A stretch of DNA of 64,000 nt from Bacteroidota bacterium (GTDB lineage: Bacteria > Bacteroidota > Ignavibacteria > Kapaibacteriales > UBA2268), in assembly GCA_021780815.1 (NCBI GenBank), contig JAJXYC010000019.1, positions 1 through 64,000 on the forward strand, written 5' to 3'. The notes below the pieces were generated by a model. It was given only the letters and a program-made list of their open reading frames with translations, did no database searches and was not told where the DNA came from. Positions 1-64,000 of the stretch are shown here, piece by piece. Within the stretch, counting starts at the first letter, position 1, and the number at the start of each line of letters is the position of its first letter. A program made the translations under genes and the position numbers.

Positions 1-54
1 CGTGTTACTTACAATGGAACTTCGGTTACGAAACAAGTAGTTGTAACTAAGTAA
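1..54 (+). CDS. C-terminal tail of a T9SS-sorted secreted protein (partial)
   Basis: Frame 1 reads 17 residues (RVTYNGTSVTKQVVVTK) and then TAA; the gene starts outside the window. The short beta-strand pattern ending in VVVTK resembles the last strand of type A T9SS C-terminal domains, where the chain ends with a hydrophobic strand and one basic residue. A strong hairpin follows, which fits the 3' end of a real gene. Only the tail is visible, so the function of the protein cannot be stated. Confidence 0.55.
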   Translation, partial: RVTYNGTSVTKQVVVTK

Positions 55-82
55 TTTAATTCTTTTTGTAAAATAACAAATT

Positions 83-120
83 GAGGCTGTCTTCAAAAGA
101 CAGCCTCTTCTTTTTTTATT
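83..120 (+). terminator. Rho-independent terminator after the partial T9SS gene
   Basis: An 11-bp perfect stem (83-93 with 97-107) closes a 3-base loop and is followed by a T-rich tract on the plus strand. It lies between the partial plus-strand gene and the 3' end of mrp on the minus strand, so it may terminate both, although the T-tract is better on the plus side. Confidence 0.85.
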
Positions 121-148
121 AAAGCAACAGATAAATTACCTTGTTCGA

Positions 149-1240
149 TTATATTGATATTTCAAGTTCAGAGTTTTTTGTTTTTTCAAAATTTACTCTT
201 CTAATTTCTTGAATAATATTGTAAACGATTTCGTTCACATCATTTGCGTAAACTCCTGCTTCATGGTTTAGTATGAAAGGCAAGCCATTATCGTTACTTT
301 CACGGAATTGTTCTAAAAGAGGTATTTCCCCAAGTAAACGCACATTTGCTTCGTTCGCAATTTTCTTTCCACCGCCTTGACCAAAAATATAATATCTTTT
401 ATCAGGAGCATCATTAGGGATAAAATAGCTCATATTTTCTATAATCCCTAAAACAGGAACTTTCACTTTTTCAAACATCTTGATACTACGGCGAACATCA
501 ACAATAGAAATTTCTTGTGGAGTTGTTACAACAACCGCACCAGTTAATGGAATTTGTTGTGTTAAAGTAAGTTGAATATCTCCCGTGCCAGGTGGCAAAT
601 CAAAAACCAGAAAATCTAAGTTGCCCCATTCGATTTGTTCAATTAGCATTTGCAAATAACTTGCAAGAATTGGACCACGTACAATAGCGGCATCAGATTC
701 TTTCATCAAGAAACCCATTGAAGCAATTTTTACATTATATTTTTCAGCAGGATAAACAATTGTGCTACCATCGGGTGCAGGTTCAGCAGGCAATGAAGAA
801 TCTTTCATACCCCACATTGTGGGTTGACTTGGTCCATAAATATCGCCATCTATTAATCCAACTGATACTCCTTGCAAAGATAAGGATGCTGCTATGTTTG
901 AAGCTATGGCTGATTTACCTACACCTCCTTTGCCAGAAGCAACTGCGATAATATGCTTTACACCTTTTAATGATTTTCTTGGTGCAGATGGCAGTTGTAT
1001 TTCATTAAATTGAATTTTTACATTATATGATGGTTCTTGTGATTTGATTATGTTTTCAATATCTACTTTTAAATTTTCTTCAATCCAATTAAATGGCGGT
1101 ATTAAGTCTAATGCAATGGAAACATCAGTTCCTTGAATATTAAATTCTGTTAAAGCATTTAATTTACCTAAACTATAACCTAAATCAGGGTCATTAATTG
1201 AATTGATTTGTGCAATAATTCTTTCTTTATCAAAAGACAT
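149..1240 (-). CDS. mrp: Mrp/NBP35-family P-loop ATPase (Fe-S cluster carrier)
   Basis: A 363-residue protein with an N-terminal MIP18/DUF59-like domain (about residues 1-80) and a ParA/MinD-type ATPase domain. The deviant Walker A is ASGKGGVGKS (101-110), and DLPPGTGD lies further on. The family loads or transfers Fe-S clusters in the cytoplasm. The C-x2-C that binds the bridging cluster in E. coli Mrp and NBP35 is absent: after IENMSYF the segment has no cysteine, as I recall for Bacteroidota homologues. It begins 4 bases after the stop of the upstream decarboxylase gene, so the two are probably cotranscribed. Length and domains are complete. Confidence 0.93.
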   Translation of the reverse strand: MSFDKERIIAQINSINDPDLGYSLGKLNALTEFNIQGTDVSIALDLIPPFNWIEENLKVDIENIIKSQEPSYNVKIQFNEIQLPSAPRKSLKGVKHIIAVASGKGGVGKSAIASNIAASLSLQGVSVGLIDGDIYGPSQPTMWGMKDSSLPAEPAPDGSTIVYPAEKYNVKIASMGFLMKESDAAIVRGPILASYLQMLIEQIEWGNLDFLVFDLPPGTGDIQLTLTQQIPLTGAVVVTTPQEISIVDVRRSIKMFEKVKVPVLGIIENMSYFIPNDAPDKRYYIFGQGGGKKIANEANVRLLGEIPLLEQFRESNDNGLPFILNHEAGVYANDVNEIVYNIIQEIRRVNFEKTKNSELEISI

Positions 1241-1244
1241 TTTA

Positions 1245-2183
1245 TTAAACTCCTAATTTCTCTTTAAAATAATTTATTGTTTTAATTAAACCTTCTTTTC
1301 TGGAAGTTTTTGGTGTCCAATTCAAAAACTCTTTAGCTTTTGAAATATCTGGTTGTCTTACCTTCGGATCATCCTCTGGTAAATCTTGAAAAATGATTTT
1401 ACTTTTTGAACCAGTTAATTCAATAATTTCTTTTGCAAGTTCATACATTGAAATTTCGTTAGGGTTTCCTATATTTATAGGCTCATTAACGCTGGATTTT
1501 ACTAATCTAACAATACCTTCAATTTCGTCATCTATATAGCAAACTGACCGAGTTTGTGAGCCATCACCAAAAACACTAACGTCTTTATTAAGCAATGCTT
1601 GAGTAATGAAGGCAGGAATAGCTCTTCCATCATTTATTCGCATTCTTGGACCGAAAGTATTAAAAATCCTAACAATTCTTGTATCTACATTGTGATAACG
1701 ATGGTATGCCATAGTCATTGCTTCTGCAAATCTTTTTGCTTCATCATAAACACCACGAAATCCAATTGGATTTACATTGCCCCAATATTCTTCTGTCTGT
1801 GGGTGAATTAAAGGGTCGCCATATACTTCGCTTGTGCTTGCAATTAAAAATGTTGCATTTTTTGCTTTTGCTAAGCCCAATGCTTTATGTGTCCCTAAAG
1901 AACCAACTTTTAAAGTTTGTATAGGTAATTGAAGATAATCAATAGGAGAGGCAGGTGATGCAAAATGCAATACATAATCTATTTTGCCAGGTATATATAT
2001 ATAATTTGTTACATCATGATGAATAAAATTAAAGTGAGAATTGCCGAAAAGATGGGCGATATTATCAGGGGAACCTGTAATTAAATTATCCACACAAACA
2101 ACATTGTCTCCATCGTTGATAAAGCGTTCACATAAGTGGGAACCTAAGAATCCTGCTCCACCAGTTATTACTATATTTGCCAT
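1245..2183 (-). CDS. UDP-glucuronate decarboxylase (UDP-xylose synthase), extended SDR family
   Basis: A 312-residue NAD-dependent epimerase/dehydratase that probably converts UDP-glucuronate to UDP-xylose for surface polysaccharide. Seen: Rossmann motif GGAGFLG (8-14), the STSEVYGDP segment (116-124), the catalytic pair YDEAK (Tyr146, Lys150) and a C-terminal NIGNPNEIS typical of UXS. The frame stays open 24 bases further upstream to 2207, but the ATG at 2183 places the Rossmann strand at the usual distance from the N terminus. A TAATTTTG box lies 21 bases upstream. It is the first gene of a pair with mrp. A dTDP-glucose dehydratase is less likely given the UXS-type motifs. Confidence 0.88.
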
Positions 2184-2204
2184 AATTTTTAATTTTTTAT
2201 AAAA

Positions 2205-2212
2205 CAAAATTA
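2205..2212 (-). promoter_or_regulatory. Putative -7 promoter box for the decarboxylase-mrp pair
   Basis: On the minus strand this reads TAATTTTG, matching the Bacteroidota TAnnTTTG element. It is 21 bases upstream of the ATG at 2183. No clear -33 TTG was found, so the call rests on the box, its position and its recurrence elsewhere in the window. Confidence 0.45.
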
Positions 2213-2260
2213 AGAATAAAAAGTAGATAGAAATAAATTTACTAATTTTAAAAATTTGCT

Positions 2261-2268
2261 TAATTTTG
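2261..2268 (+). promoter_or_regulatory. Putative -7 promoter box for the NifU-like gene
   Basis: TAATTTTG followed by C, 37 bases upstream of the ATG at 2306. It forms a divergent pair with the minus-strand box at 2205-2212. No convincing -33 element is visible. Confidence 0.45.
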
Positions 2269-2305
2269 CTTTAAAGATTTATCATTGCTATTAGGTATTA
2301 CAAAA

Positions 2306-2548
2306 ATGCAAAAAAAGGAAGAGATAATAATTAAATTTCGGGATGTACATAAAACAGTATTTCCTTATTTACAACAAGATGGTGGGGATATTGAGTTTAT
2401 TAATTACGAAGAAGATACACATACATTAGTCGTTGCTTTTTTAGGAAATTGCAAGGACTGCCCTTTGTCTATGATGACATTGAGAGCAGGTATAGAAAAA
2501 TTAGTATTAAAAGAAATTCCCGAAGTCAGGAGGGTAGAAACTCAATAG
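2306..2548 (+). CDS. NifU-like Fe-S scaffold protein (C-terminal NifU domain)
   Basis: An 80-residue stand-alone NifU C-terminal domain. The cluster-ligating C-x2-C is in GNCKDCPLS, and the QDGGDIEF segment near the N terminus is typical of Nfu proteins. The family assembles or carries Fe-S clusters in the cytoplasm. A TTG at 2285 is in frame, but the ATG at 2306 gives the usual short N terminus and lies 37 bases after a -7 box. It is transcribed away from the mrp pair, whose product is also an Fe-S carrier. It converges with the kinase gene, with only 25 bases between the two stops. Confidence 0.88.
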   Translation: MQKKEEIIIKFRDVHKTVFPYLQQDGGDIEFINYEEDTHTLVVAFLGNCKDCPLSMMTLRAGIEKLVLKEIPEVRRVETQ

Positions 2549-2573
2549 CCGAAAAAAACAGATATAAGTTAGT

Positions 2574-3527
2574 TTAAAGTTCTTCTGACTCTAAAATCAT
2601 ACGTTTCCCTATGGAAATTGCTCCATCTAAAGCATTTCCTTTTGGTTTAATTAATTCAAGTGTTTTTTCTTTCTTTAAAGATTCAATTAATTTTTGAGAT
2701 AAAAGAGTATTATTATCTATTATTCCACCCATTAAAGCAACTTTTACTTTATCTGATTTATAATATTTACTTAGAGTAAGAGGCAATTCGGAAAGATGAA
2801 CCGATGCACGATTAATAATATCAAGGCAAACTTCGTCCCCATCAACAGCACATTGCATTACAAGAGGAGAAATTTGATGATATTCAAAATTTCTTTCAGC
2901 ATATGCCTTAACAATTGTTCTTGGGTTTGCAATATCAATGGTGGGTGAGATTTCAGAGAATAATTTTGTTAATTTAGTATGCTTGCCACGTCCATCTAAA
3001 TCTCTAACAACAGCAGTAATACCTTCTCTTCCAATCCAAGCGCCGCTTCCTTCATCATCAAGTTCAATGCCCCAACCTCCACATCTTTGGATTTTATTTT
3101 TTCCCATTTTAGCAAGTGAAATTGAACCTGTTCCAACAATAACGATTATTCCATCGTCTCCATCTAACGCTCCTTCTAATGCAATTTCTGCATCACTAAG
3201 CATAGATACATCATTTATTACAATATTTTGTGAGCGAGATAAAGTGCGGAGTAGGGCAGCAGCACGTTTTTTTTCTTCTTCGAGCCAAATTCCTGCCAAA
3301 CCTACAACCACTGCATCAATTTCCGAACTTTCTATTTCGGCTTGATTGCATAAATCTAATATTACATTTAATGTCCTTTCACAAGATTCCCCTACTCCAA
3401 CAGAGCCAATTCTGGATGTTCCTGCTTTTGCTTGTGCTACTATTTTACCTTCTTTGTATAAGACTCCACGTGTATGTGTACCACCACCATCTATTCCTAT
3501 GATAGTGTATTCATCTTGCATTACCAT
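2574..3527 (-). CDS. BadF/BadG-type sugar kinase, probably N-acetylglucosamine kinase
   Basis: A 317-residue ASKHA-fold kinase that probably phosphorylates N-acetylglucosamine or a related amino sugar with ATP. Seen: phosphate-1 motif GIDGGGTHTR (11-20), VVGLAGIW (74-81), candidate catalytic Asp in IND (104-106), phosphate-2 VGTGSI (131-136) and CGGWG with the following acidic DDEGSG (149-162), a signature of the GlcNAc kinase family. The minus-strand leader has an AGAGGA ribosome site a few bases before the ATG at 3527; a second ATG two codons in is also possible. No sugar-recycling genes are adjacent, so the substrate is inferred from the family. Confidence 0.8.
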   Translation of the reverse strand: MVMQDEYTIIGIDGGGTHTRGVLYKEGKIVAQAKAGTSRIGSVGVGESCERTLNVILDLCNQAEIESSEIDAVVVGLAGIWLEEEKKRAAALLRTLSRSQNIVINDVSMLSDAEIALEGALDGDDGIIVIVGTGSISLAKMGKNKIQRCGGWGIELDDEGSGAWIGREGITAVVRDLDGRGKHTKLTKLFSEISPTIDIANPRTIVKAYAERNFEYHQISPLVMQCAVDGDEVCLDIINRASVHLSELPLTLSKYYKSDKVKVALMGGIIDNNTLLSQKLIESLKKEKTLELIKPKGNALDGAISIGKRMILESEEL

Positions 3528-3584
3528 TAATTCCTCTTTTTGAAAAAATTAAATTATAATTACCAATTATTATGCCAATTCATT

Positions 3585-3592
3585 TAATTTTG
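3585..3592 (+). promoter_or_regulatory. Putative -7 promoter box for the S8 peptidase gene
   Basis: TAATTTTG followed by C, 77 bases upstream of the chosen ATG at 3670. It belongs to the same box family as 2261-2268 and 32085-32092. Confidence 0.4.
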
Positions 3593-3669
3593 CATTGCTA
3601 TTTTAATTTTATTTTTTTTTGAAATATTTTTCTTTTACAATTGTTTTTATCATTTTTAAACCGATTAAT

Positions 3670-6600
3670 ATGAATAAAAATTATCGTTTATTGTTGTTTT
3701 GCTTATTTTTGTTGAATTCACTAAATTTATTTTCTCAAAATGAATATATTATTAAATTCAAATCTGAAAAGAATTTGCAAAATTATCAAATTCAATCCAA
3801 ATTAAAGTTAAATCCTTTATTTAATTTGAGTTTGAAGAACAAATTACCCGAAATTCAGACAAAAAATTCCTTCCAATATGCTTTATATTATAAAATTTCT
3901 GGTAATCAAATTAGTTCACAAGATTTAATCAATTTGAAAAACGATGAAAATATTGAATATATAGAGCCAAATCATATTTATTCAATTAATAAATCTAATT
4001 TTCCCAATGATAGTTTGTATCAATATCAATGGGCTTTAAAAGAAATTCAAGCACAAAATGCTTGGCAAAAAGCTGATGGGTCTGGAATAATTATTGGGAT
4101 AGTTGATACAGGAATAGATTTTGAGCATATTGATTTGAAAGGAAGTCTTTGGATAAATTCTAAAGAAGATATAAATCACGATGGAGTATTTGAGCCTTGG
4201 AGTGTAAATGAGGTAAGAAATGGTGTTACAGGAGATTTAAATGGAATTGATGATGATGGGAACGGTGTTGCTGATGATGTTATTGGGTACGATTTTGTTA
4301 ATCAAGATTTTGCAAATTTTGGAGATTGGACACAACCTGACCCAATTCCAGAAGACCAAGCAAACCACGGTACCAGCGTTGCAGGTGTTATTGCCGCTAC
4401 GGGTAATAATAAAATCGGAGTGATTGGATTAGCATATAAAAGCAAAATACTTACAGCAAAAGCTTTTGATGCAACAGGTAATGCTCAAACAGATAATATA
4501 GCTACTGCAATAATTTATGCTGCTAATAATGGAGCAAAAATTATTAATATGAGTTTTGGTGATACATTTGAATCTCGTTTATTACAAGATGCGGTTAATT
4601 ATGCTTTATCTCTTGGCTGTGTATTAGTTGCCTCGTCAGGCAATGAAAGTAATGGATTACCACATTTCCCATCAGATTTTGATGGAGTAATTTCCGTTGG
4701 AGCATCAAAAATAAATTATCAAAGGTCCACTATTAGCAATTACGGAGTAAATTTATCGCTTCTTGCACCTGGTGAAAATATTCTTACAACTGTACCAGGA
4801 AATGATTATCAGCAAGTTTCGGGAACTTCTTTTTCTGCTCCTTATGTTTCAGCAGCAATTGCTTTGCTTTTGCAATTACATCCAAATTTAACTCAAAGCG
4901 AAATACGTTCTACATTAGAAGCTCAAGCACACTCTATATATTCTGCTGGGTGGAATAACCTTACAGGAGCGGGTATTCTTGATGTTGATAATTTGTTGAA
5001 CTATAAAGGTTTGAGTGATTACGATTTTTTAAATATTCCAAATTTTACTTATTTCCAAAACTCAATAAACGATTCTTTGGTTATTAAATTAAATGTTAAA
5101 ACTCCTCTATTTGATTCATATCAGATTGAGTATTGTGATGTAGATTCAAACAATTATTACTCTATTTCAAATCTATATAAATCGCAAGTTAGCAACTCAA
5201 TTTCACCATTTAAATTAAATATGCAAAATAATACTATCAAACTGTCATTGAAGATTAATTTAAAAGATGGTACTATCTTACGAAGGGAAAAAGAAATAAA
5301 TTTAATAAATCCAAATGAAAAAATTAATATTCAATACTTTGCTGTTAATCCTGCTATCAAAAATGGTCAAAGAGTTATATTGGTTTCAGCTCGAACTAAT
5401 GAAGTATCAAATTTCTGGTTGGAATTTTGGAGTGACCAAAATCCCGATTTAAAGTATAGAATTGACGAGCAAATGATGACTTCCACAAACCATTTAATTG
5501 AATTAAATTCATTAATTCAATCAGGGCATTATTCGGGGGTTGCCTACTTTGCTTTGATGAACATAAATAAGCAAAATATTGATACTACAACACAAAATTT
5601 TGCTTTTAATTTTATTCCTCAAACATATCCAACTTTAAATTACACACAAAAATCTTATTCTTTACCAAGAGCGTATTTGAATAATTTTATCTATGATTTT
5701 TATAATGATAAAAGAGATGCTTTTATTATTAATAATATGCAAAATTATGATATTGGGACAACCGAAGTTTATGAATTTCAAAATAATCAATTCACAAAAA
5801 AAGATACAACAAATGGCTGGATTCCGGTAGGAGTTGGCAACACAAAAGCAAGTAATAATTTAGATATTTTGCTTACGCAGAACGCAGAAACGATTTTGAC
5901 TACAAATGCCGGAAATTTTGCTTCTTCACCTTTTTCTAATATTGAGTTTTCAAGTGATTTAGCAAAAACATTTTGGGGTGAAGCCCTTGCTGATATTGAT
6001 AAAGATGGAATTGACGAAATTATAGCTTATAATGATACTACATATTATACTTACAAGTATAGTCAAAAACAAGGGCAATATTTATTATATCAAATTGCTG
6101 AGTTAGATTCAAATTCTAAAAAATTAGGAGTAACGAAAGGAAGTGCGATAGGGGATTTTGATGGTGATGGAAATATTGAATTGATGCATAGTAATTACTA
6201 TGGAGATATTTTTATATTTGAATTTAAAGATGGGAAATTCAATTTGGAATTTTCCGATACTACGCATTTTGGCTATTCTAATCCTGTTGTTACGAAAATA
6301 AATCTGCCAGGGGATCCAAATCCTTCTATTGTTATTGGTACATACAGTTCAAAGTTGCTTTACGGGAAAGAAGACCCGACAACGCAGATCTGGAGTTATA
6401 GATTGATACGTTCAATAGGAGTAAATCAGTATAAAGTTTCCAATTTCGAAAATGTGATGGGGGTTAGAGCAGGTTTTGATAGGAGGTTAGGAGTTAGTTA
6501 TCGGAATGGTATAACTGCTGGTGATTTGGAGAAAGATAATTCTGATGAATTAATAATTTCCGCTTTTCCTAATACTTATGTTTTAAAATGGATGGATTCA

Positions 6601-7929
6601 GCTTTTGTTCCGGTTTGGAGATATCCGTATTCTTATACAAATTCAGCAATTATTTGGGATTTTGATAAGAATGGGAAAAATGAAATTGGAATTTCTGCAT
6701 ACGATTCAACACGCTTTTTTGAATTGTCATACCCAACAGGGAAACCTTTAATTCCACAAATTACTGATGCTTATTCATTTCAGGCTAATGAAGGAAAAAT
6801 AAAATGGGATAACATTGCAGGTGTGCAAAATTACAAAGTTTATCAATTAAACATTTCGCCTGATGGAAGTTTTAGTTTTCAAGTAATTGCAAAAGTTAAT
6901 GTAGATTCAGTTATAATTGGCAATTTGAGTGAAAATAATTTTTATTATTTTATGGTTACTTCAATTGATTCAAGCAAATCAATTCCTGAAAGTGATTTTT
7001 CTGAAATTGTTACAATTTTTGCTCACCGACCACTGAATTTATTACAAGCGAAAGTAATTAATAACCATACAGTGTTACTTCGTTTTGATGGGAAGTTAAA
7101 ATCGTATTTAAGCGATATGAGTTCCATAAGAATACAAGAGGTAAATGGTTCAGAAGTTTTTTTACCTACTTCAATTCAACTTTATCAGGATTCATCATAT
7201 ATTGTTCAGATTGCAAATGAATTAAGCCAAGGTGAATATATTGTACAAATTGGTAATTTCCGAGATTATTGGAATAATCCTATTATTCCAAGTAGTGTTT
7301 ATTTTGAGGTAGGAGATATACCAAATCTTGATGAATTATATTTAAAATCGTTAGAAATATTGACTCTGAATTTATATAAATTAGTTTTTTCTGAGCCAGT
7401 GGAACAATCTACCGCCGAAACAATAAACAATTATGCATTATCGCCTTGGGGTTCGGTAATTGTAGCAAGTCGAGACCCAAAAGATAGTGATGCTGTTTTG
7501 CTTTTTGTTAATAATGAAATAGCACAAAGGAATATTATTGGCGAGCAATATGCTATTACCGTTAGCAATGTAGTATCTTCATCAAATAAACCTATGACAA
7601 AAGGAGCAGGAAATACACTCTCTTTTGTTTTGAATAAACCAAATCTAGAACAAGTAATTTCATTCCCAAATCCTGTACGATTATCAACTGATGAATTTTT
7701 GACGTTTGGAAATTTAACCAGAGAAGCTGAAATTACTATTATGGATTTAAATGGGAAAGAATTAAAGAAAATAAATGAAATTAATGGTGATGGTGGGGTA
7801 AAATGGGATTTAAAAGATAATAACGGAAATGTTCTTGTGCCTGGAGTTTATTTATATAAAATAACAGGTAGAAATTTAGATGGAATTGATGTCCTTTGGG
7901 ATATGAAAAAATTCGTTGTATTACCATAA
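3670..7929 (+). CDS. Secreted subtilisin-family (S8) serine peptidase with T9SS sorting domain
   Basis: A 1419-residue exported protease. With the ATG at 3670 it begins with a clean signal peptide ending near LFSQ (about 23 residues); an in-frame TTG at 3619 would bury it. An I9-like propeptide follows (to about 105), then the S8 domain with Asp146 in IVDTGID, His233 in NHGTSVAG, oxyanion Asn325 in SSGNES and Ser387 in GTSFSAP. The long middle holds FG-GAP-like repeats (DIDKDGIDE, DFDGDGNIE) and a fibronectin-like stretch. The C terminus, from about FPNPVRLS to FVVLP, is a FlgD-like T9SS type A domain. It probably acts on the cell surface or is released. All catalytic residues are intact. Confidence 0.93.
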   Translation: MNKNYRLLLFCLFLLNSLNLFSQNEYIIKFKSEKNLQNYQIQSKLKLNPLFNLSLKNKLPEIQTKNSFQYALYYKISGNQISSQDLINLKNDENIEYIEPNHIYSINKSNFPNDSLYQYQWALKEIQAQNAWQKADGSGIIIGIVDTGIDFEHIDLKGSLWINSKEDINHDGVFEPWSVNEVRNGVTGDLNGIDDDGNGVADDVIGYDFVNQDFANFGDWTQPDPIPEDQANHGTSVAGVIAATGNNKIGVIGLAYKSKILTAKAFDATGNAQTDNIATAIIYAANNGAKIINMSFGDTFESRLLQDAVNYALSLGCVLVASSGNESNGLPHFPSDFDGVISVGASKINYQRSTISNYGVNLSLLAPGENILTTVPGNDYQQVSGTSFSAPYVSAAIALLLQLHPNLTQSEIRSTLEAQAHSIYSAGWNNLTGAGILDVDNLLNYKGLSDYDFLNIPNFTYFQNSINDSLVIKLNVKTPLFDSYQIEYCDVDSNNYYSISNLYKSQVSNSISPFKLNMQNNTIKLSLKINLKDGTILRREKEINLINPNEKINIQYFAVNPAIKNGQRVILVSARTNEVSNFWLEFWSDQNPDLKYRIDEQMMTSTNHLIELNSLIQSGHYSGVAYFALMNINKQNIDTTTQNFAFNFIPQTYPTLNYTQKSYSLPRAYLNNFIYDFYNDKRDAFIINNMQNYDIGTTEVYEFQNNQFTKKDTTNGWIPVGVGNTKASNNLDILLTQNAETILTTNAGNFASSPFSNIEFSSDLAKTFWGEALADIDKDGIDEIIAYNDTTYYTYKYSQKQGQYLLYQIAELDSNSKKLGVTKGSAIGDFDGDGNIELMHSNYYGDIFIFEFKDGKFNLEFSDTTHFGYSNPVVTKINLPGDPNPSIVIGTYSSKLLYGKEDPTTQIWSYRLIRSIGVNQYKVSNFENVMGVRAGFDRRLGVSYRNGITAGDLEKDNSDELIISAFPNTYVLKWMDSAFVPVWRYPYSYTNSAIIWDFDKNGKNEIGISAYDSTRFFELSYPTGKPLIPQITDAYSFQANEGKIKWDNIAGVQNYKVYQLNISPDGSFSFQVIAKVNVDSVIIGNLSENNFYYFMVTSIDSSKSIPESDFSEIVTIFAHRPLNLLQAKVINNHTVLLRFDGKLKSYLSDMSSIRIQEVNGSEVFLPTSIQLYQDSSYIVQIANELSQGEYIVQIGNFRDYWNNPIIPSSVYFEVGDIPNLDELYLKSLEILTLNLYKLVFSEPVEQSTAETINNYALSPWGSVIVASRDPKDSDAVLLFVNNEIAQRNIIGEQYAITVSNVVSSSNKPMTKGAGNTLSFVLNKPNLEQVISFPNPVRLSTDEFLTFGNLTREAEITIMDLNGKELKKINEINGDGGVKWDLKDNNGNVLVPGVYLYKITGRNLDGIDVLWDMKKFVVLP

Positions 7930-7986
7930 AAATTCGATATAATTAAAATAATTTTTAAAAAAAATAGTTATTTACCTGAAAAGATT

Positions 7987-7994
7987 TATTTTTG
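7987..7994 (+). promoter_or_regulatory. Putative -7 promoter box for the DUF2795 gene
   Basis: TATTTTTG followed by C fits TAnnTTTG and lies 32 bases before the ATG at 8027, between the S8 peptidase stop and this gene. Confidence 0.4.
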
Positions 7995-8026
7995 CAATTC
8001 AAAAATTAACAAAAGTGAGGTTAATT

Positions 8027-8266
8027 ATGTTTTGGACCCCTGAGCTTGCAGCATTTCTTGAAGATGCTCCATTTCCCGCTACAAAAGAAGAATTATATGA
8101 TTATGCTATGCGTGCGGGATGTCCTCAACAAGTTTTAGATAACATTTTAGAAATAGAAGATGCCGAAATGATTATTGATGGAATTGAGGATTTATGGCCT
8201 GAATATGAAGATGTTATTAATGATGAATATCTTTATAATGATGACCAAGACGACCAATTCTATTAA
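8027..8266 (+). CDS. Small acidic DUF2795-like protein
   Basis: A 79-residue protein beginning MFWTPELAAFLEDAPFPAT, which resembles DUF2795 proteins: a predicted small helical fold with a conserved PATKEEL and a Cys-Pro before a second helix. The last 30 residues are very rich in Asp, Glu and Tyr. No function is known for the family. The GAGGT at 8017-8021 sits 5 bases before the ATG at 8027 and decides this start over the GTG at 8015. It has its own -7 box and is followed by a long hairpin, so it is probably monocistronic. Confidence 0.72.
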   Translation: MFWTPELAAFLEDAPFPATKEELYDYAMRAGCPQQVLDNILEIEDAEMIIDGIEDLWPEYEDVINDEYLYNDDQDDQFY

Positions 8267-8315
8267 TAGATAAGATTGTTCTAAAATGTAAATTGTTATC
8301 CTTTTCTATTAAACC

Positions 8316-8357
8316 AAAATGGCTTAAAATAAATCTGATTTATTATTAAGCCATTTT
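8316..8357. terminator. Bidirectional terminator hairpin between DUF2795 gene and tryptophanase
   Basis: An 11-bp perfect outer stem (8316-8326 with 8347-8357) encloses a second 7-bp stem (8328-8334 with 8338-8344). T-runs flank it on both strands. It lies between two convergent genes, which suits a shared terminator. Confidence 0.75.
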
Positions 8358-8406
8358 TGTTGAGTAAAATTTTTATTTATACTATTTTTAAAAATAAAAG
8401 AGTTTG

Positions 8407-9777
8407 TTAAAGGTAATCAAATTTGGCAGTAAAGTGTCTTAAAAATGGAGCTTGCCAAGTAATTTTCATTGGACGTAGGTTGTTTCTATTTTGATAAACT
8501 TTAATAATAGTTTCAGCGATAAATTCAATATGGCTTTTTGTATAAACACGTCTTGGAATAGCAAGGCGAACTAATTCTAGCTTAGCGGGTTCAAAAACAC
8601 CGTTTCCATCATAACTACCAAACATTACAGAACCAATTTCGCAAGAACGAATACCACCTTCTACAAAAATCTCACAAGCAATACTTTGTCCTGGAAAATT
8701 TTCAGGCTTAATGTGTGGAGCAAAAAGTTTAGCATCTAAGTAAACGCCATGTCCCCCTGTTGGTTTAAGAATCGGGACACCTGCATTAGTTAATAAATCG
8801 CCTAAATATTTTACTTGACCAATCCTATATTCTAAATAATTTTCATCTAACACTTCACGAAAGCCTTGTGCTAATGCAGCTAAATCACGACGAGCTAAAC
8901 CACCATAAGTAATGAAACCTTCTGTAACAATTAATAAAGTTTTCAAATCCTCTGCAATTTTGTCATCATTAATTCCTATAAATCCACCTGTATTAGACAA
9001 ACCATCTTTTTTGGAACTCATTGTTGCACCATCTGCATAAGAGAACATTTCTTGTGCAATTTCTTTAATAGATTTATTTTCGTAACCTTTTTCTCTTTTT
9101 TTGATAAAATAAGCATTTTCAGCAAAACGACAGCAATCTAAATAAAGAGGTATATTATATTTAGCAAGTAATTTTTTTGTATTGCGAATATTTTCCATTG
9201 ACACTGGTTGTCCACCACCACTGTTATTTGTAATAGTAATCATTGCCATTGGAATGTTTTCTGCTCCTTTTTCTAAAATTAATTTTTCAAGGGCAGTTAA
9301 ATCCATATTCCCTTTAAAATCAGCAATTAATGATGTATCTAAACTTTCTTTAACAGGTAAATCAACCGCTACTGCTTTTGAATATTCTAGATTACCTCTC
9401 GTAGTATCAAAATGTGTATTATTAGGGATAATTTTATTCGGACCGCCTAAAACTCCGAACAATATTCTTTCAGCAGCACGACCTTGATGTGTAGGAATTA
9501 TATGCTTAAATCCTGTAATTTCTTTTACTATTGATTCAAATTCAAACCAATTCCGTGAACCAGCATAAGATTCATCTCCATCCATTATTGCTGCCCATTG
9601 TTTTGAACTCATTGCGGTTGTTCCGCTATCTGTAAGTAAATCAATTGTAATATAATCCGATTTTAAAGAAAAGGGATTGTAATTTGCTTCTTTGATATAA
9701 TTTAATCTTTCTTCTTTTGTTGTTATTGGGATTGATTCAATAGATTTAATTTTGAATGGTTCAAATGATAAACTCAT
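8407..9777 (-). CDS. tnaA: Tryptophanase (PLP-dependent beta-eliminating lyase)
   Basis: A 456-residue fold-type I PLP enzyme predicted to split L-tryptophan into indole, pyruvate and ammonia. Recognised segments: DLLTDSGT (47-53 region), IPTHQGRAAE (94-103) and the PLP lysine in SSKKD (Lys257). Overall it resembles tyrosine phenol-lyase closely, with the same length as I recall the Citrobacter enzyme. But two positions that define that activity are changed to the tryptophanase state: Ile381 instead of Arg381, and His448 instead of Phe448. The start is supported by GAGGTG a few bases before the ATG. No tryptophan permease is adjacent. Confidence 0.85.
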   Translation of the reverse strand: MSLSFEPFKIKSIESIPITTKEERLNYIKEANYNPFSLKSDYITIDLLTDSGTTAMSSKQWAAIMDGDESYAGSRNWFEFESIVKEITGFKHIIPTHQGRAAERILFGVLGGPNKIIPNNTHFDTTRGNLEYSKAVAVDLPVKESLDTSLIADFKGNMDLTALEKLILEKGAENIPMAMITITNNSGGGQPVSMENIRNTKKLLAKYNIPLYLDCCRFAENAYFIKKREKGYENKSIKEIAQEMFSYADGATMSSKKDGLSNTGGFIGINDDKIAEDLKTLLIVTEGFITYGGLARRDLAALAQGFREVLDENYLEYRIGQVKYLGDLLTNAGVPILKPTGGHGVYLDAKLFAPHIKPENFPGQSIACEIFVEGGIRSCEIGSVMFGSYDGNGVFEPAKLELVRLAIPRRVYTKSHIEFIAETIIKVYQNRNNLRPMKITWQAPFLRHFTAKFDYL

Positions 9778-9863
9778 AACACCTCAAAAATAATTTAAAA
9801 TTAATAAATTTATGAAATATAAAATTACGAAAAAATTAAAAAACAATTATAATTCTTTGTAAA

Positions 9864-12800
9864 TTAAGAGCAACCAGTAGTATGCCCGCAATCTTCACAA
9901 ACGCTGCAAGTGCCATTTTTCCTAACACGAACAGAACCGCAAACTTCGCACTGTTCACCAGTATAACCTAATGACACAGCTTCGCTTGCTCCGAATTGAA
10001 GTTGTTCAGTTTGTGTAGAAGTCTTTATTTTTACAAGTAATTTTTGTTCGAAATCAGGGAACAGACTCTCTGTATCTTTTTGTTTTTCTTCAATAGTTAA
10101 GATTTGTCCATCATCTGGTATATCTTCAATACGAACTTGCTTCTTTTCTTCTGCTTCCTGTATTTTATAGGCAATAGGATATGACGTTTCAGAAACATCA
10201 ACGTGAATATTATTTTTTTCATCATCAATTTGTGCGGGAACATGTGCTAAATCATCTCTATGTAAATAATCAATTGCAAGTGAGCGGAATATAAAATCAA
10301 GGACTGATGTAGTAGTTTTAATTCTTTCATGCCCTTGTACAACTCCTGCGGGATCAAAACGAGTAAACACAAAAGTATCAACTAATTCATCAAGAGGTAT
10401 TCCATATTGTAAAGCTTTCGAAGTTAAAATAGCAAAGCTATTTAATAAACCACGAAAAGCGGCACCTTCTTTATACATATCAATAAAAATTTCACCTAAT
10501 GTGCCGTCCTCATATTCACCTGTTCTTAAATACACTTTATGAGTGTTAATTGTAGATTCTCTAATGTTGCCATGTCTTTTTGGTGGTAACTTTTGCCTAA
10601 CAGGGTGCCTAAATTCAGGTTTTTTAGTAACAATTTCTGTTGGATGATTTTCTTCATCAAATTTATAATCGTCCAATGTAACTTCTTCAACTAAATTGTC
10701 ATCTATTTTAGTATTTAATGGTTGAGATAATTTTGATGTATCTCTATAAATAGCAATTGCTTTTAGCATTAATTTCCAAGCTTGAAAATAAACATTCCCA
10801 ATTTCACTTACATTTGCTTCTTCGGGCATATTTACTGTTTTTGAGATTGCTCCTGAAATAAATGGTTGAGCAGCTGCCATAATTTTAACATGAGCCATAT
10901 ATGGAATAAATCTTTTTCCATTTTTCCCGCATTTAGAAGCAGTATCAAAAATTGGCAAATGTTCTTCGCTAAGATGTGGGGCACCTTCAAGCATCATTGT
11001 ACCGCAGACATAATTATTTGCTTCGTCAATTTGCTTTTCAGTAAAACCAAGTTCTTTTAGAAGGTTGAAATTTGGGGAATTTATTATTGATTGTTTTATA
11101 CCAAGAGATTGAATAAAGTTTTCACCAAGTGTCCATTTATTAAATGCAAATCTAATATCAAATACATTTGGCAATTGTTCTTCAATTATATTGATTTTTT
11201 CGTCAGTAAATCCTTTTTCGGTTAAGCTTGCTTTGTTAATATAAGGACAACCCACGAAAGTTCCATTTCCTTTTGCATATTTTTCAATATCAATAATTTG
11301 TTGTTCAGTATAACCCAATTTTCTTAATGCTTTACGGACAGATTGATTAACAATTTTAAAATAACCGCCGCCAGCAAGTTTTTTAAACTTAACAACGGCG
11401 AAATCAGGTTCAATTCCAGTGGTATCACAATCCATAATAAGTCCAATAGTTCCAGTAGGAGCAAGAACTGAAACTTGCGCATTTCGGTATCCATATTTTT
11501 CACCAAGTGCGAGTGCTTGGTCCCAAACTTCACGAGCGGCATCAACTAAATATTCAGGGCAGAACTTTGGATTAATACCTAATGGGCGAATTGATAATCC
11601 TTCGTATTCACTTATAGGTGAATTATACGATGCTCTTCTATGATTTCTGATTACTTTCAGCATATCATCTCTATTTTTTTCAAATTCAGGGAAAGTTCCA
11701 TTTGTACGAGCAATTTCAGCAGAAGTAGCATAAGCCTCACCAGTAAGCAGTGCAGAAATGGCACCTGTCCAAGCAAGAGCCTCTGATGAATCGTAAGGAA
11801 TGCCGTTTACCATCAAAAGAGTGCCTAAATTTGCATATCCTAATCCAAGTGTACGGAACTCATAACTTTTCTTTGCCATTTCTGGGGAAGGGTAATGAGC
11901 CATTAATACTGAAATTTCAAGGACTAAAGTCCAAATCCGTACGGCGTGTAAGTAGTCATCAACTTTAAAAACTTGATTTTCTTCATCATAAAATTTCATT
12001 AAATTTAAGCTTGCTAAATTGCAAGCAGTATCATCGAGGAACATATATTCGCTGCATGGGTTAGAAGCATTAATTCTTCCTGATTTTGGACAAGTATGCC
12101 ATTCATTAATTGTTGTGTCAAATTGTAAGCCTGGATCTGCACTTTGCCAAGCACTTAAATTAATTTTTTCCCAAATCTTCTTTGCTGGTACTGAACGAGC
12201 CACTTCTTTATTTGTTCTCCATTTCAAATCCCACATCTCTTCATTATCAACTGCTCGCATAAATTCGTTAGTAACGCGAACTGAATTATTAGAATTTTGA
12301 CCACTTACCGTTAAATAGGCTTCTCCTTCATAATGTGTGTCGTAACTTTGAAAGTCAAAATTTTTATATCCTTGCGCAACTAAATCCAAATTTCTTTTTA
12401 TGTAGTTTAAAGGAACACCTCTATTTAAAGCTTTTTGGATTAATTTTTTAAGTTTAGGATTAGTTTTTGGGTTTACTCCTTGTTGCATTGCTTCTTCAAC
12501 AATGGCTTTCATAAATTTATTAATAATTCTTGAGCCGGCAACAAGTGAAGCAACTTTATATTCTTCATTCGCTTTCCATTCAATGAATTTTTCAATATCA
12601 GGATGTTCTACATCAAGAATAACCATTTTTGCCGCACGTCTTGTGGTTCCACCTGATTTAATTGCGCCCGCCGCTCTGTCGAAAATCTTTAAGAAACTCA
12701 TTAATCCTGATGAAATTCCACCGCCAGAGAGTTTTTCTCCTTCTGCTCTTAATGCAGAAAAATTTGTTCCAGAACCACTTCCAAATTTGAATACTCTTGC

Positions 12801-13415
12801 TTCTCTTGTAACTAAATCAAAAATACCACCAGGATTAAGTAAATCATCATCTACCGAATTAATAAAACAGGCGTGTGGCTGTGGTCTTGAATATGCATCT
12901 TCCGAACGTTGTAATTCTAATGTGTCTGGGTCAATATAATAATGACCTTGGCGGTTACCCTTTATTCCATATACGGTAGAAAGTCCTGTATTAAACCATT
13001 GAGGCGAATTTGGTGCGGCTTTCTGGTCTAATAGCATATATACTATTTCATCATAAAAGATGTCTGCATCTTCTTTGCTATCAAAATAGTTGTATTTTTC
13101 TCCCCACCATTTCCAAGTAAAAGCTAATCTATGTATAATTTGTTTTATGCTTGTTTCAGCGCCAGTTTTTTGTTTTCCATTGGCATCAAAAATTGGTGTG
13201 CCGTCCTCGTTATATTGAGGTACTCCCGTTTTACGAAAGTATTTTTGTGCTAATATATCTGTTGCTACTTGTGACCAATTAGAGGGAACTTCTATATCGT
13301 TTGCTTCAAACACAAGCGAACCATCAGGATTTTTCAAACTTGATTTCCGCTTTGTATAAGTGAACATATCGTAAGGTGAATGTTCCTCTTTTGTAAATCT
13401 TCTTGAAATTTTCAT
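9864..13415 (-). CDS. nrdJ: Adenosylcobalamin-dependent (class II) ribonucleotide reductase
   Basis: An 1183-residue enzyme reducing ribonucleotides to deoxyribonucleotides, with B12 as the radical source. Seen: first redox Cys183 in HACFINSVDD, active-site N452-P-C454-S-E456 (thiyl Cys454), second redox Cys465 in DDTACNLASLNL, the APTGTIGLIMDCDTTGIEP segment characteristic of NrdJ, and a cysteine-rich C-terminal tail with C-x2-C pairs ending in GHTTGCS, which probably re-reduces the active site or binds metal. No radical-bearing small subunit gene is adjacent, as expected for class II. No cobalamin riboswitch was recognised in the leader. It is divergent from the ClpB-half gene. Confidence 0.94.
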   Translation of the reverse strand: MKISRRFTKEEHSPYDMFTYTKRKSSLKNPDGSLVFEANDIEVPSNWSQVATDILAQKYFRKTGVPQYNEDGTPIFDANGKQKTGAETSIKQIIHRLAFTWKWWGEKYNYFDSKEDADIFYDEIVYMLLDQKAAPNSPQWFNTGLSTVYGIKGNRQGHYYIDPDTLELQRSEDAYSRPQPHACFINSVDDDLLNPGGIFDLVTREARVFKFGSGSGTNFSALRAEGEKLSGGGISSGLMSFLKIFDRAAGAIKSGGTTRRAAKMVILDVEHPDIEKFIEWKANEEYKVASLVAGSRIINKFMKAIVEEAMQQGVNPKTNPKLKKLIQKALNRGVPLNYIKRNLDLVAQGYKNFDFQSYDTHYEGEAYLTVSGQNSNNSVRVTNEFMRAVDNEEMWDLKWRTNKEVARSVPAKKIWEKINLSAWQSADPGLQFDTTINEWHTCPKSGRINASNPCSEYMFLDDTACNLASLNLMKFYDEENQVFKVDDYLHAVRIWTLVLEISVLMAHYPSPEMAKKSYEFRTLGLGYANLGTLLMVNGIPYDSSEALAWTGAISALLTGEAYATSAEIARTNGTFPEFEKNRDDMLKVIRNHRRASYNSPISEYEGLSIRPLGINPKFCPEYLVDAAREVWDQALALGEKYGYRNAQVSVLAPTGTIGLIMDCDTTGIEPDFAVVKFKKLAGGGYFKIVNQSVRKALRKLGYTEQQIIDIEKYAKGNGTFVGCPYINKASLTEKGFTDEKINIIEEQLPNVFDIRFAFNKWTLGENFIQSLGIKQSIINSPNFNLLKELGFTEKQIDEANNYVCGTMMLEGAPHLSEEHLPIFDTASKCGKNGKRFIPYMAHVKIMAAAQPFISGAISKTVNMPEEANVSEIGNVYFQAWKLMLKAIAIYRDTSKLSQPLNTKIDDNLVEEVTLDDYKFDEENHPTEIVTKKPEFRHPVRQKLPPKRHGNIRESTINTHKVYLRTGEYEDGTLGEIFIDMYKEGAAFRGLLNSFAILTSKALQYGIPLDELVDTFVFTRFDPAGVVQGHERIKTTTSVLDFIFRSLAIDYLHRDDLAHVPAQIDDEKNNIHVDVSETSYPIAYKIQEAEEKKQVRIEDIPDDGQILTIEEKQKDTESLFPDFEQKLLVKIKTSTQTEQLQFGASEAVSLGYTGEQCEVCGSVRVRKNGTCSVCEDCGHTTGCS

Positions 13416-13643
13416 TTATAACCCATTGTTTTTTATTGACATATTTCTTATTTATATTGCAAGAATAAAAAATTAATTTTTCATTTTTAGAGAATTCTAA
13501 ATTATAAAAAAAAAGAAATTGTTTGGAGAAAAGTTTTCAACACTTTTAACTTCTTCAATTTTGTTGCATTTTTTTTAATACTTTTAAACGAGTTTAGTGT
13601 AAAAATCGTCTATTCCATTTAGTTAATAATTTTCCACATTTTA

Positions 13644-13651
13644 TAATTTTG
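13644..13651 (+). promoter_or_regulatory. Putative -7 promoter box for the ClpB-half gene
   Basis: TAATTTTG ending 31 bases before the ATG at 13683. It suggests the truncated-looking gene has its own promoter and is not the 3' remnant of a broken gene. Confidence 0.45.
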
Positions 13652-13682
13652 TATAATTCAAATTTAAAAATAAAATAATTTT

Positions 13683-14999
13683 ATGGATAATATCCAAGAA
13701 AAATTAAAAGAAATAGAAAGTGAAATAGAAGAGCTTAAGCAAAAAGAAATTGAACTAACAAAAAGATGGAAATTAGAAAAAAGCATTATTCAAGAAATAC
13801 AAAATTTGAAAGCTGAAATTGAAAGTACAAAAGCAATTTCTGAAAATTATGAAAGAGAAGGTAACTTAGAAAAAGTTGCAGAGATACGGTATGGCAAATT
13901 ATTTAATTTGCAAAAGAAATTAAAAGAAGCAAGCGAAAACTTAAAAGTATTGCAAGAAACAGGTAGTCTTCTTAAAGAAGAGGTAACCGAAGAGCAGATT
14001 GCAGAAGTATTATCCAAAGGGACAGGTATTCCAGTAAGTAAAATGTTAGAAACCGAACGGCAAAAAATAGTGAAGATGGAAGACAGATTGCACGAAAGAG
14101 TAATAGGTCAAGATATTGCTGTTGAAACAGTTTCTAATGCGATTAGGCGTTCACGGGCAGGTTTGCAAGACCAAAATAAACCGATAGGGTCTTTTTTATT
14201 TATCGGACCAACAGGAGTAGGGAAAACAGAATTAGCTCGTTCGCTTGCTGAATTTTTATTTGATAATGAAAATGCAGTAATAAGAATTGATATGAGTGAG
14301 TATATGGAAAAATTTTCTGTATCTCGCTTAATAGGCGCACCGCCGGGATATGTTGGCTACGAAGAAGGCGGTCAATTAACTGAATCTGTACGACATCATC
14401 CTTATGCCGTTGTTCTTTTAGATGAAATTGAGAAAGCGAATGTTGAAGTTTTTAATGTTCTTTTGCAAGTTCTTGATGATGGACGTCTTACTGATGGTAA
14501 AGGGAGAACTGTTAATTTTCGGAATACTATTATCATTATGACTTCTAATATAGGTACTGATTTAATCCAAGAAAAATTTACTCAAGTTAGTGAAAATCAA
14601 TATGATTTGGTTTATCAAGATGTTCAAAATGATATTCTAAAAATTTTAAGAAAAACTTTTCGCCCTGAATTTATTAATAGAATTGATGAAACTATTTTAT
14701 TTAAGCCTTTAACAAAAAATGAAATAGCCCAAATTGCAAAAATTCATTTAAATAAACTTGTTGCTAAATTAGCACAAAATAATATTTATTTAGATTATAG
14801 CGATAAAGTATTGGATAAAATAGCAGAAATTGGATATGACCCTTATTTTGGGGCAAGACCATTAAAACGTGCTGTGCAGAAATATATATCAGACAATCTA
14901 TCTAAGAATTTGCTTGAAGGTTTATTTGGAACCAATGATTCAGTCGTAATTGATTTAGACAAAGATGGTAATATTATTTTTGAAAAACAAAAAACATAA
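13683..14999 (+). CDS. ClpB-like half protein: partial middle coiled coil plus second AAA+ domain only
   Basis: A 438-residue protein that aligns by eye with the C-terminal half of ClpB disaggregase (about 860 residues). It starts inside the middle coiled coil (residues 1-105, charged heptads, EREGNLEKVAEIRYG), then has the second ATPase domain with Walker A GPTGVGKTE (183-191 region), Walker B VVLLDEIEKA, the pore-loop segment GAPPGYVGYEEGG, sensor TSN and GARPLKR near the C terminus. The N domain, first AAA+ domain and first part of the coiled coil are missing. The 267 bases upstream show no remnant of them in any frame. Key ATPase residues are intact, so it could be an active paralogue or a partner of full-length ClpB. 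Confidence 0.85.
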   Translation: MDNIQEKLKEIESEIEELKQKEIELTKRWKLEKSIIQEIQNLKAEIESTKAISENYEREGNLEKVAEIRYGKLFNLQKKLKEASENLKVLQETGSLLKEEVTEEQIAEVLSKGTGIPVSKMLETERQKIVKMEDRLHERVIGQDIAVETVSNAIRRSRAGLQDQNKPIGSFLFIGPTGVGKTELARSLAEFLFDNENAVIRIDMSEYMEKFSVSRLIGAPPGYVGYEEGGQLTESVRHHPYAVVLLDEIEKANVEVFNVLLQVLDDGRLTDGKGRTVNFRNTIIIMTSNIGTDLIQEKFTQVSENQYDLVYQDVQNDILKILRKTFRPEFINRIDETILFKPLTKNEIAQIAKIHLNKLVAKLAQNNIYLDYSDKVLDKIAEIGYDPYFGARPLKRAVQKYISDNLSKNLLEGLFGTNDSVVIDLDKDGNIIFEKQKT

Positions 15000-15079
15000 A
15001 ACTTTTGTTTTTTTTGATGTTTCAGTTGTAAATATAAATTTTTTTCTTAATTTGAAAATTTTAAAAAAGTAAATAAACG

Positions 15080-15847
15080 ATGTATTACGCAATGCCATTA
15101 ACCCAGAGACTTAGAAAAAACATAAAGTCTCTATCTCATAAAAATTTTCGTGATGAAAATTCTATTTTTTTAGTTGAAGGCGAAAAACTTTGTACCGAAC
15201 TGATAAAAAGTGATTTTTCAATAGAATTAGTTGTAATCAAAGATATGCCTTCCGTTGAAATTGTTGGATTACTTGAAACATTAGCAGAACGGGCTATACC
15301 TATATATACTACACCCAAACATGTGTTTGACCAAATGACAGATGCTAAAACACCACAAAGTATTGTTGCTGTTGTACATAAAAAGCCGATGAAATTAGAT
15401 ATAAATGAAACTTTTATTGCTTTGGATTGCGTTTCTGACCCTGGAAATGTTGGAACTATTATTCGTACTGCTGAATGGTTTGGTATTAAGCAAGTTATAT
15501 TAGGTGGTCAAACAGCTGATGTTTATAACCCGAAAGTTGTTCGTTCTACAATGGGTTCAATTTTTAGAATTAATTATTTCGAAACAGATGAACTTGCAGA
15601 TTTGTTAAAGAAAAATTATTCTAAATTTAAATTATTTGGTGCTTCTGTAAATTCTCCCAATTTACTTGAAAAAGTCAAAGTTCCTAAAAATTATGGGTTA
15701 ATTTTTGGCAATGAGGCAAGAGGAATTTCAGAAGAAGTTAATAAAACATTAACTTCCGATTTTTTAATTGAAGGATTTGGTTCAAACGAATCTTTAAATG
15801 TTGCTGTTAGTGTTGGTATTACATTGTTTCATTTTACAAAGAAGTAA
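15080..15847 (+). CDS. TrmH/SpoU-family RNA 2'-O-ribose methyltransferase
   Basis: A 255-residue SPOUT methyltransferase, probably acting on rRNA or tRNA with S-adenosylmethionine. An N-terminal substrate-binding domain (about 1-100) precedes the knotted domain with motif 1 DPGNVGTIIRTAEWFG (120-135), motif 2 GNEARGI (210-216) and motif 3 SLNVAVSVGI (238-247). The exact RNA target cannot be read from sequence. A second ATG four codons in (15092) is also possible; neither has a clear ribosome site. It converges with the next gene, with 9 bases between stops. Confidence 0.9.
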   Translation: MYYAMPLTQRLRKNIKSLSHKNFRDENSIFLVEGEKLCTELIKSDFSIELVVIKDMPSVEIVGLLETLAERAIPIYTTPKHVFDQMTDAKTPQSIVAVVHKKPMKLDINETFIALDCVSDPGNVGTIIRTAEWFGIKQVILGGQTADVYNPKVVRSTMGSIFRINYFETDELADLLKKNYSKFKLFGASVNSPNLLEKVKVPKNYGLIFGNEARGISEEVNKTLTSDFLIEGFGSNESLNVAVSVGITLFHFTKK

Positions 15848-15856
15848 TTTAATTTA

Positions 15857-16789
15857 TTAAAACGGTGTCCAAATAAAGCTTGTAAATGGAATAAAATATG
15901 GTGTTGTGAATATCGCTAAACCAAAATCTGCTGAAACATTTGAATTGCCAATTCTAAATCCGAGAAGTATTCCAGAATTTGAAGGTTTTGTTATATCACT
16001 ATTCCATAATTCACCGATAAAATGCGTATCATTTGTTGTTGAAAATCTACTATCTATACCTAATGCTATTCCAAAAGAGCCGTTTTCAAAAGGGAATGTG
16101 TATAAATTATTTCCGAGATTGACTTCATAAAAGTCTTTATTCCCAATTTTTGAGTAAAGCGAAGCGGTAAAAATTGATTTTTCTGTTGTAAAAGAAACTG
16201 CGCCGTATATGTGTGAAATTTTATTATATGAGTTAATCATAACCATATTTCCACCCAGTGCTAATGAAATATGCCCATACATTGAATCCCAATATTCTTG
16301 ATAAACAGTAGCTTTCGCATTTAAAAGCGTAATTTGTTGGTCTGGTCTAATTGCAGGGACAATTGATTGTCCAGCAGTAAACGAGAAGTATTTTGATATA
16401 CCGAAACCTCCGTATAACATTAAAAGTTCAACGTTCCCAATGAAATGGTTATTTTCAATAGGTTCAGCGGTTGGAAGTAGAAATATTCTATGGCTGTTTC
16501 TGTTATAACTGCTCCAAGGTAATATTTCTGTAATTTCAGATAAATATATTTTCGTTTTTCCAATTTTAGTTTGAACGGAAATTGATGTTAATTGACCTTT
16601 TTCAAATCCTAAATCTAATATTTGACATTTTAAAATATCGCCATTGGTTAATCTTATTATTACTTCATCATTTTTAATTTTATTTAAATAATCTTCATCC
16701 AAATTTGCATAAAGGTTAAAAGTATTGAAAATGTTGGTTGCAAAAATTAGAAAAATAGAATAAGCAAATATCTTTATATTTCTTTTCAT
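15857..16789 (-). CDS. Outer-membrane beta-barrel-like protein, unknown function
   Basis: A 310-residue protein with an N-terminal hydrophobic signal segment (about 1-28). A short soluble domain (about 35-90, IIRLTNGDILKCQILDL) looks like a small barrel fold. From about residue 105 on there are alternating strands rich in Gly, Asn and aromatics, ending in phenylalanine as outer-membrane barrels usually do. I do not recognise a named family. It is convergent with the methyltransferase gene and monocistronic by spacing. Confidence 0.65.
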   Translation of the reverse strand: MKRNIKIFAYSIFLIFATNIFNTFNLYANLDEDYLNKIKNDEVIIRLTNGDILKCQILDLGFEKGQLTSISVQTKIGKTKIYLSEITEILPWSSYNRNSHRIFLLPTAEPIENNHFIGNVELLMLYGGFGISKYFSFTAGQSIVPAIRPDQQITLLNAKATVYQEYWDSMYGHISLALGGNMVMINSYNKISHIYGAVSFTTEKSIFTASLYSKIGNKDFYEVNLGNNLYTFPFENGSFGIALGIDSRFSTTNDTHFIGELWNSDITKPSNSGILLGFRIGNSNVSADFGLAIFTTPYFIPFTSFIWTPF

Positions 16790-16839
16790 AGTTTATTGAC
16801 AATTTTGTTATAATTTCTTAATTATAAGTTATAAAAAAA

Positions 16840-16847
16840 CAAAATTA
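16840..16847 (-). promoter_or_regulatory. Putative -7 promoter box for the outer-membrane protein gene
   Basis: Reads TAATTTTG on the minus strand, 50 bases upstream of the ATG at 16789. It sits in the 143-base AT-rich gap between this gene and purQ, where nothing else was seen. Confidence 0.4.
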
Positions 16848-16932
16848 AACAAATTGTTGAAATAATAGAATACAAATAAAGAATAGGCTTAACTTAAAAT
16901 AATAAGAAATTAAATTTCAAAGTAAAAAAATA

Positions 16933-17625
16933 TTATAAAATAGAATCAATGAGTGATTTAAAAATCAATAAACCATCATTTCCACCCAGTGCAATATCAC
17001 TTAATCTTTCAGGATGCGGCATCATTCCTAATATATTTCCTTTGTTATTAATAATGCCAGCAATATTTAACATTGAACCATTTGGGTTAGATTCTGCATT
17101 AACATTGCCATTTTCATCGCAATATTGAAAGACGATTTGATTATTGTCTTTAAGCATTTTTAAAGTATCATCATCAACAAAGTAGTTTCCTTCCCCATGC
17201 GCAATAGGAATACGAAGGATTGTATTTTCAGGAATCTTATTTGTGAAAATTGTATTTCTATTCAATGTTTTTAGATGCACATCTTTGCAAATAAAAGTAA
17301 GAGAAGTATTTCGCATTAAAGTACCTGGTAATAATCCTGCTTCGGTTAAAATTTGAAATCCATTACAGATACCTAAAACAGGCTTCCCTTTTTCTGCAAA
17401 ATTAATTACGTCTTTCATAATAGGAGAAAAGCGGGCGATAGCGCCAGAGCGTAAATAATCGCCATAAGAAAATCCACCTGGTAAGATAACGCAATCAATA
17501 TCAGAGGGGATAGAGGTATCTTTATGCCATAAAAATTCAGACTGACTCTCTGCATTTGTTTGAGTAGCATAAAAAGCATCATGGTCGCAATTGGAACCGG
17601 GAAATACAACAACACCAAATTTCAT
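16933..17625 (-). CDS. purQ: Phosphoribosylformylglycinamidine synthase, glutaminase subunit PurQ
   Basis: A 230-residue class I glutamine amidotransferase that supplies ammonia for the fourth step of purine synthesis. The catalytic triad is visible: Cys87 in GICNGFQ, His204 and Glu206 in MMPHPERL. The N terminus [15 protein letters not shown] is typical of PurQ. It lies 15 bases after purS, as the small subunits usually do in species with a three-part enzyme (PurL, PurQ, PurS). purL is not in the window. Confidence 0.95.
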
Positions 17626-17640
17626 TTTTGCCTCATTAGA

Positions 17641-17892
17641 TTATTCTGTTATGGAAATATGATAATCTTCAATAATAGGGTTTGCAATTAGCTTGGAACA
17701 AGCAGAATCTACAATTGCTTTTGCTTCTTCATAAGATTCCGCTTCTACGTTCAATTCTACAAATTTACCAATTCGCAAATTTGTAATATTTTGAAATTCC
17801 ATTGAATGCAAAGAATTTTCAACTGTTTTTCCTTGAACGTCTAGAATTCCACGTTTTAACATTATTTTGATTTCACAAAAGTATTTTTTCAT
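17641..17892 (-). CDS. purS: Phosphoribosylformylglycinamidine synthase subunit PurS
   Basis: An 83-residue small subunit that bridges PurL and PurQ and helps channel ammonia. Seen: KRGILDVQGKTVENSL and a C-terminal LIANPIIEDYHI, both typical of PurS. The chosen start is the ATG at 17892; one codon upstream is an in-frame TTG. It is translated just before purQ and follows pssA after 77 bases, so the phospholipid and purine genes may share transcripts. Confidence 0.92.
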   Translation of the reverse strand: MKKYFCEIKIMLKRGILDVQGKTVENSLHSMEFQNITNLRIGKFVELNVEAESYEEAKAIVDSACSKLIANPIIEDYHISITE

Positions 17893-17969
17893 CAAAAGAC
17901 CTGTTTTTGAATAAAATTAATTTACAAAATTAGTATTAATTTTGTATTGAATAAATAAAACAGAAGAAA

Positions 17970-18704
17970 TTAATTCTTATATGATTTTTTAAAGAAACTA
18001 TAAAAGTATCTTATATAACTTGCCAAAACATAAAAAAGCATAAAAGGGAACAAGAAATAACCTTGTGTAAGAAAAGATGTAATTAATCCAATAAACGCAA
18101 TGATAAAATTCCAAGGGTGCAATTGAATAGATTTCCAGCTCGGGCGGGGCAAATTATCAAACTTGATTATAGTAATCATAGAAATGGTGGCAATAATAGT
18201 AACAAAATAAATTCCAAAAATTCTCCAATAATCATAAATTAGCGAATTATTGAAATAAAAAATGACAAAAGAAATAATAAATAAAGCGGCTGCGGGTATA
18301 GGCATACCTTTAAAATGTGTTTTGTCTTCCAAAGTTGCTTGAACATTAAATCTGGCTAACCTATAAACTCCTGCAAGAGCAGGCAAAGAAGAAAGAAAAA
18401 CACCTATTTCATTAAGTTGATTAAAGTAAACTTGATATAACATAAATGCTGGGGCAACGCCAAAAGAGACAGCATCGCAAAGTGAATCAAGTTCAACGCC
18501 AATTGCACTTGTTGAACGTATTAAACGGGCAACCACACCATCTAAAGCATCAAAAATTCCGGCGATTAATATCATTATTGCCGCAATTTCGTATTCACTT
18601 CGTGCAATATAAATTATTGCTGTAAATCCAGAAAACAAATTCCCTAAAGTCAATAAATTGGGTATTATGGATTTTGTTATTCTTATTTTCATATTAATTT
18701 TCAT
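17970..18704 (-). CDS. pssA: CDP-diacylglycerol-serine O-phosphatidyltransferase
   Basis: A 244-residue membrane enzyme that makes phosphatidylserine from CDP-diacylglycerol and serine. The CDP-alcohol transferase signature D-G-x2-A-R-x8-G-x3-D-x3-D is intact in the segment starting DALDGVVAR and ending ELDSLCDAVSFG. Several hydrophobic segments indicate a polytopic membrane protein. The first ATG (18704) overlaps the end of psd by 11 bases; the alternative ATG at 18692 begins one base after the psd stop. Either way the two are translationally linked, and their reactions are consecutive. Confidence 0.93.
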   Translation of the reverse strand: MKINMKIRITKSIIPNLLTLGNLFSGFTAIIYIARSEYEIAAIMILIAGIFDALDGVVARLIRSTSAIGVELDSLCDAVSFGVAPAFMLYQVYFNQLNEIGVFLSSLPALAGVYRLARFNVQATLEDKTHFKGMPIPAAALFIISFVIFYFNNSLIYDYWRIFGIYFVTIIATISMITIIKFDNLPRPSWKSIQLHPWNFIIAFIGLITSFLTQGYFLFPFMLFYVLASYIRYFYSFFKKSYKN

Positions 18705-19380
18705 ATTTGGAGATTTGCTTTGGTAACTTTGCTAATATAGTATTAGCGGCGACGACCTTATTGCCAACTTGAGTTATAATTTCTGAATTTGCAGGTAAAT
18801 GAATATCCATTCTAGAACCAAATTTCATCATTCCGAAACGTTTGCCAATTGTTACGTTATCACCGACTTTAATATCCCAAACCAATCTTCGTGCGAGAAT
18901 CCCTACGATTTGTTTAAATAAAACTTTCCCATAATGATTTTGTAAGCCAAATAATGTTTGTTGATTTTGTGTAGAGGCTTCACTTTTGCTGGCTATAAGC
19001 TTTCGTCCCGCTACAAATTTGAAATATTCAATCACACCTGTTGCGGGTATTCTGTTTACGTGAACATCCATTGGAGATAAAAAAATACTAATTCTTTTTG
19101 TTTTTTCTTGGAAGTAATTAGATTCAAAGTCGTCAGCAATTTCCACAATAGTGCCATCTGCTGGTGAAAGAATCGTTCTTCTATCGTTTAAAGCTTCTTC
19201 TGGAATTTTTCTTTCAGGGTCCCGAAAGAACCAGAATGCAATAAAAATAATATAAAGTCCAATTAAGGCAAATAAAATGGATAAAAACCAAAAATTTATT
19301 AGGAAGTAAGCCCCAGTTAAACTTAACAAGCCAATTATTATTAAAATAATAAAATTACCTATTCCGTACCGAGTAATCAT
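18694..19380 (-). CDS. psd: Phosphatidylserine decarboxylase proenzyme
   Basis: A 228-residue short-form decarboxylase that converts phosphatidylserine to phosphatidylethanolamine. Two membrane segments lie at about 10-30 and 33-53. The body contains SPADG (72-76), MDVHVNR (104-110) and the self-cleavage site KFGSR, where Gly188-Ser189 should generate the pyruvoyl cofactor. It is the first gene of the psd-pssA-purS-purQ run. It is divergent from dnaN, with a palindromic AT-rich element between them. Confidence 0.93.
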   Translation of the reverse strand: MITRYGIGNFIILIIIGLLSLTGAYFLINFWFLSILFALIGLYIIFIAFWFFRDPERKIPEEALNDRRTILSPADGTIVEIADDFESNYFQEKTKRISIFLSPMDVHVNRIPATGVIEYFKFVAGRKLIASKSEASTQNQQTLFGLQNHYGKVLFKQIVGILARRLVWDIKVGDNVTIGKRFGMMKFGSRMDIHLPANSEIITQVGNKVVAANTILAKLPKQISKYEN

Positions 19381-19431
19381 GTGGATAAATTCCTTTTATT
19401 TTGTTGATAACTAATCAATTTATTTCTCAAA

Positions 19432-19460
19432 AAAAACTTTTTAAAATATAAAAAGTTTTT
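19432..19460. repeat. AT-rich inverted repeat between divergent psd and dnaN
   Basis: Perfect 11-base arms (19432-19442 and 19450-19460, A5-C-T5 and A5-G-T5) flank a 7-base spacer. It lies in the shared promoter region, 52 bases before psd and about 54 before dnaN. It could be an operator, a hairpin in either leader, or chance in AT-rich sequence. Confidence 0.45.
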
Positions 19461-19514
19461 AAATTGCAAATTTATGAATAATTAAGTTAATAAAATTAAT
19501 TTTAAGTGAGTATT

Positions 19515-20699
19515 ATGAAATTTAAATCAACAATTGATACCCTGAACGAACTATTAAATCGTGTAATACCGATTGTTCCTCAGAAATCCACAATATTAGT
19601 ATTACAATACCTTCACGTAACTTTGCAAGGAAATGAATTAAAAGTGATGGTTACAAATGAGGAACTCTCGTTATTAACTACAATTGAAGTTGAAGGTATA
19701 GAAGATGGGTCCGTTCTATTTCCTGCAAAAAAGTTTAACGAGATTGTAAAATTGTTATCAAAGGGAAGTGAAGTAACAATTTCTGTTGATTCGGACAATT
19801 ATGAGGTTACTTTAAACTACAATAAAGGTAAGTTTAAGTTTAAGGGCATAGAACCAGATGAGTTTGTAGATGTCGTATATCTCTTTAAAGGTCAAATACC
19901 AATGATAGAAGAATTATCTACAAAAATTGAGCAAGGAGAAAATGTTGCTTTGTTTAAGAAAGGAGTTCTACAAAAAGTATCGGATAGATTGCTGTTTGCT
20001 GTTTCTACTGAAGAATACAAGCCTGCAATGACAGGAGTTTTATTCCAATTCCGTGAAAAGCAATTAATTACTGCGGCTACTGACGGATATAGATTAAATA
20101 GATATATTATCAATGATGAAGGAATTATATTTTCTAAATTATTCGATGTAATTATTCCTGCACATTCTCTTGAATTCCTTAAGAAAATTGATTCTGACAT
20201 AATAATGAACGTGATTTATGAAAACGAAGCACCCAAATTTTTAAGATTTGACTACGATGATACTGTTTTTGTAACTCGTATAATTAACGAAAAATATCCT
20301 CCTTATGAGACTATCATACCAGAGGAATTTGAGTTTACTGCGTTTGTTCCCTTAAATGAATTAATTAATACTATGAAACGTGTTTCGCTTTCTTCAAATA
20401 ATGTTTCTAAATTAGTTGTTTTAAAATTTGAAAATAATCAACTAAATGCTAATACCCAAAATGAAGAAACAGGAGAATTAGCAGAAGAAACTCTTCCTTG
20501 CGAAATGAATTTTAGTAGTTTTGAAATAGGTGTGAAATATGATTATTTCTTGCAATCACTACAGCACCTATATTATGAAGGTAACAACGAAGATATTGCT
20601 GAAATTCGTTTTAATGACCCAGTAAAAGCTTTCATTATTTGTCCAAAAGACCAATATGAAACATTAATAATGTTAAATATGCCAGTTAGATATAAATAA
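19515..20699 (+). CDS. dnaN: DNA polymerase III beta subunit (sliding clamp)
   Basis: A 394-residue clamp that tethers DNA polymerase III to DNA. The three-domain DnaN fold is recognisable from MKFKSTIDTLNELL at the N terminus to the C-terminal MLNMPVRYK, the usual end. The chosen start is the ATG at 19515, three codons inside a GTG at 19506; the weak GTGAG site overlaps that GTG and so favours the ATG. The protein is slightly longer than usual owing to an acidic insert near residues 310-325. It is not next to dnaA or recF here. A terminator hairpin follows. Confidence 0.94.
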   Translation: MKFKSTIDTLNELLNRVIPIVPQKSTILVLQYLHVTLQGNELKVMVTNEELSLLTTIEVEGIEDGSVLFPAKKFNEIVKLLSKGSEVTISVDSDNYEVTLNYNKGKFKFKGIEPDEFVDVVYLFKGQIPMIEELSTKIEQGENVALFKKGVLQKVSDRLLFAVSTEEYKPAMTGVLFQFREKQLITAATDGYRLNRYIINDEGIIFSKLFDVIIPAHSLEFLKKIDSDIIMNVIYENEAPKFLRFDYDDTVFVTRIINEKYPPYETIIPEEFEFTAFVPLNELINTMKRVSLSSNNVSKLVVLKFENNQLNANTQNEETGELAEETLPCEMNFSSFEIGVKYDYFLQSLQHLYYEGNNEDIAEIRFNDPVKAFIICPKDQYETLIMLNMPVRYK

Positions 20700-20724
20700 T
20701 AATATTGTTCGCATCTTAAAATTA

Positions 20725-20761
20725 AAAAGAGGCTACCTCCCAAAAAGAAGTAGTCTCTTTT
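20725..20761 (+). terminator. Rho-independent terminator after dnaN
   Basis: A 12-bp stem (20725-20736 with 20750-20761) with a single G-T wobble and a 13-base loop. The 3' arm ends in T4 and is followed by TGTC. It lies 26 bases after the dnaN stop and before the convergent DUF3108 gene. Confidence 0.75.
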
Positions 20762-20845
20762 GTCATTACAACATTTATTTTTTATTATCGAATGTGAGTA
20801 ATTGAACAAAAAATACTTATATATTGATTGTGAAATTATATTTTC

Positions 20846-21703
20846 CTATTGAATTTTTGCTTTAATTGGACCACGAATTCCTTTATAACTGGTTAATTTT
20901 GCTTCAACATAACCAATAGGGATTTTTGTAGCTACTTTCACAGGTATTTTTCTATCGTCATCTGTAAGCCATATATAAATAGAACCTTCACTTTTAAAGA
21001 GACCACCTTCAACGACAAGCGGTTCAATAACGATGCAGTTAAATTTTCCAGCGTCTACTTCGGCAACATCTTTTCCGAGTATTTTTACTCCAAGCTTCCA
21101 AGTTTTATTGTCAAAGAAATTTTCTAAATAAAAAACAGTACCTTTGCTCATACTTGATAAATCAAGAGTACGTACATAATAAAAAGCAGAAACAATATCG
21201 TTGATATATTCAGGTACATCATAACTTTTATCACCAGTCCAAGTTTTTTTATTGAATTGGTCAAAATATGCTTTTGCGTCTCTTTTGTAGTTTCCTTCAC
21301 GTATAGTTTGTGTAAATTCCCAAGGGAAAATTCCACCAACATCAATAATTGAAGAATACGCATCACGTACTCTGTATAAAAAATCTAAACTTTCTAATGA
21401 CCTAACTTCAAATTGAACATTATAACATTCTCTACCGTATTTATAAACAGGTGAGGGAGATATTTGCAAATAGCCTGTCCCAGCAGTTATGAACTTATAA
21501 CCAACTTTATAATCAAGACGTTCACCAAATCCATATGCTTCATTTGGAACATAGCGGAATTTATAATTTGCAATTTTGACTGAATCAATAGGATGAAAAG
21601 ATTGACTTTGTGAATTACTTTTATAAAAATTTATAAAAATAACAATTAAAGTGCAACACAATAAAAATGATAAAAATAATAAAACCTTATAATACTTTTT
21701 CAT
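20846..21703 (-). CDS. DUF3108-family envelope protein
   Basis: A 285-residue protein with one N-terminal membrane segment or uncleaved signal (about 7-28) and a periplasmic domain like DUF3108: FGERLDYKVGYKFITAGTG near residue 60, then beta-strand-rich sequence ending with IPVKVATKIPIGYVEAKLT. DUF3108 proteins are periplasmic and of unsettled role; the fold resembles lipocalin- or LolB-like lipid binders. It is followed by the response regulator gene upstream on the same strand after a 76-base gap, so cotranscription is possible. Confidence 0.75.
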   Translation of the reverse strand: MKKYYKVLLFLSFLLCCTLIVIFINFYKSNSQSQSFHPIDSVKIANYKFRYVPNEAYGFGERLDYKVGYKFITAGTGYLQISPSPVYKYGRECYNVQFEVRSLESLDFLYRVRDAYSSIIDVGGIFPWEFTQTIREGNYKRDAKAYFDQFNKKTWTGDKSYDVPEYINDIVSAFYYVRTLDLSSMSKGTVFYLENFFDNKTWKLGVKILGKDVAEVDAGKFNCIVIEPLVVEGGLFKSEGSIYIWLTDDDRKIPVKVATKIPIGYVEAKLTSYKGIRGPIKAKIQ

Positions 21704-21779
21704 AATGAATTCTTTTTCGTTATTAAACGAAAAAACAGTGATTTCATTGATTAAAGATTAAATAATGAGTATTGAGAAA

Positions 21780-22463
21780 TTAATTATCCGATGCAAAATC
21801 CCTCATTCGGTAACCAACTCCACGAATACTTTGAATTAATTGTTTATTTTTCTTATAATCAATTTTCAAACGAATTCTTTTAACGTAAACATCAATAATA
21901 TTAGAATCAGGGTCAAATGTATGTTTCCAAACGTGTTGAGTAATAGTGCTACGGCTTAAAATTCTATTTTTATTTCGGATTAAATATTCAAGCAAAGTAT
22001 ATTCCTTAGTAGTGAGTTCAATTTCTTTGCCATCTCTGATTGCGATATGAGAAACAGTATCAAGTAACAGGTCGCCACATTTCAACGTAGTTGTTTTATC
22101 AGGCAAAGTTCTTCTTAAAATTGAGCGTAAGCGTGCTGCCAATTCTTCAATAGCAAATGGTTTCCCTAAAAAATCATCTGCTCCCAAATCTAACCCACGT
22201 ACTCTGTCTTCAACATCATCTCTGCCACTTAATAAAATTATTGGGGTTGTTACACCTGATTCTCGTAATTCTCTTAATACAGAAAAACCATCTCGACCGG
22301 GTAAAATTACGTCTAAAACGACTGCATCAAATAAATTATTTAAAATAACTTCAATTGCATCGTTACCGTTATCAATTAATTCAACAATAAACCTTTCTTG
22401 TTCTAATCCGTGATGGATAAAAGAACCAATTTTAGGGTCATCTTCTACTACTAATATTCGCAT
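21780..22463 (-). CDS. OmpR/PhoB-family response regulator
   Basis: A 227-residue two-domain regulator. The receiver domain (1-115) has the acidic pair Asp8-Asp9, phospho-acceptor Asp51, Ser79 and Lys101. The C-terminal winged helix (about 128-222) has the ELTTKEYTLLEYL and SNIIDVYVKRIR segments that bind DNA and the polymerase-facing loop. No histidine kinase gene is adjacent on either side, so the partner is elsewhere. Targets are unknown; the DUF3108 gene directly downstream is one candidate. Confidence 0.92.
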   Translation of the reverse strand: MRILVVEDDPKIGSFIHHGLEQERFIVELIDNGNDAIEVILNNLFDAVVLDVILPGRDGFSVLRELRESGVTTPIILLSGRDDVEDRVRGLDLGADDFLGKPFAIEELAARLRSILRRTLPDKTTTLKCGDLLLDTVSHIAIRDGKEIELTTKEYTLLEYLIRNKNRILSRSTITQHVWKHTFDPDSNIIDVYVKRIRLKIDYKKNKQLIQSIRGVGYRMRDFASDN

Positions 22464-22501
22464 AATTTTATTAATTATTTTTTGTTAAACATCATATTAA
22501 T

Positions 22502-25429
22502 TTATTTTCTCACAAAAACTGGATAAATATCTCTTGAGCCATCTGATAGTTCTAATAATATATAATACATTCCATTGGCAACTAGATCTCCTTTTGAATT
22601 TAATCCATCCCAATACTCGCAATAAACTATATTTTTATTGTTATATTTATTGCTAATTATTTCTTTTACAACTCTGTTGCCTTGGTCTATAATTTTTATA
22701 CTTGTATTTGCATCACTGGGTATTGAGTAAACTATACTTAGCATTTCATGATAAGGCTGAAATGGATTAGGGGATACAATATTAATATATTTTGGTTTTA
22801 CATTGTAAATTAATGTATCAAATTGAGAACAACCAGCAAGACAAGACGACTTAATTTTTATGCTATCTGAAATACCTAGAGGAATATTCCAAAAAAAAGT
22901 TCCTGCTGAAAAAGCAACTGTACTAATTAAATTTAGGCTATCTTGTATCATATCTCCATATAGAAAATATAAAGAATCGCATTTATTCTGTGTTTGCAAT
23001 GTATCCCAATGAAAAATCAAAGTTGGACAATTAGTTAAACAAGGTTCCAAAGTTAAGCCTAACTCTTGTGGTAAAACTTGAATTGGATAAATGGCTGAAG
23101 AATCTAACATATTTGTTCTGGTTACTATTATTCTTGCGTAAAGTGTTGTTTGGAAATTTGATTCGTAAATATTAAAAATTGGGAGACAAGGAATTTGTCC
23201 TGTAATGCTTAACGTAGTATCTGATGAGGAAGATTGTGTGGATAAAGAAATCCATTGAGTTTTATCAATGCTAATTTGTAAAGTTGTTGAATCAACACAA
23301 CGAATTGAACCACTTACGGTTAAATTATCGCCGATATGATATGGTTTTGCTATAAAAGTAGAATCAATAAAGATTACAGGTTTTTCAAATGATAAATAAT
23401 GAGAAGTATCTTTGATTAAATTAGGATTTCGGTATCCAGAAACTATGAAATAACCAGTTTTTCCTGCAACAAGCGAATCAACAACATAAACAAAATCTAC
23501 ATTTTCCGAATTATTTAGAACATTTTCAGCAATGGAAAATTTGGGACCGATAGGGGAATAAAGAGAATCAGACGGCTGAAATTCAACACGTACTTTTTGC
23601 TCTGATAAAATTAAATTTGACCACTTTATTGTTAAAGTATCACCATAGCAATAGTTTGTTGTAATGGAAGAGGCATTATGTTCTGGGAACACTATGCTCA
23701 AAGAATTTGGAATAATTGAACCAAAAACATAAGTGCTGTCATTAGTCGTAACAATTAAATCGTTTTTACCATCACCTTCTAAATCTGCAATAGCGATAGA
23801 AAAAATAGTTTGGTTTTCGAAACTATGTGTGAAAAGTGTATCAAAAGGTAATCCAAGTCGGAAACGTTCATCTTGATAATCTCTTAAACGAAGAACACGA
23901 ATTGTTCCTCCATCAACGAGAAAAATTTCTTCTTTACCATTAGGGTTATTGTCAAAGTTATTTACAGCGGCAACCCAGCCATTGATTCTTTGGGTGCAGA
24001 TAGTATCTAATGGGAACAAGTTTTGATAAGGTGGTGATGGCTTTTGAATAACAGCATTTGGTTGATATCGCAAAATCATTAATTTATTATCTGGGTAAGC
24101 AAAATCAGGAGTTGATTGAGTTACAATAATTTCATTTCCAGGATTGTTCGGGAAATAAGGTAGCCATTGATTGTTTCCATCAACATTGCCAACTGCCACA
24201 GACCAATAATGATTAGTGCCACCAGTAAAAGGGGGATCATCTGGTGTATTAGGTAAAGTTTGAGGTATTCCATTTTCGTCAAATATATATAATTTAGATG
24301 TTCCGTTAGAACCATCTATTCCACTATATTCCTCAGTAGCAAGAATATATGACGAAGTATTATTATTAAAGTCAGTGAGATTTACCAAGTAAGGTCTTAT
24401 TAATGGGCGTTTACCATTTTGTATTGTTCCAAAATCGTAAGCGGGGAATGCAGAATTAATAGCATTTGTGCTAATATCAAAACTTAATAGATATGGTTTG
24501 TTTGATTGAGTTGATAAATTTATTGTATTATTTATAGTAACCGAATCTGAATTACTTGGCAAGCAAGGTAATAAAAGCAAAGTTTTACCTGATTGGGTTT
24601 GTCCTGCTGACGGCTGAAAGCGATTGACTTCGGGTCCTGTTGTTACTCGGGAACTTAACTCATCACCAATATCAGGTAAAGGATAATTAGAAGAATTTCT
24701 ATCGATATTAAATTCAACTAATCCTCTAAGAAAAGGAGGATTTGCCGTAGAATTTGAAGTTTGTGGTGTATGTGTGTTAGCTGTGGCATAAAGTAAAACA
24801 TTATTGTTATAAAGTTTTCCTGCGAAAGGTTTGATTGAGGCATAAATATTTGGAGCGAAATCCCGCATATTAATTGCAAATCTACGATTTACTAAAATTG
24901 TATCTGCTTGTGTGTTGTAAGTAAAAAAGTATGTATTTGCTATGGAATCAACGCTTGTTTCCATACTTTCAGCAACAAGAACGCCTGGTCTTGTTCCGCC
25001 TGCAATATTAGTAGAATTGGTATCAAGGAGCAAAGATAGACCTTTAATGCCATATATCCCTTTTGGGATTTCATATATTTTAGCAAGTTTTCCTGTTCCA
25101 TTAATTATTATAATTTTTTCGCCAATAACAGCGGCAATTTCATTTGGAGCATAAGGAAATTGGTTAGAAATAGTATCATTTGCAATAATATTGCCAACAA
25201 GTGGCTGAACTTGACCAGATATGTATGGAGTTGACCACTTTAATACAATAGAATCAAGAGACTGTGTGTTTGATTTGTGGCTATTATGTTTCGTTGCTGA
25301 AACATCTCCTTCAAGAAAAAGCCAATTTGAAGGACTTGCTAATTGAGATTTAGGTTGAGCTTGTAATGTTGTAATTAAACTTACAAAAATGAAAAGTGTA
25401 AATAATATGTGTTTTTTTAAATGTTTCAT
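22502..25429 (-). CDS. Large secreted protein with T9SS sorting domain, unknown function
   Basis: A 975-residue exported protein. The ATG at 25429 gives a standard signal peptide (KHLKKHILFTLFIFVSL, cleavage near LQAQ); the frame is open upstream to 25510 but that would put 27 residues ahead of it. The middle has VCBS/FG-GAP-like segments (DLEGDGKNDLIVTTND) and beta-sandwich stretches with several Cys (CLTNCP, CLAGC). The end, from SPNPFQPYHEML to FVRK, is a FlgD-like T9SS type A domain. No catalytic motif was recognised; it is probably a surface adhesin or scaffold. Confidence 0.8.
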   Translation of the reverse strand: MKHLKKHILFTLFIFVSLITTLQAQPKSQLASPSNWLFLEGDVSATKHNSHKSNTQSLDSIVLKWSTPYISGQVQPLVGNIIANDTISNQFPYAPNEIAAVIGEKIIIINGTGKLAKIYEIPKGIYGIKGLSLLLDTNSTNIAGGTRPGVLVAESMETSVDSIANTYFFTYNTQADTILVNRRFAINMRDFAPNIYASIKPFAGKLYNNNVLLYATANTHTPQTSNSTANPPFLRGLVEFNIDRNSSNYPLPDIGDELSSRVTTGPEVNRFQPSAGQTQSGKTLLLLPCLPSNSDSVTINNTINLSTQSNKPYLLSFDISTNAINSAFPAYDFGTIQNGKRPLIRPYLVNLTDFNNNTSSYILATEEYSGIDGSNGTSKLYIFDENGIPQTLPNTPDDPPFTGGTNHYWSVAVGNVDGNNQWLPYFPNNPGNEIIVTQSTPDFAYPDNKLMILRYQPNAVIQKPSPPYQNLFPLDTICTQRINGWVAAVNNFDNNPNGKEEIFLVDGGTIRVLRLRDYQDERFRLGLPFDTLFTHSFENQTIFSIAIADLEGDGKNDLIVTTNDSTYVFGSIIPNSLSIVFPEHNASSITTNYCYGDTLTIKWSNLILSEQKVRVEFQPSDSLYSPIGPKFSIAENVLNNSENVDFVYVVDSLVAGKTGYFIVSGYRNPNLIKDTSHYLSFEKPVIFIDSTFIAKPYHIGDNLTVSGSIRCVDSTTLQISIDKTQWISLSTQSSSSDTTLSITGQIPCLPIFNIYESNFQTTLYARIIVTRTNMLDSSAIYPIQVLPQELGLTLEPCLTNCPTLIFHWDTLQTQNKCDSLYFLYGDMIQDSLNLISTVAFSAGTFFWNIPLGISDSIKIKSSCLAGCSQFDTLIYNVKPKYINIVSPNPFQPYHEMLSIVYSIPSDANTSIKIIDQGNRVVKEIISNKYNNKNIVYCEYWDGLNSKGDLVANGMYYILLELSDGSRDIYPVFVRK

Positions 25430-25701
25430 TTTTATTGTTTTATTTCTTTTAACATTACAAAGACTTTGCTTATTTTTAAATTTACAAATTAATAAAAATT
25501 TCATAATCATTTAATATTTTATTGGAAAATTTTTTTCTTTTTATTAAAAATTAATTAACTGTTTATTAAAAAAATGAATAAAAAATTAAAAAAACAAAGA
25601 AAAAATTATACCAAAAAAAATTATTATTGTAACTTTATTATTAATACAATTGTTATTAATTTTATATTTTCATTTTTAACAAAATTTTAAAGAGTAGCAT
25701 T
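25430..25701. other. Divergent AT-rich intergenic region
   Basis: About 270 bases separate two divergent T9SS cargo genes. The sequence is extremely A/T-rich with A-runs at 25561-25620. A TAATTTTA resembling the -7 box lies upstream of the plus-strand gene near 25657. No RNA gene, repeat or small reading frame with support was seen. Confidence 0.5.
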
Positions 25702-27831
25702 ATGAAATTTGTTCCAATTTTAATTACAACTATTTTTCTCAATTTATTTGTAGGAAATGCACAAATAGTAGTTATACAAGGAAATGGTAACTCAGCGCAA
25801 TCTTGGCAAGACCACTATGACCAAGCGCCAAATGTAGGGAGTTGTTTTGAAGGAGTTTTAAAAGATTCGGAAAAACAAGAAATATTAAATTATGTGAATC
25901 TTATTAGAAGTTTGCATAATTTAGTTCCTGTAACTTACGATTATACTGGTGATTCTTATGCTCAAAAAGCGAGTTTAATTCAAGTAGCAAACTCTTTTTT
26001 AAGCCATACTCCACCAACATCGGCATCTTGCTATTCTGACGATGGTTATTATGGTTCAGAGAATTCAAACTTGTTCTTATATCAAATGACAGGAAGTAAT
26101 TCAGACGTAGATTCCAAAGATGCTGTAACAGGTTGGATGTGGGACAATAATTCTGCAAATGCCCAAGACCGTTGTGGGCATAGACGTGCAATTATTAATC
26201 CATTTGTTACAAAAATTTCTTTCGGGCGAGTTGATGGGCAATCCAATGTTGGAAATTCTTGGGGTATTGGGATGGCACTAAAATATATGGATAATGTAAA
26301 TGGCGATATCTCTGCAAGGCCTATTGATTATGTGGCATATCCTTATCAATCCTATCCAATCGAATTGGTTGATAAATCTTGGTATCTTTCTTTTTCTCCT
26401 TTTTATGATATGACAGGTTGGTATAAAAATACAAACGTTGATTACACCAATGTTCAAATATCAGTTACTAAAGAAGATGGTACCCCTTTAAATGTTAATT
26501 CTATCATTTATGATTTTGAAGGTTGGGGTGCTATTCAAAATAATTTAAGATGGAAAGTTGATGGTTTACAAAATGAAATAAAGTATATTGTAGATATTAA
26601 AAATATAGTGGTAAACGGACAAAACAAAGAATATAATTATTGGTTTAAACTTACTGATAATATTTATAATCAAAAACCAGATATACCTTTATTATCATAT
26701 CCACAAGATAATGCTCAAAATGTTCCTTTAAATGTAAGTTTTTCGTGGTCAGTTGTAAATTACGCTTATAGTTACAAGTTCCAATTATCTACTGATTTTA
26801 ACTTTCAAAATATCGTGAAAGATACAACCGTTGCTTCAAATGGAATTATTGCACAAGGATTAACTCCTTCAACTCAATATTTTTGGAGAGTACGAGCTAT
26901 AAACGATATTGGGCAAAGTGATTGGGCACAAACATTTACTTATACAACAGCTGCCCCAAAACCAGACAAACCAAATTTAGTTTATCCTACTAATAATTTA
27001 CAAGATGTATCAATTATTCCTACATTTAAATGGAATAATATTGCGGGTGCTCAAACATATCAAATTCAAGTTGCCTACAAAAGCGATTTTAGTGGTTTTT
27101 CTGTTATAGTTGATAAAAGCGGTTTAACTGATACTACTTTTACACCTGATGCTGGTCAATTGGATAACTCTATGACTTATTACTGGCGAGTTGCAAGTTA
27201 TGCCAATGGTCAAAAAAGCACTTATTCAAATGTCTGGTCTTTCAAAACTAAAGCACAAGTAATTCCTGATCCAGCAACTTTGTCTTATCCTGCTAATAAT
27301 GCCGTTGATGTTGAATTAACTCCACTTCTTAAATGGGACGATATGCCTAATGCTACTACTTATAAAGTGCAAGTAGCAACTAATTATAATTTTGCTCAAG
27401 ATAATATTGTAATTAACCAAGCTGTTAATCAAAGTTCTTATCAGGTGAAATCTTCTGAATTGCAACCTAACATTAAATATTATTGGCGTGTTCAATCTAT
27501 TGGAGAAAGTGGTTTTAGTGATTGGTCTTTGATTTGGATATTTACTACTGGCTCTGAGCAAAGTGTTAAAACAAAAATGGAAGATGGAACTATTCAAATT
27601 ATTCCAAATCCAACTTCTGACTTTGTTTCTATTAAAGTTAATAAAGATATTGCTTATAATGCAACAATTCAGGTATACGATTTATTTGGCTATCTAGTTC
27701 ATTCTTCTCTTGTTAATTCACAAACAAATGGTGAGTTTGACTTGAATTTATCAAAACTTCCAGTTGGAATTTATTATTTTAGAATTCAAACAAATGGTGA
27801 TATCTATACGGGCAAAATCGAAAAAATTTAA
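25702..27831 (+). CDS. Secreted CAP-domain protein with fibronectin-like repeats and T9SS domain
   Basis: A 709-residue exported protein. The signal peptide is about 1-20 (cleavage near GNAQ). A CAP/SCP domain covers about 50-190, with candidate cavity residues His102, Glu120 and His160. Three fibronectin-like repeats of about 95 residues start near 325, 420 and 520; each begins with a Pro-rich YP-x-(D/N)N-A motif and has YxWRV near its end. The T9SS type A domain starts near IIPNPTSDF. CAP proteins act outside the cell as peptidases, lipid binders or adhesins; here the role is open. An AGAGT site precedes the ATG. Confidence 0.88.
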   Translation: MKFVPILITTIFLNLFVGNAQIVVIQGNGNSAQSWQDHYDQAPNVGSCFEGVLKDSEKQEILNYVNLIRSLHNLVPVTYDYTGDSYAQKASLIQVANSFLSHTPPTSASCYSDDGYYGSENSNLFLYQMTGSNSDVDSKDAVTGWMWDNNSANAQDRCGHRRAIINPFVTKISFGRVDGQSNVGNSWGIGMALKYMDNVNGDISARPIDYVAYPYQSYPIELVDKSWYLSFSPFYDMTGWYKNTNVDYTNVQISVTKEDGTPLNVNSIIYDFEGWGAIQNNLRWKVDGLQNEIKYIVDIKNIVVNGQNKEYNYWFKLTDNIYNQKPDIPLLSYPQDNAQNVPLNVSFSWSVVNYAYSYKFQLSTDFNFQNIVKDTTVASNGIIAQGLTPSTQYFWRVRAINDIGQSDWAQTFTYTTAAPKPDKPNLVYPTNNLQDVSIIPTFKWNNIAGAQTYQIQVAYKSDFSGFSVIVDKSGLTDTTFTPDAGQLDNSMTYYWRVASYANGQKSTYSNVWSFKTKAQVIPDPATLSYPANNAVDVELTPLLKWDDMPNATTYKVQVATNYNFAQDNIVINQAVNQSSYQVKSSELQPNIKYYWRVQSIGESGFSDWSLIWIFTTGSEQSVKTKMEDGTIQIIPNPTSDFVSIKVNKDIAYNATIQVYDLFGYLVHSSLVNSQTNGEFDLNLSKLPVGIYYFRIQTNGDIYTGKIEKI

Positions 27832-27894
27832 TTTGTTTTAAATTTATTTAGATTTGCAGAAAAGTTTTAAAACAATAATACAAATAACAAAATC

Positions 27895-27930
27895 AAGCCC
27901 CAATTGCATAAGTAATTGGGGCTTTTCTTT
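27895..27930 (+). terminator. Rho-independent terminator after the CAP-domain gene
   Basis: An 11-bp perfect stem (27895-27905 with 27914-27924) with an 8-base loop, followed by TTCTTTTT on the plus strand. The minus side has a weaker T-tract towards the convergent serC. Confidence 0.85.
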
Positions 27931-27976
27931 TTAAGAATAAAAAATGTTTTTCAGATGAAATGTAAATAATAAAAAA

Positions 27977-29059
27977 TTATTTATTATTTTTGTGGAATTC
28001 TTCCATAAATTTAGTCAATGCTTCAACAGAAGACAGAGGGCAAGCATTATAAATAGAAGCACGAATGCCACCAACAGCACGATGACCTTTCAAGCCTAAC
28101 ATCTTTAATTTTTTAGCTTCGTCAATAAATTTAGATTCTAATTCAGGAGTTGGTAAATTCCAAGTAACATTCATAAGAGAGCGGTCTTCTTTAACTTTTA
28201 CAGCTCCAACAAAAAATTCAGGATAAGCATCAAAAAGATCATAAATCAAACTTGCTTTTTTGATATTATTTGCTTCAATTGCTTCCAGACCACCTTGCTT
28301 AATGATCCATTTTAATGTTCTATGAACAACATAAATAGGAAGAACTGGCGGAGTGTTGTAAAGAGATTCTTTATCAATGTGAGTTTTGTATTTTAACATT
28401 GTATAACCTTCTTTACGAGATTTTTCTTCAACCCAAGATTTTTTTACAATAACAATTGTAACACCAGCAGGTCCAACATTTTTTTGTGCTCCGGCATAAA
28501 TTAGCGATGCTTTACTAAAATTATGATTTAAAGCGAGAAAGTCAGATGAGTGATCAACAACAAGAGGAACATTGCCAGTTTCAGGCCATTTTTTCCATTC
28601 AGTTCCGTAAATTGTATTGTTCGAAGTAATATGGACATAATCAGCATTAGGAGTAATATTGAAATTTTTAGGAATATGGTTAAAATTAGTTTCCTTAGCA
28701 GTAGCAATAACATTTGTTTTTCCTGTTATTTTAGCTTCTTTTACTGCTCTTTCAGACCAATAACCTGTTTCAATATAATCTGCTTCGTTTAACAAGAAAT
28801 TATATGGGACCATTGCAAATTGTGTACTTGCACCGCCGCCAAGAAATAGGACATAATATTCTTCTTTTGGTAATTTCATTATGTTGAGTAAATCAGATTG
28901 TGCTTCTTGAATCACAACATCAAATGCTTTATCTCTATGGCTAATTTCCATAATTGAGACACCTAAATTATTAAAATCATAAACTGCGTCTCGAGTTTCT
29001 TCTATAACTTCAAATGGCAGTACTGCTGGTCCTGCATAAAAATTGTGAGCTCTATTCAT
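27977..29059 (-). CDS. serC: Phosphoserine aminotransferase
   Basis: A 360-residue class V PLP aminotransferase that makes phosphoserine from 3-phosphohydroxypyruvate and glutamate for serine synthesis, and can serve pyridoxal phosphate synthesis. Seen: N-terminal NFYAGPAVLP, GGGASTQF (74-81), Asp169 region VVDHSSDF and the PLP lysine Lys193 in AGAQKNVGPAG. GGGAG-type ribosome site (GGGAGAC) precedes the ATG. serA and serB are not nearby; the gene stands alone by spacing. Confidence 0.95.
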   Translation of the reverse strand: MNRAHNFYAGPAVLPFEVIEETRDAVYDFNNLGVSIMEISHRDKAFDVVIQEAQSDLLNIMKLPKEEYYVLFLGGGASTQFAMVPYNFLLNEADYIETGYWSERAVKEAKITGKTNVIATAKETNFNHIPKNFNITPNADYVHITSNNTIYGTEWKKWPETGNVPLVVDHSSDFLALNHNFSKASLIYAGAQKNVGPAGVTIVIVKKSWVEEKSRKEGYTMLKYKTHIDKESLYNTPPVLPIYVVHRTLKWIIKQGGLEAIEANNIKKASLIYDLFDAYPEFFVGAVKVKEDRSLMNVTWNLPTPELESKFIDEAKKLKMLGLKGHRAVGGIRASIYNACPLSSVEALTKFMEEFHKNNK

Positions 29060-29190
29060 TTTTGTCTCCCAAAATTTTAAAATTTGTAAAATTTATTTTT
29101 CAAAATTAAGAAAAAATACGATGATAGCATAAAAATTTTAAACATTATACATTTTATTTAAAATTTTTATTAATCAACAGAAATTTATAT

Positions 29191-30363
29191 TTAATCTTTT
29201 AGTTTACTTCTGCTCACTTTTATAAATAAATACAGAAAGATTGTAGATAACTCAAATAGAACCGTAATAGCAAAAAGTAACTTATAAGAAGGGAAAGATT
29301 TAACTTCTGGTTTATGTGCCCAATCTAACACATCAATTTGAGGTACATCTTTTTTCTCTTGAATAGCTTCTTGGAAATAAATTGTTCTCAAATAAGCAAT
29401 GATTTGCTCGTAAAGTTTTTGTTCCCTTACTAAATTAGAATACTCTCTAATTAATTTAGGAATTCTTTCTAATGGGATTGAAAAATTGTCAGTTGAAGTT
29501 AAACCACCTGATTGAATTTTGTCAAACTGACTTTTTAGAACATCATAACTTTCTTGTAAAGTTTTGATTACTTGTGAATTATTAGAATATAGATTTTTAT
29601 TGATTTTTAATTCAACCTCCGCTTTAGCAAGTTTGGTAGCAATTTCATTTGCTTGTAAAACAATTGCTTTAGTTTGTTCTTCAAGTTCTAGAACTTTATT
29701 TTGTTCTTGGAATTTTTCGAGTTCATTTTGTATAGAATCTAATTTAGCAGAATAATCATTAATTTCTCCACCGATAAAATCTTTTGTTTTTCCTGATACG
29801 GAATTATTTCTTTGGCGAATAACATAATCTAATGCAATAATTGCGGTATTTGCAACTTCGGAAGACAGTAAAGCCGCAGAGTCTTTAAGTTTTTGCGACG
29901 GTAAATAACCTGTTCTAATTGAACAAGTTAAATAAATCATACCACTTCTGTCATTTACAACATTAAGAGAAGATTGAATAATTTGGTTTAATAAATATCT
30001 TGGTATTCCAGCAAAAAAAGAAGTTTTTTGTAGTTTTAAAGAATCAATGATAAATTCACTTACACTTCGGCTTTTAATCACATTAGCATAAAGAATAGAA
30101 AGATTTGTTGATTGCATTCCTGCAATTGAACCAAGTCCACCAAGACCAGAAGACTGTAATACTGAGCTTAAATTTACTGAATTGTTATTTTGTTTTGGTG
30201 GTAAAATAGAGGCATCTGCATCATATTCAAAAGGAGTAATTATAGTATAAACGATTGCAACACATAAAACAATTAAAGCATATACATTAATTTGTTTTTT
30301 ATTTTGCTTGTATACATCGAACAATTGTTTAAAAGACAAACTTGCGATATTAAAAGATTGCAT
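29191..30363 (-). CDS. Wzz-like polysaccharide chain-length/export co-polymerase
   Basis: A 390-residue inner-membrane protein with the Wzz topology: membrane segments at about 27-43 and 360-383 enclosing a periplasmic domain with long coiled coils (about 205-290). No tyrosine kinase domain follows. Such proteins set polysaccharide chain length or link the polymerase to the outer-membrane exporter. Its ATG overlaps the stop of the upstream Wza-like gene by one base (TAATG), a strong sign that both are translated together. Confidence 0.85.
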   Translation of the reverse strand: MQSFNIASLSFKQLFDVYKQNKKQINVYALIVLCVAIVYTIITPFEYDADASILPPKQNNNSVNLSSVLQSSGLGGLGSIAGMQSTNLSILYANVIKSRSVSEFIIDSLKLQKTSFFAGIPRYLLNQIIQSSLNVVNDRSGMIYLTCSIRTGYLPSQKLKDSAALLSSEVANTAIIALDYVIRQRNNSVSGKTKDFIGGEINDYSAKLDSIQNELEKFQEQNKVLELEEQTKAIVLQANEIATKLAKAEVELKINKNLYSNNSQVIKTLQESYDVLKSQFDKIQSGGLTSTDNFSIPLERIPKLIREYSNLVREQKLYEQIIAYLRTIYFQEAIQEKKDVPQIDVLDWAHKPEVKSFPSYKLLFAITVLFELSTIFLYLFIKVSRSKLKD

Positions 30364-31997
30364 TATTTCAACCTCACAATTGTAAGGACAATACCGAAAA
30401 TTGTAGCCATTTGTGCAATGGTGCTAACTATATTTGTGAAAGTTTCAGAAAATGGAACTTCTTTTTCGGGCGGGACTAAAATTACATCGCCTGGTTCTAT
30501 CACATAGTTCATATCTTTTGCGAGTAAAATTTCACCTTTACTTTTAGCAACGAAGGTTTCAGGAATATCTGCTCTATAACCATAGCCTCCGGCTTGATTT
30601 ATATAATCTAAATATGATAGACCTGCTTGATAAACGATATAACCAGGATTATTTACACGACCTTGCACATTAACATAGTTTTTCTTTGTTGGGACTATTA
30701 TTGAATCCTTATTAAATAAAGTTATGTTTTGGTCTGATTCCGGATCCGAAAGAACTTTCTTGTAATCAATTGTCATAGAGCCTTTGATTTCACGAACACG
30801 AGATTGAAAATAACGCTGTTCAAATTCACTCATTTCAGTTGCGGGTGTCCGATAAAGTCTTTCCATTTCATAATCTTTTTTTTCTGCTTCTTGTTGACGG
30901 ATAAATTCAATGTCAGATATAGATGCATTATTTGTAAATCCTCCACATCGTAAAAATAAATCGTAAAGTTTATCCTTATTTTCAATTATGGCATATTTGC
31001 CTGGATATTTGACTTCTCCTTTGATTACTACGTAATGTTCTTTATTCCAATTTGGTAGAATTCTTACATAAACTCTATCTCCAATGTTTAAGGGAAAATC
31101 GCCTGGTAAATTTTGACTAGTAGATAAAATATTTGTCCAGCTACTTAAATTCACGAACCATCTAATTAAAGATTTATCCTCTATTGAAAACCTATCAATT
31201 TCAACTGAATCCAAATGAGCAGAAGCTAAAAATCCTTGTGCAAATCTAATTAATGTAGATAAAGAATCACCTTTGACGTATTCAAATTCTCCTGGATAGC
31301 CGACTTCGCCATAAATCGAAATTTGTTGTTTCTCACTACTTGGAGGTACAATTACTTGGTCTCCACCTTCAACGAATGGATTACTTTCTTTTTCGCCAGC
31401 TAAGAAAAACTTCAATAAATCAACTCGTATTACTTTATTATCCCGGATTAATGATATGTTTCTTAATGATGCTTCAAATTTTAATCCACCTGCTCGCTCT
31501 ATAACTTCGGAAACCCTATCTAATGGCGATGATGGGACACTCATTGATTTAGCTACTACCCCCGATACAATTACTTTAAATTGTCTAACTTGTGATAAGA
31601 TAAATGCTATATCAGAAGAACTATATATTTTTTTTATTTTTGCTTGTGCTTCCGAATAAACATCGGCTAATGTTTTATTCTTTACATCTATCAAACTAAC
31701 TGTTGGAATAAGCAATTTAGATTCTGGACTTACTTTGACTTGGTAGTTTACTGGTTCATTAGTAAAAATAGAAAATGTGAATACATCGCCCGGACCTACA
31801 ATATAAGTGTTGGGGTCAATTTCTTTTTCTGGGACTAAATTTGTTTCCTTTGCTATGGAAAAAGCATTCTGAGAAGCAAGAGTATCTAATTTTGTTTTAG
31901 ATATACCTGTTAATTTGGAATAATCTATTTGTGCTGTCCCAAAATAAAATACACACAAAAAAGTTAATAAAAATATTATAATTTTTTTACTTTTCAT
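30363..31997 (-). CDS. Wza-like polysaccharide export protein with SLBB domains
   Basis: A 544-residue protein with a signal peptide (about 1-22, cleavage near GTAQ), no lipobox cysteine, a Poly_export domain (about 62-140, starting YIVGPGDVF), then SLBB repeats marked by VIVSGVV, ISIYGEVGYPGEF, VVIKGEVKYPGKY and VNVQGRVNNPGYI. A hydrophobic C-terminal helix (about 520-540) may cross the outer membrane. It probably forms the outer-membrane exit for a capsule or exopolysaccharide with the Wzz-like partner. No glycosyltransferase cluster is adjacent, so the polysaccharide is made elsewhere. Confidence 0.88.
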   Translation of the reverse strand: MKSKKIIIFLLTFLCVFYFGTAQIDYSKLTGISKTKLDTLASQNAFSIAKETNLVPEKEIDPNTYIVGPGDVFTFSIFTNEPVNYQVKVSPESKLLIPTVSLIDVKNKTLADVYSEAQAKIKKIYSSSDIAFILSQVRQFKVIVSGVVAKSMSVPSSPLDRVSEVIERAGGLKFEASLRNISLIRDNKVIRVDLLKFFLAGEKESNPFVEGGDQVIVPPSSEKQQISIYGEVGYPGEFEYVKGDSLSTLIRFAQGFLASAHLDSVEIDRFSIEDKSLIRWFVNLSSWTNILSTSQNLPGDFPLNIGDRVYVRILPNWNKEHYVVIKGEVKYPGKYAIIENKDKLYDLFLRCGGFTNNASISDIEFIRQQEAEKKDYEMERLYRTPATEMSEFEQRYFQSRVREIKGSMTIDYKKVLSDPESDQNITLFNKDSIIVPTKKNYVNVQGRVNNPGYIVYQAGLSYLDYINQAGGYGYRADIPETFVAKSKGEILLAKDMNYVIEPGDVILVPPEKEVPFSETFTNIVSTIAQMATIFGIVLTIVRLK

Positions 31998-32084
31998 ATT
32001 TCAAATTTGAAAAAAAGTTTTTAAAAAGTATAGCAAATTAACAATTTTAAGGAAAATAACTATAATTAAGTCAGAAAACTATTG

Positions 32085-32092
32085 TAATTTTG
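32085..32092 (+). promoter_or_regulatory. Putative -7 promoter box directly before the inositol monophosphatase start
   Basis: TAATTTTG ends 4 bases before the ATG at 32097. If used with normal spacing, transcription would start at or next to the ATG, giving a leaderless or near-leaderless mRNA. No ribosome site is seen immediately upstream of the ATG. Confidence 0.4.
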
Positions 32093-32096
32093 CAAA

Positions 32097-32906
32097 ATGA
32101 TAATAAACGAAATAAACAAAAATATACTTTTAGAAGTTGGAATTAATGCCGCAAAAATTGCTGGTAAAATTCTTAAAGATGGGTTGGGTACTCAATTTTC
32201 AATTAAAAGTAAAGAAGGAAAACACAATTTAGTTACAGAGTTTGATTTCCGAAGTGAAAAAGCAATTATTGATTACATTAAAGCAAATGTTCCAAATTCA
32301 CAATTTCTTGCAGAAGAAAGCGGTAAAAGTGGTTCAAACGATAATGACACAATTTTGTGGATTGTTGACCCGTTAGATGGGACAGTAAATTTTGCACATA
32401 ATATCCCAGTTTTTTCTGTATCAATTGCAGCGACATACAAAAATGAAATTTTGGCGGGGGTTGTGTATCAACCGATTTTAGATGAATTGTTCACAGCAAC
32501 TAAGTCTGGGGGAGCATTTTTAAATCACAAAGCAATTAAAGTTAGCCATACTGAAAATTTTGAAGATGCTTTTTTTGTTACAGGATTTCCGTATAGAAAA
32601 GATGCTGCAAAATACAATGGTGCTGAACTTTTTATTGATGTTGTTCAGAAAGGAATACCAATAAGGCGATTAGGTTCTGCCGCAATGGATTTGGCTTATG
32701 TTGCGGCTGGACGTTTCGATGGATTTTGGGAAGAAGAACTAAACCCTTGGGATGTTGCGGCGGGAGTCCTTCTTGTTAATGAAGCAGGTGGTAAAGTTAC
32801 GCAATATGATTTAAGTGATTATAATGTGTTTAATAAAACTATTTTATCAACTAATGGTATTTTACATAATCAGGTATCGCAATTTTTGAATAAAAACAAT
32901 TTATAA
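32097..32906 (+). CDS. Inositol monophosphatase family protein
   Basis: A 269-residue Mg-dependent phosphatase of the SuhB/IMPase family, acting on inositol-1-phosphate or a similar sugar phosphate. Metal-binding motifs are intact: the EE pair in FLAEESG (about 73-77), DPLDGTVNF (91-99) and PWDVAAG (221-227 region). It is the first gene of a run with dapF (7-base gap) and the M20 hydrolase. No inositol pathway genes are adjacent, so the substrate is not certain; SuhB-type roles in RNA processing are also known in the family. Confidence 0.9.
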   Translation: MIINEINKNILLEVGINAAKIAGKILKDGLGTQFSIKSKEGKHNLVTEFDFRSEKAIIDYIKANVPNSQFLAEESGKSGSNDNDTILWIVDPLDGTVNFAHNIPVFSVSIAATYKNEILAGVVYQPILDELFTATKSGGAFLNHKAIKVSHTENFEDAFFVTGFPYRKDAAKYNGAELFIDVVQKGIPIRRLGSAAMDLAYVAAGRFDGFWEEELNPWDVAAGVLLVNEAGGKVTQYDLSDYNVFNKTILSTNGILHNQVSQFLNKNNL

Positions 32907-32913
32907 ATATAAA

Positions 32914-33777
32914 ATGAATATGCAATATAAAATTGAATATTTTTCAGGAGCAGGTAATCTTTTTAGTGTTATAGATAACAGGGACAGTGTAATTGATGAT
33001 AACCTTTTATCTCAATTTGCTAAATTATCTTGTTCTAAAAGTGAAAAATTTTCAATTGCAACAGAAGGTTTGATTGTTTTAAACAAATCTGACAATAATC
33101 CTTTTTCAGTTAAATTTTTTAACCCTGATGGTTCATCAGGAATGATGTGTGGAAATGGTGCGAGGTGTGCAGTGAAATTTGCAGAAATGTTGAAATTAAT
33201 TCAAAAAGGAGAAGTTCAACGTCCTATTAAATTTGATTTAGCAGGTCAGGAGTATTTGGCTTTTATTGATAAAGATAAAATAAAAGTGCAATTTCCAAAA
33301 CCACGCTATCAAAAATTTAATATTAAAGTTCCTTTTCAAGAATACTTGGTGATTGGGGATTTTGTGGATGTCGGAACTCCTCATATAATTTTTAAATATG
33401 AAGAAATTCCCAATGCGAAACGATTCGCATTCCGGTATTATCCAATAGATGACTTTGCTAAACCTATTCGTTATAATTCTGAGCAATTCCCGGACGGTGT
33501 GAACGTTTCGATTTATACTATTGAAAACCGAAGGAGAATTCATTTGAGAACTTATGAACGTGGGGTTGAACACGAAACTGGAGCATGTGGTACTGCTTCT
33601 GTTTCTACTGCTTTTACTTTGTTTAAAAAAGGACTGGTTAATTTTAAATCTGAAATTATTCCTACGAGTTATAACCCTTTAATGGTTGAAAATATCATTG
33701 ATGAAAGTGATGAAGTACTTGGATTTTATCTCATTGGAACTGCTGATAAAATTGGTGAAGCTTTAATTGAATTTTAA
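32914..33777 (+). CDS. dapF: Diaminopimelate epimerase
   Basis: A 287-residue cofactor-independent epimerase converting LL- to meso-diaminopimelate for lysine and peptidoglycan. Both catalytic cysteines are present: Cys79 in MMCGNGARC and Cys225 in ETGACGTAS. The N-terminal motif that is usually G-x-G-N-D-F reads GAGNLF here, with Leu in place of Asp. Two in-frame ATGs lie two codons apart; either is possible. The neighbouring M20 hydrolase could act in the same pathway, but that is inference. Confidence 0.92.
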   Translation: MNMQYKIEYFSGAGNLFSVIDNRDSVIDDNLLSQFAKLSCSKSEKFSIATEGLIVLNKSDNNPFSVKFFNPDGSSGMMCGNGARCAVKFAEMLKLIQKGEVQRPIKFDLAGQEYLAFIDKDKIKVQFPKPRYQKFNIKVPFQEYLVIGDFVDVGTPHIIFKYEEIPNAKRFAFRYYPIDDFAKPIRYNSEQFPDGVNVSIYTIENRRRIHLRTYERGVEHETGACGTASVSTAFTLFKKGLVNFKSEIIPTSYNPLMVENIIDESDEVLGFYLIGTADKIGEALIEF

Positions 33778-33803
33778 TTAAGTAAAAGAAAATATAAAAG
33801 AAT

Positions 33804-35003
33804 ATGTATAATGAACAATATTTTTTAGATAAATCAATTTCTTGCTTTGAAGAAATTGTATCTTTTAGGAGAACGATACATAAAAATCCAGAATTGTCTT
33901 TTTGTGAAGTAGAAACAACCAATTTTATATTAGAAAAACTTAATGAATTTGGAATTGTAGGTGAAAAAGCTATTAGTTCAGTTAATTGTTACAAGAATGA
34001 AAAAGTAGGTGTAATTGCAAAAATTGGTAAAGGAGCAAATTGCATTGCACTAAGAGCTGATATTGATGCTTTGCCAATTGATGAGGAAACTGGTTTAGAG
34101 TTTCATTCTAATAATATTGGGAAAATGCATGCTTGTGGTCATGATTTTCATACTGCTATACTTTTAGGGACTGCTAAAATTTTAAAAGAAATTGAAGATG
34201 ATCTTAAAGGTACAGTTTTGCTAATCTTTCAACCTGCCGAAGAATATTTGCCAGGGGGAGCAAAAATAATTTTAGATGAAGGTTTGCTTCAAAAGTATAA
34301 GCCAAAAGCAATTTTTGGACAACATATAAACCCTGAAGTTCCTGTGGGTTCTTTTTCTTATAAAAGTGGTCCAATTATGGCTTCTACCGATGAATTGCAT
34401 ATTACAATTACGGGAAAAAGTTCGCATGCTGGACAGCCTCAGCTTGGTTCTGATGTAATTTTAGCGGCAGCTTCTTTGGTTCAGTTTTATCAAAATATAG
34501 TTACAAAATTTAAAAATCCACTTGAACAAGCGGTGATTTCTATTACCTCACTTCAAGCTGGAAATGCTACAAATGTTTATCCTGATAAAGCTTCGCTACT
34601 TGGGACTATGAGGACGTACAACCAAAACCTAAGAAATGAATTAAAAGAAATTATTAAAACAAAATCAAAATTAGTAGTTGAACAATATAATTGCTCTATT
34701 GATATTAATGTTGTTGAAGGTTATCCACCAGTTATTAATTCAGAACAAACAACTAATTTCCTTACTAAAATAATTACCAATACTTTTAACGCAAATGCCA
34801 TTCTGTACGCAGAACCTAAAATGTGGGCTGAAGACTTTGCTTATTATTCACAAATTGCTCCTTCAACTTTTTATTTCTTAGGAGTTAATGATATGAAAAA
34901 CACCTTCTATCCATTACATAGCAGTAAATTAAATCCTTCCGAAGAAGCATTAAAATATGGAGTAGCAATTTTTACAAATTTAGCCTATCATTTTTTATTA
35001 TGA
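33804..35003 (+). CDS. M20-family amidohydrolase (aminoacylase / N-acyl amino acid deacylase type)
   Basis: A 399-residue metal-dependent hydrolase of the M20D type. Seen: HKNPELSF (26-33), ALRADIDALP (82-91), HACGHDFH with Cys111 and His113 (109-116), the Glu pair in QPAEE (Glu146-147) and a dimerisation domain starting near ITITGKSSHAG. Family members remove acyl groups from amino acids, including N-acetyl-diaminopimelate. Position after dapF makes a diaminopimelate role attractive, but general aminoacylases look alike. Gap to dapF is 26 bases. Confidence 0.88.
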   Translation: MYNEQYFLDKSISCFEEIVSFRRTIHKNPELSFCEVETTNFILEKLNEFGIVGEKAISSVNCYKNEKVGVIAKIGKGANCIALRADIDALPIDEETGLEFHSNNIGKMHACGHDFHTAILLGTAKILKEIEDDLKGTVLLIFQPAEEYLPGGAKIILDEGLLQKYKPKAIFGQHINPEVPVGSFSYKSGPIMASTDELHITITGKSSHAGQPQLGSDVILAAASLVQFYQNIVTKFKNPLEQAVISITSLQAGNATNVYPDKASLLGTMRTYNQNLRNELKEIIKTKSKLVVEQYNCSIDINVVEGYPPVINSEQTTNFLTKIITNTFNANAILYAEPKMWAEDFAYYSQIAPSTFYFLGVNDMKNTFYPLHSSKLNPSEEALKYGVAIFTNLAYHFLL

Positions 35004-35042
35004 AATATATTTAAGATAAAAATTTATAAACTGAAATTATAA

Positions 35043-35822
35043 TTAATTTAAAAGAAACGTTTTCCTACAAACAACCTCATCTTTTGATTTAATAATAACA
35101 AAAATAACCCGATTATTAAAGTTCATTAAATTGCATCGACAAACATTATTAGTAAAATTTTGAGATAAAATTAAATTTCCTATTAAAGAATAAACTTTAC
35201 AAACATAATCTTTGTAATTTTCTTCTGTTGTATAAATAGATAATATGTTGTTATTTGATAAAATAATTTTAATATTATCTTTTTGTTCACGAATAGATTG
35301 AGGAGAGGTTTCGCCCGCCTTGATTCCAATCCCAGATACGCTATTGTATGCAAAATCTTTAACAACACAGCTTTGGTTGTCGGCAGGTATGCCAATCCTA
35401 ATCCAGCCATAATGCAATTCACCATTACTCATAAATTTTAGACCTATGTAATTGTCCATTTTCCCTGGCCAATTATTTGTAAGATTTAATGATGAATGAT
35501 GCGAGTTATACCAAGTTCCAGAGTTTGAATTAATCGAGTCGCCATAATTCAAAATGCGAGGTTGTCGGTAATCTTCTGATTCTTCAATTAGCACTTCGCT
35601 ACTAAAATCATTCAGAGAAAAAAATTGGACACCTTGATGATGCCTAATAAAAAAGTCGTCTGAACCGTCGTGGTCAAGGTCTATAAAATAATCTGTTGGG
35701 TAAATTTGGTCAATTGTTGTAAGAACACTATCAGGGTTAATATCAGTGTAAATAATTTGGCTAATTGTTTGTTGTCCAAAGTTGCAAATCAAAATTACAA
35801 TTGCAATGTAAAAATTCTTCAT
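35043..35822 (-). CDS. Secreted protein with probable T9SS C-terminal domain, unknown function
   Basis: A 259-residue protein with a signal peptide (about 1-21, cleavage near TISQ). The middle has an acidic FIDLDHDGSDDFF loop, like a calcium-binding EF-type loop, and a beta-sandwich segment with HYGWIRIGIPAD. The last 70 residues (from about IILSNNNILSIYT) have the strand pattern of a T9SS sorting domain, though the end FLLN is less typical. No named family was recognised. It converges with the M20 hydrolase gene. Confidence 0.65.
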   Translation of the reverse strand: MKNFYIAIVILICNFGQQTISQIIYTDINPDSVLTTIDQIYPTDYFIDLDHDGSDDFFIRHHQGVQFFSLNDFSSEVLIEESEDYRQPRILNYGDSINSNSGTWYNSHHSSLNLTNNWPGKMDNYIGLKFMSNGELHYGWIRIGIPADNQSCVVKDFAYNSVSGIGIKAGETSPQSIREQKDNIKIILSNNNILSIYTTEENYKDYVCKVYSLIGNLILSQNFTNNVCRCNLMNFNNRVIFVIIKSKDEVVCRKTFLLN

Positions 35823-35904
35823 AATACACCTCGAAATTTTATATAAAATTATTATAATTTTCTTTTGCTATTGGCTAACTATTTTATTGAAATTAAATAT
35901 TGTT

Positions 35905-36384
35905 TTATTTTTTTGTACAATTTTGTATAATATTATTGTAATAATCAACAATATCATATATTTTTAAATTTTGTCCATTTTTAAGTATGACGACTGATTC
36001 AAACGGAGCAATGTTATAATTGTTAAAATCATCGGAATTATCAATTAAAATATCTTTATAATAACTTTTCAATAAAATAATTTTTTCAGGAAGAACTTTT
36101 TGAGAAAATACTGCAATTATTGCTACTGAATCACCGTAATTTTTGTATTCATTGATAATATGATTTATTCCTATCGAGACACAACCTGCACAACCATCAT
36201 TGTTTAATAAAATTATTTCTTTTGTTTTCTCAAAATTTTCAAAATTGTTTTTCTTGAAATATGTTTTCAAAATATCATATTTACTCGTATCTTTTGTTAT
36301 TCTTTTGTTTTCAGTATCTTTTGCTTGATTATTGCAACTTATTAAAACAAAAGACAAAACCAAAAATATTATTATCCTCTGCAT
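35905..36384 (-). CDS. Lipoprotein with C-x2-C thiol motif, possibly thioredoxin-like
   Basis: A 159-residue lipoprotein. The signal peptide ends in a lipobox with Cys17 (LISC). A pair Cys65-Cys68 in NNDGCAGCVSIG sits after a hydrophobic strand, the position of the active-site thiols in thioredoxin-like folds, and the downstream strand-helix pattern (VAIIAVFSQ, SVVILKNG) fits such a fold. It begins 3 bases after the stop of the beta-propeller-type lipoprotein gene, so the two are coexpressed. Its first 23 codons are repeated exactly in the truncated copy at 38472-38549. Function beyond thiol chemistry is not known. Confidence 0.65.
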   Translation of the reverse strand: MQRIIIFLVLSFVLISCNNQAKDTENKRITKDTSKYDILKTYFKKNNFENFEKTKEIILLNNDGCAGCVSIGINHIINEYKNYGDSVAIIAVFSQKVLPEKIILLKSYYKDILIDNSDDFNNYNIAPFESVVILKNGQNLKIYDIVDYYNNIIQNCTKK

Positions 36385-36387
36385 TTT

Positions 36388-37512
36388 TTAATCCTTTTTA
36401 AATTTATAAATATCGAAAGCAATATGTTCTCTATCTAATTTAGGATTTTTGTAAATTAATAATCCCATAGGGGTAGGGAGAATACTGCTAAAATCATATT
36501 CTTTACCTTTAAAGACTTGTTCTGTTAATATATTGAAGTTTTCATCTAAAATTATGATTGACCAGTCAGCTTCAAATAAGTTATAAACAAAATTATTACT
36601 ATCTAATAAAGGCATATTATGCCTTATTATTCTATAAAATAATTGATTATATTTATCATAAATTAATTTGTAATAACTTCCATGAGTAAGGTTGAATTTC
36701 CTAAAAAAATCAATATCTGTTAATTTTGTTGAATCTATAAATTCTATTTTATTTAAAAAATTACTTTTTGCATTAATTGATTTTAATAAATTCCCTTGTA
36801 AATCATAAATATAAAGATTAGGGTCAATTTCAAAAGAATATATTAATTGATTATTAAATAAACAAAAAGATGAGCCGTATTTCCCGAAGTCCTTATTATG
36901 ATGATAAATTTCAGGAAATGGTACTTTAATTATCCCTTTTCGACTTTGTAAATTATAAATAAAAAGACATTTGCCTTTATAAAATTTTAAAGGAGTGGCG
37001 TTGCTTCCTGCTCGCATATATACTGAATTATTATTTAATATCATCGGAGATAATCCTGAACTGACTTCATAATCTGGTTTATATGACTTCACTATAGATG
37101 CTATTGACCATTTATTTTTTTTCTTTAAAACAGATGATGTATCGCATAAAAAAATCTCATTCATTTTTCTATCAAAGACGTAGATTGAATCAAAATTCAA
37201 AATAAAAATACCACCACCGCTCTCAATATGATAATCTACAAAATAAATACTTTTGAACAATTTTTTTGAATTACAATTGTAAATATCAATAGAATTTCTA
37301 ATTATATTATAATCATATAAATAATTTGTATTTGTTTTTTTATCGAAATAATCTAACCAAAGATATTTTGTGTTATCGACAGAATCATCTATTGCAATTT
37401 CAAAATGACCTGTTTTATATAACATTGTTGTATTTGAATTTTCTTTATTGCAAGAAATCAAAATAAGAATGAAAAATAAAATAGTTGATAATTTGATTAA
37501 TGAATGCTCCAT
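36388..37512 (-). CDS. Lipoprotein resembling Bacteroidota beta-propeller/DUF4221-type proteins (copy 1)
   Basis: A 374-residue lipoprotein with lipobox Cys21 (LISC). Repeated beta-strand units such as LFIYNLQ, LYIYDLQGNLLKSI and IIILDENFNIL suggest a propeller. The LDREHIAFDIYKF end resembles DUF4221 proteins of Bacteroidota, but I am not sure of the family. An AGGAAT ribosome site precedes the ATG. It is a diverged paralogue of 38553-39671, yet its last stretch is identical to it in DNA. It is the first gene of a pair with the C-x2-C lipoprotein. Confidence 0.65.
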   Translation of the reverse strand: MEHSLIKLSTILFFILILISCNKENSNTTMLYKTGHFEIAIDDSVDNTKYLWLDYFDKKTNTNYLYDYNIIRNSIDIYNCNSKKLFKSIYFVDYHIESGGGIFILNFDSIYVFDRKMNEIFLCDTSSVLKKKNKWSIASIVKSYKPDYEVSSGLSPMILNNNSVYMRAGSNATPLKFYKGKCLFIYNLQSRKGIIKVPFPEIYHHNKDFGKYGSSFCLFNNQLIYSFEIDPNLYIYDLQGNLLKSINAKSNFLNKIEFIDSTKLTDIDFFRKFNLTHGSYYKLIYDKYNQLFYRIIRHNMPLLDSNNFVYNLFEADWSIIILDENFNILTEQVFKGKEYDFSSILPTPMGLLIYKNPKLDREHIAFDIYKFKKD

Positions 37513-37553
37513 TTTTTATTCCTAAATATATAAATATGAAAATGAATTACTTT

Positions 37554-37619
37554 GGATAGATCCTTCTTGATATATTTATTATTTTAATTTTATTATTTAT
37601 TGCCAAGAAGAATCTATCC
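37554..37619. terminator. Long hairpin after the 173-residue lipoprotein gene
   Basis: Fifteen-base arms (37554-37568 and 37605-37619) pair with a single mismatch around a 36-base AT-rich loop. It lies 18 bases after the minus-strand stop at 37638 and before the start of the next lipoprotein gene. The T-tract is poor, so it may be a terminator, an mRNA-stabilising element or a processing site. Confidence 0.5.
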
Positions 37620-37637
37620 TTTTAAAATTGTTACAAC

Positions 37638-38159
37638 TTACAATGGATAATTTGAATAATCAGGTGAAGACAATGTATCGGCAGTGTAGATAACGTGATA
37701 ATTTACTACATTAGGGTCAGATGTTAAATTTTTTCTTAAAGTTGTAATTCCATTTCTAAGATCATCAAGCATAGGACCTTTAAACACAGATGTATCGCAT
37801 ATTTGTACCCAGTTTCCACCAGCAGCAAAAAAACTTGCAACTGTATTATTTGCAATATGAGCATCAAGTTCATCCCAATAAATTTTCTTTGGAGTTACTA
37901 TTATATCCGGGTAGCAATCGCGTGGTGGTTTTTCACATATTCCATTTCCTATATCAGTTCGGTCAGGATATGTAAGTTCGTTTTGAGCAATGTTTTGCAA
38001 TTGATTTTTGCTTTCTATACTTTTTTTATTAGTAATTGTATTTTTTACAATTGAACTATTTGTTTGTGAATCAGTGCTAACTGGTAAATTGCCAGTTTCT
38101 TTACAGGCTAATACTGAAAGCCCTAGTATTATGATAATACTAATCAAATATTTTTGCAT
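37638..38159 (-). CDS. Small lipoprotein, unknown function
   Basis: A 173-residue lipoprotein starting at the ATG at 38159, where AGAGGT lies 6 bases upstream; the longer frame to 38207 would hide the signal peptide. Lipobox is LSVLAC with Cys19. A Ser/Thr/Asn-rich linker (about 24-60) is followed by a compact domain with cysteines in GICEKPPRDC and VQICDTS. No family was recognised. It lies inside the lipoprotein island, between the two copies of the propeller-like gene and next to the phased repeat array. Confidence 0.6.
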   Translation of the reverse strand: MQKYLISIIIILGLSVLACKETGNLPVSTDSQTNSSIVKNTITNKKSIESKNQLQNIAQNELTYPDRTDIGNGICEKPPRDCYPDIIVTPKKIYWDELDAHIANNTVASFFAAGGNWVQICDTSVFKGPMLDDLRNGITTLRKNLTSDPNVVNYHVIYTADTLSSPDYSNYPL

Positions 38160-38211
38160 TTTATACCTCTTTAAATATTTTTTTAACAAAATTTTACTTG
38201 CATACAAATTT

Positions 38212-38259
38212 TACCTTCCTGAAATTTCTTTTCAACAAACAATTAATAATAGGAAGGTA
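38212..38259. repeat. Inverted repeat upstream of the 173-residue lipoprotein gene
   Basis: Perfect 9-base arms TACCTTCCT and AGGAAGGTA (38212-38220, 38251-38259) with a 30-base spacer. It lies 53-100 bases upstream of the minus-strand start at 38159, and could be an operator or a leader hairpin. The arms are more GC-rich than the surroundings. Confidence 0.45.
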
Positions 38260-38326
38260 GTTATTAAAAGTTTATTAAAAATAAAATTTTTAAAATTGTA
38301 TTTCATAAAATTTCCAAATGCAAATT

Positions 38327-38410
38327 ATCTTTTTTTTATCTTTTTTTTATCTTTTTTTTATCTTTTTTTTATCTTTTTTTTATCTTTTTTTTATCTTTTT
38401 TTTATCTTTT
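38327..38410. repeat. Seven perfect copies of an 11-base repeat with T8 tracts (helically phased)
   Basis: The unit ATCTTTTTTTT is repeated seven times without change from 38327 to 38403, with a partial eighth unit to 38410. The T8 tracts are 11 bases apart, close to one helical turn, so the DNA should be strongly curved. It lies between the small lipoprotein gene and the truncated lipoprotein copy. The partial last unit runs into ATCTTTTGC, the same nonamer that begins the duplicated block at 38481. Confidence 0.9.
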
Positions 38411-38471
38411 GCGAGAATAATTACGCAGTGTGTAAAATAATACACAGTCTAAAGTTGTTTTTACAATACAT

Positions 38472-38549
38472 TCACAAAATATCTTTTGCTTGATTATTGC
38501 AACTTATTAAAACAAAAGACAAAACCAAAAATATTATTATCCTCTGCAT
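38472..38549 (-). pseudogene. Truncated copy of the C-x2-C lipoprotein gene
   Basis: From the ATG at 38549 the first 23 codons are identical in DNA to those of the lipoprotein at 35905-36384, including the signal peptide and the lipobox cysteine. The match then breaks and two new codons lead to TGA, leaving 25 codons. The C-x2-C domain is lost. It sits 3 bases after the stop of the second propeller-like gene, the same arrangement as the intact pair. It could still encode a tiny lipopeptide, but a duplication remnant is the simpler reading. Confidence 0.8.
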
Positions 38550-38552
38550 TTT

Positions 38553-39671
38553 TTAATCCTTTTTAAATTTATAAATATCGAAAGCAATATGTTCTCTATC
38601 TAATTTAGGATTTTTAGATATTAATAATCCCATATTAGTAGGAATAATGTTGGAGAAATCATAGATGCTTCCCTTAAAAAATTGTTCAGTGATTATATTC
38701 AAATCTTTGTCCAATATTATTATAGAAAAATCAGCATATAAGAAATCATTTATCTTGTTATTTTTGTCTGTAAGGGGCATATTATGCCGTATTATTCTAT
38801 AAAATAATTTATTATATTTATCATAAATTAAGTTAAAGTAACTGCCGTGTGCCATATTAAATTCTCGAAAAGATTTAATATCGTGTTCTTTGGTTGAATC
38901 TAAGAAATCAAACTTATCTAAAAAATTACTTTTTGCATTAATTGATTTTAATAAATTTCCCTGCAAATCATAAATATAAAGATTAGGGTCAACTTCAAAA
39001 GAATATATTAATTGATTATTTACAATATTAAAGGCGGCAGCATATTTCCCGAAATCTTTATTGTATTTATATAAGTTAGGGAAAGATATAGTTAAAAAAC
39101 TGGTATCCTTTTTTAAATCATATATGAATAGGCATTTTCCAAAATAGAATTGACGTGGTGGTAATTTTGCTCTTGCTTCCATAAAGATAGAATTTTGATA
39201 AATTCCGATAGGGCAACAGATAGAAGAAGCCTCATATTTTGTATTGTTATCTTTTAACATTGAAGACAGATCTTTTATTTGATATATTTTTCCTGATGTA
39301 TCAGAAACAATCAACTTATTAAGGTTATAATCGTAAGCAAAAATTTTATTAAAATTTTGTATTAATAATCCCCCATTGTATTCCAACAAGTTGTTATTAA
39401 ATCTAATTATTTTGAATAATTTTTTTGTAGTTAAATTATAAATATCCCAAGAGTTTCTTATATTATTATATTTGCATAAGTAATTATTGCTGGAAGATTT
39501 ATCTACATAAATTAATAACTTGCCCCCGGTATTGTCTGTTGAATCGTCAATAGCAATATTTATTGTACTTACTTTGTATAAAAGATTTTTTTCGTTGTTT
39601 TTGTGAGTACAAGAAATCAAAATAAGAATGAAAAATAAAATAGTTGATAATTTGGTTAATGAATGCTTCAT
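38553..39671 (-). CDS. Lipoprotein resembling Bacteroidota beta-propeller/DUF4221-type proteins (copy 2)
   Basis: A 372-residue paralogue of 36388-37512, with the same signal peptide pattern (lipobox Cys21) and the same AGGAAT site before the ATG. Many segments match (YIYDLQGNLLKSINAKSNFL, the RIIRHNMPL motif, the final LDREHIAFDIYKF), while the rest has diverged widely. The last 63 bases of the gene are identical to copy 1 and belong to a 136-base identical block. Its downstream partner is reduced to a 25-codon remnant. Family assignment is tentative. Confidence 0.65.
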   Translation of the reverse strand: MKHSLTKLSTILFFILILISCTHKNNEKNLLYKVSTINIAIDDSTDNTGGKLLIYVDKSSSNNYLCKYNNIRNSWDIYNLTTKKLFKIIRFNNNLLEYNGGLLIQNFNKIFAYDYNLNKLIVSDTSGKIYQIKDLSSMLKDNNTKYEASSICCPIGIYQNSIFMEARAKLPPRQFYFGKCLFIYDLKKDTSFLTISFPNLYKYNKDFGKYAAAFNIVNNQLIYSFEVDPNLYIYDLQGNLLKSINAKSNFLDKFDFLDSTKEHDIKSFREFNMAHGSYFNLIYDKYNKLFYRIIRHNMPLTDKNNKINDFLYADFSIIILDKDLNIITEQFFKGSIYDFSNIIPTNMGLLISKNPKLDREHIAFDIYKFKKD

Positions 39672-39790
39672 TTTTTATTCCTGTTTAAACTCTTTTATAT
39701 GACAATTTAATTATCAATAAAGTTACAGGTCTATAAAATTTTTAAATGAATTGTGAATTATATTTTACTAATTTTATTAGCAGAGGTGCA

Positions 39791-40720
39791 TTACTTTTGC
39801 CAAAAGATAGGACCTGTTTTGTAAATAAATCCTGGTAGTTCTTTTTGAAAGAAGTTACTTACGCTTTTAGAAAGTTCTATTAAATTAAGGATGTTTATTG
39901 TAGTATCAATTCCTTCACGTTTAAGGAAATGTACAACGTCTTCGGTTGCTACATTGCCAGCGGCAACTTTTGTAAAAGGGCAACCGCCCAAACCACCAAA
40001 AGATGTTTCTATATATTTTACTCCTGCTTGGATAGCAGATTGTACATTTAAAAGTCCCAATCCATAGGTATTATGGAAATGACAAGCTAATGTTAAAGTT
40101 GGATCTAATTGATAAATTTCTTTAAATAATTCTTTTACGTAAGTTGGATTGGCATGCCCGGCGGTATCCGCAAGACTAATATTTTTGATATTTGCTGCTA
40201 AATATTGGCGAATAATTGCAATTACTTTTTCTTTTGGTACTTTTCCTTCATAGCCACAGCCAAAAGCGGATTGAACAGAAACTTGCACTTCAAAACCTTC
40301 TTTTATTGCAAGCATAGCCATTTCAATTATTCTTGTTGTGGCTTCACTAACAGTCATCCTTGTATTTTTGTAGCTATGAGTTTCACTTGCCGACACACCC
40401 ATTAATATTTTTCCAACTTTTGAATTTATAGCTCTTTCCAAGCCTTTTTCGTTTAAAACAAGTGCCGTTAAAGTAACATCTTCGGGAATTGCAAAATTAA
40501 TTTGATTGTTATTAATTCTGTTAAAAATTTCGTCAGTATCAGCCATTTGTGGTAATACTTTTGGGTTTACAAATGAACCAACTTGAATGAATTTTATTCC
40601 TGAATTTATTAAATTTTCTAACCATTTTAATTTAATATCAATTGGTACAATTTGAGTTTCAGATTGTAATCCATCTCTTAATCCTACTTCATGAATAATT
40701 AATGTTTGGTTAACTTGCAT
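39791..40720 (-). CDS. Hydroxymethylglutaryl-CoA lyase family protein
   Basis: A 309-residue TIM-barrel lyase of the HMGL-like family, which splits 3-hydroxy-3-methylglutaryl-CoA into acetyl-CoA and acetoacetate in leucine breakdown. Seen: EVGLRDGLQ (11-19) with catalytic Arg15 and Asp16, metal ligands His214 and His216 in CHFHNTYG, and Cys247 in GLGGCPF, the active-site cysteine loop of true HMG-CoA lyases. It follows rsmG after 16 bases. No other leucine-degradation gene is in view. Confidence 0.88.
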   Translation of the reverse strand: MQVNQTLIIHEVGLRDGLQSETQIVPIDIKLKWLENLINSGIKFIQVGSFVNPKVLPQMADTDEIFNRINNNQINFAIPEDVTLTALVLNEKGLERAINSKVGKILMGVSASETHSYKNTRMTVSEATTRIIEMAMLAIKEGFEVQVSVQSAFGCGYEGKVPKEKVIAIIRQYLAANIKNISLADTAGHANPTYVKELFKEIYQLDPTLTLACHFHNTYGLGLLNVQSAIQAGVKYIETSFGGLGGCPFTKVAAGNVATEDVVHFLKREGIDTTINILNLIELSKSVSNFFQKELPGFIYKTGPIFWQK

Positions 40721-40736
40721 TTATTATCACTCCAAA

Positions 40737-41393
40737 TTATAATTCAATTATTAAGAGTTTTTTGTTTTCTTGTTTGAAATAATCATAGCCAAAAAAATCA
40801 ATTGTAATTTCGCTAACTTTTAAATAATTATTCAAAAGTTTCAAATCTTCAATTTCGTTTGATAAATCGCCACCTTTCCATAGAATCATTTTTCCATTCT
40901 TTTTTAATAAATTTTGTGCCCAAATAAAAATTTTAGATGCTGGAGCAACTGCACGAGAAACGACTAAATCAAATTTATTTTGGTATAATGGATTTTGAGC
41001 AAATACTTCTGCCCTGACTGCTTTTGCTTCAATATTTCTTAGTCCAGTATGTTTTGCAAGCATTTCAACAATTTTGATTTTTTTTGTAATAGAATCAATT
41101 AAAGTAAGATAAATCGTCGGGTTAGCTATTTTTAATGGAATACCTGGTAGCCCACCGCCAGTTCCAATATCTATTACTTTTGCTTTTTCAGGAATATTTA
41201 CATATTTCATTATTGTTAAAGAGTGCAAGATATGCTTTGCTAATACAAAATCAATGTCTTTGCGGGAGACCATATTTACTTTTTCGTTCCAATAAATTAA
41301 CTCTTTATGAAAACGGCGCATATTATCCATTTGTTCTTCGCTTAATATGATTTTATTTGCTGAGCATACAGTCCAAAATTCTATAAAATCCAT
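40737..41393 (-). CDS. rsmG: 16S rRNA (guanine-N7) methyltransferase RsmG
   Basis: A 218-residue Rossmann-fold methyltransferase that methylates N7 of G527 in 16S rRNA. Seen: NMVSRKDIDFVLAKHILHS near the N terminus and the SAM motif IDIGTGGGLPGIPLK (75-88 region), both characteristic of RsmG/GidB. It heads a two-gene run with the HMG-CoA lyase gene. Its leader contains three copies of a 9-base repeat. It is not next to mnmG or parA here. Confidence 0.92.
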   Translation of the reverse strand: MDFIEFWTVCSANKIILSEEQMDNMRRFHKELIYWNEKVNMVSRKDIDFVLAKHILHSLTIMKYVNIPEKAKVIDIGTGGGLPGIPLKIANPTIYLTLIDSITKKIKIVEMLAKHTGLRNIEAKAVRAEVFAQNPLYQNKFDLVVSRAVAPASKIFIWAQNLLKKNGKMILWKGGDLSNEIEDLKLLNNYLKVSEITIDFFGYDYFKQENKKLLIIEL

Positions 41394-41402
41394 TTTTGTA
41401 TA

Positions 41403-41429
41403 TTTGTTAAATTTGTTAAATTTGTTAAT
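41403..41429. repeat. Three tandem 9-base repeats in the rsmG leader
   Basis: TTTGTTAAA occurs twice perfectly and a third time with one change. It lies between a TAATTTTG box (minus, 41440-41447) and the rsmG ATG, so it would be in the 5' untranslated region. May be slippage in AT-rich DNA. Confidence 0.6.
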
Positions 41430-41439
41430 TTCAAATTGA

Positions 41440-41447
41440 CAAAATTA
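41440..41447 (-). promoter_or_regulatory. Putative -7 promoter box for rsmG
   Basis: Reads TAATTTTG on the minus strand, 46 bases upstream of the rsmG ATG at 41393. Confidence 0.4.
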
Positions 41448-41486
41448 AACTATTACAACGAAATAAATAAATTGAGTGTGTAAAAA

Positions 41487-42161
41487 TTGGAAAATAATAA
41501 TATTCAAAATACAGACCAAAGTATCCAAAATACAAATAAACCTTTTTTCAGTATTGTAATATGTGCCTATAATAGGAGCATAATTTTACCAAGAGCTTTG
41601 AATTCTTTATTTGACCAAGAATATAAAGATTTTGAAATTTTGCTTGTTGATGATGGAAGTGATGACAACACATATAAAGTTTATCAAAATTTTAGGAATA
41701 AATTCCATTTGATAAGATATATTTACCAGATACATAAAGGTTTACCACAAGCAAGGAACTTGGGTATTGCATCAAGCAAAGGTAAATACATTACTTTTTT
41801 AGATTCCGATGATGCTTATGAAAGCAATCATCTGCTTACACGTTTTGAAATTTTATCAGCTCATCCAGAAGTAGATTTGCTCTATGGAGGATTACGAGTT
41901 ATTGGCAATCCTTTTGTTCCAGATACAAATGACCCTACGAAAGTTATTCATATAGATAAATGTATTGTTGGTGGAACTTTCTTTTTTAAAAAAGAAATAT
42001 CAAAAAAAATTAATGGATTTGCTAATTTAAAATATGGCGATGATGTTGATTTTTTTGAAAGGGCAAAAAAAAATGGAGCAATTACTTTGAGAACAAACAT
42101 CAATACTTATTTGTATTATCGGGACCAAGATGATTCAATTTGTAATACTTATTCAAGCTAA
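41487..42161 (+). CDS. Family 2 glycosyltransferase
   Basis: A 224-residue GT-A glycosyltransferase. Seen: SIVICAYNRS (22-31), VDDGSDDNT (54-62 region), the DxD-type FLDSDDAYE (about 108-116), and a later YGDDVDFFERA with a candidate catalytic Asp. It probably transfers a nucleotide-activated sugar to a lipid- or polysaccharide-linked acceptor. There is no ATG in the first part of the frame; the best start is TTG at 41487. It is short, with no membrane segment. nth follows after 5 bases. Confidence 0.85.
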   Translation: MENNNIQNTDQSIQNTNKPFFSIVICAYNRSIILPRALNSLFDQEYKDFEILLVDDGSDDNTYKVYQNFRNKFHLIRYIYQIHKGLPQARNLGIASSKGKYITFLDSDDAYESNHLLTRFEILSAHPEVDLLYGGLRVIGNPFVPDTNDPTKVIHIDKCIVGGTFFFKKEISKKINGFANLKYGDDVDFFERAKKNGAITLRTNINTYLYYRDQDDSICNTYSS

Positions 42162-42166
42162 AAAAT

Positions 42167-42820
42167 ATGAGCTTTAAAAATGAAACTTTTGAAGAGCAAC
42201 AAAAACGAATGCAAAAAGTAATTGAACTTTTAGCCAACGAATATCCTGATGTTAAAATTCAGTTAAATTTTTCTACTCCATTCGAACTGCTTGTAGCCAC
42301 AATTTTGTCGGCTCAATGTACAGATGAGCGTGTAAATAAAGTTACGCCAATATTGTTTGCAAAGTATAAAAATATAGGAAGATATTTCCAAGTTCCACAA
42401 AAAGAACTTGAAGAAGATATTTTTTCTACTGGATTTTATAAATCTAAAGCAGAAAAAATTCAAAAGACTGCAAAGATAATTTCAGAAAAATTTAATGGAG
42501 AAGTTCCAAATTCGTTAGAAAAACTATTGGAATTGCCTGGAGTGGGGCGAAAAACAGCAAATGTTATTTTAGGGCATATATTTAATATTCCAGCAATTGT
42601 TGTAGATACTCATGTTATAAGAATAACAAATAAGTTAGGCTTTGTTGATACGGAAAATGCTGAAAAAATCGAGTTTAAACTAATGGATTTAGTTCCAAAA
42701 GAAAAATGGGTAGTATTTACTCATTATTTAATTAATCATGGTCGAAAAATTTGTATAGCTAGAAAACCAAAATGTAAAGAATGTTTTATTTCTAAATATT
42801 GCCCAACAGCGGAAATATAG
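42167..42820 (+). CDS. nth: Endonuclease III (DNA glycosylase/AP lyase)
   Basis: A 217-residue base-excision repair enzyme that removes oxidised pyrimidines and cuts the abasic site. The helix-hairpin-helix LPGVGRKTAN holds catalytic Lys129, Asp147 lies in VVDTHVIR, and the Fe-S cluster ligands are Cys196, Cys203, Cys206 and Cys212 in the expected C-x6-C-x2-C-x5-C spacing. All are intact. It follows the glycosyltransferase by 5 bases. Confidence 0.95.
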   Translation: MSFKNETFEEQQKRMQKVIELLANEYPDVKIQLNFSTPFELLVATILSAQCTDERVNKVTPILFAKYKNIGRYFQVPQKELEEDIFSTGFYKSKAEKIQKTAKIISEKFNGEVPNSLEKLLELPGVGRKTANVILGHIFNIPAIVVDTHVIRITNKLGFVDTENAEKIEFKLMDLVPKEKWVVFTHYLINHGRKICIARKPKCKECFISKYCPTAEI

Positions 42821-42982
42821 AATAAATACCACAATACAAATATTTAGTTAATTGTAGAGAACACATAGAGATTATATCGTTATTAAACAATCTATGCTTA
42901 CTTGTTCTTATATTTTAACATATTTTTGCTTTTCCCAGTAAAAATATGTACTAATATGATATTTAATTTGATAAATTATTAT

Positions 42983-42990
42983 TAAATTTG
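42983..42990 (+). promoter_or_regulatory. Putative -7 promoter box for sucD
   Basis: TAAATTTG fits TAnnTTTG and ends 34 bases before the ATG at 43025. The rest of the 204-base gap after nth shows only an imperfect short hairpin (about 42867-42898). Confidence 0.4.
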
Positions 42991-43024
42991 TAATTATAAA
43001 AAAATTAACTTTAAGGAAAAATAA

Positions 43025-43975
43025 ATGAGTATATTATTAGATAAAAAAACCAAGGTCCTTGTACAAGGAATAACAGGTTCAGAAGGAACATTCCATACTT
43101 CCCAAATGATCGAGTATGGGACACAAGTTGTTGGAGGTGTAACACCAGGCAAAGGCGGACAATCATATTCAGGTAAAGGAGAAAATATATTTAGCCAAGC
43201 AGTTCCAATATTCAACACTGTGAAAGAGGCTGTAAAAGAAACAAATGCAAATGCGACAATAATATTTGTGCCGCCTGCTTACGCTTCCGATGCAATATTA
43301 GAAGCAATAGATGCCGAACTTGATTTAATTGTTACAATTACTGAGGGAATTCCAACAAAAGATATGATTTATGTTTATGATGCGTTGAAGAATTCCAAAA
43401 CCGTAATGATAGGACCAAATTGTCCAGGTATCATAACTCCCAAAGAAGCAAAAATGGGTATAATGCCCGGATTTATTCATAAAAAAGGCGTCGTAGGCGT
43501 TGTTTCACGTAGTGGGACTTTGACTTACGAAGCTGTAAAACAAATAACAGATATTAATTTAGGTGAATCAACAGCAGTAGGAATAGGTGGCGACCCAATT
43601 ATTGGTAGTCAGTTCATTGATATAATTAAACTTTTCAATGAAGATCCAAAAACAAGTGCAATTATGATGATTGGTGAAATTGGTGGCAATGCAGAAGAAA
43701 CAGCCGCTGAATATATCAAATATCATGTTAAAAAACCAGTAATTGGATTTATTGCTGGAAAAACTGCACCTCCGGGTCGTCGTATGGGACATGCTGGTGC
43801 TATAATTTCTGGTGGTAAAGGTACAGCAAGAGATAAGATGCTAGCTCTTGAATCTGCTGGTATTAGTGTTGTTGAATCTCCGGCTGACATAGGTATTTCT
43901 GTTGCTAAAGCTTTGAAAAATTTTAATTTAAATGAATCTGATGAAAAAAACGTAACTCCTAAAAAAAAGAAATAG
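43025..43975 (+). CDS. sucD: Succinate-CoA ligase alpha subunit
   Basis: A 316-residue alpha subunit of succinyl-CoA synthetase, which makes ATP or GTP in the citric acid cycle. Seen: CoA-binding [11 protein letters not shown] (15-25), [10 protein letters not shown] (130-139) and the phosphorylated His256 in GHAGAII. An AAGGA site precedes the ATG. The C terminus carries an extra tail ending in KKKK. The beta subunit gene sucC is not adjacent, although the two are often paired. Confidence 0.95.
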
Positions 43976-44048
43976 GACAGTATTATAGGTAAACAAAATT
44001 TAATTATTTGTATATTTACATTTATATGTTATTTTAATAAGGAATTGT

Positions 44049-44465
44049 ATGGGAAATGTAACATTTGGGATGATTAAACCCGATGCTGTAAGAAAAAATT
44101 ATAGTGGAAAGATTCTTGATATGATTTTAAATACAGGCTTTAAAATCAATGGTTTAAAATTAATTAAACTAACTACTTGCCAAGCAAAAAAGTTTTACGA
44201 AGTTCATAAAGAAAGACCATTTTACAATGAATTGGTAGAATATATCACAAGTGGTCCAGTAATAGCACTTGCTTTAGAAAAAGATAATGCTGTTGAAGAT
44301 TACCGCAAATTACTTGGGGCAACAGACCCGCTTGAAGCGGCAGATGGAACAATTAGAAAACTTTACGGTGAATCAAAAGCTATCAATGCTATTCACGGTT
44401 CTGATTCTGATGATAATGCAAAAATAGAAATTTCGTTTATGTTCAGTAATTTAGATTTGGTTTAA
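44049..44465 (+). CDS. ndk: Nucleoside diphosphate kinase
   Basis: A 138-residue enzyme that balances nucleoside triphosphates by phosphate transfer through His116 in AIHGSDS. The N-terminal [13 protein letters not shown] and the [16 protein letters not shown] segment are the standard family motifs. Length is normal. AAGGAATTGT precedes the ATG. It starts a tight run with the Nudix gene 8 bases later. Confidence 0.96.
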
Positions 44466-44473
44466 GTTAATTT

Positions 44474-45016
44474 ATGGCAGAAAGTTTCAGTAAGAAGTCA
44501 TCTAAAATAATTCATCAAAATCCTTACTGGAATTATAAATTAGACGAATACATTATTCCCTCGGGTGATATACGTAATTATTACTACGTAGACTCCCGAG
44601 GGTCTTCTATTATTATTCCCAAAATTGATGATAAGCATTTTATTTTGATTGAGCAATACCGATATTTAAATCAAAAAGTAAGTATAGAATTTCCAGGGGG
44701 CGGTCTAATTCCAAATATTTCTTATCCAGAAAATGCTTTAAAAGAATTAGAGGAAGAAACAGGTTATAAAACAGATATTAATTCTTTGACTTTAATAGGA
44801 GAATTTAATCCGTGTATTGGAATGACCAATGAGATTTGTAAAGTATATCTGGCTGAAAATTTACAACAAACAATACAACAGCCTGATGAAGAGGAAGAAA
44901 TTAAAATCCTTGTTCTAAATCCTGATGAAATAAATTCAATGATAAAATCAAATAAAATTTGGAGTGGAATGTCTATATCTTCGTGGTTTTTTTATGTATC
45001 AAAATTTATGATTTAA
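44474..45016 (+). CDS. Nudix hydrolase, ADP-ribose pyrophosphatase type
   Basis: A 180-residue Nudix protein. The box runs from GGGLIPN to the metal-binding KELEEETGY (75-98), with Lys in place of the usual Arg of REUxEExGU. The N-terminal pattern VDSRGSSIIIPKID and IEQYRYL resembles NudF-type ADP-sugar hydrolases. It probably cleaves ADP-ribose or another nucleoside diphosphate sugar. The next gene starts two bases after its stop. Confidence 0.87.
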   Translation: MAESFSKKSSKIIHQNPYWNYKLDEYIIPSGDIRNYYYVDSRGSSIIIPKIDDKHFILIEQYRYLNQKVSIEFPGGGLIPNISYPENALKELEEETGYKTDINSLTLIGEFNPCIGMTNEICKVYLAENLQQTIQQPDEEEEIKILVLNPDEINSMIKSNKIWSGMSISSWFFYVSKFMI

Positions 45017-45017
45017 A

Positions 45018-46010
45018 ATGAAAAAATTGTCTTTAACTCTTTTGCTTTTTTTACTTTTTACAAATTTAAATGTATTTACACAAGAACAAGAAGTAACCAA
45101 AGGTACAAACAGTGAAAAAGTAGAATTACCGAAATTCTATATTCATCCTAAGTATCCTGTAAATTTAGCATTTGCATATAAAAGAAGTGAAACAACTAAA
45201 GTAACCCAAATTTTTAGTGATTCAACAACTCGTTCTTATGACAGAACTTTGAATATATATTTTACATTGTATGCTCCTGGTAGAGAAATTGAAGGAGTTA
45301 CAAAATTGTCAGTTACTATTGATTCGTTGGAGTATTTGTTCGTTACAGGAAAAGACACAATTAAATACAATTCCCAAGATGATGAAGCGGTTCCTCCTTT
45401 TAATTTTCAAGACTATGAAGCAAGTTCAATAGTATTAGGTAAAGAATTTCATTTCTATTATTCTCCTTATTGGGATTTTGGAAAAATTGACGGGGAAAAA
45501 CTTGCAGAAGTTAGACGTTATGTCAATGATCCAAGCAATGGTATTAAAGATTCATTAAGGAACTATATTTGGAATTATCATCTCTCCGATGAATATTTAT
45601 CTAATATTGTAGATGTTATGAAAAATTTGATGCCAACAAGAAATATTGATACTGCTACACAAATAAATATTCCTTTTAAAATTGATATTGATGAAATTAA
45701 ATTAATAGACACAACAGCTAAATATAAATTAACGGAAATATCATCAGTTTTAAATACATTAACTTGTAAGATTAGTCATTTAACCAATAGAGAAAAAAAG
45801 GTGAGAATATTTGAATTTGGTAGATTGGTTAATGTGCTTGATTGTGATGGAACAGGAAGTTATGAATTGCAAGTAACTCCACAAGGAAGAGTAGATGGAG
45901 CTAAAGGTACATTTAATATCATAATAGATGTTAAAGATATGAACGAGATTATAAAAGAAAAAATTGATGTTGAGATTAATTATCAATTAATGAGGAATTA
46001 TAAAATTTAA
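45018..46010 (+). CDS. Exported protein, unknown function
   Basis: A 330-residue protein with a signal peptide (about 1-21, cleavage near VFTQ). The body is rich in beta-strands with no motif I can name; it includes a conserved-looking VNLAFAYKRSETTKV after the N terminus and a DIDEIKLIDTT stretch. It starts two bases after the Nudix gene and is followed 14 bases later by an outer-membrane protein gene, so it probably acts in the periplasm or envelope with that neighbour. No family claimed. Confidence 0.6.
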   Translation: MKKLSLTLLLFLLFTNLNVFTQEQEVTKGTNSEKVELPKFYIHPKYPVNLAFAYKRSETTKVTQIFSDSTTRSYDRTLNIYFTLYAPGREIEGVTKLSVTIDSLEYLFVTGKDTIKYNSQDDEAVPPFNFQDYEASSIVLGKEFHFYYSPYWDFGKIDGEKLAEVRRYVNDPSNGIKDSLRNYIWNYHLSDEYLSNIVDVMKNLMPTRNIDTATQINIPFKIDIDEIKLIDTTAKYKLTEISSVLNTLTCKISHLTNREKKVRIFEFGRLVNVLDCDGTGSYELQVTPQGRVDGAKGTFNIIIDVKDMNEIIKEKIDVEINYQLMRNYKI

Positions 46011-46024
46011 TTCTGGAAATAAGT

Positions 46025-47248
46025 ATGAAAAAATTTATATTTCTATTTTTTCTTGTTGTACCATATATTTTGTTATCTCAACAGCAATCTAACAATTTTA
46101 CAATTGATTTAGCAAGAGATTTTAGTAAAGATATATTTGAATTAAATGGTGTCCCATTTTTGCAACCTGTTGTTAAAGTTGTTAATACAACATCTAATAC
46201 TGGCTTTTTTTATGATGCGTTTGTTCCAAAACAAGTTTCAACCCCATATTTCAAATTCACAATTCAAATGATGTATGGAATTACTCCCGAATCAGAAAAA
46301 ACTTATGTACCTCAAATGCCTAACCAGCCATTTAACGCAAATGATATTGGAAAATATTATAATGTAGTAACAGGCAAATTGGATACGGCAGGATTAATTC
46401 ATTATTTTTTCTTAAACTTAATGTATGATGGAATGTATGGCAACCATAAAGGATTAATTGAAATACCTAAGTCTGCACCAACTGCATTAGGTAATAAACC
46501 TACATCTTTTGAAATTCCACCAGGTGCATTAGATACATTAGTTAAATCTCATCCAGCATATCCCATTATCAAACAATTAGGGTTAGAAGATACTGTTATG
46601 CACACAGTTGAAACTTTCCCGAATATTTTTGATTTACCACCTGGCGGCAATATTAACTCTATTGTTGCAGGTGTTCCGCAATTAGTAATTGGTTCGTATT
46701 TAGGTTCAGAACTTTTAATTAGATTTGTTCCCACTATTAATTTAGGAACAAATATCGGGAATTTTAATTTTTGGGGATTAGGTTTAAAACACAGTATTTC
46801 TCAATATTTTGAAAGTCCTATTGATATTGCCGTGCAAGCGGTTTATCAATCTACTAATTTAAATAATAAAGTTGGGGTTACTAATGCTGAATTAAATGCT
46901 AATGCTAAATTTGTAAATGTGAATTTAGAATTGTCCAAATCCTGGGATAATTTATTTACTTTTTATACTGCGCTATCATATGAAAATGTTAATATTGAAA
47001 GCACTTATAAATATTATTTGCCCGTTGTTGTGCAATGGCAATTAGGTATGCTTGAACAAGATAGTACGAAACCTACACCAGGTTATCCTGGTGATCAAAA
47101 TCCACAAACAGCACAAATTAAAGTACAAGACAGCCAAATGCGATTTACTTTTGGTCTTTCAAAAGAAATTAGTAATATTATTCTTTCTCTTGATGGAAGT
47201 TTTACAAAAATGTTTATGCTTGGTTTTTCTCTTGGTTACAAGTTTTAA
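46025..47248 (+). CDS. Outer-membrane beta-barrel protein (DUF6588-like)
   Basis: A 407-residue protein with a signal peptide (about 1-19, cleavage near LLSQ) and a C-terminal half of alternating amphipathic strands ending in phenylalanine. The segment ELLIRFVPTINLG followed by FWGLGLKHSISQYF resembles DUF6588 proteins of Bacteroidota, which are predicted barrels. Role unknown. It sits in a run from ndk through folD and the RluA-family gene with gaps of 17 bases or less. Confidence 0.7.
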   Translation: MKKFIFLFFLVVPYILLSQQQSNNFTIDLARDFSKDIFELNGVPFLQPVVKVVNTTSNTGFFYDAFVPKQVSTPYFKFTIQMMYGITPESEKTYVPQMPNQPFNANDIGKYYNVVTGKLDTAGLIHYFFLNLMYDGMYGNHKGLIEIPKSAPTALGNKPTSFEIPPGALDTLVKSHPAYPIIKQLGLEDTVMHTVETFPNIFDLPPGGNINSIVAGVPQLVIGSYLGSELLIRFVPTINLGTNIGNFNFWGLGLKHSISQYFESPIDIAVQAVYQSTNLNNKVGVTNAELNANAKFVNVNLELSKSWDNLFTFYTALSYENVNIESTYKYYLPVVVQWQLGMLEQDSTKPTPGYPGDQNPQTAQIKVQDSQMRFTFGLSKEISNIILSLDGSFTKMFMLGFSLGYKF

Positions 47249-47264
47249 AAATAAAATTATTTAA

Positions 47265-48161
47265 ATGTTTATGAATGAAGAAAAAATTATTGATGGGAAA
47301 TTAGTTGCAAGTACAATTCGTGAAGTATTGAAGCAAAAAACAGCAATTCTCAGAGATACACAAAACATCATACCAACGCTTGCTGTTCTATTGGTAGGGG
47401 ACAATCCTGCATCCAAGGTATATGTTTCAGGAAAAGCAAAAGCGTGCATTGAAATTGGTTACAATTCAATTGTCAAAGAACTTCCTGATAGTGCTTCCGA
47501 AGATGAAGTTTTGCAAATTGTTAATGAATGGAATAATGACCCATTAATTCATGGAATTTTAGTACAACTTCCGCTACCTAAACATATTAATGAAACGAAA
47601 GTATTGCTTTCACTTAATCCAGCAAAGGATGTTGATGGTTTCCATCCCGAAAATGTAGGAAGGTTGGTTGCAGGATTGCCAGGATTTAAGCCGTGTACAC
47701 CTGCGGGTATTATTGAGTTATTCAAATATTACAACATTGAAACTTCGGGCAAAAATATTGTTGTCATTGGAAGAAGCAATATTGTTGGAAAACCAATGTT
47801 AAATATGCTTTATCAAAAACAAGATTATTCTAATGCAACTGTAACGATTTGCCATACGGGAACAAAAGACATTAATTATTTTTCAAGAAATGCAGATATA
47901 GTAATTGCGGCTATGGGATTTGCTAACTTTGTAAAAGCCAATATGATAAAAGAGGGTGCTATTATTGTTGATGTTGGAATGAATAGAATTGAAGATAATA
48001 CAAAAAAATCAGGCTACCGTTTGGTTGGCGATGTTGATTATAATGATGTTTTTCCAAAAGCTTCTATGATTACACCCGTTCCTGGTGGAGTTGGTCCTTT
48101 GACTATTGCGATGCTTATGGTGAATACTTTTAAAGCGGCAACTAATGAATTTTATCATTAA
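47265..48161 (+). CDS. folD: Bifunctional methylenetetrahydrofolate dehydrogenase/cyclohydrolase
   Basis: A 298-residue enzyme interconverting methylene-, methenyl- and formyl-tetrahydrofolate. Seen: catalytic Tyr53 and Lys57 in YVSGKAKAC, VQLPLPKH, KDVDGFHPENVGRL and the C-terminal TPVPGGVGPLTIAML. Two ATGs two codons apart are possible starts. Length normal; 16 bases after the barrel gene. Confidence 0.95.
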   Translation: MFMNEEKIIDGKLVASTIREVLKQKTAILRDTQNIIPTLAVLLVGDNPASKVYVSGKAKACIEIGYNSIVKELPDSASEDEVLQIVNEWNNDPLIHGILVQLPLPKHINETKVLLSLNPAKDVDGFHPENVGRLVAGLPGFKPCTPAGIIELFKYYNIETSGKNIVVIGRSNIVGKPMLNMLYQKQDYSNATVTICHTGTKDINYFSRNADIVIAAMGFANFVKANMIKEGAIIVDVGMNRIEDNTKKSGYRLVGDVDYNDVFPKASMITPVPGGVGPLTIAMLMVNTFKAATNEFYH

Positions 48162-48172
48162 TTATTGATATT

Positions 48173-48907
48173 ATGACAGATACAAATAATAAAATTGACA
48201 TCTTATTTGAAGATAATTATTTGTTAATTTTAAATAAGCAAAGTGGAATACTAACATTGCCTGATAGGTTTAATTATTCAATACCAAGTCTTTCTTCTAT
48301 GCTGAAAAAAATATATGGTAAAATTTTTGTTGTTCATAGATTGGACAAAGATACAAGTGGGGCTATTATTTTTGCGAAAGACCCTGAAACGCATAGGCAA
48401 TTAAACATTGATTTTGAAAATAATAAAGTAATACGTAAATACCATGTTGTTGTCGAGGGAATAATACCTAAGGATAAGTTGGATATTGATATTCCTTTAC
48501 GGCAATCAAGAAAGAAAGTGGGTATGACTTTGCCTTCTGCAAAAGGAAAAGCCTCTTTAACAAAAGTACAAGTTATTGAACGTTATCGGAATGCTACTTT
48601 TATAGAATGTGAATTAATAACAGGTAGGCACCATCAAATTCGAGTACATTTACAGACTATTGGTTACCCATTATTAGTCGATGATTTATATGGTCATTCC
48701 AAATCATTTAATTTATCTTCAATTAAACGTAGTTATAACTTAAAAAAAGGTACTAAGGAAAGTCCTATAATTTCCCGTTTGACTATGCATTCTTTTTATC
48801 TGGAATTTATCCATCCAATTACACAGCAGGTTATTAAAATTTCGGCGGATTATCCAAAAGATTTTGCTGCGTTAATTCAATTATTGCAAAAATATTCAAA
48901 AGTTTAG
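48173..48907 (+). CDS. RluA-family RNA pseudouridine synthase
   Basis: A 244-residue pseudouridine synthase. The catalytic HRLDKDTSG holds Asp58; GRHHQIRVHLQTIGYPLL is the second signature. There is no N-terminal S4 domain, and the enzyme is shorter than RluD, more like RluA or a catalytic-core member. Its RNA target (rRNA or tRNA) cannot be read from sequence. It ends the run that starts at ndk. Confidence 0.87.
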   Translation: MTDTNNKIDILFEDNYLLILNKQSGILTLPDRFNYSIPSLSSMLKKIYGKIFVVHRLDKDTSGAIIFAKDPETHRQLNIDFENNKVIRKYHVVVEGIIPKDKLDIDIPLRQSRKKVGMTLPSAKGKASLTKVQVIERYRNATFIECELITGRHHQIRVHLQTIGYPLLVDDLYGHSKSFNLSSIKRSYNLKKGTKESPIISRLTMHSFYLEFIHPITQQVIKISADYPKDFAALIQLLQKYSKV

Positions 48908-48948
48908 TTATATATATAACTTTTTATAGGCTTTACTGAAAAATTTCG

Positions 48949-48956
48949 TAAATTTG
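48949..48956 (+). promoter_or_regulatory. Putative -7 promoter box for the sialidase-fold gene
   Basis: TAAATTTG fits TAnnTTTG; 59 bases lie between it and the ATG at 49016. Confidence 0.35.
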
Positions 48957-49015
48957 TAACTTAATTTAAATTTAAATTGTCATATATTAATTAGACAAAT
49001 AATTAAAGGGCTAAT

Positions 49016-51991
49016 ATGTATAAAAAATTATTAATTTTAATAATAAGTGCTTTAGTCTTCGGTGGAGTAAATACATTCTCACAATTTGCAAAAAGCAAAA
49101 TACCGAATTACTTAAAACCCGAATATAAAACATTTTATTTAAGTCACCCAGAAATAGTTAATCCTTTACAAATGGTGAGGTGGAAACCAATACCACCTGA
49201 ATGGGCAAAATATAAACCTGAAAAAACAGTTTTGCAAAATGATGCAGGATTTAATTTAATCAATATTACCAATGGAAATGATGCTCAAAGTGAAACATGG
49301 ATAGCAATTAATCCAAAAGATCCTAATAATTTAATTGCTACCGCAAACGATAATCATTATTTAAGTGGTTATCAAAATTGGCGTATGAACTCTTGGGTAA
49401 CTTTTGACGGTGGTCAAACTTGGAATTCATCTCCAACACCTCCGAATCTAAATGTATATATTGCACCTCCTACAAATGGGGGAATGACAATATTTGACCC
49501 TGGCGTAGCTTTTAACACACAAGGACAAGCAGTATATACTTATGGTTACTGTCAAATTTTGTCCAGTGGGACAACAGATGGAGTAAACGGAGTATTTGCT
49601 GTCTCATCAACAGATGGGGGTAAAAGTTGGTATGGTTGGGGACAAGATTATCCAATATCAGCAATTTCTCTTTCGTCAAATGAATCTGCTCCGCCTTTTA
49701 ACGATAGATACACACTTGCTTGTGATAATGTTTCAAATACTGAATATAAAGACAGATTTTATGTAACTTGGCAAAGATTCCTTGTAAATCCTGGTGTTAC
49801 ATTTGCTTATTCAACAGATTATGGTGCTTCTTGGTCTTCACCTGCAATTTTAGGAACAGGTAATACACAAGCACCGATGCCAGCTGTTGGTCCTAATGGC
49901 GAAGTATATGTAGCATGGATTAATACTAATTATCCTGATGAAGCGCAAGCAATAGTAAGAAAATCAACTAATGGTGGTTTAAGCTGGAATAGTTCTATAA
50001 TGGCACAAAGTGTTTATAGCATTGGTACAATCAATTCACAATCTAACAGATTTACTTTAACAGACAAACAAGGAATGAGAGTATCTTCACCACCCCAAAT
50101 TGCTGTTGATTGCTCAAACAAATCTTCTCGTGGTTATGTATACGTAGTTCAAGCAGGTCGTGCTGTTTCTGGTGGTGCTAACCATATTTATCTTTCCCGC
50201 TCAACTGACGGTGGTAAAACTTGGCATAAGTCTCAAATTGACGATAATGCTGTTGGAAATGATATGTTTTTTCCTTCAATTACTGTAGACCCGATCACAG
50301 GAATGGTATCAGTGTTTTACTATAGTTCACAAAATGACCCAACAAAAAATCAAGGTGTTGATGGTTATTTAGCATTTTCAAAAGATGGTGGTAATTCTTG
50401 GAATGTTTTACGAGTAACTCCTGCTACTTTCTATATTGATGGACCAGAAGATGTTATGCCACAAGGAGAGGCTGGTAATGTTTACTGGGGTGATTATTCA
50501 TCTATTACTTCTTATAATGGTGTTGTGTACCCATTGTTTTGGATGCCAACTTCACCAACAGGGAATTATTTCTCATTAGATTTGTTTACTGCTCCAATTT
50601 CTTCTCAACCAGCACCGGCTAAAGATTTAACTGCTCAAAGTGTTATAAACGGTAGTGATATCAAAGTTAAATTAACGTGGACTAATCCTCAGTATGATTT
50701 GTTAAATAATCCATTAGGGGATTTCAATGTTCAAATTTATCGTAATGATGTTCCAGGCAATCCAATTGCTACAATTAATAAATCAAATCCAAGCGAATAT
50801 ACAGATGCAAATGTAACTGATGGGACTGTTTATACTTACACATTGAAAGTAGTTACAATAGATAATAGGGTAAGTGCACCAGCAATGGTTTCTATACTTG
50901 TGGGAGGTGCTTTAAAGCCAAATGCCCCAAGCAATTTATCTTGGCAGCCTCTTGCCGATGGAGTTAATTTATCTTGGACAAATCCTTCAACTGCAATTGA
51001 TGGGACTCCAATCAGAGCTCTTAAAGCAATCAATATCTATGTCGATGGTAAGTTAAATCAAACAATTTCACAAGATAACACACAATCTGGTAATAATGTA
51101 ACAGCCAAAATTAATATGGACCCAAAAACATTTGCAAAAATTTATATTTCTGCTGTTGCTACTCGGAATGGAACTGATGCAGAAAGTGACTTTACTGATT
51201 CTTACATAGTTTATGCAGGTTCTGTTTTCAGTACAATCTCTGAAAATTTTGATGATACAAATAATGTAACTCCACATTATACTGAAAATGGTTGGTCTAT
51301 TACTAATGAAGTTTCTTATTCCGCACCGAATTGTATTGCTTCTTCACCAAATGCTAAATATCAAATTAACACAAACTATGAACTTTATTTTCCTCCTCTT
51401 GTAATTACTCCTGAAAACCAGTCTTTGATTTTTGAACATATTTGTTTAGTTCATAATACTGATGTTGCACAGGTGTCTGTTACGAACAACTGGGGAAAAA
51501 CGTTTAAAGGATTGGCGTGGTATGATGTAAATTCATCTTCTGGCTTTGTTAGAAATGATGTTGCAAATAGTCAGTGGGCAAAAGCGGCAGTTGATTTACG
51601 TCCTTTTATTGGTGATACAATTATGTTAAGGTTTTCTGTCTTCTCAGGTCCCGCTTTGACTGATGAAGGTTGGTTTATTGATAACATTAATTTTGACAAT
51701 ACTGTTGGAGTAGATGAAAATCCTTATATTGTTAATAACTTGATTTATATTTATCCTAATCCTTCTTCTGATTATGTTAATGTTAATTTTACTTTAAGCA
51801 AGGCATCATCAGTTTCAATTGAGGTTTATGACCTTCTAGGAAATAAAGTAAAATCTATGGACTTAGGATACATAGAGCAAAATAATAATTCTGCTCAAAT
51901 TGATGTAAAAGATTTGCCAAACGGTAATTATTTCCTTAATTTAAATTCAAATGGGAAACAATTAATCAAAGCAATTTCAATTGTTAGGTAA
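49016..51991 (+). CDS. Secreted sialidase-fold protein with fibronectin-like domains and T9SS domain
   Basis: A 991-residue exported protein with a signal peptide (about 1-22, cleavage near TFSQ). The first half is a six-bladed propeller with Asp-boxes: TFDGGQTW (129-136), then SSTDGGKSW, STDYGASW, STNGGLSW, STDGGKTW and SKDGGNSW. Two fibronectin-like domains follow (about 535-740), then a jelly-roll-like adhesion domain (FIDNINFD), and a T9SS type A end from IYPNPSSDYV. The catalytic Arg triad of true sialidases was not identified, so it may bind glycans or degrade another polymer. An AAAGGG site precedes the ATG. Confidence 0.85.
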   Translation: MYKKLLILIISALVFGGVNTFSQFAKSKIPNYLKPEYKTFYLSHPEIVNPLQMVRWKPIPPEWAKYKPEKTVLQNDAGFNLINITNGNDAQSETWIAINPKDPNNLIATANDNHYLSGYQNWRMNSWVTFDGGQTWNSSPTPPNLNVYIAPPTNGGMTIFDPGVAFNTQGQAVYTYGYCQILSSGTTDGVNGVFAVSSTDGGKSWYGWGQDYPISAISLSSNESAPPFNDRYTLACDNVSNTEYKDRFYVTWQRFLVNPGVTFAYSTDYGASWSSPAILGTGNTQAPMPAVGPNGEVYVAWINTNYPDEAQAIVRKSTNGGLSWNSSIMAQSVYSIGTINSQSNRFTLTDKQGMRVSSPPQIAVDCSNKSSRGYVYVVQAGRAVSGGANHIYLSRSTDGGKTWHKSQIDDNAVGNDMFFPSITVDPITGMVSVFYYSSQNDPTKNQGVDGYLAFSKDGGNSWNVLRVTPATFYIDGPEDVMPQGEAGNVYWGDYSSITSYNGVVYPLFWMPTSPTGNYFSLDLFTAPISSQPAPAKDLTAQSVINGSDIKVKLTWTNPQYDLLNNPLGDFNVQIYRNDVPGNPIATINKSNPSEYTDANVTDGTVYTYTLKVVTIDNRVSAPAMVSILVGGALKPNAPSNLSWQPLADGVNLSWTNPSTAIDGTPIRALKAINIYVDGKLNQTISQDNTQSGNNVTAKINMDPKTFAKIYISAVATRNGTDAESDFTDSYIVYAGSVFSTISENFDDTNNVTPHYTENGWSITNEVSYSAPNCIASSPNAKYQINTNYELYFPPLVITPENQSLIFEHICLVHNTDVAQVSVTNNWGKTFKGLAWYDVNSSSGFVRNDVANSQWAKAAVDLRPFIGDTIMLRFSVFSGPALTDEGWFIDNINFDNTVGVDENPYIVNNLIYIYPNPSSDYVNVNFTLSKASSVSIEVYDLLGNKVKSMDLGYIEQNNNSAQIDVKDLPNGNYFLNLNSNGKQLIKAISIVR

Positions 51992-52018
51992 ATTTAAGTT
52001 TTTTGAGTTTTTCTTAAT

Positions 52019-52060
52019 AATAATCCAATCAGAATAAAGTAGTTTTCTGGTTGGATTATT
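52019..52060 (+). terminator. Hairpin after the sialidase-fold gene
   Basis: Sixteen-base arms (52019-52034 with 52045-52060) pair with one G-T wobble around a 10-base loop. The T-tract after it is weak, so termination may be partial before the glycosyltransferase gene 20 bases on. Confidence 0.65.
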
Positions 52061-52080
52061 CACATTAATTTGATAATACA

Positions 52081-53268
52081 ATGAGCAATAAGATATTTAC
52101 AGACGAAAATATTACAGAAGCTTACAATGAATTTTATAAGGAATTAGAAGCAAATAAAAGTGATGCTTCTCAAAATAAAATTAAATTAAAAGAATTATTT
52201 CGTAGATTAGTTTTTGTTTTAATTTCTCGTAAGTTTTTTTCAAAAGAAGTTGGGAAAATTGATTATTCAAAAGTTCAAAATGTTCTTTTAATGCGTAATG
52301 ATGGATTAGGAGATTATGTCCAAACTACTCCTTTAATTAATTTACTAAAACATATTAATCCAGCAATCCAAGTTGATGTGATCTGTTCTGAAAGAAATTT
52401 AGACCTAATTCAACAAGATGATCAAGTTAGAAATTATTTCCTTTTAAATTCAAACACAGGTTTCATTAAATTAATAAAGTTTTGTAGGCAAATTAAAGCA
52501 AAATTTAAATATGATGTTTTTATAGCATTAAAACATACATCAACAACCAAAAATGCTCTTATTGGTAATTTAGTAGCCTCTCAATCCAACAAAATTTCAT
52601 TTTCCCATAATAATACTTTAAGAAATAAAAGTTACTCACTTGCGTTTACTCATTTAATTGAATACCCTAAATTACCACTGCATTGGAGCGATACACTTTT
52701 GACATTGATTTATCATTCATCTTTAAACCAAATTGTTGGTTTCAAAAAATCTACTTATATTTTAAACAAAAAGTTTACAAATGTACACGCACATAAAGAA
52801 ACAATTTTAAATAAAGAGCAAATCAAGGTGTTAATTAATATTTCTGCTTTTGAAACAAGCAGAAAATTTGAAGCACACCAAGCGGCAGAAATAATTAGGT
52901 ATTTAATACAAAATTCCAAGTTTCAAATTTATGTTACATCTTCACCTAATGAGATAAGTTTAGCACAAGATATAGTTAATCAAGTAAATTGTGAAAAGTG
53001 TAGTTTAGTTACTAAAGATTTAATAGGTTTAATAAATGAACTTCCACTTTTTGATATTTTGATTTCTCCTGATACAGGGATTGTTCATTTTGCCGATGCT
53101 TTAAGAATTTCTATTGTAGCCTTTTATAAAAATTATGATAAAATCACAAAATGGCACCCATTGAAATCAAGATTTGTCGGAATAATTCCTGAAAATGGAA
53201 ATTTCAACAAGATTAATATTCAAGAAATTGCAAAAGCATTAGAATATTTAGGAGTAAAATTAAACTAA
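52081..53268 (+). CDS. Family 9 glycosyltransferase (heptosyltransferase-like)
   Basis: A 395-residue GT-B enzyme of the LPS heptosyltransferase family. A charged N-terminal extension (about 1-60) precedes the fold, which starts NVLLMRNDGLGDYVQTTPL. The C-terminal nucleotide-sugar side has LISPDTGIVHFADAL, the family's SPDTG signature. It probably adds a sugar to the LPS core at the inner membrane face. A second family member lies at 54243-55346. It converges with nuoC, with 25 bases between stops. Confidence 0.85.
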   Translation: MSNKIFTDENITEAYNEFYKELEANKSDASQNKIKLKELFRRLVFVLISRKFFSKEVGKIDYSKVQNVLLMRNDGLGDYVQTTPLINLLKHINPAIQVDVICSERNLDLIQQDDQVRNYFLLNSNTGFIKLIKFCRQIKAKFKYDVFIALKHTSTTKNALIGNLVASQSNKISFSHNNTLRNKSYSLAFTHLIEYPKLPLHWSDTLLTLIYHSSLNQIVGFKKSTYILNKKFTNVHAHKETILNKEQIKVLINISAFETSRKFEAHQAAEIIRYLIQNSKFQIYVTSSPNEISLAQDIVNQVNCEKCSLVTKDLIGLINELPLFDILISPDTGIVHFADALRISIVAFYKNYDKITKWHPLKSRFVGIIPENGNFNKINIQEIAKALEYLGVKLN

Positions 53269-53293
53269 AAAGCAAATTTTACTAAACAAAAAT

Positions 53294-53824
53294 TTAATTT
53301 AAATCACCAAATTTTTCAGGATAAAGTGGTAATGGTAAAGCATCAGGAATTCCCATAAGAGGAACATCTTTTCGTAAAGGATAAATTGGTTCTTCTGTTA
53401 CTGGGTCTTTAAAATCTTCTGGCATATAAAATCTTCTCAAAAAAGGATGATTTTCAAAAATTATTCCATACATATCATAAGTTTCTCGTTCGTACCAATT
53501 AGCACTTGCCCATATAGAAGTTACAGAAGGACATTTACAATCGTGTTCATTGACTGGAGTTTTAACTCGTAAATAACATTTATAATTGGTTGAATATAAA
53601 TTATATACAACTTCAAATCTATCGTTTTTTTTCATCCAGTCAATTGCAGTAACATCAAGACACATATCAAAATCAAGTTCGGGAGTGGTTTTTAGCAGAT
53701 GCATCAGTTTTAGCAAATTTTCTTTTGCAACAATCAAAGTTAATTGATTGCGATGCTCGTAATATGAAACGCTTATTTCTGCTTTTTCTAATTCAGTTGA
53801 AATTTTACTTTTATCTATATACAT
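53294..53824 (-). CDS. nuoC: NADH-quinone oxidoreductase subunit C
   Basis: A 176-residue 30-kDa subunit of respiratory complex I, part of the peripheral arm. The signature [28 protein letters not shown] is present in pieces around residues 110-140 and [10 protein letters not shown] near the end. No other nuo gene is adjacent, although complex I genes are normally in one operon. It follows a STAS protein gene after 14 bases. Sequence and length look complete, so it may serve a dispersed complex I. Confidence 0.9.
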
Positions 53825-53838
53825 ATTTGTTCCTTCAA

Positions 53839-54195
53839 TTAATTTTCACTAATTTGTTTTAAAAGTTCAGATTTGGCTTCGTCAATTGAAGTATAAAACT
53901 CAAAAAGCTGATTAATTTGAGTCATTTGCATTAAATTCATAACAAAGATTCCTGCATTGACTATTATTACAGGGATTGAGAAGTCTCGTAAAATACGATT
54001 AGCTAAAAGTAATGCTCCCAATCCTGAACTGTCCATAGATTCAACTGAACTTAAATCAAATATCATTCCTTTGATGTTTGGTTGTGCTTCAATAAGTATT
54101 TTTGCTTTTAGTTCAGGGGCTAATTCTGTTCCTATTGAATTTTCCTTAATTGTAAAAACAATAATATTATTATCATTTTCTATTGTAAATTTCAT
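53839..54195 (-). CDS. STAS-domain protein, anti-sigma-factor-antagonist type
   Basis: A 118-residue single STAS domain like SpoIIAA/RsbV. The phosphorylatable serine is in [12 protein letters not shown] (Ser56 or Ser57). Such proteins bind and release a switch kinase or anti-sigma factor. No kinase or sigma factor is adjacent; the gene is paired with nuoC. It is divergent from the second glycosyltransferase gene, with 47 bases between their starts. Confidence 0.85.
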
Positions 54196-54242
54196 TTCTT
54201 TTTCGTAAAATTGTAAAACAAATTTATCAAAATTAATAATTA

Positions 54243-55346
54243 ATGCAAAATAAATTTAAATTTTTGAAAAAAAATATTGAAAATCCATCAATTCTTGTGA
54301 TAAGATTGAGTTCTATTGGGGATATTGTGCTTGCTTCACCAATCTTACGTATTTTGAGAAATACATTTTCTAATGCAAACATTGATTTTTTGACGTTAGA
54401 TAGATTTAGTGAGATTAACTTGTTTAACCCGAGAATCTCAAAAATATTTTCAGTGAACAAAAGTAAATTAAAATTTAACAAAATTGAATTTATTTATGAG
54501 GGCAAAATTGTTGATATAGGTCAATACGATTTTATCGTAGATTTACAAAATAATAAATATTCTCATAAAATTATTAAGAAAATTGCAACCAGTAAAACAC
54601 AAGTGTATTCTTATCCAAAAAATCGTTTGCATAAATTATCACTTGTTTATTTAAAGAAGCCTTTAATTAATGATTTTCACGTAGTAAAGGAATATTTGAA
54701 AGCATTAGAAAGATTGCAATTGAATGATGATGGCTTGGGACTTGAATTTTGGCTAAAGGGCGAAATTCAATATCTTCCATTTACAAAAAATACAACAAGC
54801 AACACAAAAAAGAAGATTGCAATCGCACCAGGTGCAGCACATAAAACAAAACAATGGATTGCTGAAAATTTTGTTGAGTTGATTGATCAGTTATTGATAA
54901 AATATGATTCTGAAATTGTTTTGCTTGGTGGAAAGAACGAACAATATCTCTGTCAAATAATTGAAAAACAAATTAATGGGGAAATAATTAATCTTTCTGG
55001 TCAAAAGACGATTATTGAAACGGCTAAAATTATTGATGAAGCAGATGTTTTGATAACGAATGATACAGGTTTAATGCATATAGCGGCTGCAAGACAAACT
55101 CCAATAGTTGCTATATTTGGCTCATCTGTCCGTGAATTAGGGTTTTATCCTTTTCGATGCAAATTTATAATCGTTGAAAAAGATATATGGTGTAGACCTT
55201 GTTCACATATTGGACGAGATTTCTGCCCGCTAATTCATTTTGATTGTATGAAAAAAATAACTGTCAAAGATGTTTTAAATGCAGTTGGAAAAATGCTTCC
55301 ATTTTATCAGGAACTAAAAAAAGATAATTACTCTTTAAATCATTGA
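54243..55346 (+). CDS. Family 9 glycosyltransferase (lipopolysaccharide heptosyltransferase type)
   Basis: A 367-residue GT-B enzyme close to heptosyltransferases. Seen: ILVIRLSSIGDIVLASPI (17-34), APGAAHKTKQW with a conserved Lys near the acceptor site, and NDTGLMHIAAARQTPIVAIFGS (281-302). The C terminus has the cysteine-rich WCRPCSHIGRDFCP seen in many such enzymes. It probably builds the inner core of LPS. Motifs are closer to the classical WaaF/WaaC family than in the other copy at 52081. Confidence 0.88.
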   Translation: MQNKFKFLKKNIENPSILVIRLSSIGDIVLASPILRILRNTFSNANIDFLTLDRFSEINLFNPRISKIFSVNKSKLKFNKIEFIYEGKIVDIGQYDFIVDLQNNKYSHKIIKKIATSKTQVYSYPKNRLHKLSLVYLKKPLINDFHVVKEYLKALERLQLNDDGLGLEFWLKGEIQYLPFTKNTTSNTKKKIAIAPGAAHKTKQWIAENFVELIDQLLIKYDSEIVLLGGKNEQYLCQIIEKQINGEIINLSGQKTIIETAKIIDEADVLITNDTGLMHIAAARQTPIVAIFGSSVRELGFYPFRCKFIIVEKDIWCRPCSHIGRDFCPLIHFDCMKKITVKDVLNAVGKMLPFYQELKKDNYSLNH

Positions 55347-55582
55347 TATATAAGGATTTATATTGTTGGACTTATTAAAGTAATAAAATCAATATTTGCA
55401 AAATCAAATCATTAAATAATTGATATATAATAATTTATAAAGTTTTGTTGATTATTGCTATATTTGTTCTTTCGACTTTATTGTGAATAAGTTCTTGCTA
55501 ACTAATAACTTATCAAATTTGTATGTTGAATATTTTCAATATAAAATGGAGAAGATGTTGGTTGAAAGTTTTAAATATTTTA
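55347..55582. other. AT-rich gap between convergent genes with an imperfect direct repeat
   Basis: About 235 bases. ATTGATATATAA occurs at 55342-55353 (overlapping the stop of the glycosyltransferase gene) and again at 55419-55430, each in a similar AAATCATT context. No terminator hairpin, RNA or supported small gene was seen. Confidence 0.5.
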
Positions 55583-56752
55583 TTATAAAGAATTTACTAC
55601 AAATCCGAAAAATTTTAAATATCGTGTTTCAGGCATTGCTGTTAAAATTGGATGATCTGGCGATTGTAGTCCTGTATATATCAATTTCAAATTTTTATTT
55701 GCTTCTTGGGCTGCAGATAATATTGATTGGTAAAAGGTATCTTCTGTAATATGTTGTGAACAACTTGATGTTAGCAGTATTCCGTTTTCCTTGACTTTGT
55801 TTAATGACATTTTATTTAATCTTTTATAAGCAACTTTTGCGTTAGTAACTGACTTTTTATTTTTTGCAAAGGCAGGAGGGTCGCAAACTACAATATCCCA
55901 CTTTTCGTTTGTGATTTTTAGAAAGTCAAAAATGTCAGTAACCTCAAAATGTATGCTTGTATTATTTGGAAAATTTAAATTCATATTTTCTTGTGCCATT
56001 TTCACAGCAGATTCTGAAATATCTATTCCAGTGCATTCTTTTGCATTTCCTTTCATTGCATTTAAAGCGAAACTACCTTGATTACAAAATAAATCAAGTA
56101 TTGTTTTGTTTCCCGATATTCTTTGTAAAAATTGTCGGTTTAATCTTTGGTCAAAGAAATAACCTGTTTTTTGTCCTCTTGTAATTGAAACATTATAAGC
56201 TATTGAATTTTCATTAATATTTACTAAGTCAGGAATAACACCAAATTCAATTTTATCTTCTGTATCCAGAGATTCAATTTTACGCCAATAAACATTATTA
56301 TTTGAATATATCCCTTTAATGTTTGGTAGTTCAGAGATTAGTGCTTGTATTATTATTTCTTTGTTTTTTTCAAATCCTGCACTTAATATTTGTATTGATA
56401 AATAATCGGAATATTTGTCCACAATTAAGCCAGGTAACAAATCAGATTCCCCAAAAACTAATCTATAACTATCTTCTGAATGAAAGAAACTTTTTCTTAA
56501 ATTTTTAGCATTGGCGATTCTTTTTTTTACAAAATCAAAATCAAAAGTATTCGAATTTAGCAGCCTAATTGCAATTAAACTATTGCGATTATAAAAGCCT
56601 AATCCATAGCTATTATTGTTTTTATCAATAACTTTCACCAGAGAGCCTGATTCTATATCAGGTAGTTCTTCTAATTCATTAGAAAAAATCCATTGATAAG
56701 AGTTTTGAATTCTTTTAATTGTTCTTGTATTGTTAATTTTAATAAAATCCAT
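55583..56752 (-). CDS. RlmI-like class I SAM-dependent rRNA (cytosine-5) methyltransferase
   Basis: A 389-residue methyltransferase. An N-terminal PUA domain (about 1-75) is followed by an EEHEE-type linker domain and a Rossmann core. Seen: TGYFFDQRLNR (196-206), SAM motif DLFCNQGSF (220-228) and the catalytic DPPAFAKN (291-298). The closest well-known member, RlmI, makes m5C1962 in 23S rRNA; the precise target here is inferred. It is alone by spacing. Confidence 0.88.
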   Translation of the reverse strand: MDFIKINNTRTIKRIQNSYQWIFSNELEELPDIESGSLVKVIDKNNNSYGLGFYNRNSLIAIRLLNSNTFDFDFVKKRIANAKNLRKSFFHSEDSYRLVFGESDLLPGLIVDKYSDYLSIQILSAGFEKNKEIIIQALISELPNIKGIYSNNNVYWRKIESLDTEDKIEFGVIPDLVNINENSIAYNVSITRGQKTGYFFDQRLNRQFLQRISGNKTILDLFCNQGSFALNAMKGNAKECTGIDISESAVKMAQENMNLNFPNNTSIHFEVTDIFDFLKITNEKWDIVVCDPPAFAKNKKSVTNAKVAYKRLNKMSLNKVKENGILLTSSCSQHITEDTFYQSILSAAQEANKNLKLIYTGLQSPDHPILTAMPETRYLKFFGFVVNSL

Positions 56753-57073
56753 AAAATTGTTGTGTTATAGTATTCTTTTTAATAATTAATAAACTTTGAA
56801 ACAGCAAAACATCTAATTTTGCCATCTTGATGTTTTCTATATGAACTGTTTGTAAATAAATTTCAATATTTTAATTTTGATAATTAGGCATTTAAAAATA
56901 CAAATTTAAAAATCTTTTTAAAAATATTGCTCTTTACAGAATAATTCATAATTTCCTTGAGTAAAAGGTTGAACAATAAAATTTAATGATTCTGGTAATA
57001 AAAATTTATATTGTATGTAACTTTTTATAAAAATTTACGTCTAATTTATAAATGTTAAATGAGAGGTGTTGAA
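56753..57073. other. Intergenic region upstream of the DUF6515 gene
   Basis: About 320 bases of AT-rich sequence between divergent genes. The last part holds the GAGAGGTG ribosome site (57061-57068) of the next gene. No convincing promoter box, tRNA, hairpin or small gene was seen in the rest. Confidence 0.5.
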
Positions 57074-58429
57074 ATGAAGACGAAGTTAATTGTAAGTGTA
57101 ATTATTTTATTAGTATTACCGAATTTAATGCTTATTTCTCGTGAAAATCAAATTAATGCAGGAAGAACACAAATAAGAACAGAACTCCATCCTCAGTCTT
57201 CTAATTCTTATAGGGCTGTTCGTCCTCAACAATCAAGACCTGTTCAAGTTAGGCAAAGGCAAACTACAAATCATAATACATCAAGAACAGTAAAAACAAG
57301 AAGTTATCATACTAGACCTCAGGAACAAAGCATTAGTTCAAAACCACAAGTTACATCAAATAACAATTCAATTAGAACAAACAACGTGCAAGCTAATCCA
57401 CAGGTAGAAAGAGTAGCAACACAACCACAAGGAATTTCGAATAACAATGTAAATAATAATAATTCAATTAGAACAAACAACGTGCAAGCTAATCCACAGG
57501 TAGAAAGAGTAGCAACACAACCACAAGGAATTTCGAATAACAATGTAAATAATAACAATTCAATTAGAACAAACAACGTGCAAGCTAATCCACAGGTAGA
57601 AAGAGTAGCAACACAGCCACAAGGAATTTCGAATAACAATGTAAATAATAATTCAATTAGAACAAACAACGTGCAAGCTAATCCACAGGTAGAAAGAGTA
57701 GCAACACAGCCACAAGGAATTCCGAATGTTAAAGAAATAAGCGGTAATCCTCAAAATAATAATTTACCTATTGGAAATAGAAATACATTTGACCAAGCGA
57801 AAGAAGCAAAAGTTTTCCAACCAAATCCAAATGACATTGTTGCTAACCCAAATTACAAAGGCAGAACAGATTTACAAGTCGTTCAAAATCAAGCTTTCGT
57901 AAACAATGAAATTGTGGTACGCAATGGAGACAGAGGTTATGGAGAGCATCATTATAATAATGGTTATGGTGATTCGCCTTATATGCGATTTGATGCGGGA
58001 TTACACTTTCATTTTAGTAGGACATATAGAACTATGCCTTTAGGTTATAGAGATTGTTCTTGGCACAACCGGCATTATTATTGGTTTGACGGTGGATTTT
58101 ATTATTATGATAATTTCGGATTTTATTGGATGCTTCCTCCAATTGGTTTTGAAATTAACTTTATTCCAGAAAATTGCTATTATTTCTATTACAATTATAG
58201 ACCTTACTATTATTATGCAGGAGTATTTTATGTGCCAATTGACAACACTCCAAACTATGTTGTTGCTGAACCGCCAGTAGGAGCAATTATTCAATCAATC
58301 CCTGATGATGCTACCCAATTAGTTATTGACGGTCAAATTTATTTGACTTATAATAATATTATATATAAACAAGTCGATGTTGAAGGTACAACTGCATATA
58401 AAGTTGTTGGTAAATTACCTACGAAATAA
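57074..58429 (+). CDS. Exported DUF6515-like protein with tandem 32-residue repeats
   Basis: A 451-residue protein. GAGAGGTG lies just before the ATG at 57074, which also gives a proper signal peptide (KTKLIVSVIILLVLPNLML); an ATG at 57059 is ruled out by this. An Arg/Gln-rich stretch (about 20-95) leads into four tandem repeats of about 32 residues containing NNVQANPQVERVATQPQGIS. The C-terminal third is very rich in Tyr and aromatics, with PPVGAIIQSIPDDATQLVIDG, matching DUF6515 proteins of Bacteroidota, whose role is unknown. The repeat region looks disordered and basic/polar, and may be a linker or wall-binding segment. Confidence 0.75.
   Translation: MKTKLIVSVIILLVLPNLMLISRENQINAGRTQIRTELHPQSSNSYRAVRPQQSRPVQVRQRQTTNHNTSRTVKTRSYHTRPQEQSISSKPQVTSNNNSIRTNNVQANPQVERVATQPQGISNNNVNNNNSIRTNNVQANPQVERVATQPQGISNNNVNNNNSIRTNNVQANPQVERVATQPQGISNNNVNNNSIRTNNVQANPQVERVATQPQGIPNVKEISGNPQNNNLPIGNRNTFDQAKEAKVFQPNPNDIVANPNYKGRTDLQVVQNQAFVNNEIVVRNGDRGYGEHHYNNGYGDSPYMRFDAGLHFHFSRTYRTMPLGYRDCSWHNRHYYWFDGGFYYYDNFGFYWMLPPIGFEINFIPENCYYFYYNYRPYYYYAGVFYVPIDNTPNYVVAEPPVGAIIQSIPDDATQLVIDGQIYLTYNNIIYKQVDVEGTTAYKVVGKLPTK
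57368..57722 (+). repeat. Four near-identical 93-96-base tandem repeats inside the DUF6515 gene
   Basis: Units start at 57368, 57464, 57560 and 57653 (spacings 96, 96 and 93). The DNA is almost identical between units, differing at a few third positions and by one AAT/AAC codon fewer before the last unit. The last unit is shorter. This implies recent expansion by slippage or unequal recombination. Confidence 0.92.
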
Positions 58430-58467
58430 AATAAATTATTGTAAAAACGTTTTAAATTGGTATGTAA

Positions 58468-58510
58468 ATTCAAGGTTGTCTAAAATATAAAAAGAAGGAC
58501 AATCTTGAAT
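58468..58510 (+). terminator. Hairpin after the DUF6515 gene
   Basis: Thirteen-base arms (58468-58480 with 58498-58510) with one G-T wobble and a 17-base loop. It lies between the DUF6515 stop and the RND operon. The T-tract is poor, so termination efficiency is uncertain. Confidence 0.6.
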
Positions 58511-58572
58511 TTATAATGTTCCTATATTAAATTAATTTCACGGAAGTAAACCAAAATCAAAGGTAAAAAAAA

Positions 58573-59637
58573 ATGTTTCTTAAACATAGCAATCATCTTA
58601 AATTTATTGTGTTAATTTTATCACTATCAGTGTTTGTAGTTTCGTGTGGTAAGAAAAATAGTTCTGAAAAAAAACAAAAAATGATTACTTCGGTTGATGT
58701 ATATATAGTTCAAACAGGTGATTTAAAAAATGATATTTTTGTTACAGGGAATCTTTTAGCCGACGAACAAGTTGACATAAAAGCGCAGGAGGCGGGAAAT
58801 ATTGTTTCAATAAATTTCCAAGAAGGTAAACCAGTAGTTAAAGGTCAATTATTAGTAAAAATTGATGATAGAGATTGGAAAGCACAATTGCAAGCGGCAA
58901 ATGTAAATCTTGAAACTTTAAATAAAGACTTATCACGCAAAAAAGAACTTTTAAAAATTAATGGTGTAAGCGTTCAAGATGTTGAAAACGCCGAAAATAA
59001 TATAGCAAATGTGAAATCACAGATTGAACAGTTGAAAGTTAAAATAGATTATTCTGAAATTAGAGCACCATTTTCAGGAGTTGTAGGATTAAGAAATTTT
59101 AGTCCTGGTGCTTATTTAAATGTAGGTCAAACAATTACTACATTGGTAAAATCAAACCCAATAAAAATTGATTTTCAAGTTCCTTCTAATTATGCAAATT
59201 CATTAAAAGTTGGTCAATCAATTCAAATGGTAACCCGCTCCAATAAAGACACAATCAATGCGAAAATTTATGCTTATGATCCATTAATATCAGAAACATC
59301 TAGAACGATAAATGTAAGAGCTGTTGCGAATAATCCCAATAACAAGTATTTACCGGGCGATTTTGCAGATGTTTTATTAACTCTTGCAGATATAAAAGAT
59401 GCCATACTTATACCAAGTGAGGCAGTAGTTCCACAAGTTGATAAGCAAACAATTTTTATCGTTAAAAATGGTAAAGCGGTAAGTGTTCCAGTTCAAATTG
59501 GAATAAGAACGGACCGAATGGTTGAAGTTATTAGTGGGGCAAATGTTGGTGATACACTAATTATGACAGGTTTAGTTACAATGCGTTCAGGAATTCCTCT
59601 TAAAATCAACAAAGTATTAAATATAACAAATAACTAA
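58573..59637 (+). CDS. RND efflux periplasmic adaptor (membrane fusion lipoprotein)
   Basis: A 354-residue adaptor that links the inner-membrane pump to the outer-membrane channel. The lipobox VVSC gives Cys25. The barrel-sandwich (VDIKAQEAGNIVSI, IRAPFSGVVGLRNFSPG), the coiled-coil hairpin (about 95-155) and the beta-barrel domain follow in order. It begins the adaptor-pump-channel operon; the pump gene starts three bases after its stop. Substrates cannot be told from sequence. No local regulator gene was found. Confidence 0.93.
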   Translation: MFLKHSNHLKFIVLILSLSVFVVSCGKKNSSEKKQKMITSVDVYIVQTGDLKNDIFVTGNLLADEQVDIKAQEAGNIVSINFQEGKPVVKGQLLVKIDDRDWKAQLQAANVNLETLNKDLSRKKELLKINGVSVQDVENAENNIANVKSQIEQLKVKIDYSEIRAPFSGVVGLRNFSPGAYLNVGQTITTLVKSNPIKIDFQVPSNYANSLKVGQSIQMVTRSNKDTINAKIYAYDPLISETSRTINVRAVANNPNNKYLPGDFADVLLTLADIKDAILIPSEAVVPQVDKQTIFIVKNGKAVSVPVQIGIRTDRMVEVISGANVGDTLIMTGLVTMRSGIPLKINKVLNITNN

Positions 59638-59639
59638 AA

Positions 59640-62600
59640 ATGACAATATCAGATTTAAGTATAAAAAGACCGATTCTAGCATTAGTTTTATCAATAGCAA
59701 TCGTATTATTTGGTTTAGTTGGGTATTTCTCTTTGGGCGTTAGAGAATATCCGAGTGTAGATCCCGCCGTAATAACTTGTACAACAACTTATACAGGTGC
59801 AAACGCTGATGTGATAGAATCACAAATAACTGAGCCATTGGAAGACAATATAAATCAAGTTGCCGGTATAAAAACAATGAAATCAGTAAGTTCCGATGGT
59901 CAAAGTAGTATAACGATTGAGTTCAATCTTGGTGTAGATATGGAAACTGCGGCAAATGATGTTAGAGATAAAGTTTCACAAGCAGTTCGTAATCTTCCAC
60001 CGGATGCAAATCCTCCAATAGTTACAAAAGCAGATGCTGATGCAGAAACTGTCTTTTCTGTAACATTGCAAAGTAGTAAGCGAAATTTACTTGAACTTAC
60101 CGATATAGGCAATAATATTTTTAAAGAAAGATTACAAACAATACCGGGAGTTAGCCAAGTTAATATTTGGGGTGAAAGAAAATATGCAATGAGACTTGTT
60201 CTTGACCCCAAAAAAATGGAAGCTTATAATTTAACTCCTACTGATATTAGCAATGCGCTAACAGCACAAAATATTGAATTACCAACAGGTATTATCGATG
60301 GTAAAGCGACTGAATTAACTGTTCGTGCATTAGGTAGAATTTCTACTCCTGACGAATTTAACAATTTAGTAATTGCTCAAAGAAATGGAACTTTGATTAA
60401 ATTAAAAGATGTCGGAAATGCTGTATTAGGTGCTCAAAATGAAAGAACGATTTTACGTGGGAATGGTGGTATTCCGATGATTGGTGTGGCTTTAACTACT
60501 CAACCTGGAGCAAATTATATCCAAATTGTAGATGAGGCTTATAGAAGAATTGAAAAAATCAAGGAGGATATACCCAAAGATATTCAATTAAATATTGCAT
60601 TAGATAATACTAAAACTATCAGAAAAGCAATAAGTGAAGTATTTGAAACAATTTTTATAGCATTTGGACTTGTAATACTTGTTGTGTTCTTCTTCTTGAG
60701 AAATTGGCGAGCAACTTTAATTCCAATCGTAACAGTTCCAATTTCTTTGATTGGTTCGTTTTTCTTTTTGTATGTTATGGGCTTTTCAATCAATATATTA
60801 ACGTTGTTAGGATTAGTTCTTGGTACTGGGTTAGTGGTTGATGATGCAATTGTAGTCTTAGAGAACATTTACAAAAAGATAGAAGAGGGACAAAAACCAA
60901 TTCAAGCGGCATTTAAAGGAGCAAGAGAAGTATTCTTTGCCGTTGTTTCAACATCAATAACATTGATAAGTGTGTTTTTGCCTATTTTCTTTTTGCAAGG
61001 TTTTACTGGTAAATTGTTCCGTGAATTTGCAATGGTTATTGGTAGCTCAATCTTAATTTCTACTTTTGTTTCGCTATCATTAAGTCCTATGATGTCCTCT
61101 CGAATTTTACATAAAGGGCATTCAAATAGTGAACTTTTTAAAATAGTTGAGGCATTTATCAATAGTGCTATTAAAACGTATAATGAGGCATTGACATATT
61201 TCATTAATCATAGGTGGCTTGTATTTCCAGTTATCATATTTGCTTTTTTAATTATTTATTTTATTGGGACATCATTACCATCAGAACTTGCTCCACTTGA
61301 AGATAAATCAATGTTAAGAATTGTATCTACTGCACCAGAAGGAACGTCTTACGAAGCAATGGACAGTTTTCAGAAGAAATTGACTGCTATTGTTGATACG
61401 ATTCCCGAAAGAGAGTATATTATAGCCTTGACTGCACCAGGATTTGGTTCTGCTCTTGCCGCAAACAACGGTTTTGTTAGAATTTCTCTTGTTGACCCAA
61501 ACAAAAGAAAGCGTTCACAAGCACAAATTGCACAAGAATTAATGAGAATTGTTAGTAAATATAATTTTGCTCAATCTTACATAGTTCAAGAGCCAACAAT
61601 TGCGGCAAGTCAGTCAAGCAAAGGTTCTTTGCCTATTCAATTTGTTTTGCAGGCTACTTCACTGGATAAATTAAAAACTTATTTGCCAAAATTCTTAAAA
61701 GAAGCACAATCTGACCCTGTTTTTGATGTTGTTACATCTGACTTAAAGTTCAACAAACCTGAACTTATTATTAATATTGACAGAGATAAGGCTTTGGATA
61801 TGGGCGTTTCTGTGGCTGATATTGCAACAGTTTTGCAACTTTATTTAGCAGAGCAAAGAATTGGGTATTTCATTAAAGGTGGCAAGCAATACTATGTAAT
61901 TTCAAAAGCGGACGACAAGGAAACATCAGACCCAACAGATTTAAAAATGTTGACGGTTAAGAATTCAAAAGGTGAAATGGTAAAATTAGATAATCTTGTT
62001 AGATTTGCATATCAAAGCAGACCACCTCAATTACTTAGATTTAATAGGTATGTGTCGGCAACTATTTCTGCTTCACCTGCTTCTGGTAAAACGCTCGGTG
62101 ATGGAATAAATGAAATGAAATTAATTGCTTCAAAAGTTTTAGATGAAACTTTTACCACAAGTTTAACAGGTAGCTCGGCTGATTTTTCTGAAAGTTCAGG
62201 CAATTTATATATTACTTTCTTATTTACTTTAATTCTAGTATTTTTAACATTATCGGCACAATTCGAAAGTTTTAGAGACCCATTCGTTATTATGTTTACT
62301 GTTCCATTAGCAATATCAGGCGCATTACTTTCTTTATTTATATTTGGTCAAACTTTAAATATTTTTAGTGAAATTGGAATGATAGTATTAGTTGGTATCG
62401 TAACGAAAAATGGAATTTTAATTATTGAATTTGCTAACCAAAGGAGGGAACAAGGTCTAAGTATTAATGAAGCAATCATTGATGCTGCCACACAAAGGTT
62501 TCGTCCTATTGTTATGACAAGTTTAGCAACAATATTAGGTGCATTACCTATTGCATTAGCATTAGGTGAGGCTTCTACAAGTAGAGTACCTATGGGTATT

Positions 62601-62714
62601 TCTATTATTGGTGGTTTGCTGTTTTCACTAATTCTAACTTTATTTGTTATACCTTCTCTTTACACTTATGTTACATCTAAAAAAGAAAAGAAATATGTTG
62701 AAGAAGAATTATAA
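59640..62714 (+). CDS. RND-family efflux pump, AcrB/HAE1 type
   Basis: A 1024-residue inner-membrane proton antiporter that exports drugs or other hydrophobic compounds. The N terminus SDLSIKRPILALVLSI begins the first of 12 membrane segments. The proton relay is intact: Asp401 and Asp402 in GLVVDDAIVVLEN, and Lys923 in GIVTKNGIL. The two large periplasmic porter/docking loops are present. It overlaps the next gene by 20 bases. Confidence 0.95.
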   Translation: MTISDLSIKRPILALVLSIAIVLFGLVGYFSLGVREYPSVDPAVITCTTTYTGANADVIESQITEPLEDNINQVAGIKTMKSVSSDGQSSITIEFNLGVDMETAANDVRDKVSQAVRNLPPDANPPIVTKADADAETVFSVTLQSSKRNLLELTDIGNNIFKERLQTIPGVSQVNIWGERKYAMRLVLDPKKMEAYNLTPTDISNALTAQNIELPTGIIDGKATELTVRALGRISTPDEFNNLVIAQRNGTLIKLKDVGNAVLGAQNERTILRGNGGIPMIGVALTTQPGANYIQIVDEAYRRIEKIKEDIPKDIQLNIALDNTKTIRKAISEVFETIFIAFGLVILVVFFFLRNWRATLIPIVTVPISLIGSFFFLYVMGFSINILTLLGLVLGTGLVVDDAIVVLENIYKKIEEGQKPIQAAFKGAREVFFAVVSTSITLISVFLPIFFLQGFTGKLFREFAMVIGSSILISTFVSLSLSPMMSSRILHKGHSNSELFKIVEAFINSAIKTYNEALTYFINHRWLVFPVIIFAFLIIYFIGTSLPSELAPLEDKSMLRIVSTAPEGTSYEAMDSFQKKLTAIVDTIPEREYIIALTAPGFGSALAANNGFVRISLVDPNKRKRSQAQIAQELMRIVSKYNFAQSYIVQEPTIAASQSSKGSLPIQFVLQATSLDKLKTYLPKFLKEAQSDPVFDVVTSDLKFNKPELIINIDRDKALDMGVSVADIATVLQLYLAEQRIGYFIKGGKQYYVISKADDKETSDPTDLKMLTVKNSKGEMVKLDNLVRFAYQSRPPQLLRFNRYVSATISASPASGKTLGDGINEMKLIASKVLDETFTTSLTGSSADFSESSGNLYITFLFTLILVFLTLSAQFESFRDPFVIMFTVPLAISGALLSLFIFGQTLNIFSEIGMIVLVGIVTKNGILIIEFANQRREQGLSINEAIIDAATQRFRPIVMTSLATILGALPIALALGEASTSRVPMGISIIGGLLFSLILTLFVIPSLYTYVTSKKEKKYVEEEL

Positions 62715-64000
62715 ATTCATATTATTGCCAATTATATTTGGGCTTACTCCTTTTATTCTTTTTAGTCAAGATTCTTTGAAGTTTTCTCAAATTGTTAATC
62801 TTGCTTTGGAACAAAATTATCAAGTCCAAATTGTAAAGAATGAGCAAATTAAAGCCTCTAATAATAATTCCTACGGTGGTGCAGGATTTTATCCTACGTT
62901 AGATTTTAGTGGTAATCAAACTTGGAGCACGAACAATATTAATCAAACCTATTATACCGGTGAAAATAAAGCAACAAATAATGCTAAAAGTAATGTTACT
63001 GCCGCCTCACTTAATTTAAATTGGAATATCTTCGATGGCTTTCAGATGTTTGCAAATAAAGATAAACTTGGTTATCTTGAACAATTAGGTAAGGCTAACA
63101 CTAAATACTATGTTGAACAAACTATTTCAGATTTAGCACAGGCTTATTTCCAATATGTTAAAGAATTATTTAAACTAAAATTATATTTTCAATCCCTTGA
63201 TGTATCTCGAAATAGATTAGAACTTGAAAAGATAAAATTAAACCTTGGCAATACTAGTATTTTTACTGTTCAACAAGCGGAACTCGATTTTAATAGCGAT
63301 AGCACTCTTGTTATTGAACAAGAAATATTGTTAAATCAGTTAAAAATATCTATTAATAAAATTATTAATAGACAATTAGATACTGATTTTTCGCCATTGC
63401 TTAATTTTGATTTAAAGCAAGTTGCGTCTTTAGAAGAATTGAAAAATAGTGCTTTTAAAAATAATGTTCAATTAAATCAACAGCAAATTGCTCAATTGAT
63501 TTCTAACGAAAATGTAAAAATTCAAGAAAGCACTTTTTATCCTGTTCTAAGTTTATTTAGTTCATACAACTATTCAAATCAAAACAGTGCCGCAGGTTTG
63601 CTCAGAGTCAATAATTCGCAAGGAATAAGTTATGGATTGAATATAAGATTTAATTTGTTTAACGCAGATAAAGACCAAACTTCTTTGCAAAATTTGAAAA
63701 TTGATGAAAAAACAAGTGAAATACAAACTAAACAAGTTAAACAAAATGTTGAAAGCGTTCTATTGCAAACTTATGAACAATATCAAAGCTATCAAAAAGA
63801 GCTTGCGCTGCAGCAACATAATGTTGAACTTGCACAAAATACATTAGAAATTGCAAAAAAACAATATGAACTAGGTACTATTAATGGTTTTGATTTTCGT
63901 CAAGTTCAATTAGATTTTTTAACTGCTGGCGATAAATTAAATGATTTGTATTTTGCAATTAAATCATTAGAAATAAATTTATTCAGAATTTCCGGAGAAA
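62695..64000 (+). CDS. TolC-family outer-membrane channel (partial, runs past the window)
   Basis: The ATG at 62695 lies inside the end of the pump gene in another frame and opens a frame of 435 codons with no stop to the window end. It begins with a signal peptide (about 1-24, cleavage near LFSQ), then LKFSQIVNLALEQNYQVQIV, the usual start of the mature TolC-like domain, and repeated helical segments with LELEKIKLNLGNTS and LEIAKKQYELGTING, typical of the two structural repeats of the family. It completes a tripartite efflux system with the two upstream genes. Confidence 0.92.
   Translation, partial: MLKKNYKFILLPIIFGLTPFILFSQDSLKFSQIVNLALEQNYQVQIVKNEQIKASNNNSYGGAGFYPTLDFSGNQTWSTNNINQTYYTGENKATNNAKSNVTAASLNLNWNIFDGFQMFANKDKLGYLEQLGKANTKYYVEQTISDLAQAYFQYVKELFKLKLYFQSLDVSRNRLELEKIKLNLGNTSIFTVQQAELDFNSDSTLVIEQEILLNQLKISINKIINRQLDTDFSPLLNFDLKQVASLEELKNSAFKNNVQLNQQQIAQLISNENVKIQESTFYPVLSLFSSYNYSNQNSAAGLLRVNNSQGISYGLNIRFNLFNADKDQTSLQNLKIDEKTSEIQTKQVKQNVESVLLQTYEQYQSYQKELALQQHNVELAQNTLEIAKKQYELGTINGFDFRQVQLDFLTAGDKLNDLYFAIKSLEINLFRISGE

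Follow-up and report, generated by a model that had tools for sequence, protein, structure and literature searches.

The gene at positions 13683–14999 (+) of the window (the whole 64,000-nucleotide stretch of DNA that was analysed) probably encodes the second chain of a two-gene ClpB disaggregase, in which an N-terminal and a C-terminal chain make up one complete ClpB; from the sequences we put the probability of this reading at about 0.86. The usual picture of ClpB is of a single chain that forms a two-ring machine, with a middle domain (MD) that couples the rings and docks DnaK. Judged by its sequence, the ClpB of this genome is complete across its two halves and is cut in the distal loop of the MD.

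Two half-genes that tile ClpB

The open reading frame begins with ATG and encodes 438 amino acids uninterrupted by stops. According to Pfam, NCBIfam and a whole-genome profile search, it comprises MD helices 2–4, the end of the AAA1 small domain and AAA2: it matches positions 432–851 of the NCBIfam ClpB profile TIGR03346 (E 7e-183; 431–851 in the whole-genome search), contains the Pfam domains AAA_2 (residues 166–336) and ClpB_D2-small (residues 343–422), and aligns its residue 7 with residue 440 of E. coli ClpB. Helices 2–4 occupy residues 2–92 (13686–13958, +) and include the conserved motif 2, GNLEKVAEIRYGKL, known as the DnaK-docking region of ClpB. Conservation in the alignment places the AAA2 Walker A motif GPTGVGKT at residue 175 (14205–14228, +), the pore loop GYVG at residue 222 (14346–14357, +), the Walker B motif VVLLDE at residue 243 (14409–14426, +) and, inside the D2-small domain (14709–14948, +), the sensor 2 motif GARPLKR at residue 390 (14850–14870, +). 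In the profiles and the sequence there is no N domain, no AAA1 and no MD helix 1, in agreement with the first-pass annotation, which had described a C-terminal ClpB half with a partial coiled coil and an intact second AAA+ domain. The predicted structure is about 50–55% identical to solved ClpB structures, and the nearest fold is that of the solved isolated ClpB NBD2. Assignment to ClpC or ClpA was rejected: the protein scores 610 bits against ClpB and 366 against ClpA, inspection of the sequence between sensor 1 and FRPEF finds no ClpP-binding IGF/IGL loop, and ClpC, which carries KIGFN at that position, is a separate gene of the same genome.

A putative Bacteroidota-type −7 box (TAnnTTTG), TAATTTTG, lies at 13644–13651 (+), recognised by its consensus match. 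It had been proposed as the gene's own promoter; its location 31 nt before the ATG stands, but a single copy lends the proposal little weight, because the TAnnTTTG class is enriched window-wide (167 copies observed versus ~125 expected from shuffles). Elsewhere in the window, 57059–58429 encodes a secreted-looking protein with near-identical repeats, NSIRTNNVQANPQVERVATQPQGI.

The host genome (2.63 Mb, 99% complete) gave four strong matches in a ClpB profile search of all contigs: two parts of ClpC, the window gene and a gene for the N-terminal half. The same search found no full-length clpB and no frame spanning both halves; the halves are separate genes. That for the N-half (441 aa) lies outside the window on another contig, at G000:C17:20307-21629 (−; equivalent to L039:6305-7630), and matches TIGR03346 positions 1–428. 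It encodes the N domain, the first AAA+ domain and MD helix 1, with Walker A GEPGVGKT at residue 207 and arginine fingers ALERRF at 329, and ends in ..KLKQLEIERQVLLREIKSNDFAN, where residue 433 corresponds to E. coli E432. The two halves thus tile the profile end to end with nothing lost. Neither reaches the TIGR03346 cut-off of 1232 bits singly; the two tandem ClpB-type AAA+ domains are present in the pair, not in one chain, and the MD is complete across it, with helix 1 on the N-half and helices 2–4 with motif 2 on the C-half. The genome also has a DnaK gene (one strong HSP70 match) and, on contig C7, a single ClpC gene of 876 aa whose second domain is 49% identical to the C-half.

The half-genes are unlinked in the host, on different contigs, and are far apart in relatives assembled as single contigs (0.41 and 2.46 Mb in G045; 0.50 and 2.15 Mb in G108). 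Comparison of the relatives' loci found no conserved gene neighbourhood around either half: trmH follows the C-half in close relatives only, and hslU precedes the N-half in the host genome only. A small ORF at L039:6140-6321 (−), MISLTKIDGSEIIVNADEIESV.., begins in the final bases of the N-half gene and resembles FlbD-like small proteins.

Position of the cut and a proposed two-chain machine

The cut falls directly past the equivalent of E. coli E432, in the distal loop that joins MD helix 1 to helix 2. Among 41 genomes in which both halves were read (one N-half being shortened by a contig end), N-halves end at the equivalents of E. coli residues 434–445 and the nearest start codon of the C-halves lies at the equivalents of 426–434. 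DeSantis et al. place the MD distal loop between helices 1 and 2 at Hsp104 430–446 and equate ClpB A428 with Hsp104 A430 (PMC3887210). Because the cut falls in the loop so defined, the natural break is at the regulatory tip, in a loop and not in a helix. In the AF2 models the N-half closes with a terminal helix at 414–440 and the C-half opens with a helix at 2–58, followed by one at 62–92. Carroni et al. found that deletion of motif 1 yields a hyperactive, toxic protein.

In ClpB/Hsp104 the strands of AAA1 are separated by the MD (PMC3887210), and the last piece of AAA1 (..EEVTEEQIAEVLSKGTGIPVSKM.., residues 97–120, 13971–14042, +) therefore sits on the C-half. It is strongly conserved, with several positions invariant in the 41 pairs, and its residues receive low pLDDT in a model of the C-half by itself. 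Because the C-half carries this AAA1-closing segment, the halves very probably dock non-covalently, into what would be a two-ring disaggregase dependent on DnaK; on sequence grounds, both the segment and MD motif 2 would be useless without the N-half, yet they are conserved. Taken alone, the C-half is modelled with low confidence at residues 91–120 (pLDDT ~56–61) and in the pore loop, and the N-half in its AAA1 small domain (~340–415, pLDDT down to 40), both from shallow alignments; such regions fit a need for the other half, though the models are suggestive only. At residue 113 (14019–14021) the window protein has Gly; in 38 of the 41 split proteins this position is Trp, the conserved residue of xWTGIPV.

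We infer the following arrangement as the most likely one. The N- and C-chains would dock non-covalently: N-chain helix 1 would pair with C-chain helix 2, and VTEEQIAEVLSKGTGIPV on the C-chain would complete the AAA1 small domain. Six pairs of chains would form a two-tier ring. DnaK would call the ring to aggregates through MD motif 2 on the C-chain; ATP would be hydrolysed in both rings and aggregated proteins threaded through the pore. The sequences show the gene content, the breakpoint and the conservation; assembly, stoichiometry, DnaK dependence and an altered repression of such a two-chain ClpB are inferred. An engineered Thermus ClpB likewise has two rings without a covalent link: as reported where PMC4239642 cites Beinker et al. 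2005, NBD1-M and NBD2 made separately support chaperone activity when combined. That man-made cut, as described there, comes after the MD, whereas the natural one lies inside it, so that helix 1 belongs to the N-chain and helices 2–4 to the C-chain. In a mirror-tree analysis the partial correlation between N- and C-halves was 0.66, compared with 0.38–0.50 with ClpC; leaving out the fast genome G040 lowered it to 0.35.

Retention, selection and alternative readings

Among 60 genomes (the host's own and others of its genus, family and order), 51 have both halves, five have neither, three have only the N-half and one only the C-half (Fisher p 6e-5, uncorrected for kinship). The single-half genomes (G002, G015, G026, G034) are all drafts; three of the five with neither half (G003, G030, G036) are ≥93% complete, and their lack of both fits joint loss. 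In the alignment of 41 pairs, neither ring shows any variation in its Walker A and B motifs, arginine fingers or pore loops. Nei–Gojobori dN/dS, usable for the less diverged pairs and saturated in other comparisons, ranges from 0.03 to 0.11: 0.035 (N) and 0.101 (C) for G145/G154, 0.048 (N) and 0.071 (C) for G112/G166, and, for the C-half, 0.034 (G074/G101), 0.071 (G018/G034) and 0.106 (G000/G004). With all catalytic residues invariant and dN/dS this low, the halves are not decaying, and same-length orthologues under purifying selection bear out the earlier suggestion of a conserved, functional half. The C-half frame is interrupted in two relatives, by a frame change at G037:C1:984701-985997 (L170) and by a stop at G010:C7:2482-3795 (L018), through sequencing error or early decay.

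The first-pass annotation regarded the gene as standing alone and offered as roles a new single-ring machine, a regulator of ClpB or a hetero-ring partner. An exactly complementary N-half, on another contig and retained alongside the C-half across relatives, speaks against both the stand-alone description and the single-ring role, and there is no full-length ClpB in the genome that could be regulated. The hetero-ring idea came nearest: the protein would be a partner in a ring, supplying the second chain of a single split ClpB rather than associating with an intact one. That the C-half acts alone as a single-ring AAA+ machine, like human CLPB/Skd3, with a separate role for the N-half, is improbable: its AAA2 is complete and its fold is nearest to the isolated NBD2, but it retains MD helices 2–4 and the AAA1-closing part, which require the N-half, the halves are kept and lost together, and there is no one-gene ClpB elsewhere. 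The retained segments likewise led us to reject membership of an Skd3-like single-ring class.

We consider it very unlikely that the C-half joins or regulates the ClpC rings of its genome. The ClpC second domain is similar enough to make such a partnership conceivable, but ClpC occurs in all these bacteria, including those with one-gene ClpB, what the C-half keeps of the MD and AAA1 fits ClpB and the N-half, and lineage-specific loss of the C-half tracks that of the N-half. The chance that the split is an assembly artefact or a decaying pseudogene appears negligible. The interrupted copies in a few relatives would suit decay, but dN/dS does not; an assembly break as the cause was rejected, as each half lies inside a contig, flanked by intact neighbours, and dozens of genomes have the same split, several of them single-contig.

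Distribution, origin and relation to known ClpB forms

Within a sample of the class, split ClpB is found in families f13, f15, f19 and f22 and in the window's order, and one-gene ClpB in f11, f12, f14, f16, f18, f20, f21, f23 and f24. In the phylum sample, families f28, f30 and f43 have the split form; all seven of their tested genomes have FmoA, the hallmark of green sulfur bacteria. No split genome of the phylum sample has a one-gene ClpB match above cut-off. Across bacteria, two of 80 named loci (L071, L072) hold a split gene; nearly all of the remainder show a long frame, as expected of a single gene, and a few are cut by a contig end or have a shorter frame. In family f22 the two halves share a strand, some 5.8 kb from each other, and are separated by genes of the opposite strand, an arrangement that could be the trace of fission by insertion; at L165:2668-11123 (G101), L164 (G074) and L188 (G083) the intervening genes are methyltransferase, glycosyl and histidine-kinase-like. 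A further long Hsp100, in an 884–933-aa frame with 34–39% identity to the C-half, occurs beside split ClpB and ClpC at G058:C73:21420-22667, G051:C54:3200-4450 and G046:C141:729-1904.

In the tree of joined N- and C-halves, a supported group unites the split and one-gene members of the window's class, and green sulfur bacteria fall outside it. A single clade of all split genomes is rejected on ClpB (AU p 0.023) and not on rpoB (p 0.14); one clade of the split members of the window's class is rejected on neither (ClpB p 0.44, rpoB p 0.72; G145 left out of the rpoB topology tests). The trees suggest that ClpB underwent fission more than once, or was later re-fused: either two or more cuts were made at the same loop, or a single cut was followed by re-fusion or replacement in some lineages. 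A fuller account is less likely than not: the MD distal loop would be a site at which ClpB was cut on at least two occasions (in green sulfur bacteria and in the window's class), or on one occasion with later re-fusion, and the product would be a regulated hetero-dodecamer whose assembly and DnaK-controlled brake follow the ratio between two genes expressed independently.

Compared with the one-gene ClpB of E. coli, T. thermophilus and M. tuberculosis and with Hsp104, the window system has all the domains in the same order, both active sites and MD motif 2, but consists of two chains from unlinked genes with the MD distal loop cut. The single AAA+ domain of human CLPB/Skd3 is akin to ClpB NBD2; there, however, ankyrin repeats replace AAA1 and the MD, and the protein acts without an N-half. 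Green sulfur bacteria (f28, f30, f43) have the same two halves with the same breakpoint, although the ClpB tree separates them from the split sequences of the window's class, and their pair may have arisen separately. Chlorobaculum tepidum has two short ClpB entries in databases, ClpB1 and ClpB2. A survey of Bacteroidetes and Chlorobi published in 2007 states that one species is the only Chlorobi with this protein (PMC1887533), so the split form went unrecognised there. The literature searched, with subscription papers mostly outside its reach, holds no description of a natural two-gene ClpB; as far as we can find, the split is visible in sequence databases and undescribed as a two-gene machine.

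The split genes represent a natural, old and widespread version of ClpB, cut at the tip of the middle domain, and account for the 'short' or 'missing' ClpB of green sulfur bacteria and their relatives. They offer a ready two-component system for probing ring coupling and middle-domain repression. If the two-chain reading is true, the covalent link between helices 1 and 2, and the coupling of the rings through one chain, would be dispensable in living cells.
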